From contig DATGEL010000035.1 of NCBI GenBank assembly GCA_035310145.1, positions 1 through 46,586 on the forward strand: a stretch of DNA of 46,586 nt, written 5' to 3'. The notes below the pieces were generated by a model. It was not told the DNA's origin. It saw nothing but the letters and a program-made list of their open reading frames with translations, and did no database searches. The stretch comes from Dehalococcoidia bacterium. Lineage in GTDB: Bacteria; Chloroflexota; Dehalococcoidia; CAUJGQ01. Positions 1 to 46,586 of the stretch are shown here, piece by piece (position 1 is the stretch's first letter; each line of letters opens with the position of its first letter). The translations under genes and the position numbers were made by a program.

Positions 1-140
1 GTTCAACCGCCGCCGGCTCCATGGAGAGTTAGGCATGGCGCCGCCAGCGGAGTTCGAGGCCCTGTACTACGATGAGCAGCAGCCGCTTCCACTGGCTGCT
101 TCCCAATAACCCGAGTCTCTATGAAACCCGGGGCGGTTCA
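1..140 (+). mobile_element. Right end of an IS3-family insertion sequence (partial)
   Basis: The window opens inside an insertion sequence. A terminal inverted repeat occupies about 113-140; read inward from the tip it begins TGAACCGCCCCGGGTTT, a form common at the ends of IS3-family elements. The tail of the transposase lies just inside it. After 140 a different, unrelated coding frame begins. The left end lies outside the window, so neither the exact element nor the target duplication (probably the 3 bases from 141) can be confirmed. Confidence 0.75.
2..109 (+). CDS. IS3-family transposase (OrfB, DDE integrase core), C-terminal fragment
   Basis: This is an open frame entering from the left edge and ending at TAA 107-109. 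The 35 visible residues contain FNRRRLHGELGMAPPAEFE followed by ALYY, the hallmark tail of IS3-family OrfB transposases (pattern NxxRLHxxLG..PPAEFE..YY). The DDE catalytic residues lie upstream, outside the window. The stop codon falls a few bases before the terminal inverted repeat, as usual for this family. OrfB is normally made by programmed frameshifting from OrfA, which cannot be seen here. The identification rests on the motif alone but is quite distinctive. Confidence 0.75.
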   Translation, partial: FNRRRLHGELGMAPPAEFEALYYDEQQPLPLAASQ

Positions 141-571
141 CGCACGTGACCCTCCCCGCCGGCTGGAATATCGTAAGCGAACTGGTGGCCTTCCGAATTG
201 ATACACAGATCGGCAGCGGGCCCGTTTACACGTTCGCAGCGGGCGAGAGCGGCTATCGAACGGTGACATTCGATCGCAGCCGTCCGCCCGCAGCCAGGGG
301 TGTTGGTGCCGGCTACTGGGTATTCCTGCCATCTGCAACGCCGATAGATGTGCCTGCGTTCGGTCCCGACCCCTCAGCGCTCCACGTCAGCCCAGGCTGG
401 ACGATGGTGGCGAGCGATGCGGGGGTTCCGCTCCGTGTGATTGGCGCCGATCTCGTCTTACTCTATGACCCGCTAACCGACACCTACCAATCCACCGACC
501 AACGGTTCGACCTTGGAGGTGGCGCCTGGGTCTACTCCGCTGCCGGTGCGGATATCCGGTTTGCACCGTGA
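141..571 (+). pseudogene. 3' remnant of a secreted repeat protein cut by the IS3 element
   Basis: The frame is open from inside the element's terminal repeat to TGA 569-571. A GTG at 146 is available, but no ribosome binding site precedes it, so this is best read as the back part of a gene whose front was displaced by the insertion. The roughly 140 visible residues hold two related units: LPAGWNIVSELV ... GYWVFLPSATPI, then VSPGWTMVASDAG ... GGAWVYSAAGADI. Each runs from a PGW motif to an aromatic WV motif, as in beta-rich repeats of extracellular proteins. The protein ends after the second unit. The family was not recognised. Its base composition is lower in GC than the genes to the right. 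Confidence 0.6.
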
Positions 572-607
572 CCTGAACCGGGCAGTCGCCGTGGCGAAAC
601 GCCGTCT

Positions 608-1744
608 CTACAACGTCCAGTAGCGGCGCTGGTGCTCCACGATCTCGGCGATGCGGTCCTGCGTGTCGCGGCCCAGGTCCCAGGTCGGGCGCAGGGCGGC
701 GGCGTTGGCCGCGCCCGGCTCGTCGATGCCGCTGCGCCGGCCGCACAGCTCTTCGATGATCGCCAGCCCGCAGTAGGGCGCGTAGGTCGGCGCGTAGCCC
801 CCTTCGTGCAGCACGGCCATCCGCCCGCCGCAGAACTCACGCGAGAGCGCCATCATCATCCGCGTCATCGCGCGGAAGCCCTCGGAGGTCACGACCATGC
901 GGCCGAGCGGGTCCATGCGGCTCGGGTCGAGGCCCGACGAGACCAACAGCAGCTCCGGCTCGAACTGCTGCGCGATCGGCACGACCACGCGCTCGAACGC
1001 CTCGACGTAGCCGCGGTCGCCGGTGCCGGCGGGCAGCGGCAGGTTGACGGTGTAGCCCTCGCCGGCGCCGGCGCCGCTCTCGCCCGCCAGGCCGGAGTTC
1101 GCCGGGAACAGCCCTTCCTGGTGCAGGCTGATGAACAGCACCGCTGGGTCGTCGTAGAAGGCGTCCTGCGTGCCGTTGCCGTGGTGCACGTCCCAATCGA
1201 CGATCAGCACGCGCTTGACGCCGTGGCTGCGCTGCGCGTGGCGGGCGGCGATCACCACGTTGTTGAAGACGCAGAAGCCCATGCCCTGGTGCGCGACGGC
1301 GTGATGGCCCGGCGGGCGCAGCAGGCCGTAGGCGTTGGGCGCGCCGCCGGCCATCACCGCATCGACCGCGCTCATGGCGCCGCCGGTGGAGAGCAAGGCG
1401 ATCTCGAACGAGCCGGGCGCTACCGGCGTGCCCGGTCCGGCGTTACCGCCGCGCAGGCTCTCGGCCTTCACCCGCTCGATGTAGTCGCGCTTGTGGTAGA
1501 GGCCGACGTCCTCGTCCTGCGCGGGGTAGGGCTGCACTTCGTCGAGCTGCGCGATCAGGCCGGACTTGTCCAGCAGCTCCTTGACGCGGCCCACGCGGCG
1601 CGGACTCTCGAAGTGCGGCTCGAACTCATTGAAGGGGAACGGCTCGCCCGTGCCGGAGAGGCGCATCGGTCCGGTGTCGTGCAGCAGGTAGGCCGGGTCG
1701 AACACCAGCGCCGTGCGCTTGCCGTTGCCGCTCGCTTCTGCCAC
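608..1744 (-). CDS. Histone-deacetylase-family (class II/AcuC-like) zinc amidohydrolase
   Basis: This 378-residue protein is a full-length member of the arginase/deacetylase superfamily. Such bacterial enzymes remove acetyl groups from lysines, polyamines or similar amides in the cytoplasm. Visible signatures are RPPGHH (143-148), GFCVFNN (156-162), DWDVHHGNG (183-191, zinc ligands D185 and H187) and GLDPSRMDP with the third ligand D273. A C-terminal HEGGY supplies the usual tyrosine. The start is a GTG with GGAGG seven bases upstream. It stands alone, facing left. The usual SAGFD before the third ligand reads SSGLD, a mild variation. The acyl substrate cannot be told from sequence; no acetyl-CoA synthetase or acetoin gene is adjacent. 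Confidence 0.9.
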   Translation of the reverse strand: MAEASGNGKRTALVFDPAYLLHDTGPMRLSGTGEPFPFNEFEPHFESPRRVGRVKELLDKSGLIAQLDEVQPYPAQDEDVGLYHKRDYIERVKAESLRGGNAGPGTPVAPGSFEIALLSTGGAMSAVDAVMAGGAPNAYGLLRPPGHHAVAHQGMGFCVFNNVVIAARHAQRSHGVKRVLIVDWDVHHGNGTQDAFYDDPAVLFISLHQEGLFPANSGLAGESGAGAGEGYTVNLPLPAGTGDRGYVEAFERVVVPIAQQFEPELLLVSSGLDPSRMDPLGRMVVTSEGFRAMTRMMMALSREFCGGRMAVLHEGGYAPTYAPYCGLAIIEELCGRRSGIDEPGAANAAALRPTWDLGRDTQDRIAEIVEHQRRYWTL

Positions 1745-1972
1745 AGAACCGCCTCCGTCGCATGGTTCGGCCGCCGTGCGCTGCCGGGCATCGATTCGCG
1801 GGCCGGCCGAGCGTGGGGCAACCTCACGGTAGCAGCGGTGTCAAGCCGGGCGCGGTGCGAAGCCACCAGGGGAAATGGTGCGGACGGCTCTGATGCATGC
1901 ACCTGTTGCGGTACAACGATGTGGGCGAAGATTGCGCGGTTCCAGGGCTGAGCCGCGCGGAGGATCCTCCCC

Positions 1973-2242
1973 ATGGTCGTGCTGCCGCTGATCGGCTTGT
2001 GCGGCGCCGGTGTGCTGACGGCCTGGCTGTTCAGGCGCCGGCGCGGGCGCCGGGGGGTGCGCAGATTCCGCCGCGGCGCCCGCCGCGGCGTGGCGGCCGC
2101 GCTGGCGCTGCTGCTGCTGCTGGCCGCGGCGCCGGCCGTCTTTCTCCGGCTGGCGGGGCCGGAACGCGGCGTGCAATTTCCCTTCATGATGGCCGCGCTG
2201 CTGTTCGCCGGCGGGCTGCTCGTTCTCGCTCTCGGCTGGTGA
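1973..2242 (+). CDS. Small membrane protein, unknown function
   Basis: This 89-residue protein is not recognised as a known family. A first hydrophobic segment lies at about 2-18, followed by a very basic stretch (RRRRGRRGVRRFRRGARR, 21-38). Two more hydrophobic segments follow at about 39-57 and 70-88. By the positive-inside rule the arginine loop should be cytoplasmic. The ATG is preceded by GGAGG at nine bases, which supports translation. It converges on the dehydratase gene at 2255, with 12 bases between the two stops. The GC-rich composition would allow a chance frame, so this is a moderate call. Confidence 0.45.
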   Translation: MVVLPLIGLCGAGVLTAWLFRRRRGRRGVRRFRRGARRGVAAALALLLLLAAAPAVFLRLAGPERGVQFPFMMAALLFAGGLLVLALGW

Positions 2243-2254
2243 GCCGGCGACGCG

Positions 2255-3238
2255 CTATCGCTCGGTTGCAGGCGGCTCGTTCATGATCTCGCGCAGTTGC
2301 GCCGGGCTGAGGTTGCCGCCGCTCAGCACCAGTGCGATCCGCCGACCGGCCAGCCGTTCGCGCAGCAGCAGGGCCGCGGCCAGCGGCGCCGCGCCCGCGC
2401 CCTCGGCCAGCGTGTGCGCCTTCTCGATCAGCAGCCGGATCGCCTCGCGGATCTGCGCGTCGCTGACCAGCACGAAGTCGTCGAGCAGCTCGGCCATGAT
2501 CGACTGCGGATAGGAGAACGAGCTGCGTGTCGCCAGCCCCTCGGCGAACGTCTCGATCGACGGTGTCGTCACCGGCCGGCGCTCTTTCCAGGTGTGATAT
2601 GCGGCCGGCGCCCCTGCGGCCTGCACGCCGATCACACGAATCGCCGGGTCGATCGCCTTCGCCACGATGCAGGCCGCCGCCGCGCCGCTGCCGCCGCCCA
2701 CGGGCACGATGATCGTCTCGATCTGCGGCTGCGCTTCGAGCAGCTCCAACGTCAGCGTGCCCACTCCGGCCACGAGCAGCGGCTCGTTGCCGGAATGGAT
2801 GTAGCGGTAGCCGCGCTCCGCGGCCAGCGCCTCGACGTGCTCGCGGGCGGCGTCGAAGTCGTGGCCGCAAACGATGATTTCGGCGCCCAAATTGCGCATC
2901 GACTCGACTTTGGTCGGGTTTGCGCCCTCGGGTACGCCGATGATCGCCGGCACGCCGAACAGCTTCGCCGCGTAGGCGACGGATTGCCCGTGATTGCCGG
3001 AGGAGGCGGCGATCACGCCGCGGCGGCGCTCGTCCTCGGAGAGCCGCGACATGAGATAGACGCCGCCGCGCACCTTGAAGGCGCCGACGGGCTGGCTGTT
3101 CTCGTGCTTCACCCAGACCTCGGCGCCGATCAGCCGGTCGAGCGCCGGGTAGTTGGTGAGCGGCGTGGGCGGCAGGTAGCGCTGCAAGACGCCGCGGGCC
3201 TGCAGCACGTCGCGCAGCCTCGGCCGTGGGAGTTGCAT
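2255..3238 (-). CDS. PLP-dependent threonine/serine dehydratase-type enzyme (fold type II)
   Basis: The 327 residues form a single catalytic domain of the tryptophan-synthase-beta fold. The family eliminates the hydroxyl of threonine or serine to give the 2-oxo acid and ammonia; some relatives are racemases. The PLP lysine lies in GAFKVRGG (about 53-60). SSGNHGQ (about 79-85) and PVGGGSG (about 177-183) bind the cofactor phosphate, and LSGGN is near the C-terminus. There is no C-terminal ACT-like regulatory domain, so it resembles the short catabolic type rather than biosynthetic IlvA. The ATG start has GAGGTG just upstream. No branched-chain amino acid genes are nearby. The choice among threonine dehydratase, serine racemase and hydroxyaspartate dehydratase is open. 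Confidence 0.85.
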   Translation of the reverse strand: MQLPRPRLRDVLQARGVLQRYLPPTPLTNYPALDRLIGAEVWVKHENSQPVGAFKVRGGVYLMSRLSEDERRRGVIAASSGNHGQSVAYAAKLFGVPAIIGVPEGANPTKVESMRNLGAEIIVCGHDFDAAREHVEALAAERGYRYIHSGNEPLLVAGVGTLTLELLEAQPQIETIIVPVGGGSGAAAACIVAKAIDPAIRVIGVQAAGAPAAYHTWKERRPVTTPSIETFAEGLATRSSFSYPQSIMAELLDDFVLVSDAQIREAIRLLIEKAHTLAEGAGAAPLAAALLLRERLAGRRIALVLSGGNLSPAQLREIMNEPPATER

Positions 3239-3307
3239 GGGTTCACCTCGCGCAGACGCGTCATTATAGCCGGTGGGGTGTTGGGCGAAGGACGCAGGGC
3301 GCGGGAA

Positions 3308-4492
3308 GTGGGCGTGAGATTGGATTCCAGTGTCCGCGCTCGCCGCCGGGCTGCAAGGCGGGCACAGCGCGGCGTGGCGGCGGGCTGCCTGCTGCCGCTG
3401 CTGCTCTGGGCCGCGCTGCTGGCGATCTCGCCGCCCACGCGGCTGGCGGCGCGCACGCTGACGCTGCTGCCCTCGTTCTTCGCTGCCTTGCCCGGCTCAC
3501 CGATCGACCTGGTGACGGCCAGGCCCGTGCGCGAGGTCGTGGAGCTGCCGCCGGTCGACGGCTACGTGCGGGCGCACATCTACCGTCCGCCGCACGGTCG
3601 TCACCCGGCGCTGGTGCTCTCGCTCGGCCTGGACCCGGCGCCGCCGGACGACGTGCGCGTAGTCCGGCTGATGGACGGGCTGGCGCGTTCCGGGCTGGTC
3701 GCCGTACTGGTGGAAAGCGAGGCGCTGAACGGCGACCGACTGGCGCCCGATCTGCCGCGGGCGCTGGTCGAAGGGGTGCAGTTCGCCGCCGAGCAGCCGT
3801 ACACGCGCCCGGATCGGGTCGGCATCTTCGGCTTCTCGGTGGGCGGCTCGCTGGCGATCGTGGCGGCGACGGACCCGGCGATCCGCGACCGGCTGCGCAA
3901 CGTGGACGCCTTCGGCAGCTTTGCCACGCTCGGGGACGCGCTGCTCTCCATCGGCACGCACACGCTCGACGATCGCGGCGCGGTGCGGCCGTGGAATCCC
4001 AACGGCATCGCCAGTGAGCACCTGACGAACGTGCTGCTGGCGGGTCTGGACGATGCGCAGGAGGCGGCGGCGCTGCACGGGTACTTCGTGGAGGGCGATG
4101 TGCACGCGCTCGACGGAGTGAACCTCTCGCCGGAGGGCCAGGCAATCAAAGGGTTGCTGAGCAGCCGCGATCGGGCCGAGGGGAAGAGCTACGTGCCGGC
4201 GCTGCCGGCGTCGTTGCAGGCGAACCTGGCGGCGCTCTCGCCGCTGCCGCGCGTCTCACAGGTGCGGGCGCGGCTGTTCATCATGTACGACCGCGACGAT
4301 CCCCTGCTGCCGTTCACCGGCTCACGCGATCTGTGCGCGGCGGCGCGGGCGGCGGGCCTGAAGCCGTACTGCTCGGCCTTCTCCATCTTTCAGCACGTGG
4401 ACCCGAAGCGCGCCGGGAATCCGATCACGTTGGTGCACGACCTGACTGAGCTGTACCTGCATGCCTTCGCGGTGCTGCGCAGCCTGCAATGA
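3308..4492 (+). CDS. Membrane-anchored alpha/beta hydrolase (dienelactone-hydrolase-like)
   Basis: The protein has about 394 residues. A basic N-terminus is followed by one hydrophobic anchor (GCLLPLLLWAALLAI), then an alpha/beta-hydrolase domain. The nucleophile elbow GFSVGGS holds the serine, YDRDDPLLP carries the probable acid, and FQHVDP near the C-terminus holds the histidine. It is likely an esterase or lipase working at the outer face of the membrane; the substrate is unknown. Starts at GTG 3278, 3308 or 3314 are all in frame. I chose 3308 because the residues just after it are typical of a signal anchor, but no strong ribosome binding site separates them. It diverges from the dehydratase with about 70 bases between. 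Confidence 0.75.
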   Translation: MGVRLDSSVRARRRAARRAQRGVAAGCLLPLLLWAALLAISPPTRLAARTLTLLPSFFAALPGSPIDLVTARPVREVVELPPVDGYVRAHIYRPPHGRHPALVLSLGLDPAPPDDVRVVRLMDGLARSGLVAVLVESEALNGDRLAPDLPRALVEGVQFAAEQPYTRPDRVGIFGFSVGGSLAIVAATDPAIRDRLRNVDAFGSFATLGDALLSIGTHTLDDRGAVRPWNPNGIASEHLTNVLLAGLDDAQEAAALHGYFVEGDVHALDGVNLSPEGQAIKGLLSSRDRAEGKSYVPALPASLQANLAALSPLPRVSQVRARLFIMYDRDDPLLPFTGSRDLCAAARAAGLKPYCSAFSIFQHVDPKRAGNPITLVHDLTELYLHAFAVLRSLQ

Positions 4493-4576
4493 GGCGGCTG
4501 CGTTGCCTCGGTCCAATAAGGCGTGCGCTGGTGGCCGCGGCGCCAGTGTCCGCGGCCGTGAGGGAGAGGAGGAAGG

Positions 4577-4750
4577 CTACGCGACTTCGGCCATGAAGGC
4601 GACGAGCTCGCGGCGCAGCTCTTTGGACATCCGCTTCTCGTTATCGACGAGCCGCGAATAGCAGCGCACGCAGATGCAGGCGCGGTAGCCCCCGCGAATC
4701 TCCACGTCGTCCAGTTCAACGTCAAAGTGGCAAACCGTACAACGAAACAT
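4577..4750 (-). CDS. Small zinc-ribbon protein
   Basis: This 57-residue protein begins MFRCTVCHFDVELDD. It has two CxxC knuckles, C-T-V-C at 4-7 and C-V-R-C about 25 residues later, the layout of a small zinc ribbon. The C-terminal third is a charged helix rich in R, K and E. The ATG is preceded by AGGAGG at a good distance. The same frame continues open upstream for 19 codons, but the Shine-Dalgarno fixes the shorter form. The role is unknown; proteins like this often bind RNA polymerase, nucleic acid or a partner protein. It stands alone, convergent with the hydrolase. Confidence 0.65.
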   Translation of the reverse strand: MFRCTVCHFDVELDDVEIRGGYRACICVRCYSRLVDNEKRMSKELRRELVAFMAEVA

Positions 4751-5066
4751 GGTGTTTCCTCCTGCCCTGGAGCCCTCCCCTGGGTTGATAGTCGAAGGGT
4801 ATGCCACGGCAGTGCATAGGGCTGTTCCCTGAATTATGGACGAGCTGTGAAACTGCCCACCTCGCGCCTTACGTCGGGCGAACGCAACGTCGCCCGGCGC
4901 GTTTTCCCCGTTACACCCATATCTACGGCCGGCAGCCGCTGATTAGCGCGTGCTGATGCAGGATCATGTCTCCTTGTGCTAGAAATACGTCTCAGCGGGC
5001 CGCTGTGGATGTGTGCGATCGTGGTCTGGCGCGTGATCTCGGCTATACTGCGCTCACGTCGAGGGC
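4751..5066. other. Intergenic region with a hairpin and a TATACT box
   Basis: No gene is seen here. A 9-bp stem (4873-4881 with 4890-4898) is followed by GCGTTTT and could end a plus-strand transcript, although no plus-strand gene lies close upstream. Near the right end a TATACT at 5044-5049 lies about 18 bases before the first possible GTG start of the protease gene and may be its -10 box; no good -35 is visible. The rest shows no recognisable structure. Confidence 0.35.
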
Positions 5067-5846
5067 GTGGTGGTGGGCGTGCGGAACGAGGACACGGTGC
5101 TGCTGAGGGCGTTGCGGGCGGCCGCCGCGGGCTGGCTGCTGGCGGCGCTGCTCCTGGCAGGCTGCGGCGGCTCCTCCGCGAAGAAGACGCCGACGCCGCT
5201 GGCCGGCGAGCTGCTCTCCGGCCGTAACAGCGTACACAGCGACACCTGCCCGCCGGACGCCAATCCGTTGTCGCTGGTGCTGCCCGCGCTGGTGCGCATC
5301 ACCACGCCGCCCGACGCGGCCGGCAGCTACTCCTCCGGCACCGGCATCATCATCGACACCGGCTGGGTGCTGACCAACCAGCACGTGATCGACTCGGCCG
5401 CCAGCTCGTTCGTCAATACGTTCTACGTGGACGGCCACAAGAGCCCAGGCAAAGTGATCGCCTCCGACCCCGATCTCGACCTCGCCCTGGTGCAGACCGA
5501 TACCGGCACGCTGCCCTCCGCCACCTGGGGCGACGAGGGCAAGCTTGAGAACGGTTCGGTGCTCTATGCGGTCGGCTACTCGGGCGGCGCGCCAGTGCCG
5601 TTTGAGGAGCAGGGCCGCTATATCCAGACGACGGTGGACCGTGGCACGGGCCAGGCGTATATCGTCAGCGACGTGCAGTTGCAGCACGGCGACAGCGGCG
5701 GGCCGTTGCTCAACCGCTGCGGCCAGGTGATCGGCATCAATACGGCACGGATTCCCAACGGCATCGGCGGCAGCGAGAACGCCGGCCTCTCCATCCCCGG
5801 CTTCGGCGCCCGGCGCTGGGCGATGAAGAACCGCAGCGGCCAGTAA
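5067..5846 (+). CDS. Lipoprotein trypsin-like serine protease (HtrA-type, no PDZ)
   Basis: The 259-residue protein has a type II signal peptide. A hydrophobic stretch at 18-31 ends in the lipobox LAGC with the lipidated cysteine at 33, followed by a Ser/Gly/Pro linker. The protease domain carries the triad H106 (TNQHVID), D138 (DPDLDLALV) and S210 (HGDSGGPLL), as in S1C/HtrA enzymes. The chain ends soon after the domain with no PDZ, so it is not a full DegP. It probably sits on the outer face of the membrane and handles damaged or signal proteins. Several GTG codons (5067, 5070, 5073, 5079) could start it; no clear Shine-Dalgarno decides. The kinase gene follows after six bases. Confidence 0.85.
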   Translation: MVVGVRNEDTVLLRALRAAAAGWLLAALLLAGCGGSSAKKTPTPLAGELLSGRNSVHSDTCPPDANPLSLVLPALVRITTPPDAAGSYSSGTGIIIDTGWVLTNQHVIDSAASSFVNTFYVDGHKSPGKVIASDPDLDLALVQTDTGTLPSATWGDEGKLENGSVLYAVGYSGGAPVPFEEQGRYIQTTVDRGTGQAYIVSDVQLQHGDSGGPLLNRCGQVIGINTARIPNGIGGSENAGLSIPGFGARRWAMKNRSGQ

Positions 5847-5852
5847 GACGGC

Positions 5853-6449
5853 ATGCGCGCGACGGGCCGGGCTGCCGGTACGCCGTTGCCGCTGCTGCTG
5901 ATCCTCGGCGGCGCGCCGGGCAGCGGCAAGACGACGCTTGCGCTGCGGCTGGGCGAGGCGCTGGCGCTGCCGGTCTTCACCAAGGACGGCTTCAAGGAAT
6001 CGCTCTACGAGAGCCTTGGCGCCGGCGACCAGGAGGCCTCGCGGCGGCTGGGCGTGGCGGCGCTGGCGTTGCTGAGCGACGTGGCCGCGCGCCTGCTGGC
6101 GGCGGGCGTTTCCGTGCTGATCGAGGCCAACTACCAGCGCGGCCTGGCCGAGGCCGACCTGCGGCCGCTGGCCGCGCGGGCGCGCACGGTGCTGCTTCAC
6201 TGCGGCGGCGATGTGGAGACGATCGTGCGTCGCTACCAGGCGCGGGCGGCGCGCGGCGAGCGCCACCCCGGCCATCACGATGGCGCGGCGCTGCCGCGGC
6301 TGCGGCAGTTGCTCGGCACGGCGGCCTACGAGCCGCTCGATCTGGGCGTACCCCTGCTGCGGGTGGACACGACCACGGCGGCCGACTACGCGCCGGGCTT
6401 CGCCGAGATCGTGCGCTTTGTGCGGGCCGCCAGTCCTGCTGAGCGGTAA
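5853..6449 (+). CDS. P-loop small-molecule kinase / zeta-toxin-like ATPase
   Basis: This is a 198-residue single-domain P-loop NTPase. A Walker A motif GAPGSGKTT lies at about 17-25, and FTKDGFKESLYESLG follows as a substrate-binding segment. IEANYQ after a beta strand resembles the Walker B position, and RRYQARAARGERHPGHHD looks like the lid with catalytic arginines. This layout is shared by chloramphenicol phosphotransferase, zeta toxins, gluconate kinases and related small kinases. It is probably co-transcribed with the protease upstream (six bases apart). No antitoxin-like partner gene is present, so a free-standing zeta toxin is unlikely. The substrate cannot be given. Confidence 0.75.
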   Translation: MRATGRAAGTPLPLLLILGGAPGSGKTTLALRLGEALALPVFTKDGFKESLYESLGAGDQEASRRLGVAALALLSDVAARLLAAGVSVLIEANYQRGLAEADLRPLAARARTVLLHCGGDVETIVRRYQARAARGERHPGHHDGAALPRLRQLLGTAAYEPLDLGVPLLRVDTTTAADYAPGFAEIVRFVRAASPAER

Positions 6450-6455
6450 CCCGGC

Positions 6456-7160
6456 TTACGCGAGCGCAAAGGCCGCGTCGAGGGCAATGCTGAGAAGTCG
6501 CCGCTCTGCCGCTTCGTAGGCGGCGCCCTCCAGCCAGTCGCGCCCGCCGGCGGCATTGACCACGACCACCAGGCAGCCGGCGCGCAGGCCGCGCAGCGCG
6601 GCCACGGTGAACAGGGCGCTCGCCTCCATCTCGAAGGCCAGCACGCCGCGCGCCGCCCAGCGGGCGGCATGGTCCGGGCTCTCCGCATAGAGCGCGTCGC
6701 CCGTGGCGATCAAGCCGATGTGATGCGCGGCCTCGGCTTCCCCTGCCGCATTCGCCAGCGCCGAGACGACGGCGAAGTCGGCCGCGGGCGCGTAGGGATC
6801 GCCGGCGAGGTAGGCGCGCGTGGCGCCGTCGAGCGGTACGCTGGCCGTGGCGATCACCAGGTCGCCGGCGCGGATGCGCTCGGAGGCGCCGCCCGCCGTG
6901 CCGATGCGGATCAGCGTCTTCGCGCCCAGCTGCGCCAGTTCCTCGGCTACGATCGCCGCGGAGGGCGCGCCCATGCCCGTGGTCTGGATGGACACCCGGC
7001 GGCCACGGTAGGCGCCGCTGAAGCCGAGCAGGCCGCGGTTCTCGTTGTAGCAGCGGGCGCCGGCGAGCAGCGCCGCCGCGCGCCGCGCCCGGCCGGGGTC
7101 GCCGGGCAGCAGCACGACCGGCGCGAGATCGGCGGCGCTGGCGTGGAGATGGATCGGCAC
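6456..7160 (-). CDS. Nucleoside phosphorylase (PNP/UDP family 1)
   Basis: This 234-residue enzyme of the purine/uridine phosphorylase fold cleaves a nucleoside with phosphate to base and sugar 1-phosphate in the salvage pathway. LPGDPGRA (about 18-25) is the phosphate-binding motif, TTGMG (about 60-64) and RIGTAGG (about 85-91) form the active-site core, and FEMEAS (about 175-180) holds the ribose-binding Met-Glu pair. Base specificity (purine or uracil) is not clear. The GTG start has GGAG seven bases upstream, inside the end of the SUMF1-like gene. The two are three bases apart and surely co-transcribed. It converges on the kinase gene with a six-base gap. Confidence 0.85.
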   Translation of the reverse strand: MPIHLHASAADLAPVVLLPGDPGRARRAAALLAGARCYNENRGLLGFSGAYRGRRVSIQTTGMGAPSAAIVAEELAQLGAKTLIRIGTAGGASERIRAGDLVIATASVPLDGATRAYLAGDPYAPAADFAVVSALANAAGEAEAAHHIGLIATGDALYAESPDHAARWAARGVLAFEMEASALFTVAALRGLRAGCLVVVVNAAGGRDWLEGAAYEAAERRLLSIALDAAFALA

Positions 7161-7163
7161 GGC

Positions 7164-7886
7164 CTACTCCAGCTCGGCGCAGACGCGGAAGCCGTAGTCG
7201 TTGTATTCGAACGCGGGCGGAATGGCGCTGCGCGCCGCGCAGCGGCTGACCTTGACCTGGTGGCGCCAGGCGCCGCCGCGCGAGACGCGCCGGGTGCCTG
7301 CGGCCGGGCCGCGCGGATCGCGTTCTGCCAGCGTGGCGTACGCGTCGGCGGCGTACCAGTCGCCGCACCACTCGTGCACGTTCCAGCCCATGTCGCGCAG
7401 GCCAAAGGGGTTGGCGGGGCCGCTGCCCGCCGGCGCGGGCCGGTCCATCGGCGCGTCGGCCAGCGGCAGGCCGGAGGCGGTCAGCGGCAGCCCGTTGCCC
7501 CAGGGATACAGCCCGCCCTCAACGCCGCCCCGGGCCGCGTACTCCCACTCGGCCTCCGTCGGCAGGCGCAGGCGGCGACCCGTCCGTGCGGAGAGCCAGG
7601 CGCAGTAGTCGACGGCGTCCTGCCAGCGCACGCCGACGACGGGCTGCGCGGGATCGGTGAAGCGCGGATCGCGCCAGAAGCGCGGCGGGCGGCCGCAGGC
7701 GGCGACGAAGGCCGCGTATTCGTGGTTGGCCACGGGCGTGCGGGCGAGCGCGAACGGCGGTAGCCAGAGGCGGCGCGGCGGCCGTTCGTCGGGGCGGCCG
7801 TCGCGGCTGCCCAGCGTGAACCAGCCGCCCGGCAGGGCGACCAGGTCGGGAAGCAACGTGGCCGCCGGGGAGTCGCTCGCCGTCAT
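7164..7886 (-). CDS. SUMF1/formylglycine-generating-enzyme-family protein
   Basis: The 240 residues form a full FGE-sulfatase domain. Recognisable blocks are FTLGSRDGRPDERP, TPVANHEYAAFV, PVVGVRWQDAVDYCAWL, RLPTEAEWEYAARGG, GNVHEWCGDWY (here WNVHEWCGDWY), RRVSRGGAW and YGFRVCAE. Family members oxidise sulfatase cysteines to formylglycine, or serve as sulfoxide-forming enzymes and structural domains. The two-cysteine active site of true FGE is not obvious here, and no sulfatase gene is in the window, so the activity is uncertain. I chose ATG 7886, with GGAGG ten bases upstream, over an earlier in-frame ATG at 7967. It lies upstream of the nucleoside phosphorylase in one operon. Confidence 0.8.
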   Translation of the reverse strand: MTASDSPAATLLPDLVALPGGWFTLGSRDGRPDERPPRRLWLPPFALARTPVANHEYAAFVAACGRPPRFWRDPRFTDPAQPVVGVRWQDAVDYCAWLSARTGRRLRLPTEAEWEYAARGGVEGGLYPWGNGLPLTASGLPLADAPMDRPAPAGSGPANPFGLRDMGWNVHEWCGDWYAADAYATLAERDPRGPAAGTRRVSRGGAWRHQVKVSRCAARSAIPPAFEYNDYGFRVCAELE

Positions 7887-8020
7887 CGCGCCACATCCTC
7901 CGCGCGATCTGCCGCTGCGAGCGTACCACGCGCTCATCGAACGGACCCGAGCCGGCCGCTGGGCCAATTGGACTGCCCGATCCGGTCCTAAAGGACTGGC
8001 GGACGCTGCCCCAATTTTTC

Positions 8021-8049
8021 TTGACGTGTTTTTGACTCCGGCGCATCAT
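8021..8049 (+). promoter_or_regulatory. Possible sigma-70 promoter of the small membrane gene
   Basis: TTGACG (8021-8026) and CATCAT (8044-8049) are 17 bases apart, in an AT-richer patch, about 80 bases before the gene at 8132. This is a visual match to -35 and -10 boxes only. Confidence 0.35.
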
Positions 8050-8131
8050 CGAGGTGGAGGCGGATGCTCATCTGAGTGTTCGCTCGACTCCACGTCGCGC
8101 GTCGCGCGGCGGTAAACCTGGGAGTGGGGCT

Positions 8132-8497
8132 ATGCTCATAGCTCTGATCGCGATCCTGGCGTTCTTGCTGGCGGTCTTCGCGATCACGAAAGTGGTCGCA
8201 TTTCTGATCGGGCTGGTGTTTCTGCTGCTCGTGGCCACGCTGTGCGGCGCCATCGCCGAGCACATGCTGCACTACGACAGCGACGGCATCCTGACCACGG
8301 TGGGAGTAGGATTGGTCGGCTCGGTGATCGGCTGGCTGATCGCCAGGGTGCTGCACCTGCCGACCTGGCCGCACATCGCCAGCCTGCCGATCGTCTGGAC
8401 GGTGGTTGGCTCGCTGGTGCTGGTGGCCGGCATGAAGGTCGTGTCGCCCCCGTCGCGGCGGCGGCAGCTGGGCAGCGGCAAGGGGCTGCTGCGCTAG
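8132..8497 (+). CDS. Small integral membrane protein, GlsB/YeaQ-like
   Basis: This 121-residue, very hydrophobic protein has about four membrane segments (roughly 2-25, 27-45, 58-75 and 88-104) and a basic tail (PPSRRRQLGSGKG). The middle stretch VGVGLVGSVIGWLIAR resembles the glycine-rich core of the GlsB/YeaQ/YmgE (transglycosylase-associated) stress family. The rest differs, and an EHMLHYDSDG loop precedes it. The ATG has GGGAG upstream, and an intrinsic terminator follows. It is a single-gene unit with its own candidate promoter. The family assignment is tentative; it could be an unrelated membrane protein. Confidence 0.55.
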   Translation: MLIALIAILAFLLAVFAITKVVAFLIGLVFLLLVATLCGAIAEHMLHYDSDGILTTVGVGLVGSVIGWLIARVLHLPTWPHIASLPIVWTVVGSLVLVAGMKVVSPPSRRRQLGSGKGLLR

Positions 8498-8528
8498 TCC
8501 ACGGCTGAACCACGGAAACCGCTGAACA

Positions 8529-8567
8529 CGCCGGCCGGAGTCTTCGCTTCGGCCGGCGATTTTGCTT
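8529..8567 (+). terminator. Intrinsic terminator after the small membrane gene
   Basis: A stem of nine GC-rich pairs (8529-8537 with 8550-8558) extends by three more pairs to a TCTTCG loop and is followed by ATTTTGCTT. It lies 32 bases after the stop at 8497, on the plus strand. Confidence 0.75.
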
Positions 8568-8630
8568 GCCGCCTGCCCTGCAACCGGCCGAGGTGCGCGC
8601 GAGCGTGTCGAGTTTGGCACGCGATGGCGG

Positions 8631-9224
8631 CTACGACGCGCCCCAGCCGGCCACGAGCGCGGCCAGCGCGTCGCGCCAGATCCGCTCCGCGTAATCTTGG
8701 GGGAACGCACAGCGGAGTTCGAGCGCGGCCAGGCCCTCGCAAAGCGCGTGAAACTCGTAGAGTGCGTCGGGAAGCGTGCGTAACCCGAGCTGCCCCGCCG
8801 CTGCAAGCCGGCTGACTCTGCTCCGGAGTCCGTCCAAGGCGTGCTCGGCTGCGTCGCGGAACCCCTCGGTGAGTTCCGATGGGGCCGCGACACGCTGCAC
8901 CGCGAGCTGGAACAGTGCCGGATGCTGGAGCACGAAACGACGAAAGTCCCGTACATCCGCCTCCACCAGGTCAACAGCCGGATCCTCGGTTACCGGTAAC
9001 GCGATAAGCGCGGTCCGGAGCAGGTCGAAGCCGCGGACACCAAGCGCCACGACGAGGCCGTCCTTCGAACCGAACACGCTGTAAACAGCGCGGGTGGTCG
9101 TGCCGACCGCGCCTGCCACACGCCGGACCGAAAGCGCCTCCAGACCGTCCGTGGCAACCATGCGTTCCGCGGCATCGAGGAGGGCGAGCCGGGTCCGCTC
9201 ATCATGTTCCTTGGGTCGCCCCAT
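8631..9224 (-). CDS. TetR/AcrR-family transcriptional repressor
   Basis: The protein has 197 residues. The N-terminal helix-turn-helix domain (about 10-56) begins RTRLALLDAAERMVATDG and contains LSVRRVAGAVGTTTRAVYSVFGSKDGLV, the classical TetR recognition helix ending in the Y.xFxSKxxL pattern. The C-terminal ligand/dimer domain is helical and resembles the WHG-type domain (FHALCEGLAALELR). It faces away from the methyltransferase gene at 9302, and the 77-base gap holds a palindrome that overlaps a promoter. It probably represses itself and that neighbour. The inducing ligand is unknown. Confidence 0.9.
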   Translation of the reverse strand: MGRPKEHDERTRLALLDAAERMVATDGLEALSVRRVAGAVGTTTRAVYSVFGSKDGLVVALGVRGFDLLRTALIALPVTEDPAVDLVEADVRDFRRFVLQHPALFQLAVQRVAAPSELTEGFRDAAEHALDGLRSRVSRLAAAGQLGLRTLPDALYEFHALCEGLAALELRCAFPQDYAERIWRDALAALVAGWGAS

Positions 9225-9227
9225 TGC

Positions 9228-9261
9228 TTGACATCCTATCGTGACGATGTTACGTTACATC
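9228..9261 (+). promoter_or_regulatory. Promoter overlapped by a TetR-type palindromic operator
   Basis: TTGACA at 9228-9233 is an exact -35 match. It is followed after 17 bases by TACGTT (9251-9256). The 16-base palindrome GATGTTACGTTACATC (9246-9261), symmetric except for one mismatched pair, covers the -10 box. Its place between a TetR gene and its divergent neighbour is typical of an autorepressing operator. Confidence 0.65.
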
Positions 9262-9301
9262 GTATCAGAAACCCCAGTGACGCGAGCAGGAGGACCATAC
9301 C

Positions 9302-10006
9302 ATGACCAGTGTGCCGCAACAGGCCGACTTCGACACCCAACCGCCCGTGCCGGTGGCCGAGTACGAGCAGGTCGTCAAGCGGGTCAACGTCGGCTACGAG
9401 CTGCTCTTTACGCTGACCAGGTGCTGCTTACGTGCCCTTGCGCAGCCCGCATTGCAGCTGCTCGTCGTCGGAGCCGGCGGCGGGGCGGAGCTCGAGGAGT
9501 TTTTGCCGGCCAATCCCGGCTGGCAGATCACCGGCGTGGACCCGTCGCGGGAGATGCTGGCGCTGGCGCAGGCCAAAGCCAGGCGACTGGGCCTGCAGGA
9601 GCGCGTGGACCTGGTGCGGGGCAGCGTCGATGAGCTGCCGGCCGAGCCACGATTCGACGCGGCGACCTGCATGTTCGTGCTGCACTTCCTGCCGGATGAA
9701 GGCAAACTGGCGCTCCTGCGGGGCATCGCGCGGCGACTGCGCCCTGGGGCGCCCCTGTTGGTCGCCAGCGGCGTCCGCCCCGACGGCGGCGGCTTTGAGG
9801 AAGATCTGCTGGGTGCCTGGCAGCAGTACGGGGAGGCGCAGGGGATGCCTGCCGAGCGGATGGCGGCGACGATCGCCCAGATCTTGGCGCAGCCGGCGAC
9901 CCCATTGGCGGAGTACGAGCGCCTGCTGCGCGATGCCGGCTTCGGTCGCAGCACTCGGCTCCTCAGCGTCCTGGGCGGCGGCATCACGGCCTGGCTCGCA
10001 CGCTAG
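9302..10006 (+). CDS. Class I SAM-dependent methyltransferase
   Basis: This is a 234-residue methyltransferase. Motif I LLVVGAGGGAELEEF (about 56-70) binds SAM, GVDPSREML (about 78-86) supplies the acidic residue after strand 2, and DAATCMFVLHFLPDE (about 118-132) and LRPGAPLLVASGV follow as motifs II-III. It probably methylates a small molecule; the N-terminal PPVPVAEYEQVVKRVNVGYE helix would cover the substrate pocket. The ATG has AGGAGG nine bases upstream. It is transcribed away from the TetR gene from a promoter overlapped by a palindrome, so expression is probably induced by a compound, perhaps the substrate to be detoxified. Confidence 0.85.
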   Translation: MTSVPQQADFDTQPPVPVAEYEQVVKRVNVGYELLFTLTRCCLRALAQPALQLLVVGAGGGAELEEFLPANPGWQITGVDPSREMLALAQAKARRLGLQERVDLVRGSVDELPAEPRFDAATCMFVLHFLPDEGKLALLRGIARRLRPGAPLLVASGVRPDGGGFEEDLLGAWQQYGEAQGMPAERMAATIAQILAQPATPLAEYERLLRDAGFGRSTRLLSVLGGGITAWLAR

Positions 10007-10071
10007 GCCGCGTGCCGTTTGTGTGACCCTGCCGATCGGCCGTCCGCAGTCATCGGGCGCTGGCGGAAAGC

Positions 10072-10095
10072 AACGCCGCCGGCGCCGGCGGCGTT
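10072..10095. terminator. Strong hairpin after the methyltransferase gene
   Basis: A perfect 10-bp GC stem with a GCGC loop lies 66 bases after the methyltransferase stop and between two convergent genes. It lacks a clean T-run on either strand, so it may act as a weak or bidirectional terminator. Confidence 0.4.
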
Positions 10096-10152
10096 CCAGC
10101 TTTGCGGCACGGACGTCCGTGGCTCCGTTGCCGATTTGCGGCCGCGCCCGGC

Positions 10153-10302
10153 TCAATCATGCAGCGGCGTGTAGGCGACGCGGAACGACGGATTCAGCAT
10201 CTGCAGGCGTGTGACCAGGGCCAGCACGCGGCCGAGATCCTGGTTCGGCACGCGCAGCTCCACGCCGTCGCTCTCCCGCGTTTGCAGCATCACCCGGTAC
10301 AT
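10153..10302 (-). CDS. Small protein of unknown function (49 aa)
   Basis: The protein reads MYRVMLQTRESDGVELRVP and goes on for 30 more residues to TPLHD. It has alternating strand-like segments (YRVMLQT, GVELRVP, SFRVAYTP) around one helix (DLGRVLALVTRLQML), consistent with a compact alpha/beta domain. The ATG has AGGAGGGG seven to eight bases upstream, a very strong ribosome binding site, which is the main support. It follows a terminator for the upstream nucleotidyltransferase gene and so must have its own promoter, which I did not recognise. No family is assigned. Confidence 0.55.
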   Translation of the reverse strand: MYRVMLQTRESDGVELRVPNQDLGRVLALVTRLQMLNPSFRVAYTPLHD

Positions 10303-10351
10303 CGGCACCCCTCCTCGCCTGCCCGGCCCGGCGGCACACCCGTGGCGCGCA

Positions 10352-10388
10352 ACACAAAAGCCGCCGCGGGAGCGCATCCCGCGGCGGC
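10352..10388 (-). terminator. Intrinsic terminator, minus strand
   Basis: An 11-bp perfect stem (10360-10370 with 10378-10388) with a seven-base loop is followed on the minus strand by TTTTGTGTT. It lies about 180 bases after the end of the nucleotidyltransferase gene and before the 49-aa gene. Confidence 0.75.
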
Positions 10389-10571
10389 ATCGCCAGCGTC
10401 GTCGGCCTTCGACGGTGTTCGGCTGTCTGCAATCTTCTGTTGTCTGGCGTCTCATGAGGCTCCGGCGGCGCGCTGCCGCGCCTGTGCTGTCCTCACCTTC
10501 AGTATCGATCAGGTGGCGGCGATTCACAAGAGCGAAGATGCCTACACGCTCGCTCTGATTTTACGCGCCGA

Positions 10572-11684
10572 TCACATAACCACTTCTTCCGGCTCAACGC
10601 TGCGATCGTTGAGGCGAACACCCGGCCCGATCAGGGCTGCCTGACCGGCCACGGCCGCATCGAGCCGCGCGCCGGCGCCGACGTTGCAGCCGTCGGCCAG
10701 CACGGAGCCCGTGATGCGGGCCTCCGCATCGATCGTGCAGGAGTTCCACAGCACCGAGCGCTCGATCGTCGCGCCGGGGCCGATGCTGCTGCCGTCGCCG
10801 ATCGCCAGCGGGCCGATCAGCCGGGCGCCGGCGCCGATCTGCACCCCGCTGCCAAGCAACACGGGGCCGGCCAGCTCCGCGTCCGGCGCGACCTTGGGCG
10901 GGGTCAAGGCGGCGGGATCGTCGTGGGCGCAGAGCGCGGCGAGCGCGGGCCATGGGCGCAACGGCAGGACGCGCAGCGCGGGCTCCGCCAGCAGCCGCAG
11001 TTGCGCTTCGAGGTAGCGGCCCGGCGTGCCGATATCGACCCAGAAGCAGCGCTCACAGAACGCCTGCACCCGCTCGCCGCCGGCGATGAGCTGCGGGAAC
11101 AGCTCCGTCTCCACCATCGAGCGGCGGCCGGCGGGCACCCGTTCCAGCACCCACGGCTCGAACAGCCAGACGCCGGCGTTCGCCCAGTGCGAGGGAGCGG
11201 TGCCCGGCGGCGGCTTCTCCACGAACTGCAGCACGCGGTCCTCGCCGTCCAGCTGCGCCACGCCGAACATCGAGGGGTCATCGACCTCGATGAAGAAGAT
11301 GCTGACCGCGGCGTCGTACTGCTGGTGCCGCGCGATCAACGGCGCAAGCTGCACGTTGGTGAGGATGTCGCCGTTGAAGGCGAAAAACGGCTCGCGCAGC
11401 CGCTCGCGGAACTGGGCGATGGCGCCGCCGGAGCCGAGCGGCTCGGCTTCCACCTGCATCGTCAGCCGGATCCGCCAGCGGCTGCCGTCGCCGAAGTAGC
11501 GCTGAATCGCGTCGGGTTGGTGGCCGAGCGCGAGCATGACCTCGTCGACGCTCTGCCCGCGCAGGTAGTCGAGCATGTGCTCCAGAAAGGGCCGGCCGAG
11601 GATCGGAACCATCGCCTTGGGCGTGCGCCGGGTCAGCGGCCGCAGCCGCGTGCCCTCACCACCAACGAGAATGACGCCCTGCAC
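10572..11684 (-). CDS. Sugar-1-phosphate nucleotidyltransferase with left-handed beta-helix domain
   Basis: The protein has 370 residues. The N-terminal domain (1 to about 235) is a nucleotidyltransferase with the NTP-binding signature GGEGTRLRPLT and PKAMVPI, then NGDIL for metal binding and FVEKP. The C-terminal part (about 255-360) has hexapeptide repeats of a left-handed beta-helix (VLLGSGVQIGAGARLIGPLAIGDGSSIGPGATI and on; shown here in pieces: LLGSGVQIGAG, IGDGSSIGPGATI). The closest types are mannose-1-phosphate guanylyltransferase and glucose-1-phosphate thymidylyl- or uridylyltransferase; the base cannot be fixed. It would feed activated sugar into glycan synthesis. The GTG start has GGGAGG upstream. 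A terminator lies downstream. Confidence 0.85.
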   Translation of the reverse strand: MQGVILVGGEGTRLRPLTRRTPKAMVPILGRPFLEHMLDYLRGQSVDEVMLALGHQPDAIQRYFGDGSRWRIRLTMQVEAEPLGSGGAIAQFRERLREPFFAFNGDILTNVQLAPLIARHQQYDAAVSIFFIEVDDPSMFGVAQLDGEDRVLQFVEKPPPGTAPSHWANAGVWLFEPWVLERVPAGRRSMVETELFPQLIAGGERVQAFCERCFWVDIGTPGRYLEAQLRLLAEPALRVLPLRPWPALAALCAHDDPAALTPPKVAPDAELAGPVLLGSGVQIGAGARLIGPLAIGDGSSIGPGATIERSVLWNSCTIDAEARITGSVLADGCNVGAGARLDAAVAGQAALIGPGVRLNDRSVEPEEVVM

Positions 11685-11778
11685 CCGCTGCCGGCCTCCC
11701 GCGCTACGCCTGTGTACCTAGTGTAGTCCGAGTCGAGCGCAGGCGCCGCCCGAGCTCGCGGCCGGAGTCATGTACGGG

Positions 11779-11807
11779 AAGGCACGCGGAACCAGCCGCG
11801 TGCCTTA
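11779..11807. terminator. Hairpin between divergently ending genes
   Basis: A stem of at least 10 bp (AGGCACGCGG with CCGCGTGCCT) and a five- to six-base loop lies just past the tandem repeat at the 3' end of the minus-strand gene at 11832. There is no T-run; it may still mark transcript ends. Confidence 0.4.
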
Positions 11808-11840
11808 CTCCTGTTACTCCTGTTACTCCTGTTACTCTTG
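11805..11840. repeat. Tandem repeat, four 9-bp units
   Basis: Three exact copies of TTACTCCTG and a fourth with one change (TTACTCTTG) run head to tail. On the minus strand each unit contains AGGAG and an in-frame TAA. The real stop codon of the gene at 11832-12122 is the TAA of the first unit met. Confidence 0.9.
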
Positions 11841-12122
11841 GATGAGGTGCACGGGAGTCCACTGCCGCTTGCCGGAGGCCTGGCCGGTCGCGGCATCACG
11901 CGGTGAGACGACGCCCAGCGTGAAGAACGTGCCCGCAACCGCCTGCCCTAGCCCGGCCGCGCCGAAGAGATATCCGCCGACCTCGTCGCTCACCGTCTCC
12001 TGCTCCATCTCGGCGAACTGCTGCGCCGACAGCCGGCACTGCTCGAGCAGGGCGCGAGGGACCAGATACGCCTGCCCGCGGTCGTCGCGCAGCAGCAAGG
12101 CCTCCACGTGGTCGTCACCCAT
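11832..12122 (-). CDS. Small protein of unknown function (96 aa)
   Basis: The protein begins MGDDHVEALLLRDDRGQAY, continues LVPRALLEQCRLSAQQFAEME with one helix, then has a Gly/Ala-rich segment (GGYLFGAAGLGQAVAGTFF) and ends VHLIQE. The middle segment may be a short hydrophobic hairpin. The chosen ATG has GGGGAG eight bases upstream; a longer in-frame version to 12215 has an arginine-rich front typical of chance translation. Its stop codon lies inside the 9-bp tandem repeat, so repeat slippage could not lengthen the protein because every unit carries TAA. No family is recognised. Confidence 0.5.
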   Translation of the reverse strand: MGDDHVEALLLRDDRGQAYLVPRALLEQCRLSAQQFAEMEQETVSDEVGGYLFGAAGLGQAVAGTFFTLGVVSPRDAATGQASGKRQWTPVHLIQE

Positions 12123-12252
12123 GGCGGTGCTCCCCCTTCGCTGCCCGCACCCGTGGGGCGGGCGCCGCGGCAAGTGTCGGTCCTGCCTGGAGTAAACCGG
12201 TAGCGCTACCTTCACAGATTGCGCGTGAACTTGCCAATAGCGCGGCTGGGCC

Positions 12253-12426
12253 GCCTATCCCTGCCTCGCTTTGGGCTCGGCGGTCCTTTCCCCTCATGTG
12301 ACTCATGTGACTCATGTGACTCATGTGACATGAGGAAGGGTGCGGGTCGAGGAGATCCGGTAGCCCTCGGACAACCGTTCCCCACGGGGGAAGGGACAGG
12401 TTTCGCTTGCGAAACCAGGGATAGGC
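12253..12426. repeat. Dispersed two-hairpin palindromic element, copy A
   Basis: The element runs from GCCTATCCCTG to CAGGGATAGGC, which are inverted repeats of each other. Inside lie two hairpins. The first has CCTCATG/CATGAGG arms enclosing four exact copies of TCATGTGAC (12294-12329). The second has a TTCCCC/GGGGAA stem with an ACG loop. Near the right end GGTTTCGC-TT-GCGAAACC is a perfect small stem. The element starts five bases past the stop of the MocR gene. A homologous copy is at 23541-23725. Confidence 0.75.
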
Positions 12427-12431
12427 CCGCC

Positions 12432-13922
12432 TCATACTACCGCCTGGCGCGCCGGCAGCACCGAGGCGGCGGGCACGTAGCCGCGCCAGGCGGCCGCCAT
12501 GCGCCGCACGCCTTCCTGCAGCAGCTCGGGCGGCAGCGTGAACGGCAGGCGCAAGCAGTCGCGGTGGACGCCGTCCGCGGCGAAGACCGGACCGGGCACG
12601 ATCGTCACGCCGAAACGCTCGCAGACCTGGGCGAAGCCCGCCGCGTCGCCGGCGGGCAGCCGCACCCACAGCGAAAGACCGCCCGCCGGCTCCTGCCACT
12701 GCCACTCCGGCACGAAGCGGTGGAGGCTGCCGCCGAGCGCCTCCAATCGGACGCTCAATTCTTCGCGTCGGCCGGAGGCGGCCTCGGCGGTATGCGGCAC
12801 CAGCTGTGCGGCCGCGAGCTGACTGAGCACGCTGCAGCCCAGGTCGGCCGCGGCCTTGAGGCCGACGAGGCGGGCGATCACGTGCGTGGAGGCGCGGATC
12901 CAGCCGATGCGCAGCCCACCCCAGAAGGTCTTGCTGGCCGAGCCGACGGTAACGATCGGGCTGTCCTCGTCGAGGCTGGCGACGTGTGGCGGCATCGCGC
13001 CGTCTCCGAACGAGATCTCGGCCAGCACCGTATCTTCGATCAGCGGCACCTGCGCCTGACGCACCATTTGCGCCAGCCGGCGCCGGCGCAGGTGGCTCAT
13101 CACCGCGCCGGTGGGATTGTTGAAGGTCGGCGTTAAATAGACCAACCGCACGCCTCCGCGGGCGAGCAGCTCCTCGAGCACGTCCAGCCGCGCGCCGCCC
13201 GCGTCCAGCGGCAGCGAGAGCACGTGCGCTCCCGCCGCGCGCAGCGCCTCCAGCGCGCCGGGATAGGTCGGGCTCTCCACCACCGCGGTGTCGCCGGGCT
13301 GCAGGTAGAGCGTGCAGAGCAGCGAAAGCGCCTGCTGCACGCCGCTGGTGATCAGGATCTGCTCGGGTCGGGTGGGCAGGCCGCAGGCGGCAAAGCGCGC
13401 CGCCACAGCCGCGCGCAGCGGCTCGATGCCGGAGGGTGCGTAGCCGTGACCTGCCAGCAGCTCCCGTGTCAGCGCGTCGCTCAGCCGCTGGATGGCCCCG
13501 GCAACGAGCGGCGAGGCGGGCGGCGCCGCCACGGAGAAGTCGATCGTGGTGGCCGGTTGCTCGCTGAGGCCGCGGAAGACGGGGTTGCGGCCGAGGCCCA
13601 GCAGGCGGGGATGGTGGATGGTGCCGGTGGCGCTGTCTGCCGGCTGGCGGCAGACGTAGGTGCCGCTGCCCTGGCGACTCTCCAGCCAGCCTTCCTCCCG
13701 CAGCAGGGCGTAGGAGGCAACCACCGTGCTTCGGCTGACCGCGAGCACGCCGGCCAGCGCTCGTTCAGGCGGCAGGCAGGTTTGCACGGGCAGCTCGCCG
13801 CGGCAGACCAGGTCGCGCAGCGCTTCCGCGAGCTGGCGATACAGCGGGCCGTTGCCCAGCAGCCAGTGGCCGAGCAGCCGCGTCAGCCGATCGCTGTCGA
13901 TCACCGTGCGAGTGCGCCTCAT
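12432..13922 (-). CDS. MocR/PdxR-type GntR regulator with aminotransferase-like domain
   Basis: The protein has 496 residues. The N-terminal GntR winged helix (about 20-95) includes LYRQLAEALRDLVCRGEL, LPPERALAGVLAVSRSTVV and EGWLESRQGSGTYV. The C-terminal region (about 130-490) is a class I aminotransferase fold: SGVQQALSLL, PTYPGALEAL, FNNPTGAV and VGSASKTFWGGLRIGW, where the lysine in SASKT should bind PLP. MocR proteins sense PLP or amino compounds. No pdxST, gabT or ehu gene is adjacent, so the target is unknown; the downstream neighbour is a methyltransferase on the same strand, upstream of it. ATG 13922 has GGAG eight bases before. An earlier in-frame ATG leads only through low-quality sequence. 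Confidence 0.85.
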   Translation of the reverse strand: MRRTRTVIDSDRLTRLLGHWLLGNGPLYRQLAEALRDLVCRGELPVQTCLPPERALAGVLAVSRSTVVASYALLREEGWLESRQGSGTYVCRQPADSATGTIHHPRLLGLGRNPVFRGLSEQPATTIDFSVAAPPASPLVAGAIQRLSDALTRELLAGHGYAPSGIEPLRAAVAARFAACGLPTRPEQILITSGVQQALSLLCTLYLQPGDTAVVESPTYPGALEALRAAGAHVLSLPLDAGGARLDVLEELLARGGVRLVYLTPTFNNPTGAVMSHLRRRRLAQMVRQAQVPLIEDTVLAEISFGDGAMPPHVASLDEDSPIVTVGSASKTFWGGLRIGWIRASTHVIARLVGLKAAADLGCSVLSQLAAAQLVPHTAEAASGRREELSVRLEALGGSLHRFVPEWQWQEPAGGLSLWVRLPAGDAAGFAQVCERFGVTIVPGPVFAADGVHRDCLRLPFTLPPELLQEGVRRMAAAWRGYVPAASVLPARQAVV

Positions 13923-14328
13923 GCCAATCGCTCCAGTTTGGCTGTCGAATCCGCGTATTGGACACCATAGTATGCCGAACAAGGTTCGCCATGCGGCCGG
14001 AAAGCGACTGATTGGATCGCAATCTGGCTTGCCAGATGCTCCGGAGCCTGAGGAGGGCGGCGAGAGGGAACTTGGAAAGCGATCCGCTCTCCCTGCCCTC
14101 TCGCCCTTGCACCGCGGCTTGGAGATCCGCGCCGGGCCAAGCGCGAGTGGGAGAGAGGGCAGCCGCTGGGCCATCCAGATCGATCGTATCGATCATGTCC
14201 GGGGCCCAGAAGCAGCCGGTCGTTGCCCCACGCGTGCGGCCACCTGCGCCCGGGTGAGCGGTTCCCAGGCCGACTCCAGGGCGGCGCGGCTGGCGCCCAG
14301 CCGCGGCCGCGGTGCAGGCTCGGCAGGG
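13923..14328. other. Intergenic region with an inverted repeat
   Basis: I see no gene in these 406 bases. CTGCCCTCTC (14093-14102) and GAGAGGGCAG (14153-14162) form widely spaced inverted arms, like the pyrimidine/purine arms of the hairpin at 28920. On the minus strand TACTAT about 45-50 bases before the MocR start might be its -10 box. GTCCAATA in the same stretch could be a regulator site, but no second copy is seen. Confidence 0.3.
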
Positions 14329-15018
14329 TCAGGCGGTGCGGGCGAAGAGCATCGCCCCGCGCTTGGTCAGGGTAAGCGGCGTCTCCACGCGCGCCGCCAC
14401 CTCCGCCGCCAGCGCCGGCGCGACAAGATGGCCGATCAGGTAGCGGCTCACCGCCTCGGCGTCGGGCAGGCGGGTAAACGGCCCGTCCCAGCGCTCGACC
14501 TCGACCTCGGCAAAGACCGCGCACAGCCGTTCCGGGCCGTTCTCCGCGTCGAAGCTGAGCGGCGGCTCCGGCGGCAACAGCGGGGCCATCTCCGGCGCGT
14601 CGAAGCGGCTGGGCGCAGCGGCGGCGAAGAGGCCGCCCGGTCGCAGCACGCGCGCCGCCTCGCGCAGGGCCGTCGCCGGATCGTCCACGTGATAGAGCAT
14701 GTAGAGCGCGGCCACGCCGTCGAAGCTGGCGTCGCGGAACGGCAGCCGCGTCGCCTCGCCCTGCAGGCGCTCGCCCGCGCCGCGCCGTAGCTGCGTAGGT
14801 GAGAAGTCGAGGCCGACCCAGCGCATGCCCGCAGGCAGGCAGAGGCGCAGCCGGCCGTCGGCGCAGCCCACGTCCAGCACCGTGCCGGCGCCGGCCTCCG
14901 CGAAACGCTGCGCGATGCGCGGATGCACATCGCCCGCCAGCCCGTAGGCGGCGAGGGCTTCTTCGTTGATGCGCCAGCGTTCCGGATTGCTGTCGTAGTC
15001 GCTGGGAAGGGCGCGCAT
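14329..15018 (-). CDS. SAM-dependent methyltransferase (Methyltransf_11 type)
   Basis: The 229-residue enzyme has motif I VLDVGCADGRLRL (about 46-58), the acidic GLDFSPTQLRRGAGE after strand 2, LPFRDASFDGVAALYMLYHVDD (in parts: LPFRDASFDGV, YMLYHV) and RVLRPGGLFAAAAPS. The C-terminal part is a helical cap that would set substrate choice. The usual substrates are small molecules or lipids; none can be named. ATG 15018 has GAGGAGAGG eight bases upstream, which I prefer to the ATG 24 bases earlier. It lies on the same strand as the MocR gene, about 400 bases upstream of it. Confidence 0.8.
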   Translation of the reverse strand: MRALPSDYDSNPERWRINEEALAAYGLAGDVHPRIAQRFAEAGAGTVLDVGCADGRLRLCLPAGMRWVGLDFSPTQLRRGAGERLQGEATRLPFRDASFDGVAALYMLYHVDDPATALREAARVLRPGGLFAAAAPSRFDAPEMAPLLPPEPPLSFDAENGPERLCAVFAEVEVERWDGPFTRLPDAEAVSRYLIGHLVAPALAAEVAARVETPLTLTKRGAMLFARTA

Positions 15019-15178
15019 GACCTCAACCTCTCCTCTGCTCATCTCGTGCAGCGCATGGGAGGAGGCGCTGATCCGGCGTCGCGCGATGCAACCTCTTAGC
15101 TGTTCCGCCGGCATCGTCCGAGGCCGGCTCGGCGTGATCTCCCCGATGCGGCACGTGACCACACCGGCCGCCGCCGCA

Positions 15179-16114
15179 TTACAGGCGTTTGGCGACCACG
15201 TTGAACAAGGGGCGCCTGGTGAGCCGTCTCAAGATGTGCTGGGCTGTGGTGTCCTCGAGTCTGGCGTGCCAACCAATGAAATGCAACGTGTAGCCCCGCG
15301 ACTCAAAGAAGTGCAGAACCGCAAGTTCACCTGATGTATCAGCGCGTAACGGAGGACCGGCGGCCTCGAAGAGCACGAACGCACCTTCGTTGCGGGTAAG
15401 TGTCTGTATACTGGATTCGAGAACATCCAGTTCGAATCCTTCAACATCCAGCTTAATTCCTGAAATGGCTGGCCAGTTAAGCTCTGCCATCACAGAATCC
15501 ACGCTTCGTGCTGACACAATCTCATACTGGCCGGAGCTTCCGGCGTTCGTGTCGGCGATCGAGTTCCACATTGGCGTGACATCATTGATGTTCAATGCGA
15601 TCTCGCCATCACTTCGAGCTGCCGCCGCATCTACAACCTTCATCCACGGATATCCGTTCAAGTCGGCATTATATCGCAATAATTCGGCCGAGCGCCGGGT
15701 CGGCTCGAAGGCGACTACCGTGCCTGTGGCGCCTACCACCGACGCCGCGACGAGCGAATAGTAGCCAATATGGGCGCCAATATCGAGAAATCCGTCTCCG
15801 GGACGTAGAACGGAACGTATATAGTCGATCTCTCTACATTCATACGTGCCCAACGCCATATGAAACTCACCACCGCGTGCGTTGGCGTCAGGTCGCGTCA
15901 TGGCCAGCTGCACGCCGTGAATGCGATGCGGCGCCGTGGTGTAGGCAGACCGCGCCGCCCAAGGATCGAAGCGATTACCGACCCAGCGCATCGGCAAGCG
16001 CAGTGGGCCGGAGTCGATGAGTGGCGAATCTGCCAGCCGCCATCGGCAGATAATTGCTCGACGCAGTGCGCCACGTTTCTGCATCGCGAGCCAGCGGACG
16101 GCGGCACGTTTCAT
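15179..16114 (-). CDS. FkbM-family methyltransferase
   Basis: The 311-residue protein has the FkbM signature: GDGFLDIGAHIGYYSLVAAS binds SAM (about 104-123), VVAFEPTRRSAELLRYN follows, and IKLDVEGFELDVLE (about 220-233) is the family hallmark. FkbM enzymes O-methylate sugars or natural products, often in surface polysaccharide clusters. About 90 residues before the domain are basic (KRAAVRWLAMQKRGALRRA) and may help membrane or partner binding. Base composition is clearly lower in GC than the neighbours, with AT-ending codons common, which suggests acquisition. No ribosome binding site of note precedes the ATG. No glycosyltransferases are adjacent. Confidence 0.85.
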   Translation of the reverse strand: MKRAAVRWLAMQKRGALRRAIICRWRLADSPLIDSGPLRLPMRWVGNRFDPWAARSAYTTAPHRIHGVQLAMTRPDANARGGEFHMALGTYECREIDYIRSVLRPGDGFLDIGAHIGYYSLVAASVVGATGTVVAFEPTRRSAELLRYNADLNGYPWMKVVDAAAARSDGEIALNINDVTPMWNSIADTNAGSSGQYEIVSARSVDSVMAELNWPAISGIKLDVEGFELDVLESSIQTLTRNEGAFVLFEAAGPPLRADTSGELAVLHFFESRGYTLHFIGWHARLEDTTAQHILRRLTRRPLFNVVAKRL

Positions 16115-16469
16115 GAGGTGATGCCTCGGGGGATGATCGCCCTGGCGCAGTGCGCCTCGTGGCGGCGAATCGCAAAGGTGTCGGGGCCGGGGACTTTCGC
16201 GTACACACCGGCAGGTTACCGCGTGTGTATCTCAGCAGCTCTCGCTGCAACCCGCAACACGGTCAGACGAATACCGTGCCTTGTTGCACACCGCGCAGTA
16301 TGGTCATGGTAGGCGATCAGGATGGGCGCAGAGTTTGCAACAAGTACAGCCGCGGTGGCGGCCGCCTGAGATTGCGTTGTTGGCCGCGTCGTAGCCGGCG
16401 GGCGTCGATCTGATCGGCGGCGACAGATCTGTTCCCCTGCGGAGGTGCTGAGACCTGCCGAGGACCCTA
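16115..16469. other. Intergenic region, nothing recognised
   Basis: These 355 bases carry no convincing gene. Composition is intermediate between the low-GC FkbM gene and the GC-rich block to the right. I saw no terminator with a T-run, no tandem repeat and no element end. It may be remnant sequence from the acquisition of the FkbM gene. Confidence 0.4.
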
Positions 16470-16913
16470 CTATCGCGCCGCGTTCGGGTCGAGGCCGTGC
16501 TCGCGCATCAGCCGTTCGCGCTGGTACTTGCGCACGGCGGCCTTCAGCGTGCTGAGCGAGAGCATGGCGCAGCGCGGCCGCAGCTTCACCGTCTCCTCGC
16601 CCAGGATCTCCTGCATGCCGCTGAAGTCCATCTCGGCCACGTCTTCCAGCGTGAGCGGCCTGCCGTCTTCGTCCATCAGCTCCATGAGGATGCTGGCCGA
16701 GGCCTGGCTGATGGTGCAGCCCTCGCCGGTGAAGTGCACGTCCGTGATCGTCTTGCCGTCGTCGCCGACGCTAAGGTAAATGCGCACGATGTCGCCGCAG
16801 CCGGGGTTGCCGCCCTCGACTTCGGCGTCGGCGGCCGGCATGGCGCCGCGCTTGTGCGGGTGTTCGTAGTGTTCGCGCAGGAACTCGATCCGTTCCTGCC
16901 GGTCCATGTCCAT
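16470..16913 (-). CDS. sufU: SufU-type iron-sulfur cluster assembly / sulfur-relay protein
   Basis: This is a 147-residue protein of the IscU/SufU fold. The three conserved cysteines are present: NPGCGD (about 37-42), GEGCTISQAS (about 63-72) and RPRCAMLSL (about 114-122), with the aspartate of CGD as the further metal ligand. The insertion of about 20 residues before the third cysteine (LTLEDVAEMDFSGMQEILGE) is the SufU type, in which zinc-bound SufU takes sulfur from SufS. It begins MDMDRQERIEFLREHYEHP, also typical. It is downstream of the rhodanese gene on the same strand (121 bases), fitting a sulfur-transfer unit, but sufBCDS are not in the window. Confidence 0.9.
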   Translation of the reverse strand: MDMDRQERIEFLREHYEHPHKRGAMPAADAEVEGGNPGCGDIVRIYLSVGDDGKTITDVHFTGEGCTISQASASILMELMDEDGRPLTLEDVAEMDFSGMQEILGEETVKLRPRCAMLSLSTLKAAVRKYQRERLMREHGLDPNAAR

Positions 16914-17034
16914 GATGCTGTCCTGATCTCGGCCTTGCCCTGGGAAAAACCGGCAGCGGCGGTCGAGAGCATGATGCCACCTCTCGACGGCCGCTGCCTA
17001 CTGCCGGAAGCCCTCCGGCGTGCTCTGGTTCTGC

Positions 17035-17907
17035 CTACTTCTCGATCGGCACGCCGATCACGTTGCCCCACTCGGTCCAGGAGCCGTCGTAGTTGCGCAC
17101 CCGCGGGTAGCCCAGAAGCTCGTGCAGCACGAACCAGGTGTGGCTTGAGCGCTCGCCGATGCGGCAGTAGGCGACGATGTCCTTGTCGCCGCTGATGCCC
17201 TGTCCGCCGTACAGCTCCTTCAGCTCGGCCGCGCTCTTGAAGGTGCCGTCTTCGGCCACGGCGCGGCCCCAGGGGATGTTCCTGGCGCCGGGGATGTGTC
17301 CGCCGCGCAGCGCCCCTTCCTGCGGGTAGTCCGGCATGTGCAGCAGCTCGCCGCTGAACTCGCCGGGCGAGCGCACGTCCACCAGCGGCTTGCCTTCGCC
17401 CGTCTTCTGCCGGCCGCTGTAGCCGATGTGCTTGAGCACGTCGTCGCGGAAGGCGCGGATGGCGGCGTCCTGCTGGCCGGGCGTGTACTGCGTCGCCGGG
17501 TAGCCGGGCGTGTCCTTGGAGAGCTCACGCCCCTCGTCCACCCACTTCTTGCGCCCGCCGTTCATGATCTTCAGGTTCTTGTGGCCGTTGTAGCGGAAGA
17601 ACCAGTAGGCGTAGGCGGCCCACCAGTTGTTCTTGTCGCCGTAGATGATCACCGTGGTGTCGTTGCTGATGCCCAGGCGGCTCATGAGCTGGGCGAACTG
17701 CTGCGGCGCGATGAACTCGCGCATCGTGGCGTCTTGCAAATCGGTGTGCCAGTCGACCTTGACGGCGCCGGGCACGTGGCCCAGGTCGTAGAGCAGCACG
17801 TCTTCGTCGGACTCGACGATGCGGATACCGGGGTCGGCGTGGTGCTGCGCCACCCAGTCGGTGCTGACCAGCACCTCGGGGTGCGCGTAGCCGTTACCAG
17901 AGACCAT
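17035..17907 (-). CDS. Two-domain sulfurtransferase (thiosulfate / 3-mercaptopyruvate type)
   Basis: This 290-residue tandem rhodanese carries an N-terminal inactive domain at about 10-130 ([28 protein letters not shown]) and a C-terminal active domain at about 155-285 ([23 protein letters not shown]). The catalytic loop is CRIGERS (Cys near 250), closer to thiosulfate sulfurtransferase than to the CGSGVT loop of mercaptopyruvate enzymes. It moves sulfane sulfur to thiol acceptors. ATG 17907 has GAGGAG six bases upstream. Lying between a SufU gene and an A-type carrier gene, it may supply or repair sulfur for Fe-S clusters; that is inference from position. Confidence 0.9.
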
Positions 17908-18046
17908 GACAGACTCCTCACTCGAAAACTCGCCGCCGGCGCACACCGGCAACCGTTTCTCTACCAAGTATAGCAACAAACTCAAGTATTCACGCGGGCG
18001 AACGAACGCGCAACCCGTTGCGCCCTTTTCTCGGCCGGACGGCGGC

Positions 18047-18424
18047 TCAGCGCCGGCCGCAGCCGCAGCCGCCGCGGCCGCAGGCGCAGCCGCCGGCGCC
18101 GCCCGCGGGGCCGCTGATCACAAAGCCCCGACCCTGCGCGTGCGCGACATAATCCACGGTGACGCCGCTGAGGAAGGGCGCCGAGACCAGGTCGACGATG
18201 AAGCGCACGCCGCCCGCTTCGATTGCCAGGTCGTCGGCTTCTGGTTCGCCGGCGAGGGCAAGCCCGTACTGAAAGCCGTTGCCCCGCCTGGCGGCGAGGA
18301 AGACGCGCAGCGTGGCGTCCGGCCGGCCGCGCTCGTGCAGCACGCGGCGCGCCTGCTCGGCGGCGACGGGCGTCACGGTGAAGAGGGCGGCTGCCAGCGG
18401 AGAGGCCTCGCGCGGGCCGGTCAT
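18047..18424 (-). CDS. A-type (HesB/IscA-like) carrier lacking the first conserved cysteine
   Basis: The 125-residue protein follows the IscA/ErpA pattern: [54 protein letters not shown] and GRGFVISGP. In the family the second block reads GGCSGFQYG with a metal-binding cysteine; here it is RRGNGFQYG, so that ligand is gone. The C-terminus, normally CGCG, is a longer tail [13 protein letters not shown] with four cysteines. It may bind metal through the tail only or have another role. ATG 18424 has AGGAG eight bases upstream. It is the first gene of the SufU-rhodanese group. Confidence 0.8.
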
Positions 18425-18533
18425 GGCGGCGCTCCTGCGGCATGGCTCGCTGGCCCCACCGTACCACGCCACGCCGGCTCACGCTCGGTCGCCTCGCCCA
18501 GCATTCTGCAACAAAATCGCAGCACCAGACCGC

Positions 18534-18563
18534 TTGACTTGGCCTGTTATGCAATAATAATAG
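18534..18563 (+). promoter_or_regulatory. Promoter in a divergent AT-rich patch, flanked by an inverted repeat
   Basis: TTGACT (18534-18539) is followed by an AT-rich run with several -10 options between 18555 and 18563 (TAATAA at 15, AATAAT at 16, TAATAG at 18 bases). TGGCCTGTTAT (18540-18550) and ATAACAGCCA (18575-18584) form an inverted repeat around the -10/start region, a possible operator. The direction is plus, toward the hairpin terminator at 18671. Confidence 0.6.
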
Positions 18564-18567
18564 AGAT

Positions 18568-18710
18568 GCAAGGCAATAACAGCCAGCGGCGAGGCTCAGG
18601 TCCGGCGGCAGGTCCGCCCCCTGGTCGCCGGAGCCGGTGCTCTCCCTGGCCCTGTCTTGCGACGATCGCTGCCCCGGGCCGCCTGGATCGCGGCCCGGGG
18701 CTTCGTCTTT
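18568..18710 (+). ncRNA. Candidate structured small RNA (about 140 nt)
   Basis: The interval lies between a good promoter and a strong intrinsic terminator and has no convincing reading frame. CCGGCG...CGCCGG, with an inner CAGG/CCTG, folds into a stem near 18603-18632. CAGCG and CGCTG bracket that part, and the terminator hairpin closes the 3' end. It does not carry the conserved loop of the bacterial SRP RNA, nor any tmRNA or RNase P feature I know. 6S RNA cannot be excluded, since its sequence is poorly conserved and only a long bulged stem is diagnostic. Confidence 0.45.
18671..18710 (+). terminator. Intrinsic terminator of the candidate small RNA
   Basis: A 12-bp perfect GC stem (18671-18682 with 18690-18701) and a seven-base loop is followed by TTCGTCTTT on the plus strand. 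No plus-strand gene precedes it, which is why a non-coding transcript is proposed. It also lies just past the stop of the convergent gene at 18728, but that strand has no T-run. Confidence 0.75.
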
Positions 18711-18727
18711 GTCCGGCCGGCGCCTGC

Positions 18728-19474
18728 CTAGCTGACGATGTCCGAGCCGATCAGCCAGCGCTCGCCGACGCGGTAGAGGTAGTACTGGTTGTCGTACCAG
18801 GCGTCGGCCGAGTCGTACTCATAGCCGTCGTACGACCAGGTCTGCGCGATCCAGTGCTCGCTGGTGTGTACCCAGGCGTAGTTCGGCCCCACCGACTGTT
18901 CGATCAGCTGGATGCTCTGCAGCCGCAGCACGCGGTAGCTGCCCGTGGCCCGCAACTGGCCGATCTGGCTCAGCAGATCCTGCAGCGCGTCCTGGCCCCA
19001 GTACAACCGCAACTGTGAGGCGTCGAGCGAGCGCATGGCGCGGGCGTAGGCGAGGTTCGCGCGGTTGATCGTGCCGTAAATGTCATTGAAGCAGGGGAAG
19101 TAGCCGCTTACCGGGGGCGGCGCGGGCGCTGCTGCCGCGCCGGGTCCGACCGGCAGCGGCGGGCCGGGCGGCACCGGGCAGATAGGACCGGGCGGCACGA
19201 TGCCCGGAGGGGCAGCGGGCGCCGCGGCCGCCGCGCCCGCGCTCGACGGCGCCGCCGCCGGCTGGGCGGGGGCGGCGCTGCCGCCGCTGCCGCCGGCCGC
19301 CGTGGTGGGAATGCAGGCGACGGTGTCCGGGTCTTCACAGTCGGGGTCGCTCTGGGCCGAGACGTGGCGGCCGGCCGCGCTCAGGCTGGCGAAGGCCAGC
19401 GCCAGCATGAGCAGCACAACGAGGCCGCGCCGGCCGATCCGTGGCCATGAGCTCTGCTGAAGCCGTGTGAACAT
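18728..19474 (-). CDS. Secreted/anchored protein with Pro-Ala linker and C-terminal IMS/ARC6-like domain
   Basis: The 248 residues have an N-terminal signal or anchor (RRGLVVLLMLALAFASLSAAG, in parts GLVVLLMLALAFASL). A linker rich in A, P and G follows (about 55-125) with PPG repeats. The C-terminal domain of about 115 residues runs from FNDIYGTINRANLAYARAM to YYLYRVGERWLIGSDIVS. Its pattern, helices followed by strands with a final WxI, resembles the ARC6/IMS (DUF4101) or NTF2-like fold that binds partners at surfaces. ATG 19474 has GGGAGGAG upstream. It diverges from the sigma factor gene at 19646, so it might belong to that regulon. Family identity is tentative. Confidence 0.65.
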   Translation of the reverse strand: MFTRLQQSSWPRIGRRGLVVLLMLALAFASLSAAGRHVSAQSDPDCEDPDTVACIPTTAAGGSGGSAAPAQPAAAPSSAGAAAAAPAAPPGIVPPGPICPVPPGPPLPVGPGAAAAPAPPPVSGYFPCFNDIYGTINRANLAYARAMRSLDASQLRLYWGQDALQDLLSQIGQLRATGSYRVLRLQSIQLIEQSVGPNYAWVHTSEHWIAQTWSYDGYEYDSADAWYDNQYYLYRVGERWLIGSDIVS

Positions 19475-19645
19475 TGCACTCCTCCCTGCGTCGTTCGTCA
19501 CCCGTTCAGCAGCAGAGGACGCGGCGTTGCACCATTTCTTGCAGCGCGCGAGCGGCCGCGTGGGACGGATGCCGCGGCCGTCTGCGAAGATGTCATGCGA
19601 GCGATGCACGAGGCAGAGAGTGGATCACTGGCCGCCGGAGGCGGG

Positions 19646-20524
19646 ATGACGGCGGATCGCGGGCGCATCTGCCCCGAGCCTGCGCTGGCCGCCCGCTGCC
19701 GCGCGGCAGTGGAGCGGCTGACCGCGCGCTACGGCTGGCGGCTCGACCATGCTGCTGCAGCCGCGCTTGTGGCAGACGCTGCCGAGACGCTGGCGGGCGA
19801 ACCGGGGCAAGCGGAGCGCCTGCTCGAACAGACCTGCTGCCGCCTGCGCTTCGCCCGCCTGCACGCCGTGCTCGCCGCCGGCGGCGCCACAGCCGCGCAG
19901 GCGTTGGACGAGCTCTACAGCGTGCGCTGGTTCGAGGCCGAGACGACGGACGTGCGCTACGGCGGCTACCTCTTCCGCAGCGCGCTGACGGTGCTGCGCC
20001 GCCGGCTGGCCGGCAGCGGCATCGAGCAGACGACGCTGGAGCAGCTTGCCGCCGACGCCGCGGCCCGTGCCCTGACCACGGTGCGCGCCCGCTACGCCGA
20101 CTGCCGCGACGCCGATTCGTTCTGGGGCTGGACGGCGCGCGTGGCCGAACGCGCGGCGATCGACGAGCTGCGTTCCGGCCGCGCCACGGGCGGCAGCTCG
20201 CTGCGCGCCGCCTCGCTGGATGCGCTGGGCGAGGGCCAGCTCGGCGCTGCCGCCGCCGATCACGCCGAGGAGCGGCAAGTGGACGCGATCGCGGTGCGCG
20301 AGGAGCTGCTGCGCAAGTGCCGCCTGGGCAAGCTCAGCCGCGATCAGCGCGAGGCGCTGGTGCGCAGCTTCTGGGGCGGCGAGAAGCCCGCCGAGATCGC
20401 CGCCGCGCTCTCGGCTGAGCGCGCGGCGACGGTGACGGCGGCGCAGGTCTCGCTGTGGAAGCACCGCGGCCTGCAGGTGATGGAGGCCAACCTGCGTGAC
20501 CGCGGCTACGGCGGCGGCGGATGA
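19646..20524 (+). CDS. ECF-like sigma factor with long N-terminal extension
   Basis: The protein has 292 residues. A sigma region 2-like block (about 135-180) includes ARALTTVRARYADCRDADSF, then WGWTARVAERAAIDELRSG, matching the helix that ends in a DELR motif. A region 4-like block (about 225-285) runs LSRDQREALVRSFWGGEKPAEIAAAL, then a gap and VTAAQVSLWKHRGLQVM as recognition helix. About 120 residues precede region 2, unusual for ECF factors; they are helical and may be a second, decayed region 2. ATG 19646 has GGAGG four bases away; ATG 19595 and 19604 are alternatives. The gene for its likely anti-sigma factor follows after 100 bases. Confidence 0.75.
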   Translation: MTADRGRICPEPALAARCRAAVERLTARYGWRLDHAAAAALVADAAETLAGEPGQAERLLEQTCCRLRFARLHAVLAAGGATAAQALDELYSVRWFEAETTDVRYGGYLFRSALTVLRRRLAGSGIEQTTLEQLAADAAARALTTVRARYADCRDADSFWGWTARVAERAAIDELRSGRATGGSSLRAASLDALGEGQLGAAAADHAEERQVDAIAVREELLRKCRLGKLSRDQREALVRSFWGGEKPAEIAAALSAERAATVTAAQVSLWKHRGLQVMEANLRDRGYGGGG

Positions 20525-20624
20525 TGTCCGGGTTCGTCCTGCAAGAAACCCGCGTCGCGCCTCGTCCTCTTGCCCGTAGGATGACGCCTCGGCAGCGGGT
20601 CGTGGCGCCTGGAAGCCGGCGGCG

Positions 20625-21296
20625 ATGGCGATGAACCCGCGAGACGAGCGGTGCGATGCGGTGCTGGCGGCGCTGGCCCGCGGCGGCGCCGAGACGGACT
20701 GGCAGCAGATCGATCGGCACCTCACGACCTGCGCCGCCTGCGCCGCCGGCCTGGCGCGCTTCACGGACGCGGTCGCCGAGCAGTTTGCCGCCAGCGACCT
20801 GCTCGCGGCGCTCATCGCCTTTCCCGACGCCGCCGCGCGCGAAACGCGCCGGCGGCGGCTCTGGCCGCGGGTCGCCGGGGCGGCCGCCGCCGCCGTGGCC
20901 GCGGTGGCGCTGCTGGGCGGCGTGTTTGTGCTGCGCTCGGGCCGTGGCGGCACGGGCGGCTCCTCGGCCGTGGCGGAACGGCTGCCGCAGTACGTCTCGA
21001 AGTTGTATGTGCTGCCGCAGCGCGCGAACGCTACCTACTACAACGGCGACCGCGTGCAGGTCTGCCTGAACGTCAACCAGCCCAGCCACGTGCTGCTGGA
21101 GGTGCTCGAAGGGCACACGACGACGACGCTGCTCGACACCGACGCCGACGCCTCCACGTCCGACCGGTGCTTCCCCTACACCGTCACGGCGCTGCGCGGC
21201 CGCGCCACGCTGCGGCTGGAGGCGTTCTACGGCCCCACGCGCATCGCCCGCGAAGAGGTGACACTGCTGCCCGCGCCGCCCACGCCGGCGCCGTAG
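20625..21296 (+). CDS. Membrane anti-sigma factor with zinc-finger (ZAS) motif
   Basis: The 223-residue protein has an N-terminal HLTTCAAC motif (H-x3-C-x2-C, about 30-37), the zinc-binding anti-sigma signature. One membrane segment follows at about 83-103 (VAGAAAAAVAAVALLGGVFVL). The outer domain (about 115-215) is beta-rich, starting YVSKLYVLPQRANATYYNG and including GDRVQVCLNVNQPSHVLLEV. It resembles DUF4384-type domains that sit beneath serine/threonine kinases or peptidases. It should hold the sigma factor of 19646 at the membrane until a signal arrives. ATG 20625 or 20631 could start it; a weak GGAAG lies upstream. Confidence 0.8.
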   Translation: MAMNPRDERCDAVLAALARGGAETDWQQIDRHLTTCAACAAGLARFTDAVAEQFAASDLLAALIAFPDAAARETRRRRLWPRVAGAAAAAVAAVALLGGVFVLRSGRGGTGGSSAVAERLPQYVSKLYVLPQRANATYYNGDRVQVCLNVNQPSHVLLEVLEGHTTTTLLDTDADASTSDRCFPYTVTALRGRATLRLEAFYGPTRIAREEVTLLPAPPTPAP

Positions 21297-21384
21297 ACGC
21301 CGCCCTTCCCGGATCTCGCCGGCGCGGCCTCCGCAGTGGCCGGACCGGCCGGGCGGACGCCTGCGGCAGTCGCACCAAACGCGT

Positions 21385-22392
21385 TCAGGTCCGCGCGACC
21401 GGCGCCAGCGCGGTGATGCTGTGCCGCACGCTGCCCAGCGGGTCGTCGGCGTTGTCCGGCAGGCAGAGCAGGACGACGTTGTCGACGCCCAGCTCGCGGA
21501 ACGCCTGCAGGCGGGCGGCGCAGTCGGCGGGCGGGCCGACGACGGTGTGATCGTACAAGAACTCCGGCGTGAGCGCGGCCAGCGCCTCCGCACGCTGTCC
21601 CGCCGCCCACAGCGCATTGACGCGGTCGCAGAGGGCGCCGTAGCCGTCGGCGCTGAAGACGCGCCGGTAGACGGGCGCCAGCGCGTACTGGATCAGCTCG
21701 CGCTCGTAGCGTTCGCGCAGGAAGGCGGAGTCCGGCGTTTCGGTGACCGTCGTGCGGATGAAGGCGGCGATCGTGACCGCTGCCGGATCGCGCCCGGCCT
21801 CAGCGACACTTTTGCGCACCCGCTCAATGGCGCGCCCGGCGTAGCTCAGCGTAGGGAAATTCAAAATCACGCCGTCGGCGATCGCGCCGGCCAGCGCCAG
21901 CATGCCGTCGTTGAGGGCGCCGAAGTAGATCGGCGGCACACCGGCCGCGGGCACAACAAGCTGGGCGCCGTTGAGCGCGTAGGGGCCATCGCTCTTGATG
22001 CGCTCACCGCCGAGCAGGCGCCGCACCAGTTCCGTGTAGGCCCGCATGTGGCCCAGCGGCGTGCTCCAGGGCAACCCGTGCCAGCGCTCGACGATCACCG
22101 GCGTGCTGGTGCCGAGGCCGAGCAGCAGGCGGCCGCCGGAGAACTCGTTCACGGCGTTGGCGGACATCGCCATCAGCAGCGGGCTGCGCAGGTAGACGCC
22201 GGCGATGCCCGTGCCGAGCTGCATGCGGCTGGTGCTCGCCGCCATCGCCGTGAGCAGCGAGACGACGTCGTAGCCCGCCGTCTCCGCCACCCAGGCGCTC
22301 TCGTAGCCGAGCCGCTCGCCCTCGGCGGCCAGCGCCGCGATCTCGCGCACTGTGCCGACGGTGGCGACGAAGCCGCTGCGTGGCGCCTGCAT
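21385..22392 (-). CDS. LLM-class (luciferase-like) F420- or flavin-dependent oxidoreductase
   Basis: This 335-residue TIM-barrel protein of the bacterial luciferase superfamily carries EGERLGYESAWVAET near the N-terminus, QLGTGIAGVYLRSP (strand 3 with the cofactor-binding loop), LLLGLGTSTP, then PIYFGALNDGMLALAG and ADGVILNFP, all typical of the F420-dependent branch. It would oxidise or reduce a small organic substrate, as in the mer/Fgd-like groups. F420 genes are not in the window, so FMN cannot be excluded. It starts at ATG 22392, only five bases from a period-7 repeat array, with a weak GGGAG-like site absent on this strand. Confidence 0.85.
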   Translation of the reverse strand: MQAPRSGFVATVGTVREIAALAAEGERLGYESAWVAETAGYDVVSLLTAMAASTSRMQLGTGIAGVYLRSPLLMAMSANAVNEFSGGRLLLGLGTSTPVIVERWHGLPWSTPLGHMRAYTELVRRLLGGERIKSDGPYALNGAQLVVPAAGVPPIYFGALNDGMLALAGAIADGVILNFPTLSYAGRAIERVRKSVAEAGRDPAAVTIAAFIRTTVTETPDSAFLRERYERELIQYALAPVYRRVFSADGYGALCDRVNALWAAGQRAEALAALTPEFLYDHTVVGPPADCAARLQAFRELGVDNVVLLCLPDNADDPLGSVRHSITALAPVART

Positions 22393-22397
22393 GGGAG

Positions 22398-22425
22398 TTA
22401 GGTTACAGGTTACTGGTGACAGGTT
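22398..22425 (-). repeat. Period-7 tandem array before the LLM oxidoreductase start
   Basis: Read on the minus strand toward the start codon, four 7-base units follow each other: AACCTGT, CACCAGT, AACCTGT, AACCTAA, then CTCCC and the ATG. The units match the CACCTGT array at 22481-22515 on the other strand, so the two arrays form an inverted pair around a 55-base spacer. Confidence 0.8.
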
Positions 22426-22480
22426 ACAGTAGGGGCGGGAGCGGGTTCCGGCGCGCGGGAGCAGCTGACACTTTCCCTGT

Positions 22481-22515
22481 CACCTGTCACCTGTCACCTG
22501 TCACCTGTCACCTGT
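22481..22515 (+). repeat. Period-7 tandem array (CACCTGT x5) before the membrane gene
   Basis: Five exact head-to-tail copies of CACCTGT, preceded by a partial CCCTGT, end 16 bases before the ATG of the gene at 22532, just before its weak ribosome binding region. This is one of several start-proximal arrays of the same period in the window. Confidence 0.95.
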
Positions 22516-22531
22516 CGACGGGGGAGTGACG

Positions 22532-23299
22532 ATGAAAGAGGTCTTCCTCTTCCTCTCGGTCGGCCTGGCGAGCGCGGTAGAGTTCGTCGAGGCGCTGACG
22601 ATCGTGCTGGCGGTCGGGCTCACGCGGCAGTGGCGCAGCACGCTGATCGGCGTGGCGGCGGCGGCGGCGGCGCTGGGCGTGGGCGTCGCGATCTTCGGCG
22701 CGGCGCTCGTCGCCTTCGTGCCGATCGACGCGTTGCGCCTCGTCGTCGGCGGCTTCCTGCTCGTTTTCGGTCTGCAGTGGGTGCGCAAGGCCGTGCTGCG
22801 GGCGGCGGGGCGCAAGGCGCCGCACGACGAAGACAAGATCTTCGCCCGGGAGCGCGAGGAGGCGGCGCAGCACGCGGTCGTGGCGCAGGGCATGGACTGG
22901 TACGCCTTCACCGTCTCGTTCAAAGGCGTCTTCCTGGAAGGCGCGGAGGTGGCCTTCATCGTGGTGACCTTCGGCACAAACGCGAAGAACATCCCGCTGG
23001 CCGCGCTGGGGGCGCTGGTGGCCGCCGTGCTGGTGATCGGCGCCGGGGTGCTGCTGCACCGGCCACTCTCTGCCGTGCCGGAGAACACGCTCAAGTTTGC
23101 CGTCGGGCTGATGCTGACGACGTTTGGCGCCTTCTGGGCGGGCGAGGGGCTCGGCGTCTCCTGGCCGGGAGAGGACCTGGCGATCCTCGGCCTGCTCGCG
23201 ATCTTCGTCGCCGCCTCGTGGTTTGCCGTCTGGGCGGTGCGCCCGCGGCCCGTGAAGACGCCGGCACCGGCGCAGTTGCGCCCGCACCCGGGAGACTAG
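22532..23299 (+). CDS. COG4280-type polytopic membrane protein (putative transporter)
   Basis: The 255 residues carry about six to seven membrane helices in two related halves. The first half has SAVEFVEALTIVLAVG and ends GFLLVFGLQWVRKAVLR; the second has FKGVFLEGAEVAFIVVTFG. Acidic residues buried in helices (EFVEA, LEGAE) recall the ExGD-type motifs of GDT1 cation exchangers and the FTR1/LysE-like folds, so ion transport is plausible, though unproven. Between the halves is a charged loop (DEDKIFAREREEAAQH). The start is fixed by homology-like N-terminus MKEVFLFLSVGLASAV. It is followed after five bases by another membrane gene and is preceded by the CACCTGT array. Confidence 0.75.
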   Translation: MKEVFLFLSVGLASAVEFVEALTIVLAVGLTRQWRSTLIGVAAAAAALGVGVAIFGAALVAFVPIDALRLVVGGFLLVFGLQWVRKAVLRAAGRKAPHDEDKIFAREREEAAQHAVVAQGMDWYAFTVSFKGVFLEGAEVAFIVVTFGTNAKNIPLAALGALVAAVLVIGAGVLLHRPLSAVPENTLKFAVGLMLTTFGAFWAGEGLGVSWPGEDLAILGLLAIFVAASWFAVWAVRPRPVKTPAPAQLRPHPGD

Positions 23300-23304
23300 C
23301 GGCG

Positions 23305-23514
23305 ATGCGCTACGTCGAGGCGTTCTTCCGCTTCTGGTACGACTTCCTGATCGGCGACGACTGGCGCATCGCCGCCGGCGTCGTGATTGTGCTGCTGCTC
23401 ACGGCCGCGGTGGTGCATGGCGTCTCGGCGCGGGCCGCGGGCGCGATCGTGCTGGCCGGCGTGCTGCTCGTCGAAGGCTACGCGCTGTGGAAGGCGGTCA
23501 GAGCAGGGGCCTGA
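23305..23514 (+). CDS. Small membrane protein partnered with the COG4280-type gene
   Basis: The 69 residues read MRYVEAFFRFWYDFLIGDDW, then two hydrophobic segments (AAGVVIVLLLTAAVVHG, about 23-39, and AGAIVLAGVLLVEGYALW, about 45-62). It begins five bases after the upstream stop, with GGGAG at about eleven bases inside that gene's end, so translation is probably coupled. The amphipathic, aromatic N-terminus with GDDW is a striking feature. It may be a subunit of the transporter-like protein; no known family name is offered. Confidence 0.65.
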   Translation: MRYVEAFFRFWYDFLIGDDWRIAAGVVIVLLLTAAVVHGVSARAAGAIVLAGVLLVEGYALWKAVRAGA

Positions 23515-23540
23515 CCCCGCCCTGCCTACCCCCGCCGTGG

Positions 23541-23725
23541 GCCTGTCCCTCCCTCGCGCAGGCGCTCGGATTCCCTTCCCGACTCGGGAAGGGCGGGCTT
23601 CGAGGTGTCCCGGCGTCCGGCGGACAACCCTTCCTCATGTGACATGATGTGACTGACATGATGCGACTCTCATGATGTGACATGAGGGGAAGGGACAGGT
23701 TTCGCCTGCGAAACCACGGCCAGGC
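23541..23725. repeat. Dispersed two-hairpin palindromic element, copy B
   Basis: This copy is homologous to 12253-12426. It shares CGGACAACC, then a 31-base block (23686-23716, one mismatch to 12387-12417) that ends in GGTTTCGC-CT-GCGAAACC. Here the first hairpin is the simple CCCTTCCCGACTCGGGAAGGG stem (in halves CCCTTCC/GGAAGGG), while the CATG-type repeats lie in the second hairpin (23635-23688). The loops are therefore exchanged relative to copy A. It lies 26 bases after the upstream stop and before the sigma gene. Confidence 0.75.
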
Positions 23726-23752
23726 GCGGCGAGGCCGTTGCAAGCTCGCTGC

Positions 23753-23758
23753 TATACT
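23753..23758 (+). promoter_or_regulatory. TATACT box before the sigma gene
   Basis: TATACT lies about 50 bases before the chosen start and just past repeat copy B. No -35 of sigma-70 type is clear, and an ECF-type promoter of its own is possible. The same TATACT is found before the genes at 5067 and 40534. Confidence 0.3.
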
Positions 23759-23810
23759 TGCGCCGGCGACGCTGATCCGCGCGGCCGCGCCCGTCGTACT
23801 ACCTGTTGCA

Positions 23811-24389
23811 GTGCAGACCGTGCAAGTTGAACGCAGCGACGAAGATCTGGTGGCAGCGCTCGCGGATCGGGATGCCACTGCCCTCGAGGCGCTGTACGAG
23901 CGGTACGGCCGGCTGGCGTTTTCGCTCGCGGTGCGCATCATCGGCGCGCCGGAGACGGCCGAGGAGATCGTCCAGGAGGCGTTCCTCTCGATCTGGCGCG
24001 GCGCCGCCACCTACCAGCCAGGGCGCGCGGCCGTGCGCACCTGGCTGCTGAGCATTACCCACCACCGGTCGGTAGACGCCGTGCGGCGGCGCTCGGCCAG
24101 GGTGCAAACGGCTCCCCTGGAGGACCAGGCGCAGTTCGCGGGAGTGCAGGACGTGTGGTCCGACGTGAACGCCTCGCTGCTGCGCGACGAGGTCCGCTCC
24201 GCGTTGGCGCAACTGCCCGCGGAGCAGCGTCAGAGCATCGAGCTGGCATATTTCGGTGGGCTGACCTATCCCGAGATCGCCGAGAAGCTTGGCCTGCCGC
24301 TGGGAACGGTGAAGAGCCGCCTGCGCCTCGGGCTGCAAAAGCTGCAGGGGTTGCTGGAGAATCCGAATCTGCGCGCCGACCCGCGCTGA
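23811..24389 (+). CDS. ECF sigma factor (SigK/RpoE type)
   Basis: The 192 residues are a canonical ECF factor. Region 2 (about 22-90) contains ALYERYGRLAFSLAVRIIG, AEEIVQEAFLSIWR and VRTWLLSITHHRSVDAVRRR. Region 4 (about 130-180) contains LPAEQRQSIELAYFGGLTYP, EIAEKLGLPLGTVKSRLRLG. The start is uncertain: GTG 23811 and GTG 23820 both leave a complete region 2, and no ribosome binding site decides; the frame is open further upstream into the repeat element but without family resemblance. It pairs with the RskA-type anti-sigma factor that follows. The start lies shortly after palindromic repeat B, which may affect its expression. Confidence 0.85.
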   Translation: MQTVQVERSDEDLVAALADRDATALEALYERYGRLAFSLAVRIIGAPETAEEIVQEAFLSIWRGAATYQPGRAAVRTWLLSITHHRSVDAVRRRSARVQTAPLEDQAQFAGVQDVWSDVNASLLRDEVRSALAQLPAEQRQSIELAYFGGLTYPEIAEKLGLPLGTVKSRLRLGLQKLQGLLENPNLRADPR

Positions 24390-24431
24390 GACAGCCGGGT
24401 GCCAGAGGGGGAAGGAACGAGTAAGACGGGC

Positions 24432-25253
24432 ATGGATTGCAGCGAGGTCGATGAGCTGGCCGGCGCGATCGCCCTCGGCGCCCTGCCGCCCGAAGAGGCG
24501 CGCCGGGTCGAGGAGCACCTGTCGTCGTGTCAGCGCGACCACGGCAGCCTGCTGGAACTGCGGCAGGTCGCCGCCTTGCTGCCCTTTGCCGTCGATGCGA
24601 TCGAGCCGCCGCCTCGCCTCAAGCAGAACCTGATCGCCGCCGCGTTGAACGACGGTGCTGCCGCCGGCGCCGCTCCGTCGGCCGACGGCCAGCCGCGGCT
24701 GCGAATCGTGCCGCACGTGGACGAGCGGCAAGCGCCGGCGTCCGCTCCTGCGCCGCCTGTACCGGCGAGGGCGACGCCTGCTCGACCTTCCCGCTTCTGG
24801 CGGCAGCCGGGCGTCTGGGCGGCAGCGGCCGCGCTGCTGATCGCCGTCGGCCTCGGCGCCTGGAACGTCTCGCTGCAGCGGCGGCTTAACGACCGGGACG
24901 CGGCGAACCACCGCCAGGCGCAGGCTCTGACGGTGCTGGCCGCGGCGGCGCACGTGACGCCGCTCAGCGGCAGCGGCGGCCTGCAACTGGCCTTCGCCGC
25001 GGCGCCGGACGGGACCGGCCACCTGGTGCTGACGCACGTGCCCGCCGCGCCCGCGGGCAAGATCTACCAGGCGTGGTTCATCCGCGAGGGCAAGCCGGTG
25101 AGCGCCGGCGTATTCAACGGCGACGGCGTCTCCGTCGTGCCGCTGCAGGGCAGCTCCGCCGGCGCACAGATCGTCGCGGTCACGCTCGAACCGGCCGGCG
25201 GCAGTCTGCAGCCCAGCGGCCAGCCGATCGAGGCGGCCACATTGGGGTCATAG
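24432..25253 (+). CDS. RskA-type membrane anti-sigma factor
   Basis: The protein has 273 residues. The N-terminal anti-sigma domain (about 1-65) has ELAGAIALGALPPEEARRVE and EEHLSSCQRDH, where the usual HxxxCxxC reads H-x3-C-x3-H. Then come a Pro/Ala linker, one membrane helix (about 125-143, VWAAAAALLIAVGLGAWNV) and an extracellular RskA domain (about 180-270) with TGHLVLTHVPAAPAGKIYQA, WFIREGKPVSAGVF and VAVTLEPAGGS. RskA proteins release their sigma factor after regulated proteolysis. The ATG at 24432 is preferred; GTG 24399 would add 11 residues. It is co-transcribed with the ECF gene (42 bases apart) and converges on the carboxylase gene. Confidence 0.85.
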   Translation: MDCSEVDELAGAIALGALPPEEARRVEEHLSSCQRDHGSLLELRQVAALLPFAVDAIEPPPRLKQNLIAAALNDGAAAGAAPSADGQPRLRIVPHVDERQAPASAPAPPVPARATPARPSRFWRQPGVWAAAAALLIAVGLGAWNVSLQRRLNDRDAANHRQAQALTVLAAAAHVTPLSGSGGLQLAFAAAPDGTGHLVLTHVPAAPAGKIYQAWFIREGKPVSAGVFNGDGVSVVPLQGSSAGAQIVAVTLEPAGGSLQPSGQPIEAATLGS

Positions 25254-25278
25254 CTCGGACTCACCACAAGGCTCCGGC

Positions 25279-28200
25279 CTACCAGGCGTCGATCGCCGGG
25301 CGCCGCTTACCGGTGGGGCGTGGCGACGGGCGGAAGGAACGCAACAGGCTCGCCAGCCAGAAGCGCGAGTCCGCCGGGTCGATCGCGTCATCGATGGCGA
25401 AGTGCGAGGCGTTGTTCAGCGCCCTGGCGCCGTTGTAGGCCCGCGCGACCATCTCGTCGTAGCGCCGCTTGCGCTCGGCGGGATCCTCGATCGCCTCCAG
25501 CTCGCCGCGGAAGCCGAGCTTGACCGCGCCCTCGATGCCCATGCCGTAGAACTCGCCCGTCGGCCAGGCGACGCTGAAGACGGGGGTCTTGTAGGAGCCG
25601 CCGGCCATGGCGATCGCGCCGAGGCCGTAGGCCTTGCGAAGCACGATCGTGAAGAACGGCACCGAGAGGTTGGCGCCGATCAGGAACATGCGGCTCGAGT
25701 GGCGCACGAGCGCGGTGCGCTCGATCTCCGGCCCGACCATGATGCCGGGCGTGTCGCAGAGGAAGAGCAAGGGAATGTCAAACGCGTCGCAGAGCTGCAT
25801 GAAGCGGGCGCCCTTGTCGGCGCCGTCGGAGTCGATCGCGCCGCCGAGATGCATGGGGTTGTTGGCGATCACGCCGACCGATCGCCCTTCAACGCGGATA
25901 AGCGCCGTGATCATGCCGACGCCGAAGCGCGGCCGCAGCTCCAGCACCGTGCCCGTATCGGCCAGCGTTTCGATCACCTCGCGCACGTTGTAGACACGCA
26001 GCCGGTTCTCCGGCACGATGCGGCGCATCAGGCGCTGGTCGGGACACTCCCAGGAGTCGAGCGGTCCCTGGAAGTAGGCGAGATACCGCTTCGCGACCTG
26101 CACGGCCTCGGCCTCGTCGGCCACGGCGAGGTCCACCACGCCGCTGGGCACCTGCACCGACATCGGCCCGATCTCTTCCGGCGCGTAGACGCCGAGGCCG
26201 CCGCCCTCGATCATCGCCGGGCCGCCCATGCCGATGTTCGAGTTGGCCGTGGCGATGATCACGTCGCAGCAGCCCAGCAGCGAGGCGTTGCCGGCGAAGC
26301 AGCGGCCGGAGGTGATGCCGATCATCGGCACCAGGCCGCTGAGCTGGGCGAAGCGGGCGAAGGTGCGCTGACCGCTGCCGCCGGTGTTGTCCGTGTCGCC
26401 GGGCCGGCCGCCGCCGCCCTCGGCGAAGAGGATCATCGGCATGCGGCCGTGCTCGGCGATGTCGATCATGCGGTCGGTCTTGCGGTGGTTCTGCCCGCCC
26501 TGCGTGCCGGCGAAGACGGTGTAGTCGTAAGCCATCACGGCGCAGCGCGAGGCTGGCTCCTCGAACAGGTCGCCGTTGACGCGGCCGACGCCGGTGATCA
26601 GGCCATCGGCCGGGCTCTTGACGATCAGCTCCTCCAGCGAGCGGCGGCTGCGCTGCGCGGCGAGCACCAGCGGGCCGTACTCCACGAAGCTGCCCCGATC
26701 GCAGAGATCCTCGACGTTCTCGCGCGCCGTGCGCTGGCGCGTCGCCCGCCGCCGGGCCACGGCCTCCGGCCGCGCCGCGTCGCGCGTCAGCGCCTGGCGG
26801 TCGAGCACCTCGCGCAGGTCCGGGCGAATCTCGTCCAGGTCGACGGCTTCGGCGGCCGACGCCTCGTCGCCTTCGACCTCGCTCTCCTCAATGAAAAGCA
26901 GCGGCTGATCGGCGTAGAGCGTGTCGCCCACGGCCACGGCGACGCTGCGCACCAAGCCGCCGGCCACGGCCTTGATCTCGTGCTCCATCTTCATCGATTC
27001 CATGATCACCAGCGTCTGGCCGGCGCGAACGGTGTCGCCCGCCAGCACCTCGATCGCGACCACGGTGCCCTGCAGCGGCGTGATCACGGCGGCGGCGCCG
27101 CTGGCGTCGCGTTCGCCGGCGGCAACCCCGCCATCGCCGCCGCGATCGGCCACAGCCGCCGCCTTACCGTAGGCGAGCACCGCCAGCGGATCGTCGGAGG
27201 CGAGGCGGACGCCCGCGCGGCCGGCCGCCGCGCCGTTGGCGGCAGTCGCGGGCACGGCCGGCTCGACATAGCGGCGCTGCTGCTCGGCCGTCGCCGCGCC
27301 GGCGAGCGCAGCAAGATGGTCGTCGATGAAGCGCGTGGAAAGGCGCCCTTCGCGGAAGGCGGGCTGCGCCAGCACGCCGCGCAAGAAGGGGATGTTGGTC
27401 GGGACGCCGTCGACGCGGAACTCGCTGAGGGCGCGGTCGCAGCGGTTCACCGCGTCAAGAAAGCGCTGCTGAGTGCTGTGGGCGATGACTTTGGCCAGCA
27501 GCGAGTCGAAGCGCGGGCTGGTCCGATACCCGGCGTAGCCGAAGGTATCGACGCGGATGCCGGGGCCGTTTGGCGGGTCGAAGGCGGCGAGCGCGCCGCC
27601 GGAGGGCAGCGTCTCGCCGCTCGCGCTCATCGTCTCCATATTGACGCGCGCCTGGATGGCGAAGCCATGCGGAGCCGGCACGTCTTCCTGGCGCATGCCC
27701 AGCGCCGCCAGCGTGCCGCCGGCCGCTAGCTCGAGCTGCAGCCGCACCAGGTCGACGCCCGTCACCTCTTCCGTAACCGTATGCTCGACCTGCAGGCGCG
27801 GGTTGGCCTCGATGAAGGCGAAGGGCGCCGCATCGTCGTCACGGCTCGCGTCGGCGAGGAACTCGAAGGTGCCGATGTTGTCGTAGCGCACGCTCCGCGC
27901 CAGCGCGACAGCGGCGGCGATGATGCGCTCGCGCTGGCCGGCGGGCAGCCCGGGCGAGGGCGCAATCTCGATCAACTTCTGGTGGCGGCGCTGGATGCTG
28001 CAGTCGCGCTCGCCGAAGTGCGTGACGGCGCCGGAGCCGTCGCCAGCGATCTGCACCTCGATGTGGCGCGCCGTGCGCAGCAGTTGCTCGACGTAGAGCT
28101 CGCCGTTGCCGAAGGCCGTCCGCGCTTCAGAGGCGCAGCGCGCGTAGGCGTCCCCGAGCTGCTCCAGCCGCTCGACCTCGCGCATGCCGCGCCCGCCGCC

Positions 28201-28689
28201 GCCGGCCACAGCCTTGATCATCACGGCGCCGCCCTCGCCCAGCGACAGGAAGAACGTCCGCGCCTGCTCCAGGCTTGTGGGCCCGTCCGTGCCGGGCAGC
28301 ACGGGAACGCCGGCCGCGGCCGCCGCCTGGCGGGCGCGCACTTTGTCGCCGAACAGCTCGAGGATCTCGACGCGCGGGCCGATGAAGGCGATGCCCGCCT
28401 CGGCGCAGCGCCGTGCAAAGGCGGCGTTCTCACTGAGGAAGCCGTAGCCTGGATGGATCGCGTCGCAGCCGGCCTCCCTGGCGACGGCCACGATCTGCTC
28501 GGCGTCGAGATAGGCCGGGGCGCCGGCGCCGCGCAGCGGCAGGGCCGCGTCGGCCCGGCGGGTGTGCAGCGCCTCGGCGTCGTCCTCGGAGTAGACGGCG
28601 ACGGTGCGCAGGCCGAGCTCGGCGGCGGCGCGCAGCAGGCGCACGGCGATCTCGCCGCGGTTCGCAACCAGCAGAGACGTGAGCTTCAT
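25279..28689 (-). CDS. Single-chain biotin-dependent acyl-CoA carboxylase (BC-BCCP-CT fusion)
   Basis: The 1136-residue protein carries all functions of an acyl-CoA carboxylase. Biotin carboxylase is at 1-445: LVANRGEIAVRLLRAA, HPGYGFLSEN, ATP-grasp loop AGGGGRGM (162-169), EANPRLQVEHTVTE. The biotin carrier is at about 535-600 with ESMKM, biotin on K567. Carboxyltransferase is at about 640-1136, with both acyl-CoA and carboxybiotin halves (GRCFAGNASLLGCCDVIIA, GGAIDSDGADKGARF, LCDTPGIMVG). Such single-chain forms include the long-chain acyl-CoA carboxylases described in mycobacteria. Substrate length is unknown. ATG 28689 has GGAAGGA upstream. It follows fabI on the same strand, so a role in lipid precursor supply is likely. 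Confidence 0.9.
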   Translation of the reverse strand: MKLTSLLVANRGEIAVRLLRAAAELGLRTVAVYSEDDAEALHTRRADAALPLRGAGAPAYLDAEQIVAVAREAGCDAIHPGYGFLSENAAFARRCAEAGIAFIGPRVEILELFGDKVRARQAAAAAGVPVLPGTDGPTSLEQARTFFLSLGEGGAVMIKAVAGGGGRGMREVERLEQLGDAYARCASEARTAFGNGELYVEQLLRTARHIEVQIAGDGSGAVTHFGERDCSIQRRHQKLIEIAPSPGLPAGQRERIIAAAVALARSVRYDNIGTFEFLADASRDDDAAPFAFIEANPRLQVEHTVTEEVTGVDLVRLQLELAAGGTLAALGMRQEDVPAPHGFAIQARVNMETMSASGETLPSGGALAAFDPPNGPGIRVDTFGYAGYRTSPRFDSLLAKVIAHSTQQRFLDAVNRCDRALSEFRVDGVPTNIPFLRGVLAQPAFREGRLSTRFIDDHLAALAGAATAEQQRRYVEPAVPATAANGAAAGRAGVRLASDDPLAVLAYGKAAAVADRGGDGGVAAGERDASGAAAVITPLQGTVVAIEVLAGDTVRAGQTLVIMESMKMEHEIKAVAGGLVRSVAVAVGDTLYADQPLLFIEESEVEGDEASAAEAVDLDEIRPDLREVLDRQALTRDAARPEAVARRRATRQRTARENVEDLCDRGSFVEYGPLVLAAQRSRRSLEELIVKSPADGLITGVGRVNGDLFEEPASRCAVMAYDYTVFAGTQGGQNHRKTDRMIDIAEHGRMPMILFAEGGGGRPGDTDNTGGSGQRTFARFAQLSGLVPMIGITSGRCFAGNASLLGCCDVIIATANSNIGMGGPAMIEGGGLGVYAPEEIGPMSVQVPSGVVDLAVADEAEAVQVAKRYLAYFQGPLDSWECPDQRLMRRIVPENRLRVYNVREVIETLADTGTVLELRPRFGVGMITALIRVEGRSVGVIANNPMHLGGAIDSDGADKGARFMQLCDAFDIPLLFLCDTPGIMVGPEIERTALVRHSSRMFLIGANLSVPFFTIVLRKAYGLGAIAMAGGSYKTPVFSVAWPTGEFYGMGIEGAVKLGFRGELEAIEDPAERKRRYDEMVARAYNGARALNNASHFAIDDAIDPADSRFWLASLLRSFRPSPRPTGKRRPAIDAW

Positions 28690-28997
28690 GCCGTCCTTCC
28701 GTAGCCGCGCCGTGCGCCGGTCGCGGCAGCCAGCCGTCTCCGTCGCGACTTGCCATGCCGCCGCGGGGAGGATCGTGCTGCCGCCACGCTGCATGCTCGC
28801 TTCTGCCCGGACGGTATCAAGCAGGTCAGCGCCGTCGCAAGCGAGCGCGGCCGCCGACCTCGCGCCGCTGGCAAACCCCCGCTGACCCGATGCCGCCCCG
28901 GAACTTCCTCCCCAGGATCGCCCCTCTCCCTCTCTCCAGTATTGGGAGAGGGAGAGGGGCCACACAGATGAGGTGAGGGTGAGGGCCGCCCCCGCCG
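28690..28997. other. Leader/intergenic region between fabI and the carboxylase gene
   Basis: No gene is seen. At the fabI end lies a long pyrimidine/purine hairpin (separate entry). The rest, about 230 bases before the carboxylase start, shows no recognised riboswitch or clear promoter. Confidence 0.3.
28920..28960. repeat. Pyrimidine/purine hairpin, 15-bp stem
   Basis: GCCCCTCTCCCTCTC (28920-28934) pairs with GAGAGGGAGAGGGGC (28946-28960), with loop TCCAGTATTGG. GAGGTGAGGGTGAGGGC follows at once. Such CT/GA-arm hairpins are typical of dispersed intergenic repeats in GC-rich genomes. It lies 37 bases past the fabI stop and could end that transcript, though no T-run follows. Confidence 0.6.
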
Positions 28998-29807
28998 CTA
29001 CTCGCCTTCGTCCGGCCGCAGCGTGGTGCCCATGGCGTGGTAGCCGCCGTCCACGTGCAGGTTCTCGCCGGTGACGCCGCGGGAAAGATCGCTGGCGAGG
29101 AAGACGGCGGCGTCGCCGATGTCGCCCAGCTCCATGCGCCGGCCCAGGGGCGAGGCGGCGACCACGTGATGCTCCATCACCAGGTAGCCGCCGATCGCCC
29201 GCGATGAGGCGGTGCTCACCGGCCCGGCCGAGATCGCGTTGACGCGGATGTTCTGGCGGCCCAGGTCCGAGGCCAGGTACTTGACGCTCGCCTCCAGCGC
29301 CGCCTTGGCCACGCCCATCACGTTGTAGTGCGGGATCACGCGCTCGCCGCCGAGATAGGTCAGCGTGATGATGCTGCCGCCGCCGCGCGCCGCCATCAGC
29401 GGCTCGGCCGCCTGCGCCAGCGCCGTCAGCGAGTAGCAGCTCACCTGCAGCGCCGTGGCGAAGGCCTCGCGCGAGGTGTCGACGTAGCGGCCGTTCAGCG
29501 CCTCGGTGGGCGCGAAGGCCATGGCGTGTACGAGCACGTCCAGCCCGCCCAGCTCGCGCTGCACCGTCTCCATCAGCGCCTCGATCTGGCCCTCGATTTG
29601 CACGTCGAGCGGCGCCGAGCGGCAGCCGGGCAGCCCGGCGGCGAGCTTCGAGACGCTGCGCTCCGTGCGCTCGCCCTGGTAGGTAATCAGCACATCGGCG
29701 CCGGCCTCGTGCAGCGCCCGGGCGATGCCCCAGCCGAGGCTGAAGCGGTTGGTGATGGCGGCGACGACGGCCTTCTTGCCGGCGAGCATGGCGGGAGTGT
29801 CCTTCAT
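28998..29807 (-). CDS. fabI: Enoyl-[acyl-carrier-protein] reductase (NADH)
   Basis: The 269-residue FabI catalyses the last step of each fatty-acid elongation round. The cofactor segment AAITNRFSLGWGIA replaces the GxxxGxG of ordinary SDRs, as in FabI. Catalytic residues match the FabI pattern exactly: Y151 in TYLGGER, Y161 and K168 in PHYNVMGVAKAALEA, spaced ten and seven as in the E. coli enzyme. The C-terminus GVTGENLHVDGGYHAMG is typical. ATG 29807 is 20 bases after the secDF stop; ATG 29789, with AAGGA ten bases upstream, is an equally good start. Triclosan-type inhibitors act on this family. It belongs to the housekeeping run with secDF upstream. Confidence 0.92.
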   Translation of the reverse strand: MKDTPAMLAGKKAVVAAITNRFSLGWGIARALHEAGADVLITYQGERTERSVSKLAAGLPGCRSAPLDVQIEGQIEALMETVQRELGGLDVLVHAMAFAPTEALNGRYVDTSREAFATALQVSCYSLTALAQAAEPLMAARGGGSIITLTYLGGERVIPHYNVMGVAKAALEASVKYLASDLGRQNIRVNAISAGPVSTASSRAIGGYLVMEHHVVAASPLGRRMELGDIGDAAVFLASDLSRGVTGENLHVDGGYHAMGTTLRPDEGE

Positions 29808-29827
29808 TCTCGAATCTGCCCGCCGGC

Positions 29828-32542
29828 TCACACCACCGGCTGGCGCGGGCCGGGACGCACGGGCGTCGGGGCGCGGCGCCGCCGGCGGATGCCGAGGCGG
29901 TTGAGGAAGCGCGTGATGCCCGGCGTCGGGTCGTGGTAGTGCCACTCCACCAGGATCTGGCTGGCGATCGCGATCGAGCTGTAGGTGCCGGAGATGATGC
30001 CGATCAGCAGCACCAGCACGAACGCCTGGATCGTGGTGCCGCCGAGCAGCAGCAGCGCCACCAGCGTGAACACTACCGTCAGCGAGGTGCTCAGCGAGCG
30101 GTCGAGCGTCTGCAGCAGGCTCTCGTTGACCGTGACCTCGAAGTCGCGGCTGATGCCGCGTTGCAAGTTCTCGCGGATGCGGTCGAAGACGACGATCGTG
30201 TCGTGCACGGAGAAGCCGATCACCGTGAGCAGACCGGTGATGAACATCGTGTCGATCTCGGTGTTGAAGAGGCGGCCGAAGATCGAGAAGAGGCCCACCA
30301 CCACCAGCACATCGTGCATCAGCGCGATGATCGCCGAGAGGCCGTAGCGGAACGGGTTGCGCACGGCGCGGAAGGCCCAGGTGATGTAAATCAGGATGAA
30401 GAGCGAGGCGACGATCACCGCCAGCGCCGCCTGCTTCACGATCTGCTTCGAGACGATCGACGAGACCGTGTTGCTGTCGATCAGCCGGTCGGTGACGCGG
30501 TTGTTCGTGTCCGTCAGGTGGCCGAACTGCGCGATCATCGCGTTGCGCAGGCTGTCGAGCGCGGTCGGCTGCGCCGGGCCGACGTCGCTGCTGGTGACGT
30601 TGCCGGGAATCTCCTTCGTGCGCACGAGGAACTCGTCCGACGAGGCGCCCTGCACGCGCGCGTCCTTGGCCGCCGTGCGCACCACGGCGGGCACCGTGTC
30701 CGGCGGGCTCTGCACGAACTTGCGCAGCTCCTCCTGGCTCGGCGGCGTCTTCAGCTTGAGGTCGCCGCCGTCGGCGCTCGGCGCGAACTTGTCGACCGAG
30801 AAGTCGGCCCTCAGCTTCTGCTGCAACTGGTCGGCCGAGAAGCCGCCGGGGAACGACACGGTCCACTCGTCGTTGCCCTTCGGCGCCAGTGCCGGGTCGC
30901 CGAAGCCGTAGCTGGCGAGCTGCTGCGCGAGTTGCGCCTGCGAGGGCGGCTGCTGGAAGCGTAGGGTGAAGGTCGTGCCGCTGGTGAACTCGATGCCCGG
31001 CCGCAGCCGCTCGCCCGGCGCCGCCAGCGAGATCAGCCCCGGCACCATGATCGCGATCGAGAGCGCGTAGTAGTACTTGCGGTTGCCCACCAGGTTGAGG
31101 AAGCCGGGCAGGCGACGCGGCTCGCGGCGCTGCAGCTCTTCGGCGCGGGCGGCGTACTGCGGCCGCTGGGCGCCGAACATCCACTTGCTGCGCCCCAGCC
31201 GCGTGCCCACGGTGAGCAGCAGGAAGAGCCGCGTGACCAGGATCGAGGAGAAGAGGCTGATCACCACGCCGATCGCCAGGTTCAAGGCGAAGCCCTTGAC
31301 CAGCGCGGCGCCGAACTGGTCGCCGAAGTAGAACAGGATCAGGCTGGTGATGATCGTGGAGACGTTGCTGTCACGGATCGAGGGCCAGGCGCGGCGGAAG
31401 CCCTGCTCGATCGCCGAGTTGAGGCCGCGGCCCGCGCGTAACTCCTCCTTTGTTCTCTCGAAGATCAGGATGTTAGCGTCCACGGCGATGCCGATCGAGA
31501 GCACGAAGGCGGCGATGCCCGGCAGCGTCAGCGTCACCGGCACGAGCTTGAAGATCATCAGCACCACGGCGGTGTAGACGATCAGCGCCAGCGTGGCCAG
31601 CACGCCGGGCAGCCGGTAGAAGACGATCATGAAGAAGGCGACGGCGAGGAAGCCGATCTCGCCGGCGAACACCGTCTTGGAGACGGAGTCCTTGCCCAGC
31701 GTCGCGTCCACGGTCGTCTGCTGCACGACGTTGAAGTTGAGCGGCAGGGCGCCGGAGTTGAGCTGGGCGACGAGCTGCTTGGCGGAGTTGGCGGTGAGGC
31801 CGGTGATCACGCCGCTGTCGCTGATCTGCGCCTGCACGGTCGGGGCGCTGATCTGGTCCTCGTCCAGGTAGATGGCGATCTGCTTGCCGATGTTGCGGCC
31901 GGTGACGGCGCCGAAGATCTTGCCGCCCTCGGAGGTGAAGTTGAAGGCGACTTCCGGTTGGCCGGCGGCGTCCTGCGAGACGTAGGAGTTCGGCTTGAGC
32001 AGCTTGCCCGTGAGCGGCTGCTCGCCGTTGGGGCAGCCGTAGTCGAGGCAGGCGGGGGTGAAAAGCGGCTGACCGTTGGCGTCGGTCTTCGGCGCGCTGG
32101 TGGTGGGGTCGATCTGCGGCTCTTTGAATTCGAGCTGCGCGGTCTTGCCGATCAGGTTGCGCTCTTCGTCGGCGGTGATGCCCGGCACGTCGACGGCGAT
32201 CTTGTCGTTGCCCTGCTTGGTGACCTCGGCCTCAGAGAGGCCGAACTTGTTGACGCGGTTCTCGTAGATCTTGACCGCCTCGTCCATGGCGGCGGGCAGG
32301 TTCTTCGTGTCGTAGCCGGAGGGAAGCTGCGCCTGGACCACCGTCCGCGCCCCTCCCTTGAGGTCGAGGCCTAGCCGCATCTGCTCGCGCTTGAAGCCGC
32401 TCAGGTGCAGACCCGAGCCGCTGGGCCAGGGGACGAAGCCCGGCAGGTACTTCTTCGGGTCGTTCGGCCAAATGATGTAGACCGCGACGACGAAGAGCGC
32501 CACGACGAAGGCGAGCATGGCACGGTTGGTGTTGTTGCGCAT
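29828..32542 (-). CDS. secDF: Protein translocase SecD-SecF fusion
   Basis: The 904 residues contain SecD (about 1-420) and then SecF (about 480-890). SecD has the first helix (AMLAFVVALFVVAVYIIW), RLGLDLKGGARTVVQ, the periplasmic P1 domain and the helix bundle with LSIGIAVDANILIFERTKEE. SecF begins FLNLVGNRKYYYALSIAIM and has ALMHDVLVVVGLFSIFG, VIGFSVHDTIVVFDRIREN. The conserved buried aspartates of both halves are present (AVDANI; SVHDTI). It uses the proton gradient to pull secreted proteins through SecYEG. ATG 32542 is chosen; an in-frame TTG at 32566 is possible. yajC lies directly upstream, the common order. Confidence 0.93.
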   Translation of the reverse strand: MRNNTNRAMLAFVVALFVVAVYIIWPNDPKKYLPGFVPWPSGSGLHLSGFKREQMRLGLDLKGGARTVVQAQLPSGYDTKNLPAAMDEAVKIYENRVNKFGLSEAEVTKQGNDKIAVDVPGITADEERNLIGKTAQLEFKEPQIDPTTSAPKTDANGQPLFTPACLDYGCPNGEQPLTGKLLKPNSYVSQDAAGQPEVAFNFTSEGGKIFGAVTGRNIGKQIAIYLDEDQISAPTVQAQISDSGVITGLTANSAKQLVAQLNSGALPLNFNVVQQTTVDATLGKDSVSKTVFAGEIGFLAVAFFMIVFYRLPGVLATLALIVYTAVVLMIFKLVPVTLTLPGIAAFVLSIGIAVDANILIFERTKEELRAGRGLNSAIEQGFRRAWPSIRDSNVSTIITSLILFYFGDQFGAALVKGFALNLAIGVVISLFSSILVTRLFLLLTVGTRLGRSKWMFGAQRPQYAARAEELQRREPRRLPGFLNLVGNRKYYYALSIAIMVPGLISLAAPGERLRPGIEFTSGTTFTLRFQQPPSQAQLAQQLASYGFGDPALAPKGNDEWTVSFPGGFSADQLQQKLRADFSVDKFAPSADGGDLKLKTPPSQEELRKFVQSPPDTVPAVVRTAAKDARVQGASSDEFLVRTKEIPGNVTSSDVGPAQPTALDSLRNAMIAQFGHLTDTNNRVTDRLIDSNTVSSIVSKQIVKQAALAVIVASLFILIYITWAFRAVRNPFRYGLSAIIALMHDVLVVVGLFSIFGRLFNTEIDTMFITGLLTVIGFSVHDTIVVFDRIRENLQRGISRDFEVTVNESLLQTLDRSLSTSLTVVFTLVALLLLGGTTIQAFVLVLLIGIISGTYSSIAIASQILVEWHYHDPTPGITRFLNRLGIRRRRRAPTPVRPGPRQPVV

Positions 32543-32631
32543 GACCGGGTGCAAACCTCGCTTCAACCCGCGGACGGGAAACCCATTCAGCTTCGGCCGC
32601 GCCCCGCGGCCTCGTCAAGCCGGATGCGCCG

Positions 32632-32985
32632 TTATGCCGAGTGCGGCGCCGCGCCGCCTGGCAACTCGCCGCCGGCCGCGTCGCCTTCGACGGAAACCGC
32701 CGCGGCGGCGGGCGCCCGCCGTTCGAGAATCGCCGTCGTCAGGGCGCGCACGGTGACGTCGGGCGCCAGCTCCAGCAGCAGCTCGATCGGGCCGTCGGCC
32801 GGCTGGCGGATGTCGCTTACGCGTCCGATCAGGCCGCCGGTGGTGACGACTTCATCGCCGACTTCCAGCGCGAGCAGGTCGCGCCGCGTCTTGCGCTGCT
32901 GGTCCAAGATCGGCCGCAGCAGGATGAAGTAGAAACCGCCGAGGATGATGGCGGAGGTGAGGATGAGCTGGAACATGATCGCCAT
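32632..32985 (-). CDS. yajC: Preprotein translocase subunit YajC
   Basis: The 117-residue YajC has one N-terminal membrane helix (MFQLILTSAIILGGFYFILL, about 4-23), the family motif LRPILDQQRKTRRDLLALEVGD and EVVTTGGLIGRVSDI. A beta domain and then a low-complexity Ala/Gly tail follow. It joins SecD/SecF in the accessory translocon complex. ATG 32985 is preceded by GGGGAG. The tail is longer than in E. coli YajC and differs in composition (AAAAVSVEGDAAGGELPGG), typical of disordered tails in GC-rich genomes. The 89 bases to secDF contain no terminator. Confidence 0.9.
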   Translation of the reverse strand: MAIMFQLILTSAIILGGFYFILLRPILDQQRKTRRDLLALEVGDEVVTTGGLIGRVSDIRQPADGPIELLLELAPDVTVRALTTAILERRAPAAAAVSVEGDAAGGELPGGAAPHSA

Positions 32986-33027
32986 GGCGTCTCTCCCCTG
33001 CCCGTGCACGCCGCCCGCTGCCCCGGA

Positions 33028-34530
33028 CTAGCCTTCGCCGGCCGCGGCCAGCTCGCGCCGCGCCAGCGCCAGCGCGGCCTCGCGGTCGCGCACTTCACCC
33101 GCGGCCTGCGCCTCGCGCACCGCCTCCAGCAGCCTGCCGATCAGCGGGCCGGGCGCCAGCGCCAGCTCACGCATCAGGTCGTTGCCGTCCAGCAGGCGCG
33201 GCGGGTGCGAGACCGTCTCGTCCTCATACAGCGTACGCAGCAGCCACGTTATATAGTCAACGTGCCGGACCCATTCCTCGAAGCGCAGCCGCGGACCGCG
33301 CGCCGCGGCGTGGTCGGCCAGGTTGAGCAGCAGCAGCTCCTCCACGGCGCCGTCCAGATCGCGGTAGAAGCGGAAGAGGGCACGCGGCGTCGGCGGCTCG
33401 CCGGGCGAAGCCAGCATGCCGGGCCGCAGGTGCTCCGCGACCAGCAGCTCGATCAGCTCGATCTCCCTGGAAGAGAAGCGCAGCGCTCGCGCCAGCCGCC
33501 CGGCGCGCTTAGCGCCCAGGTCCGGGTGGCCGTAGAAATGCACCTTGCCGGTCTTCGGGTCGATGCTCTTCGTCTCCGGCTTGCTCACGTCGTGCAGCAA
33601 CGCCGCGAACTTGAGCGCCACCCGCCGCGGCCGGCCCTCCGCCACCAGCCCGTCGAGCCGCGCAGCAACATCCGGCACGTGCGCCAGCCGCGCCCAGAGC
33701 GCCGCCCAGCGCTCGGCTCCGTGCCGTTCACCGGGCGGCGCGCGACGCAGCATCAGGTCGAGCGCGGCCAGCGTCTCGACGCTGTGCTCGAACACGTCGT
33801 AGTAGTGCTCCCGCGGCTGCCCGACGCCGCGCGCCGCCTCCAGGTCGGGCAGCAACAGGCGGAGCAGGCTGAGCCGGTCCAGCAGCCGCACGCCCTGCGC
33901 CGCCCGGTCCGTGGCGAGAACGCGGGCGAACTCGTCGCGCTGCCGCTCCGCGGCGGCACGGGGCAGCAGGTGCGCGTCCCGGCGGGCCACGGCGGCGGTC
34001 TGATCGTCGATCGTGAACGCGAGCTCGACGGCGAAGCGCGCGGCGCGCAGCAGCCGCAGCGGATCGTCCCTGAAGGTCTCCGGCGACGTCATGCGGACGC
34101 TGCCGGCAGCGAGGTCGCCCGTGCCGCCTGTCGGGTCGAGCAATTGAGACGAGTCGGCGACGGGCAGGGCGACGGCGTTGATCGTGAAATCGCGCAGCCG
34201 CAGATCCTGCTCGATCGCCGGCGCCCGCAGCCGCGTCAGGTCGAGCTCACGGATGTCCTCGATCGGCTCGCGCAGGGCGACACGATACGTGCCGTGCTCC
34301 GGGTCAAGCGGCACGGCGGCGCCGCCCAGCCGCCCGGCCAGCCGCCGCGCAATCGCGGAGACATCGCCATCCACGGCCAGGTCCAGGTCGTGGTTCGGCC
34401 GGCCGAGCAGCGCGTCGCGCACACAGCCGCCGACCAGCCAGAGGCGCGCCTCGTCAGCCGGCGCCGCGTCGCGCAGCGCCTGCAGCAGCCGCTCGGGCAC
34501 GGCGCTCAAAACGTCCTGGGCGGTGCGCAT
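33028..34530 (-). CDS. cca: CCA tRNA nucleotidyltransferase / poly(A) polymerase family, with HD domain
   Basis: The 500-residue protein belongs to class II nucleotidyltransferases. The N-terminal catalytic head has LVGGCVRDALLGRPNHDLDL (about 32-51; metal-binding D-x-D) and then RDFTINAVAL and DPLRLLRAARFA (arginine template). An HD domain lies in the middle (HYYDVFEHSVETLAALD, ALLHDVSKP), as in CCA enzymes with phosphohydrolase activity. It adds or repairs the CCA end of tRNA; no second CCA or poly(A) polymerase is seen to split the job. The start ATG 34530 is 16 bases after the def stop, so the two are one operon. YajC and SecDF genes follow. Confidence 0.9.
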   Translation of the reverse strand: MRTAQDVLSAVPERLLQALRDAAPADEARLWLVGGCVRDALLGRPNHDLDLAVDGDVSAIARRLAGRLGGAAVPLDPEHGTYRVALREPIEDIRELDLTRLRAPAIEQDLRLRDFTINAVALPVADSSQLLDPTGGTGDLAAGSVRMTSPETFRDDPLRLLRAARFAVELAFTIDDQTAAVARRDAHLLPRAAAERQRDEFARVLATDRAAQGVRLLDRLSLLRLLLPDLEAARGVGQPREHYYDVFEHSVETLAALDLMLRRAPPGERHGAERWAALWARLAHVPDVAARLDGLVAEGRPRRVALKFAALLHDVSKPETKSIDPKTGKVHFYGHPDLGAKRAGRLARALRFSSREIELIELLVAEHLRPGMLASPGEPPTPRALFRFYRDLDGAVEELLLLNLADHAAARGPRLRFEEWVRHVDYITWLLRTLYEDETVSHPPRLLDGNDLMRELALAPGPLIGRLLEAVREAQAAGEVRDREAALALARRELAAAGEG

Positions 34531-34546
34531 GGGGTCGCGGACGGGC

Positions 34547-35098
34547 TCACTCGGCCTCGTCCGCCTCCTTCAGCGCGGCACCGCCGCCACGGCGCGGCGC
34601 GGGCGTGATGCGGTACAGGTCGTCGCGGCTGGCGAGGTTGTCGATGTAGAGGTTGCCGTTTAGATGGCCGATCTCGTGCTCCAGCGCCTGCGAGAGCAGC
34701 GAGTTGGGCGGCGCCTTGATGCGGAACTCCTTGCCGTGCCGGTCCAGCGCCTTCACCACTACAGACTCGGCGCGCGTGAGTTCGCCCTGGTAGCCGGGCA
34801 GCGAGAGGCAGCCCTCCGTTACGCGGCGTTCGCCCGTGCGCTTGACGATCTCCGGGTTGACCAGCACCAGCTCGGGGAAGTCGTCGTGCACCTTCTCGAC
34901 CACCACCAGCCGCCAGGGCAACCCGATTTGCGGCGCCGCCAGGCCGACGCCAGGGGCGTCGCGCATCGTCTCGAACATGTCGTCGATCAGTTGCTGCATC
35001 GACTTGCTCTGCAAGTCGCGCGGATTCACGCGCGAGCTGGGCCGGTGCAGCACCGCCTCGTTCGCGTCACCCAGTTGCACAATCGGCCGGATCGCCAC
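34547..35098 (-). CDS. def: Peptide deformylase
   Basis: The 183-residue enzyme removes the formyl group from the N-terminus of new proteins. All three motifs are intact: GVGLAAPQ (50-57), EGCLS (95-99, metal ligand C97) and LEHEIGHLNG (H141, E142 catalytic, H145). The C-terminal tail (PAPRRGGGAALKEADEAE) is short and charged. GTG 35098 has GGAG eight bases upstream; the frame runs open for another 56 codons, but this has no family similarity. It is the first gene of the minus-strand housekeeping run; its promoter should lie in the 167 bases shared with the divergent VOC gene. Confidence 0.93.
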   Translation of the reverse strand: MAIRPIVQLGDANEAVLHRPSSRVNPRDLQSKSMQQLIDDMFETMRDAPGVGLAAPQIGLPWRLVVVEKVHDDFPELVLVNPEIVKRTGERRVTEGCLSLPGYQGELTRAESVVVKALDRHGKEFRIKAPPNSLLSQALEHEIGHLNGNLYIDNLASRDDLYRITPAPRRGGGAALKEADEAE

Positions 35099-35199
35099 CG
35101 CAAACACTCCACCGCGGCGCCGCTCGGCCGCGCCGCCCGCACTGATTGTACGAAACAGGGGCGCAGACGATAGCGCCGGGCGATGAGCCGGCAGGGCGC

Positions 35200-35205
35200 T
35201 ACAAT
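35200..35205 (+). promoter_or_regulatory. Possible -10 box of the VOC gene
   Basis: TACAAT, five of six matches to the sigma-70 -10 box, lies 60 bases before the ATG at 35266. No clear -35 is visible at the usual distance. Confidence 0.3.
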
Positions 35206-35265
35206 GGTCAGCGCACGCCGGCTGTACAGGAGATGGTCGCGCGGCGGGACGAAGGAGCGACGGCA

Positions 35266-35730
35266 ATGACGGCGACGAACACGGGTATCGGCATCAAGCG
35301 CCTGCAACACGCGGTGCTGATCGTTTCGGATGTAGAGCGCAGCATCCGCTTCTACGAGGATGTGCTCGGCATGGAGCTGCACCGCCGCCGGCCGAACGGC
35401 ATGGCCTTCCTGGTGCTCCCCGGCAGCGGCGCCGACCACGACCTGGCGCTGGTTCCCCAACCCGACGCCCGCCCGGTTGACAAGGGCGCGGCGCGGCTGC
35501 TGCACACCGCCTGGGAGGTGGGCGACGTGCGCGACCTCGTGCAGGCGAAGGCGCGCATGCAGGCCGCCGGCTGCTACAAGGGCGGCACCAACCACGGCAT
35601 GAGCCTCTCGCTCTACGGCGAAGACCCGGACGGGATCGAGTTCGAGGTCTTCTGGAGCATTCCTGGCGCCCGCTGGGGCGAGAACGTCGATCTCGATCTC
35701 GACGCCGAGCTGGCGAAGTACGCCGGCTGA
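35266..35730 (+). CDS. VOC-family protein (glyoxalase/extradiol dioxygenase fold)
   Basis: This is a 154-residue vicinal-oxygen-chelate protein with two beta-alpha-beta-beta-beta modules. IKRLQHAVLIVSDVERSIRF starts the first with a metal-ligand histidine; RLLHTAWEVGDVRDLVQAKA starts the second, and YGEDPDGIEFEVFW supplies the final glutamate. Reactions in this fold include ring cleavage, glyoxalase and epimerase chemistry; catechol-2,3-dioxygenase-like proteins look similar. ATG 35266 has GGAG eight bases upstream. It is followed by a hairpin at 35840 and diverges from def. The pattern HAV..V.D....FY is clear, while the exact function is open. Confidence 0.8.
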   Translation: MTATNTGIGIKRLQHAVLIVSDVERSIRFYEDVLGMELHRRRPNGMAFLVLPGSGADHDLALVPQPDARPVDKGAARLLHTAWEVGDVRDLVQAKARMQAAGCYKGGTNHGMSLSLYGEDPDGIEFEVFWSIPGARWGENVDLDLDAELAKYAG

Positions 35731-35839
35731 ATCGGCGGACGAGATCGTTGCCCATGCGCCGCGTGACGTTGCGCCGTCTGTTACGTCTCTGACGAACAGT
35801 CGGTCGAACGCCTGATCCGAACCGCCGCGGCGCCTTCCA

Positions 35840-35871
35840 CGCCCCCGCTCCGGTACGCTGGAGCGGGGGCG
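35840..35871 (+). terminator. Hairpin after the VOC gene
   Basis: A 12-bp perfect stem (CGCCCCCGCTCC with GGAGCGGGGGCG) and an eight-base loop is followed by CTCGTTGCC. There is no full T-run, so it is a probable but imperfect intrinsic terminator about 110 bases past the VOC stop. Confidence 0.5.
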
Positions 35872-35918
35872 CTCGTTGCCACGGCGGTTTGTAGTCGCTG
35901 ACTGGACCGAGAGAGACG

Positions 35919-36741
35919 ATGGTTGACGACGGGGAACTGCGCGGCCGTGTCGCGCTGGTGACGGGCGGGGGCCGCGGCATCGGCCGGGCGATCGCGCAGG
36001 CACTTGCCGCGGCGGGTGCTTCCATCGCCGTGCTGGCCCGCAGCGTGGCGGAAGTGCAGGAGACGGCGCGGCCGATCGCAGCGGACGGCGGTCGTTGCCT
36101 GGCGCTGACGGCGGACGTTACGCGGCAGGTCGAGGTCGAAGCGGCGGCCGCCCGCGCCGCGGCAGAGCTTGGGCCGATCGACCTGCTGGTCAACGCCGCC
36201 GGCAGCCACCTGGCCGTGGGTGAACTGTGGGAAGTCGATCCCGATCTCTGGTGGACGGATGTCGAGTCGAACCTGCGTGGGCCGTTCCTCTGCTGCCGGG
36301 CGGTGCTGCCCGGCATGATCGCGCGCGGCCGCGGCCGCCGCCAGCGGCGCCGCGCTCGAGCCGCGGCCGTACTCTACCGCTTACGCCGCTGCCAAGGCCG
36401 CCGTCCTGCGCCTGACGGACAGCCTGCACGCCGCCGTGCAGCCGCGCGGCATCCGCGTCTTCGCCGTGCACCCCGGCGGCGTGCGCACGGCGCTGACCGA
36501 GCGCATCCTCGCCTCAGAGGCCGGCCGTGCCGCCTATCCGCACTGGCAGTCGCTGGCGTGGCAACCGCCGGAACGGGTCGCGGCTCTGATCGTCGCCATT
36601 GCCCGCGGCCGCGTGGACGGGCTCGGCGGCCGCTACATCGACGCCGCCGATGACCTCGAACTGCTGCTCGCCCACGCCGGCGAGGTCGAGCGCGACGACC
36701 TCTACACGCTGCGCCTTGCTCGCCTCACGTCGAAGGGTTGA
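35919..36741 (+). pseudogene. Short-chain dehydrogenase/reductase broken by a frameshift
   Basis: The first frame (from ATG 35919) gives a normal SDR N-terminus: ALVTGGGRGIGRAIAQALAA (cofactor site), TADVTRQVEVEAA, LVNAAGSH, VESNLRGPFLCCRAVLPGMI. At about 36330-36345 it runs into an arginine-rich nonsense stretch. The next frame (+1) picks up with ASGAALEPRPYSTAYAAAKA (catalytic Ser, Tyr and Lys), then RLTDSLHAAVQPRGIRVFAV, HPGGV and so on to TGA 36739-36741. The residues expected in between (strand 5, like RIVNV) are missing, which suits a net loss of about 11 bases. Either the gene is dead, or the GC-rich repeat at the junction was misread. Confidence 0.8.
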
Positions 36742-36749
36742 GGGTGTAA

Positions 36750-36770
36750 TGAGGGTGTAGGGGGTAGGGT
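36750..36770 (-). repeat. Period-7 CCCT array (minus strand)
   Basis: On the minus strand ACCCTAC, CCCCTAC, ACCCTCA follow head to tail, with a further ACCCTCA after four bases (to 36739). The array begins within the stop codon region of the broken SDR and faces the array at 36811 across a 40-base spacer. Confidence 0.65.
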
Positions 36771-36810
36771 AAAACCGCGTGCCGATTACCGGGCCGCACG
36801 TGCCGCCCAT

Positions 36811-36831
36811 CCTGTACCCTGTCACCTATGA
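36811..36831 (+). repeat. Period-7 array before the acyl-CoA dehydrogenase-like gene
   Basis: CCTGTAC, CCTGTCA and CCTATGA run head to tail and end 17 bases before ATG 36849. Spacing and unit resemble the arrays at 22481 and 40491. An ATG inside the last unit (36828) is in frame but lacks a ribosome binding site. Confidence 0.7.
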
Positions 36832-36848
36832 CCCGGCGAGGAAGCGGC

Positions 36849-38018
36849 ATGACGAGTACCGGCGCGGCAACGGATCTGATCGCGGCGGCGCGGGCGCTGG
36901 CGCCGCGCCTGCGCGTGCTGGCCGACGAGACCGAACGCGAACGGCGGTTGCCGGCCGAGCTGATCGACACGTTCCGCGCGGCGGGCTTCTGGCGCATGTG
37001 GACGCCGGCCGAGTTTGGCGGCAGCTTCGTCGATCCGTTCACCTTTATTGAGGTGATCGATGAGCTGGCCCGTGCCGATGGCTCCGCGGCATGGAACGTG
37101 CTGATCGGCGCCGGCAACGCGATCGTGGCCGGCTGGCTGCCGCCGGAGACGCAGCGCGAGATCTGGGGTGACAACCCGGACACGATCACGGGCGGCGTCT
37201 ACGGCCCGCGCGGCACGGCCGTGGCCGTGCCCGGCGGCTACCGCGTCGACGGGCGCTGGGCCTTCGGCAGCGGCGTGCAGCAGTGCGCCTGGATGGTCGG
37301 CGGCTGCTTCATCTACGACGGTGACCAGCGTCGCCTCACACCCGCGGGCCAGCCGGCGGCGCGCATCATGGTTGTGCCGATCGCGCAGGTGCAGATCATC
37401 GACACCTGGCGCGTGGCGGGGATGCGCGGCAGCGGCAGCCACGACTACGCCTTTCATGACCTGTTCGTGCCGGAGGCGCGCAGCTTCGACTTCGCCGAGC
37501 CGCCGCTGCGGACCGAGCCGCTCTACCGCCTGCCCCGTTTTGGCCTGCTGGCGAGCGCACTGAGCGCGGCCTGTACCGGCATCGCCCGCCACGCGATCGA
37601 GGCGCTGCAAGAGCTGGCGCAGGCGAAGACGCCGACCGGCCAGACGAGCCTCTTGCGCGAGCGCGCCGCCGTGCAGGCCGACGTGGCCCGCGCCGAGGCG
37701 CTGCTGCGTTCCGCCCGCGCCTTTCGGACAGAGGCGCTTGGCGACGCATGGCGGGCCGCGAACGCCGGCGTCGAGCTTGCGGCGGAGCGGCGGGCGCTGG
37801 TGCTGCTGGCCGCGGCGAACGCCGCGACGGCCTCGGCGCAGGCGGTGGACCTGATGTACAACGCCGGCGGCGCCAGCAGCATCTACGAAACGAGCCCGCT
37901 GGAACGCTGCTTCCGTGACGTGCACGTCGCCACGCAGCACTACATGCTCGGCCCGCTCAGCCTGGAGCTTGCCGGCAAGGCGCTGCTCGGCTTCGACATG
38001 AGCGGCAGCGGCCTCTGA
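36849..38018 (+). CDS. Acyl-CoA dehydrogenase-fold flavoprotein (HsaA/group D monooxygenase-like)
   Basis: This is a 389-residue acyl-CoA dehydrogenase-fold protein. The helical N-terminal domain carries LPAELIDTFRAAGFWRMWTP and ELARADGSAAWNVL. The middle beta domain has RVDGRWAFGSGVQQCAWMVG and VAGMRGSGSHDYAFHDLFVP. The C-terminal helices end ASSIYETSPLERCFRDVHVA, TQHYMLGP. This combination is typical of the flavin-dependent monooxygenase branch (HsaA, HpaB-related) rather than true fatty acyl dehydrogenases, since the catalytic glutamate of the latter is not evident. ATG 36849 has GAGGA six bases upstream. The gene lies next to a broken SDR and may belong to an aromatic or terpenoid breakdown route. 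Confidence 0.8.
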   Translation: MTSTGAATDLIAAARALAPRLRVLADETERERRLPAELIDTFRAAGFWRMWTPAEFGGSFVDPFTFIEVIDELARADGSAAWNVLIGAGNAIVAGWLPPETQREIWGDNPDTITGGVYGPRGTAVAVPGGYRVDGRWAFGSGVQQCAWMVGGCFIYDGDQRRLTPAGQPAARIMVVPIAQVQIIDTWRVAGMRGSGSHDYAFHDLFVPEARSFDFAEPPLRTEPLYRLPRFGLLASALSAACTGIARHAIEALQELAQAKTPTGQTSLLRERAAVQADVARAEALLRSARAFRTEALGDAWRAANAGVELAAERRALVLLAAANAATASAQAVDLMYNAGGASSIYETSPLERCFRDVHVATQHYMLGPLSLELAGKALLGFDMSGSGL

Positions 38019-38130
38019 GTTCGGTTCCGTAAAGTAGTTCCGGCCGCGAAAGGGATGCGGAGCGAGGGCGAGCGTCGCGGGGCTGTCTCTCTCGCCGGAC
38101 GGGGTCGAGGCGCTCAAACACCAGATCGCG

Positions 38131-38162
38131 GAGGCGGGGCCGCGGCTTCGCAACCCCGCCTC
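38131..38162. terminator. Hairpin between convergent genes
   Basis: GAGGCGGGG (38131-38139) pairs with CCCCGCCTC (38154-38162). It lies between the stop at 38018 (plus) and the stop of the minus-strand gene at 38199. There is no strong T-run; it is probably a shared transcript end. Confidence 0.45.
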
Positions 38163-38198
38163 GTGTGCAGCCGTTACCGGGGGCAGTGGCACGCCGTG

Positions 38199-38837
38199 TC
38201 AACTGGTGCCGGCGAGACCGGGGCCACCGAGCGGCTGCGGTCCAGCCTCCCGCGCGATACCGAGCACGGCCCGATGCTCGGCCTCGAACACCCAGCCGAG
38301 CGCCACGACGCTGCTCACCACCGCGGCCCACAGCCAGACATCGGCGTGGCTTTTGCTCGCGAGGCCGAGGATGAAGCCGACGACGCCGAGCGCCAGGCCG
38401 AGCAGACCAAACGCTACCCCCAGCCCGGCGTAGGCGTCAGCGCCGGCAGCCATACGGTTGCGGCGCAGCTCGTCCATCGTCGCGGCAAGGCTGAGGACCG
38501 CCAGGATGACGCCGCTCACGAGCCAGGTGCTTGCGTGCGCCTTGTTCGCCAGACCGACGATGAAGCCGACTACCCCCGCCGCGAGCGCGAGCACGAACAG
38601 CAGGCTGCCGAGCCAGGCATCGACGCGCCGGGCCTGGTCGCCAGCCGCCGTGCGCAGTTCGTCGACGAGTACGGCTCCGGAGAGGACGCCGAGGATCAGC
38701 GCCGCGAGGAACCACTGTGTGGTGTGGGAATTATCTTTCAGTCCGGCGAAGAAACCGACCACGCCGAACGCCGCCGCGGCGATCGCCAGCAGGCTGCCGA
38801 GCGCCAGATCGAGGGGCATTGCAACTTTGCGTAACAT
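38199..38837 (-). CDS. Membrane protein of three tandem two-helix repeats
   Basis: The 212 residues consist of three copies of a unit of about 60. Each has LGSLL or LGVAF, then a helix ending in GVVGF(F/I)xGL, a polar loop (KDNSHTT, NKAHAST, SKSHADV), W, a second helix and an acidic end (VDELR, MDELR, EAEHR). Six membrane helices with short cytoplasmic links result. The family is not recognised. The repeated SH/AH loops and GL(A/K)(N/D/S)K pattern are odd and probably face the same side. The ATG has GGAGG seven bases upstream. It diverges from the kinase gene, with a CIRCE element and divergent promoters between. Confidence 0.75.
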   Translation of the reverse strand: MLRKVAMPLDLALGSLLAIAAAAFGVVGFFAGLKDNSHTTQWFLAALILGVLSGAVLVDELRTAAGDQARRVDAWLGSLLFVLALAAGVVGFIVGLANKAHASTWLVSGVILAVLSLAATMDELRRNRMAAGADAYAGLGVAFGLLGLALGVVGFILGLASKSHADVWLWAAVVSSVVALGWVFEAEHRAVLGIAREAGPQPLGGPGLAGTS

Positions 38838-39089
38838 AGGAGCGCCTCCAAGACGCTTCCAGAAACTGGCTCGAATCTCAGCCGGAGCCTGCGGCCCCGG
38901 CGAACCGAACCGTGGGAATCACCGGCACACAGTACGCGGTCACGCCCGCGAGCGGGAGGCGCGAGCCGCCGACCGCGGGCGAACGGTGGATGCGCGACAG
39001 AACAAACACCTTCCTCCTCCGTGGCTGCCGAGGCGGGGATGGCGCTCTCGCAGCTTCACTGGCGCCGGGTGCCGGCGCCGCTGGTCAGT

Positions 39090-39116
39090 TTAGCACTCAG
39101 AAAGATTGAGTGCTAA
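39090..39116. promoter_or_regulatory. CIRCE element (HrcA operator) between two divergent genes
   Basis: TTAGCACTC - nine bases - GAGTGCTAA is a perfect match to the CIRCE consensus, the operator of the heat-shock repressor HrcA. Promoter-like boxes overlap it on both strands: TTAGCA with TAATAA at 18 bases (plus) and TTAGCA with TAAACT at 18 bases (minus). No groES, groEL, dnaK or hrcA gene is adjacent. The nearest starts are the membrane protein at 38837 (252 bases) and the kinase at 39395 (278 bases). Confidence 0.92.
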
Positions 39117-39394
39117 TAATTGTTTACGTCGCGCGCGTTCCGACGCCAACAGCGACCGCGGTCGGTGGCACCACCGGCTTGCCAGCGGCAGCCGTAGCGG
39201 CGGAGCCAATCGCCGCGTAAGCATCTGCACGCGCGCATGCTCGCTCCAGCTTCTCCGCTTGCCATCTCTCGCTGCCGGGCTCGGCCGGCCCCGCCGCGGC
39301 GTACGGCAGGAGGCGGCGTTTGGGAGCAGGGCACGTACGGCATGCAGCGAACCTAATGATGCGCCTGCGATAAGATGAAGCCGGGAGGTGGCCA
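39117..39394 (+). other. Long 5' leader of the kinase gene
   Basis: No small gene was found in these 278 bases. GGGAGG at 39383-39388 is the ribosome binding site of the kinase. If transcription starts near the CIRCE element, the leader is unusually long; I saw no known thermosensor or riboswitch in it. Confidence 0.4.
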
Positions 39395-40372
39395 CTGCAC
39401 CAGCTCGGCGAGCGCATCGACCACTACGAGATCGAGCGGCCGCTCGGCGAAGGCGGCTTCGCCGCGACGTATCTCGCGCGCGACACGCGCAACGGGCAGC
39501 AGGTCGTGCTCAAGTGGCCCGATGAGAGCCTGCTGGGCGATCCCACGGTCTTCGAGCATTTTCGCCGCGAGATGCAGATCACGCGGGCGCTGCGCCATCC
39601 CAACATCCAGGCCGCGGTCGACGCCGGCGACAACCGTTCCGCGCCCTACCTCGTGCTCGAGTACGTCGACGGCACACCATTGCACCGCATCCTGCGCGAG
39701 CGCGGCCGCCTGCCGGTGGACGAGGCGGTCAGCATCGCACGGCAGCTCGCCGCCGGCCTGCAGTATTTGCACGAACAGCGCGTCTATCACCGTGACCTGA
39801 AGCCGGAGAACGTGATCGTCACGCCGGACGGCACGGCGCGGATCATCGATTTCGGCATCGCCTTAATGGACGGCGCCCGGCGCATGACCTGGCGCTGGCT
39901 GACCAACGCGCACGGTACGCCCGCCTACATGGCTCCAGAGCAGATCCAGGGCAAGCGCGGCGACGCCCGCACCGACATCTACGCGCTCGGCATCCTGCTC
40001 TACGAGATGTTGAAGGGCCGCCCGCCCTATGGCCGCCCCGGCGACGACCCGCTGGTGGTGATGCAGCAGCATCTTTCCGGCCAGGCGGACGCGCTGCCGC
40101 CGAGCGTGCCGCCGGGCCTGGCGGGCATCGTGGCGAAGGCGATGCGCCGCAACCCCGACGAGCGCTACCAGGACGCCGCGGCGCTGCTCGCCGATCTCGA
40201 TCGCTACCAGCAGCTCACGTCCGCCGATTTTGCCTTCGCCGAAGAGCAGGCCGCGCGTGTGCCCGACGCCGAGCGGCGCATGCTGCTGCTGGCCGGCGCC
40301 ATGGCCGTCGGCTTCGTGGCGCTGATCGCCGTCGTGATCACGGCCGTGGTCGTCGCTCAGGCGCTCGGCTGA
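39395..40372 (+). CDS. Membrane-anchored Hanks-type Ser/Thr protein kinase (probable CTG start)
   Basis: From CTG 39395 the 325-residue protein has a complete kinase domain: LGEGGFAAT (18-25 nucleotide loop), invariant Lys40 in VVLKWP, HRDLKPEN (D134), DFG (D152), TPAYMAPEQ and DIYALGILLYEMLKG. One membrane helix at about 293-323 ends the chain, with no outer sensor domain. No ATG, GTG or TTG lies between the in-frame stop at 39371 and the glycine loop; CTG 39395 has GGGAGG six bases upstream. A start at ATG 39506 would remove the nucleotide loop. It is transcribed from the CIRCE side, so heat-shock control is likely. Confidence 0.88.
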   Translation: MHQLGERIDHYEIERPLGEGGFAATYLARDTRNGQQVVLKWPDESLLGDPTVFEHFRREMQITRALRHPNIQAAVDAGDNRSAPYLVLEYVDGTPLHRILRERGRLPVDEAVSIARQLAAGLQYLHEQRVYHRDLKPENVIVTPDGTARIIDFGIALMDGARRMTWRWLTNAHGTPAYMAPEQIQGKRGDARTDIYALGILLYEMLKGRPPYGRPGDDPLVVMQQHLSGQADALPPSVPPGLAGIVAKAMRRNPDERYQDAAALLADLDRYQQLTSADFAFAEEQAARVPDAERRMLLLAGAMAVGFVALIAVVITAVVVAQALG

Positions 40373-40490
40373 TCGCGTCGGCTTCCCTCTAGCTGGCCAA
40401 CAGCAACCAGGCAGCAGCGTCAGCTTCGCCGCGCGCTCAGTCCTGTGTCTCGGCCACGGCTCGCCTCCGCAAGCCGCTCACCGCCTATAC

Positions 40491-40518
40491 TGTTCCCTGT
40501 TCCCTTGTCCCTATTCCC
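40491..40518 (+). repeat. Period-7 array before the BadH-like SDR gene
   Basis: Four 7-base units run head to tail: TGTTCCC, TGTTCCC, TTGTCCC, TATTCCC. They end 15 bases before ATG 40534 and just before its GGAGG. A TATACT box (40486-40491) abuts the array on the left. Confidence 0.8.
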
Positions 40519-40533
40519 GACCGGAGGCGCAGC

Positions 40534-41292
40534 ATGGCAGGACCGCTCAGCGGACGCGTGGCGCTGGTCACGGGCGCGGGCAGCGGCATCGGCCGCGCCA
40601 TCGCCCTGCGCTTGGCGCAGGACGGCGCCAACACCGCCTGCACCGATCTCGATTTCCAGGCTGCTCGCGCCACCGCCCTGACGGCGAACGCGGCCGGCGA
40701 TCGCGCTCTGGCCGTCCAGCTCGACGTGACCGATCCCGCCTCGGTGGCCCAGGCGGTGGCATCGGTCGAGCGCGAGCTGGGCGGCATCGACGTGCTGGTA
40801 AACAACGCCGGCTGGGACAAGATCGAGCCGTTTCTGCAGAGCGAGCCGGAGACCTGGGACCGGATCATCGCCATCAACCTCAAGGGCACGTTTCACTGCT
40901 GCAAGGCCGTGCTGCCGGGAATGGTCGAGCGCGGGCGCGGCGCCGTGGTCAGCATCGCCTCGGATGCGGGCCGCGTCGGCTCGACGGGCGAGGCGGTCTA
41001 TTCGGCGACCAAGGGCGGCATCATCGCCTTCACCAAGACGCTGGCGCGCGAGCTGGCCCGGCACCAGATCAACGTCAACTGCATCTGCCCCGGCCCCACG
41101 GATACACCGTTGCTGGCGAGCTTGAAGGAGGGTAACCCGCGGCTGGGTGACGCGCTGCAGCGGGCGGTGCCCTGGGGCCGGTTGGGCAAGCCGGAGGACA
41201 TCGCCGGCGCCGTCGCTTTCCTCGCCGGCCCCGACGCCGCCTACATCACCGGCCAGACGCTCTCGGTGAGCGGCGGGCTGACGATGGCCTGA
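40534..41292 (+). CDS. SDR-family oxidoreductase, BadH/FabG-like
   Basis: This 252-residue classical SDR has a TGAGSGIGRA cofactor site (about 13-22), LDVTDPASV, NNAGWDKIEP (about 88-97), the catalytic Ser in SIASDAGR, YSATKGG (Tyr and Lys) and the C-terminal GQTLSVSGGLTMA. NNAGWDK with WDRIIAINLKGTFH is close to 2-hydroxycyclohexanecarboxyl-CoA dehydrogenase (BadH) of alicyclic and benzoate breakdown; FabG-like ketoreductases are the alternative. ATG 40534 has GGAGG seven bases upstream. It is followed by a TfoX-like gene and a CaiB/BaiF transferase on the same strand, a plausible CoA-thioester pathway. Confidence 0.85.
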   Translation: MAGPLSGRVALVTGAGSGIGRAIALRLAQDGANTACTDLDFQAARATALTANAAGDRALAVQLDVTDPASVAQAVASVERELGGIDVLVNNAGWDKIEPFLQSEPETWDRIIAINLKGTFHCCKAVLPGMVERGRGAVVSIASDAGRVGSTGEAVYSATKGGIIAFTKTLARELARHQINVNCICPGPTDTPLLASLKEGNPRLGDALQRAVPWGRLGKPEDIAGAVAFLAGPDAAYITGQTLSVSGGLTMA

Positions 41293-41322
41293 GAGACGCA
41301 GGTGGCGGGAGAGGACACGGCG

Positions 41323-41700
41323 ATGAGTGAAGATGCGGCGGCGAGCCGCTACCACGCGATCGGCGCGGCGCTCGGCGGCGGTGACGGCCCCGTGACGGCC
41401 GGCAAAGCGTTCGGCATGCCCTGCCTGAAGCTGAACGGTAAGCTCTTCGCCGGCTTCTACCAGGGCGAGATGGTGTTCAAGCTGGCGGGCGCGGAGCACC
41501 GCGCCGCGCTCGATCTGCCCGGCGCCACGCTCTTCGAGCCGATGGCCGGCCGGCCGATGCGGGCCTGGGTGCAGGTGCCGTACGCGCACGAAGCCGCCTG
41601 GCCGGAGCTGGCCGAGCAGGCGCTGCGCACGCTGGCCGCGGAAGCCCCGGCACCGGCGCCCAAACGGCCGGCCCGCGCCCGGCGCGGGCGCCCGGCATAG
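41323..41700 (+). CDS. TfoX N-terminal/YjbR-like small protein
   Basis: The 125 residues carry one domain (about 10-100) with AAASRYHAIGAAL, TAGKAFGMPCLKLNGKLFAG, FYQGEMVFKLAGAEHRAAL and MRAWVQVPYAHEAAWPEL. This follows the TfoX_N/YjbR type of DNA- or partner-binding fold (KMFG..CLK.NGKVFA). The tail (PAPAPKRPARARRGRPA) is basic and could bind nucleic acid. ATG 41323 is preferred; GTG 41302 adds seven residues. It lies 30 bases after the SDR stop, so the two are probably co-transcribed. Function is not known. Confidence 0.7.
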   Translation: MSEDAAASRYHAIGAALGGGDGPVTAGKAFGMPCLKLNGKLFAGFYQGEMVFKLAGAEHRAALDLPGATLFEPMAGRPMRAWVQVPYAHEAAWPELAEQALRTLAAEAPAPAPKRPARARRGRPA

Positions 41701-41841
41701 GCGCCCGCGCGGCTGCCCGCGAGAATGTTGGCGACACTCGCGCCGCCGGCCGATTGGGGCGCCGGTGCGTGCCTGGCGCCCGCGTGGTGGGGGATACTGG
41801 CGGCAGCGAAAAGTCGCATCGTGATGTTGTGAGGAAAGACC

Positions 41842-43053
41842 ATGCCCGGACCGCTCGACGGTATCATCGTGCTCGATTTCACCTGGCATCTGGCCGGACC
41901 CTACGGCGTGATGCAACTGGCCGACCTCGGCGCCGAGGTCTGGAAAATCGAGCAGGTGGCCGCCAACGAGGACAACCGCGGCGGCGGGCCGATTGTGGAG
42001 GGCATCAACACCTACTTTTTCAGCGTCAACCGCGGCAAGCAAAGCCTCGCCCTCGACCTGCGCAGCCCCGAGGGCAAGGAGATCGTCTACGGCCTGGCGC
42101 CGCAGGTCGACGTGCTCACCGAGAACTTCCGCCCCGGCACGATGGAGCGGCTGGGCTTCGGCTACGAGCGCATGGCCGCGCTGAACCCGCGCCTGATCTA
42201 CGCGTCAACGTCCGGCTTCGGCCAGACCGGCCCCTACCGCGACCGCGGCGCCGTGGACGTGATCGTGCAGGGCATGGGCGGCGTGATGAGCATCACCGGC
42301 CACCCGGATGGACCCATCGCCCGGCCCGGCTACTCGATCGGCGACATGGCCGGCGGCCTGTTCACGGCGATCGGCGTGCTCTCGGCGCTGGTAGAACGCG
42401 ACCGCTCCGGCAAGGGCCAGCGCATCGACGTGGCGATGCTCGACGCTCAGGTTGCGCTGCTGGAGAACGCGATCATCCGCTACTGCGCCACGGGCGAGGT
42501 GCCGGGCCGCATCGGCACGCGCCACCCGTTGACGACGCCCTTTCAGGCATTCGAGACGAGCGACGGCGGCTGGTTCGTGCTGGCCGGCGTCAAGGACTGG
42601 GAGCTGTTCTGCGCCACGATCGGCCGCGACGATCTGATCCTGGACGAGCGCTTCAAGACGAACCGGCTGCGCACGAAGAACCACGCGGCGCTGGAGCCGA
42701 TCCTGATCGAGGTCTTCAAGCAGAAGCCGCGCGACGAGTGGCTGGCGCTGCTGGCGCCGGTCTGCCTGGTGGGGCCGGTGAACGGCGTCGACCAGGTGGT
42801 AGCCGATCCGCAGGTGCAGGCGCGCCAGATGGTGGTGGAGCTGCCCGCCTGGAACGGCGCCCGGCTCAGCGTCTCCAATACACCCGTCAAGCTCTCGCGC
42901 ACCCCTGGCGGCCCGCACACCGGCGCCGACGCCCCCGGCGGTCACACGGCGCAGATCCTGCGCGAGCGGCTCGGCTATACGGACGAGCAGATCGCGGCGC
43001 TGGCCGAGAAGGGCGTGATCGCCGCGCCGCGGTTGCCCGCCGCCGCGGACTGA
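41842..43053 (+). CDS. CaiB/BaiF-type CoA-transferase (family III)
   Basis: This 403-residue family III CoA-transferase moves CoA between carboxylic acids. It begins LDGIIVLDFTWHLAGPYGVM, then DLGAEVWKIEQ, VNRGKQSLALDL, DVLTENFRPGTMERLG, the nucleophile aspartate in YSIGDMAGGLFTAIGVLSAL (D near residue 169), and ends with TAQILRERLGYTDEQIAAL. ATG 41842 has GAGGAAAG just upstream. With the BadH-like SDR and the acyl-CoA dehydrogenase-type flavoprotein, it suggests breakdown of an aromatic or branched acid through CoA-thioesters, though the substrate is unknown. Confidence 0.92.
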   Translation: MPGPLDGIIVLDFTWHLAGPYGVMQLADLGAEVWKIEQVAANEDNRGGGPIVEGINTYFFSVNRGKQSLALDLRSPEGKEIVYGLAPQVDVLTENFRPGTMERLGFGYERMAALNPRLIYASTSGFGQTGPYRDRGAVDVIVQGMGGVMSITGHPDGPIARPGYSIGDMAGGLFTAIGVLSALVERDRSGKGQRIDVAMLDAQVALLENAIIRYCATGEVPGRIGTRHPLTTPFQAFETSDGGWFVLAGVKDWELFCATIGRDDLILDERFKTNRLRTKNHAALEPILIEVFKQKPRDEWLALLAPVCLVGPVNGVDQVVADPQVQARQMVVELPAWNGARLSVSNTPVKLSRTPGGPHTGADAPGGHTAQILRERLGYTDEQIAALAEKGVIAAPRLPAAAD

Positions 43054-43072
43054 CGCCGGGGTGGCGGGTCGC

Positions 43073-43318
43073 TTACTGCTGGTAGTTCTCGACCAGATTC
43101 GCGGAGCGCTCGTGCGCCTCGTTCGGGTCGCGGCCGGCGCCGCGCAGCGCCCGGCGCTGGTCCAGCAGGTCCCACGCCTGGTCGAGCTGCACCTTGAGCT
43201 GGTGCAATCGCTCACGCTCGGCCGCGTTCAGGCCGCCGTCCTCCTCAGCGCGGCGGTAGAGCGCGTGCTCCTCATCCACCAGCTCGTTGATGTGGTCCAG
43301 AATCCTGCGGTCGTTCAC
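43073..43318 (-). CDS. DUF2630-family small helical protein
   Basis: The 81 residues read DRRILDHINELVDEEHALYR, then RERLHQLKVQLDQAWDLLDQ, RRALRGAG and NEAHERSANLVENYQQ. The pattern I..LV.EEH.L...E, then LDQ.WDLLRQRRA, is that of DUF2630, found in Actinobacteria and Chloroflexota. It should form a helical hairpin. The start GTG 43318 overlaps the stop of the upstream gene (GTGA), and AGGAG lies seven bases before it, inside that gene, so the two are translationally coupled. The function of the family is unknown. Confidence 0.85.
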   Translation of the reverse strand: MNDRRILDHINELVDEEHALYRRAEEDGGLNAAERERLHQLKVQLDQAWDLLDQRRALRGAGRDPNEAHERSANLVENYQQ

Positions 43319-43554
43319 GCGTGATCTCCTCTGCTGCGGCCGGAGGGGCTGATCGAGCCGCCGCGGCCTTTCGCGTCGCGCTCGGGCGGCGCGGAAGGCC
43401 CTCCAATGTGCGCCGGGCCGGGCGGCGGATCGCTGGCGGGAAACGACTCCTCGTCCGCCTCCTCGACCGGATCGAGCGGCGCCTCGGCCGGCGGTGTGGC
43501 CGCTGACTCCGCCGGGTGAGCCGGCCTGGCTGCCCCGTCATCTTGCGCGGACAT
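43315..43554 (-). CDS. Small acidic, proline-rich protein with an ESFPASDPP motif
   Basis: The 79 residues are disordered-looking and rich in P, A, E and D. The motif DPVEEADEESFPASDPP is seen in many small bacterial proteins of unknown role, often in stress-linked operons; it is the best evidence that this is a real gene. The tail (RDAKGRGGSISPSGRSRGD) is basic. ATG 43554 has GGGGG upstream. Its stop overlaps the GTG of the DUF2630 gene by four bases, so the two are made together. It may be a hydration- or stress-type protein; that is guesswork. Confidence 0.7.
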   Translation of the reverse strand: MSAQDDGAARPAHPAESAATPPAEAPLDPVEEADEESFPASDPPPGPAHIGGPSAPPERDAKGRGGSISPSGRSRGDHA

Positions 43555-43730
43555 CGTGCCCCCTGCGCCGCACCGTTGATCTGCGGTCACATGCAGCGTA
43601 CACGATGCGGCCGAGCCGCCGCCCGTGGCGTCCCCAAGTTGGCGTCGGGCGCCGGCGGGCGGCGGGGTGGAAGGCGCCCGCCACGCCGCGCACCGCTGAA
43701 GCCTCGGTGTGAGCATGGCCTGGCAGCACG

Positions 43731-43772
43731 GCCGACGCAGCGCAACCGTGCGCACGGTTGCGCTGCGTCGGC
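43731..43772. repeat. Perfect 42-bp palindrome
   Basis: The left half (GCCGACGCAGCGCAACCGTGC, here cut as GCCGACGCAG and CGCAACCGTGC) is the exact reverse complement of the right half, with no loop spacer. It lies in the gap between the secreted-protein gene (stop at 43816) and the gene at 43554. No T-run follows on either strand. Confidence 0.9.
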
Positions 43773-43815
43773 AAGGGCTCGGGATGGAGCAGTGGCCGCG
43801 CCGCGGCCGGGTGCC

Positions 43816-44403
43816 CTACTTCACCAGGCTGAGCGGGCCGGCGTTGTCGGGGAAGTTCGACGTATTCAGCACCTGGATGCCGGCGTGCTGCTCACCGTTG
43901 AACGGCGTCACGGAAGGCTTGGCCTGCCCCGGCTCGCAGCCGAGGTCGAACGGCAGCTGCGGGTCGTTGAACCAGAGGCCGAGATGGTACATGTGCGTCG
44001 GCGGGAAGGTGGTCACCGGGCCGCCGGTGGAGACAGAGAACGTCTCAACGTTGAAGCGGCCCACCACCTCCACGTGGCCCTCGCCGTGGCTGTTCGTTTC
44101 CAGGTCGGACTGGTACCAGGCGATGCCGAACGGCTTGTTCGGCAGCTCGGTCACGAAGAGGTCAAACTGCGCATTGGCTGGAAGGCCGCGCACGTCGATG
44201 CGCATGCGTTCGACGACGCCCTCGGAGCGGATGCTGACGTGTCCGTGGGCGTTGGGAAGGCAGGAAGCGATGCCCGCACCCGGCACCATGTCGAACGTGG
44301 CGCCAGATTGCTGGGCGGATACGGCATGTGACAGCAGCGCAGCCCCCACGAGCGCGACGGCCGCGGTGAGGATACGCCCTGAGCGCAGCGAGGAGAAGGG
44401 CAT
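43816..44403 (-). CDS. Secreted protein of unknown function (beta-sandwich-like)
   Basis: The 195 residues start with a signal peptide (ILTAAVALVGAALLSHAVSA, cleavage after SAQQ at about 30). The mature part looks like an all-beta domain: HGHVSIRSEGVVERMRIDVR, GLPANAQFDLFVTELP, EGHVEVVGRFNVETFSV, HMYHLGLWFNDP. The GLPxxxxFDLFV stretch recalls CHRD-like or lipoprotein beta-barrel folds in which a strand is followed by a GLP turn. It would be exported through Sec. ATG 44403 has AGGGAGAG four bases upstream. A palindrome lies past its 3' end. No family assigned. Confidence 0.65.
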   Translation of the reverse strand: MPFSSLRSGRILTAAVALVGAALLSHAVSAQQSGATFDMVPGAGIASCLPNAHGHVSIRSEGVVERMRIDVRGLPANAQFDLFVTELPNKPFGIAWYQSDLETNSHGEGHVEVVGRFNVETFSVSTGGPVTTFPPTHMYHLGLWFNDPQLPFDLGCEPGQAKPSVTPFNGEQHAGIQVLNTSNFPDNAGPLSLVK

Positions 44404-44717
44404 GAATCTCTCCCTGAGTTTGGGCAGCGACTGCCGACCGTTCGACGCGAGCGCGCCCAACGAGGACGGACTCTCGCCGCGCCGTCTTGCGGCGATCGTC
44501 AGCAGTCACCACGGTCAGATGTGTGGGAAGTGCCTGCAGGCTTCGCAGAGAGTACGCCGGGCCGGCGCGGTTGGATTCGCCGGGCGGCGCCGTGTCCGAT
44601 CGCCTCGGTCAGCAGGTACGGGACACGCCGCGACGGCGAGGCTGCTGCCAGAGCCTCGCCGTCGCCTGGCCCGCCAGGACGGGCGACGAGTGTCGCCCCG
44701 AGCGGCGCGGCCGGGGA
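44404..44717. other. Intergenic region with a GC hairpin
   Basis: The 314 bases hold no convincing gene. The strong hairpin at 44630-44665 is listed separately. A small open frame on the plus strand at 44521-44802 is low-complexity and runs across the next gene antisense. Confidence 0.35.
44630..44665. terminator. Hairpin after the DinB-like gene
   Basis: GCGACGGCGAGGC (44630-44642) and GCCTCGCCGTCGC (44653-44665) form a perfect 13-bp stem with a ten-base loop. It lies 53 bases past the stop at 44718 (minus strand). No T-run follows, so the termination role is presumed. Confidence 0.5.
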
Positions 44718-45212
44718 TTACCCGGCTTGCCGCTCGCGGGCAGGCCGCGACTGGCCCAGCGCGGCGCGGATCTCGTTGCCGTGCTCGCGGCTGTGCTGCT
44801 GATTCCTGTCCAGAAATTCGCCCAGCGTCATGCGGCCCAGCTGTGAGATCTCGCCGTCGCGCTGCAGCTGCTCCGGCGTCAGTGTCTCGATCCAGGCGAG
44901 CAGGTCGCGGTGCTTCTGATCCATCACCGGCAGCAGGTCGGCGGCGTGGGCCTTGCGGTACTTGCGCAACCCCCACCAGTTGGCGAGGTTGATCAGGAGG
45001 TCCGGCGCCTTCGCGTTCTTGCCCCTCGCCAGCAGCTTGCCGACATAGGTCGTGCCGCCGTCGTCCTGCGCGATGTGCGCCGCGAGTTGGCGCACGCGCC
45101 ACTTCGGGTTTGGTGTGCGCCGTGCTAGATCGGCGTCGCTCAAGGCGGAGATCAGGGCGCGGTTCTCTTGAAAAGACGTCTCAAGCGCCTGGCGCAACGT
45201 TGCGATCTCCAT
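44718..45212 (-). CDS. DinB-fold (maleylpyruvate isomerase N-terminal-like) protein
   Basis: The 164 residues form a four-helix bundle of the DinB/YfiT superfamily. It begins EIATLRQALETSFQENRALI, then WRVRQLAAHIAQDDGGTTYV, with the first metal histidine in AAHIAQDD, and ends QLGRMTLGEFLDRNQQHSRE, HGNEIRAAL with the histidine pair. These proteins act as thiol-dependent metal enzymes (mycothiol- or bacillithiol-linked) or are damage-inducible. ATG 45212 has GAGGAG upstream. It follows the 101-residue gene on the same strand, 66 bases apart. Substrate unknown. Confidence 0.8.
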   Translation of the reverse strand: MEIATLRQALETSFQENRALISALSDADLARRTPNPKWRVRQLAAHIAQDDGGTTYVGKLLARGKNAKAPDLLINLANWWGLRKYRKAHAADLLPVMDQKHRDLLAWIETLTPEQLQRDGEISQLGRMTLGEFLDRNQQHSREHGNEIRAALGQSRPARERQAG

Positions 45213-45278
45213 GCTGCGCGCTCCTCTGTGCGATGCGGTGCGCCGGGCGGCGTGACGGCGCCCGGCGCACGCCCGATC

Positions 45279-45584
45279 CTAGGCGACCACTCGCAGCAGC
45301 TCGCGGCTGCCGGACGTCACGGCGCCCTGCCAGGCGGCGAACCAGCCTTGCCATTCCGAATCGGCGAACGCTGCCTGCATCCCGGCTTCCGTCTCGGCCA
45401 CATGCGCCATGTCGCGATACTCGGTCTCGGCCACGACGGTGAACATCGGGCCAGTCACGTCGACCAGCAGCCGGCCGGTGACACCGTACCGTGGCGCGAA
45501 CTTCTCGTTGAACTCTTTGAACGCCTGCGTGATGGTATCACCCTGACCAAACTTTGCCTGAAATGTCAACCGCTCGACGATCAT
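45279..45584 (-). CDS. Small alpha/beta dimeric (NIPSNAP-like) protein
   Basis: The 101 residues read IVERLTFQAKFGQGDTITQA, FKEFNEKFAPRYGVTGRLLV, DVTGPMFTVVAETEYRDMAH and VAETEAGMQAAF, then end in VVA. The ferredoxin-like strand-helix-strand-strand pattern with FTVVAETEY recalls NIPSNAP or antibiotic-biosynthesis-monooxygenase dimers. ATG 45584 has AGGAGAAA upstream. It precedes the DinB-like gene in the same direction. A small binding or detoxifying protein is plausible; the assignment is by fold impression only. Confidence 0.65.
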   Translation of the reverse strand: MIVERLTFQAKFGQGDTITQAFKEFNEKFAPRYGVTGRLLVDVTGPMFTVVAETEYRDMAHVAETEAGMQAAFADSEWQGWFAAWQGAVTSGSRELLRVVA

Positions 45585-45641
45585 GACAACTTTCTCCTGG
45601 CTCTGGCGGAAGCGGTTCCGTCAGCTCTATGCCATTGCCCG

Positions 45642-45839
45642 TCAGATTCCGCCCACGCCGCGCACCGCTGCTCGCAGAAGCGAGCGCAACTGGCGCGCAT
45701 CACAGGCGGCCGCGTGACGGCGCTGAAGGTGCACGCAGGCGCTCGTCAGCAGCTCCTGCTCGTCCGTGTCGCGCGCCTCCCAGTCGCAGGCCGGGTCGAT
45801 TCCCGTGTCCCGGCAAATGAAGGCCTGCTGCACGCGCAT
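45642..45839 (-). CDS. DUF1059-like small protein
   Basis: The 65 residues read RVQQAFICRDTGIDPACDWE, then ARDTDEQELLTSACVHLQRR, HAAACDARQLRSLL. The order CRDxGxD, a DWxARxTDEQELL segment and a late H.xxxHxx match the DUF1059 family (pattern C.D.G.DC...RG.TEEELL..A..H....HG). ATG 45839 has GGGGG upstream. The family has no known role; conserved Cys and His suggest metal binding. Open sequence further upstream is arginine-rich and dismissed. Confidence 0.6.
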   Translation of the reverse strand: MRVQQAFICRDTGIDPACDWEARDTDEQELLTSACVHLQRRHAAACDARQLRSLLRAAVRGVGGI

Positions 45840-45983
45840 CCTGGCGACCCCCTGGACCCCGCCCGCGGGCGCAAGAACCGGCGATGGCCGTCCGTGTGGT
45901 GAGATACGGCGGGAAGGTCGGCCGGATAGGGCCTGCAGCGTCGACTGCGAAGACGGCGCGCCCACCCACCTGCGCGCCGCCCG

Positions 45984-46013
45984 CCTCTATTCCCCTCTAT
46001 TCCCCTCTATTCC
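45984..46013. repeat. Tandem repeat, three 10-bp units
   Basis: CCTCTATTCC occurs three times head to tail. On the minus strand the unit GGAATAGAGG includes a TAG; the real stop of the gene at 46007 falls inside the first unit met. Confidence 0.9.
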
Positions 46014-46450
46014 ATGGAGATGTCGAAGTTCAGCGTGGTGTGCGTGCCGTCCTCGGCGGCGATCAGGGTCACCGTGCCCCTGGCGCCGCGATAGGTTCCG
46101 GTGCCGCCGACGACGGGAAGCGCGGCGCCCGTGGCCAGGCCGGCGAGGTGGGCAGAGCCGTGGAACAGCAGGTTGCCCTCAGGCAGCTCGACGCTGCAGG
46201 CGATCAGGCCGGCCACGTCGTCGCCGGCGACGCGGGTCACAATCACGATGGTCTCGGCCAGGCCGATCTTCTTGCCGTCACGGTAGAGCGGAGCGTCCTC
46301 CGCCTCCTGGGCGCCCTGGGTGAGGTGGTCGAGGAAGTCCGCCGGACTGACCGCCGCCTCCGAGTCCTGCACCACGACGGTGAAGCTCTGGCGTTGCGGA
46401 TCGGCCGCCGGCGCGGCGCGTGAGATCAGGACGGGGGCGGCGAAGGCCAC
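46007..46450 (-). CDS. Dirigent/allene-oxide-cyclase-barrel-like protein, N-terminus probably cut by an IS
   Basis: The 147 visible residues contain RQSFTVVVQDSEAAVSPADF, PLYRDGKKIGLAETIVIVTR, AGLIACSVELPEGNLLFHGS and LPVVGGTGTYRGARGTVTLI. The GGTGxYxGARG motif near the end is the mark of dirigent/allene oxide cyclase-like beta barrels, usually secreted. GTG 46450 is a possible start with no good ribosome binding site. The frame is open upstream to about 46475, where an IS begins. The segment AAIRSVAFAAPVLISRAAPA looks like the second half of a signal peptide. So the first part of the gene is probably displaced. Confidence 0.65.
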   Translation of the reverse strand: MAFAAPVLISRAAPAADPQRQSFTVVVQDSEAAVSPADFLDHLTQGAQEAEDAPLYRDGKKIGLAETIVIVTRVAGDDVAGLIACSVELPEGNLLFHGSAHLAGLATGAALPVVGGTGTYRGARGTVTLIAAEDGTHTTLNFDISME

Positions 46451-46474
46451 GGAGCGAATCGCGGCGGTGGGGGA

Positions 46475-46586
46475 TTAGGGTCTGTCTGATGAATGGACCC
46501 GTTGCCCGGTATCCTGTGCAGGAGGGTGTGCACACCACAGGAGCTGGGCATGGTCGGGCGGGGAGAACTGACGGACGCAGCGTGGG
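46475..46586 (+). mobile_element. Left end of an IS5-family-like insertion sequence (partial)
   Basis: From about 46475 (GGGTCTGTCTGATGAATGG) the sequence changes character. The transposase start lies about 75 bases further in, the normal distance for IS5-type elements. The target may be TTA or TA at 46473-46476. The right end lies beyond the window, so the inverted repeat cannot be compared. Confidence 0.6.
46550..46586 (+). CDS. IS5-family transposase, N-terminal fragment
   Basis: Only 12 codons are in the window: MVGRGELTDAAW. The pattern RGELTDAAWxRI..LLP is the usual start of IS5-type (IS427-like) DDE transposases. AGGAG lies six bases upstream of the ATG. The catalytic domain is off the edge. 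The call rests on these few residues and the flanking change in sequence. Confidence 0.65.
   Translation, partial: MVGRGELTDAAW

Follow-up and report, generated by a model that had tools for sequence, protein, structure and literature searches.

A perfect CIRCE operator between divergent kinase and membrane-protein genes in a Dehalococcoidia genome: a probable non-chaperone target of HrcA

HrcA is a heat-shock repressor, and CIRCE, its binding site, normally precedes chaperone genes (the groE and dnaK operons); the regulons of HrcA tend to be very small and to consist of such genes. What, then, would a perfect CIRCE control when it lies between a Ser/Thr protein kinase gene and a membrane-protein gene? 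The question is raised by the 46,586-nucleotide stretch of Dehalococcoidia DNA analysed here (the window), in which positions 39090-39116 read TTAGCACTC-AGAAAGATT-GAGTGCTAA (full sequence TTAGCACTCAGAAAGATTGAGTGCTAA) and agree with the operator of the HrcA/CIRCE regulon, TTAGCACTC-N9-GAGTGCTAA, at 18 of 18 positions, with 0 mismatches and exactly where an earlier note, made from the letters alone, had placed it. This is the sole match to CIRCE with three or fewer mismatches in the window, where 0.01 would be expected, and it forms a small AT-rich island (46% GC including about 15 nt per side). The note had also described the site as lacking a chaperone gene nearby, and tblastn of the window indeed found no homologue of GroEL, GroES, HrcA, GrpE, DnaK, Hsp20 or FmdB. 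The divergent layout that it had drawn was confirmed, with the six-helix repeat protein on the minus strand and the kinase on the plus strand (Table 1).

A chance palindrome, a terminator or an assembly error might produce such a site, and we note that the stem was flagged as terminator-like in a scan and that the genome is a 148-contig draft. Base composition, however, predicts only about 7e-6 perfect CIRCEs in this genome (5.32 Mb, 70% GC), and four are present. Both genes diverge from the CIRCE, an arrangement in which a terminator would be out of place, and an error of assembly is opposed by the even GC content on either side and by the match of both flanks to the sister genome G001. On these grounds all three were rejected, and we regard them as hardly credible. 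The match to G001 is piecewise, with the window flanks found at two separate places and the operator block without a counterpart.

Both HrcA and its customary regulon exist in this genome, given the hrcA gene and the CIRCEs at the groEL, groES, hrcA and ruc-type loci. There is a single hrcA (contig C77; PF01628, E 4e-41), with its own perfect CIRCE upstream, and a genome-wide scan returned four perfect sites and one with two mismatches; the earlier note had proposed just this search, which located CIRCEs at groEL1, groES-groEL2, groEL3 and a gene of the ruc/FmdB type. The last of these is degenerate (three mismatches; C1:8420-8446) and lies near rpsB, 88 nt upstream of a divergent gene for an FmdB/ruc-type zinc-ribbon protein; its reading as a chance match near rpsB was dropped, since the zinc-ribbon gene stands 88 nt downstream.

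Table 1. Features of the locus, with the CIRCE-preceded loci used for comparison
Feature	Location	Strand	Remarks
CIRCE operator, perfect 9-N9-9 inverted repeat	39090..39116	no strand	0 mismatches
Weak promoter candidate TTGGCG-N17-TAAACA	39121..39149	-	ends 4 nt before CIRCE; scores 3.1 alone
Alternative promoter candidate TAGCAC-N17-TAAACT	39087..39115	-	overlaps CIRCE; score 8.1
Possible 43-codon leader ORF, GTG start, SD GGAGGAGG	38878..39009	-	80 nt from CIRCE
212-aa six-helix membrane protein, three two-helix repeats	38199..38837	-	ATG 38837 behind TTGGAGGCGCTCCT (GGAGG)
325-aa Ser/Thr protein kinase	39395..40372	+	Pkinase E 3e-52; probable CTG start after GGGAGG
groEL1	C53		perfect CIRCE upstream
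groES-groEL2	C69		perfect CIRCE upstream
hrcA-grpE-dnaK	C77		perfect CIRCE upstream
groEL3	G000:C66, L009:7119-9128		CIRCE with 2 mismatches, 355 nt upstream
FmdB/ruc-type CIRCEs in the class	L024:148, L028:551, L080:2564, L086:2573, L088:2585, L092:369, L111:2157		

How CIRCE is employed in the class was surveyed in this genome and some 50 others of that class, which yielded 77 sites with two or fewer mismatches whose targets were named by tblastn. Directly downstream of 75 of them lie known targets, namely hrcA (29), groES (28), groEL (10), ruc/FmdB (7) and hsp20 (1), and two are orphans, the window site and G069:C102:577. The small number of orphans marks the window CIRCE as unusual in its target; the large number of sites that precede HrcA-type targets makes it very likely that it is used, and within the surveyed class the presence of a CIRCE may be taken as a strong sign of HrcA control. 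The second orphan (L029:577) has one mismatch and TTGACA in its spacer; a 175-aa ORF that matches no Pfam family begins about 10 nt further on. The CIRCEs of the FmdB/ruc type, found in seven genomes of the class, sit 19-65 nt upstream of their zinc-ribbon genes, a parallel to the repression of ruc by HrcA in M. tuberculosis, and in the sister genus a CIRCE with one mismatch lies 56 nt upstream of an hsp20 gene (L020:5216, G001:C3).

Distance is where the window site departs from this pattern. The gap between CIRCE and start codon at the 75 known targets runs from 3 to 355 nt with a median of 35, and 73 of the 75 fall within 165 nt; in the window the gap is 252 nt to the membrane protein and 278 nt to the kinase, so that the operator is close to neither start codon. 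The 355 nt before groEL3 are likewise unusually long and are comparable to the gaps in the window.

These long gaps might indicate a relic, left behind when a small heat-shock gene moved away or was lost. The best candidate would be hsp20, which has a CIRCE in the sister genome (L020) and is represented here by two genes without one in the genome-wide scan, and a relic would also sit well with the weakness of the promoter candidate described below. All 18 operator positions are nevertheless intact, and each of the GroEL, DnaK and ruc loci has its own CIRCE in this genome. The earlier note had itself raised the recent departure of a groES/groEL pair; in the interval 38780-39450 no remnant of these or of HrcA, GrpE, DnaK, Hsp20 or FmdB was detected. 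We therefore consider a relic unlikely.

If the operator is in use, in which direction would it act? Elsewhere in this genome, promoters at known CIRCEs end just upstream of the operator, as in TTGACA-N17-TACACT-N7-CIRCE for hrcA and TTGCCG-N17-TACAAC-N4-CIRCE for groEL1. The earlier note had reported promoter-like boxes on both strands, a claim that we could not uphold: a sigma-70 consensus scan found no promoter boxes beside the window CIRCE, and a -35/-10 matrix trained on 75 HrcA-type promoter sites of the class gave a weak candidate on the minus strand only. The side facing the membrane protein scores 7.9, which 0.85% of random 60-mers from the genome attain, and the side facing the kinase scores -4.0, attained by 47% of them; in a wider scan with the matrix, the highest score linked to CIRCE was 8.1 for the minus strand and 2.3 for the plus strand. 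The register of TTGGCG-N17-TAAACA is that of the groEL1 promoter of the same genome (N4 before CIRCE). This suggests that transcription probably runs in a single direction, along the minus strand into the membrane-protein gene. The direction is suggested rather than established because the candidate is weak (the 10th percentile of the training sites is 10.5, which leaves it below about 90% of the training promoters), because the register-matched pair by itself reaches 3.1, because the opposite-side flanks of known CIRCEs score up to 8.6 at their 90th percentile, and because two minus-strand matches in the gap that are not linked to CIRCE score higher, at 9.4 and 9.1.

The same measurements bear on whether HrcA represses both divergent genes from a bidirectional operator, with kinase and membrane protein induced together by heat. 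The operator is palindromic and stands within a divergent layout, in which a bound repressor could hinder promoters on either side, and a CIRCE of Waddlia likewise sits between a divergent pair (PMC12038028). Yet the plus-strand side scores like random sequence, the kinase start is 278 nt away, and in the Waddlia pair just one gene responded to the stress tested (PMC12038028). We regard such dual control as unlikely. The interpretation of the earlier note thus stands in part: the perfect CIRCE, the CIRCE-preceded hrcA and the absence of a nearby chaperone or relic support action of HrcA at this site. Control of both genes is not supported, since the promoter signal faces only the membrane protein and the kinase side, with its gap of 278 nt, resembles random DNA. 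The wider suggestion that phosphorylation signalling is tied to heat shock has adjacency as its sole evidence.

In the kinase itself the catalytic motifs are intact and a single transmembrane helix lies at the C-terminus, and a domain search found neither PASTA nor any other sensor domain. Its assignment as a PASTA kinase of the PknB/Stk1 type was rejected (NF033483, 271 bits against a cut-off of 450, with 8-277 of the 563 profile positions covered). In its frame (39371-39506) no ATG, GTG or TTG occurs between the upstream stop and the conserved N-terminus, and the gene likely starts at CTG 39395 behind GGGAGG, so gene callers may truncate it to GTG 39506. A paralogue (51%) on contig C130 stands beside a PP2C-like phosphatase (identified by visual inspection of its sequence), and the sister genome contains no orthologue (best match 38%). 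The kinase is at most a putative target of the operator.

On the minus strand the possible leader ORF lies between the operator and the membrane-protein gene, and a short transcript alone, comprising this ORF or a non-coding RNA within the 250-nt leader, might be the real target. Its distance from CIRCE is inside the usual range, its SD is strong, and shuffled leaders yield a comparable ORF in 0.9% of cases. The predicted peptide, however, contains no D, E or K residues, and no convincing homologue was found in the loci compared; lacking both acidic residues and homologues, the ORF is of doubtful coding status. No known RNA element was matched in Rfam above threshold, and the membrane protein, with its own SD 40 nt beyond the ORF, would be co-transcribed anyway. 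As the whole target, a short transcript therefore seems very improbable.

The membrane protein is the likely main target of the window operator. Both its sequence and a low-confidence model (pLDDT 57) display six helices arranged as three two-helix repeats. Searches of Pfam and NCBIfam gave no family above cut-off, and its candidacy as an HdeD/DUF308 repeat protein was rejected (PF03729, 9.5 bits against a cut-off of 25). A paralogue with 55-58% identity occurs in the same genome (G000:C120:408), and no orthologue was found in G001, from the sister genus and the only other family member compared, nor any relative in GTDB species contigs or among plasmids. Matches outside its own genome were only weak among 393 genomes of the class (best E 7.7e-7); 400 genomes of the phylum provided two clear distant homologues (31-32%), in G404 and G486, and no further ones were found in the classes of those two genomes. 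No CIRCE within four mismatches was present at the paralogue or the two distant homologues in the stretches examined.

The surroundings of these relatives may be informative. The homologue in G486 (G486:C26, L138:190-1602) is divergent to pspA at a distance of 63 nt, that in G404 (G404:C23, L137:451-8315) lies 3.7 kb from dnaJ-grpE-dnaK, and the paralogue has hsp20, dnaJ and clpB about 9-11 kb away. The pspA and dnaK-cluster neighbours of the homologues hint at membrane stress, by a circumstantial association observed post hoc. One could go further and speculate that HrcA controls a divergent membrane-stress module, joining the six-helix family (linked to PspA and DnaK elsewhere) with the sensor-less kinase, such that misfolded protein, through GroE load, would directly trigger a membrane and phosphorylation response; we consider this quite unlikely.

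The reading that we lean towards, with little more than even confidence, is that of a working HrcA operator driving a leftward, heat-inducible membrane protein, the kinase being affected incidentally or not at all; the window CIRCE would then probably serve a minus-strand HrcA target that is particular to this lineage and is not a chaperone. Titration of HrcA by GroE is established in other bacteria; HrcA binding, heat induction and the function of the membrane protein are inferred here, as follows. In unstressed cells GroE-activated HrcA would bind CIRCE and block the leftward promoter. Heat or misfolded protein would occupy GroE, and HrcA would release CIRCE, allowing a transcript with a leader of about 250 nt, perhaps containing the 43-codon ORF, followed by the 212-aa protein. 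The latter would then be made alongside the GroE and DnaK chaperones and would probably be membrane-protective. The divergent kinase would be read from a separate promoter closer to its start, and would be unaffected or only incidentally affected.

If this is true, the membrane-protein target would show how a folding sensor built on GroE and HrcA can be redirected to membrane protection, and would provide a first functional handle on an unnamed family of membrane proteins. Should the target prove minor, the site would add one more lineage-specific member to the HrcA regulon. By title or abstract, in partial coverage of the literature, we found no precedent for control of a kinase or a polytopic membrane protein by CIRCE, also among papers on HrcA in Chloroflexi or Dehalococcoidia.

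Among known systems the class I regulon (groESL, hrcA-grpE-dnaK) is the nearest, as the operator is the same, hrcA is in the genome and the minus-strand candidate has the groEL1 register; the window target differs in being a membrane protein without a named family instead of a chaperone, at 252 nt as compared to a median of 35. The ruc gene (Rv0991c) of Mycobacterium tuberculosis is repressed by HrcA outside groE and dnaK (PMC7448276), and the window target would likewise lie outside both; Ruc, however, is a soluble chaperone of the zinc-ribbon kind with no sequence relationship to the membrane protein, and relatives of Ruc have CIRCEs elsewhere in the class. In Geobacter sulfurreducens a CIRCE is predicted 51 nt from rpoH (PMC545781), so that a perfect CIRCE precedes a non-chaperone gene in both cases, although the Geobacter target is the heat-shock sigma factor and is far closer to its operator. 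The wcw_0502/wcw_0503 pair of Waddlia chondrophila belongs to another phylum and encodes other proteins (including a secretion effector candidate), and CIRCE is conserved with the homologues there but not here; nevertheless, in that pair a CIRCE between divergent non-chaperone genes is occupied by HrcA, as demonstrated by ChIP-qPCR (PMC12038028), and the window CIRCE, known from sequence, occupies the same kind of position between two divergent non-chaperone genes.
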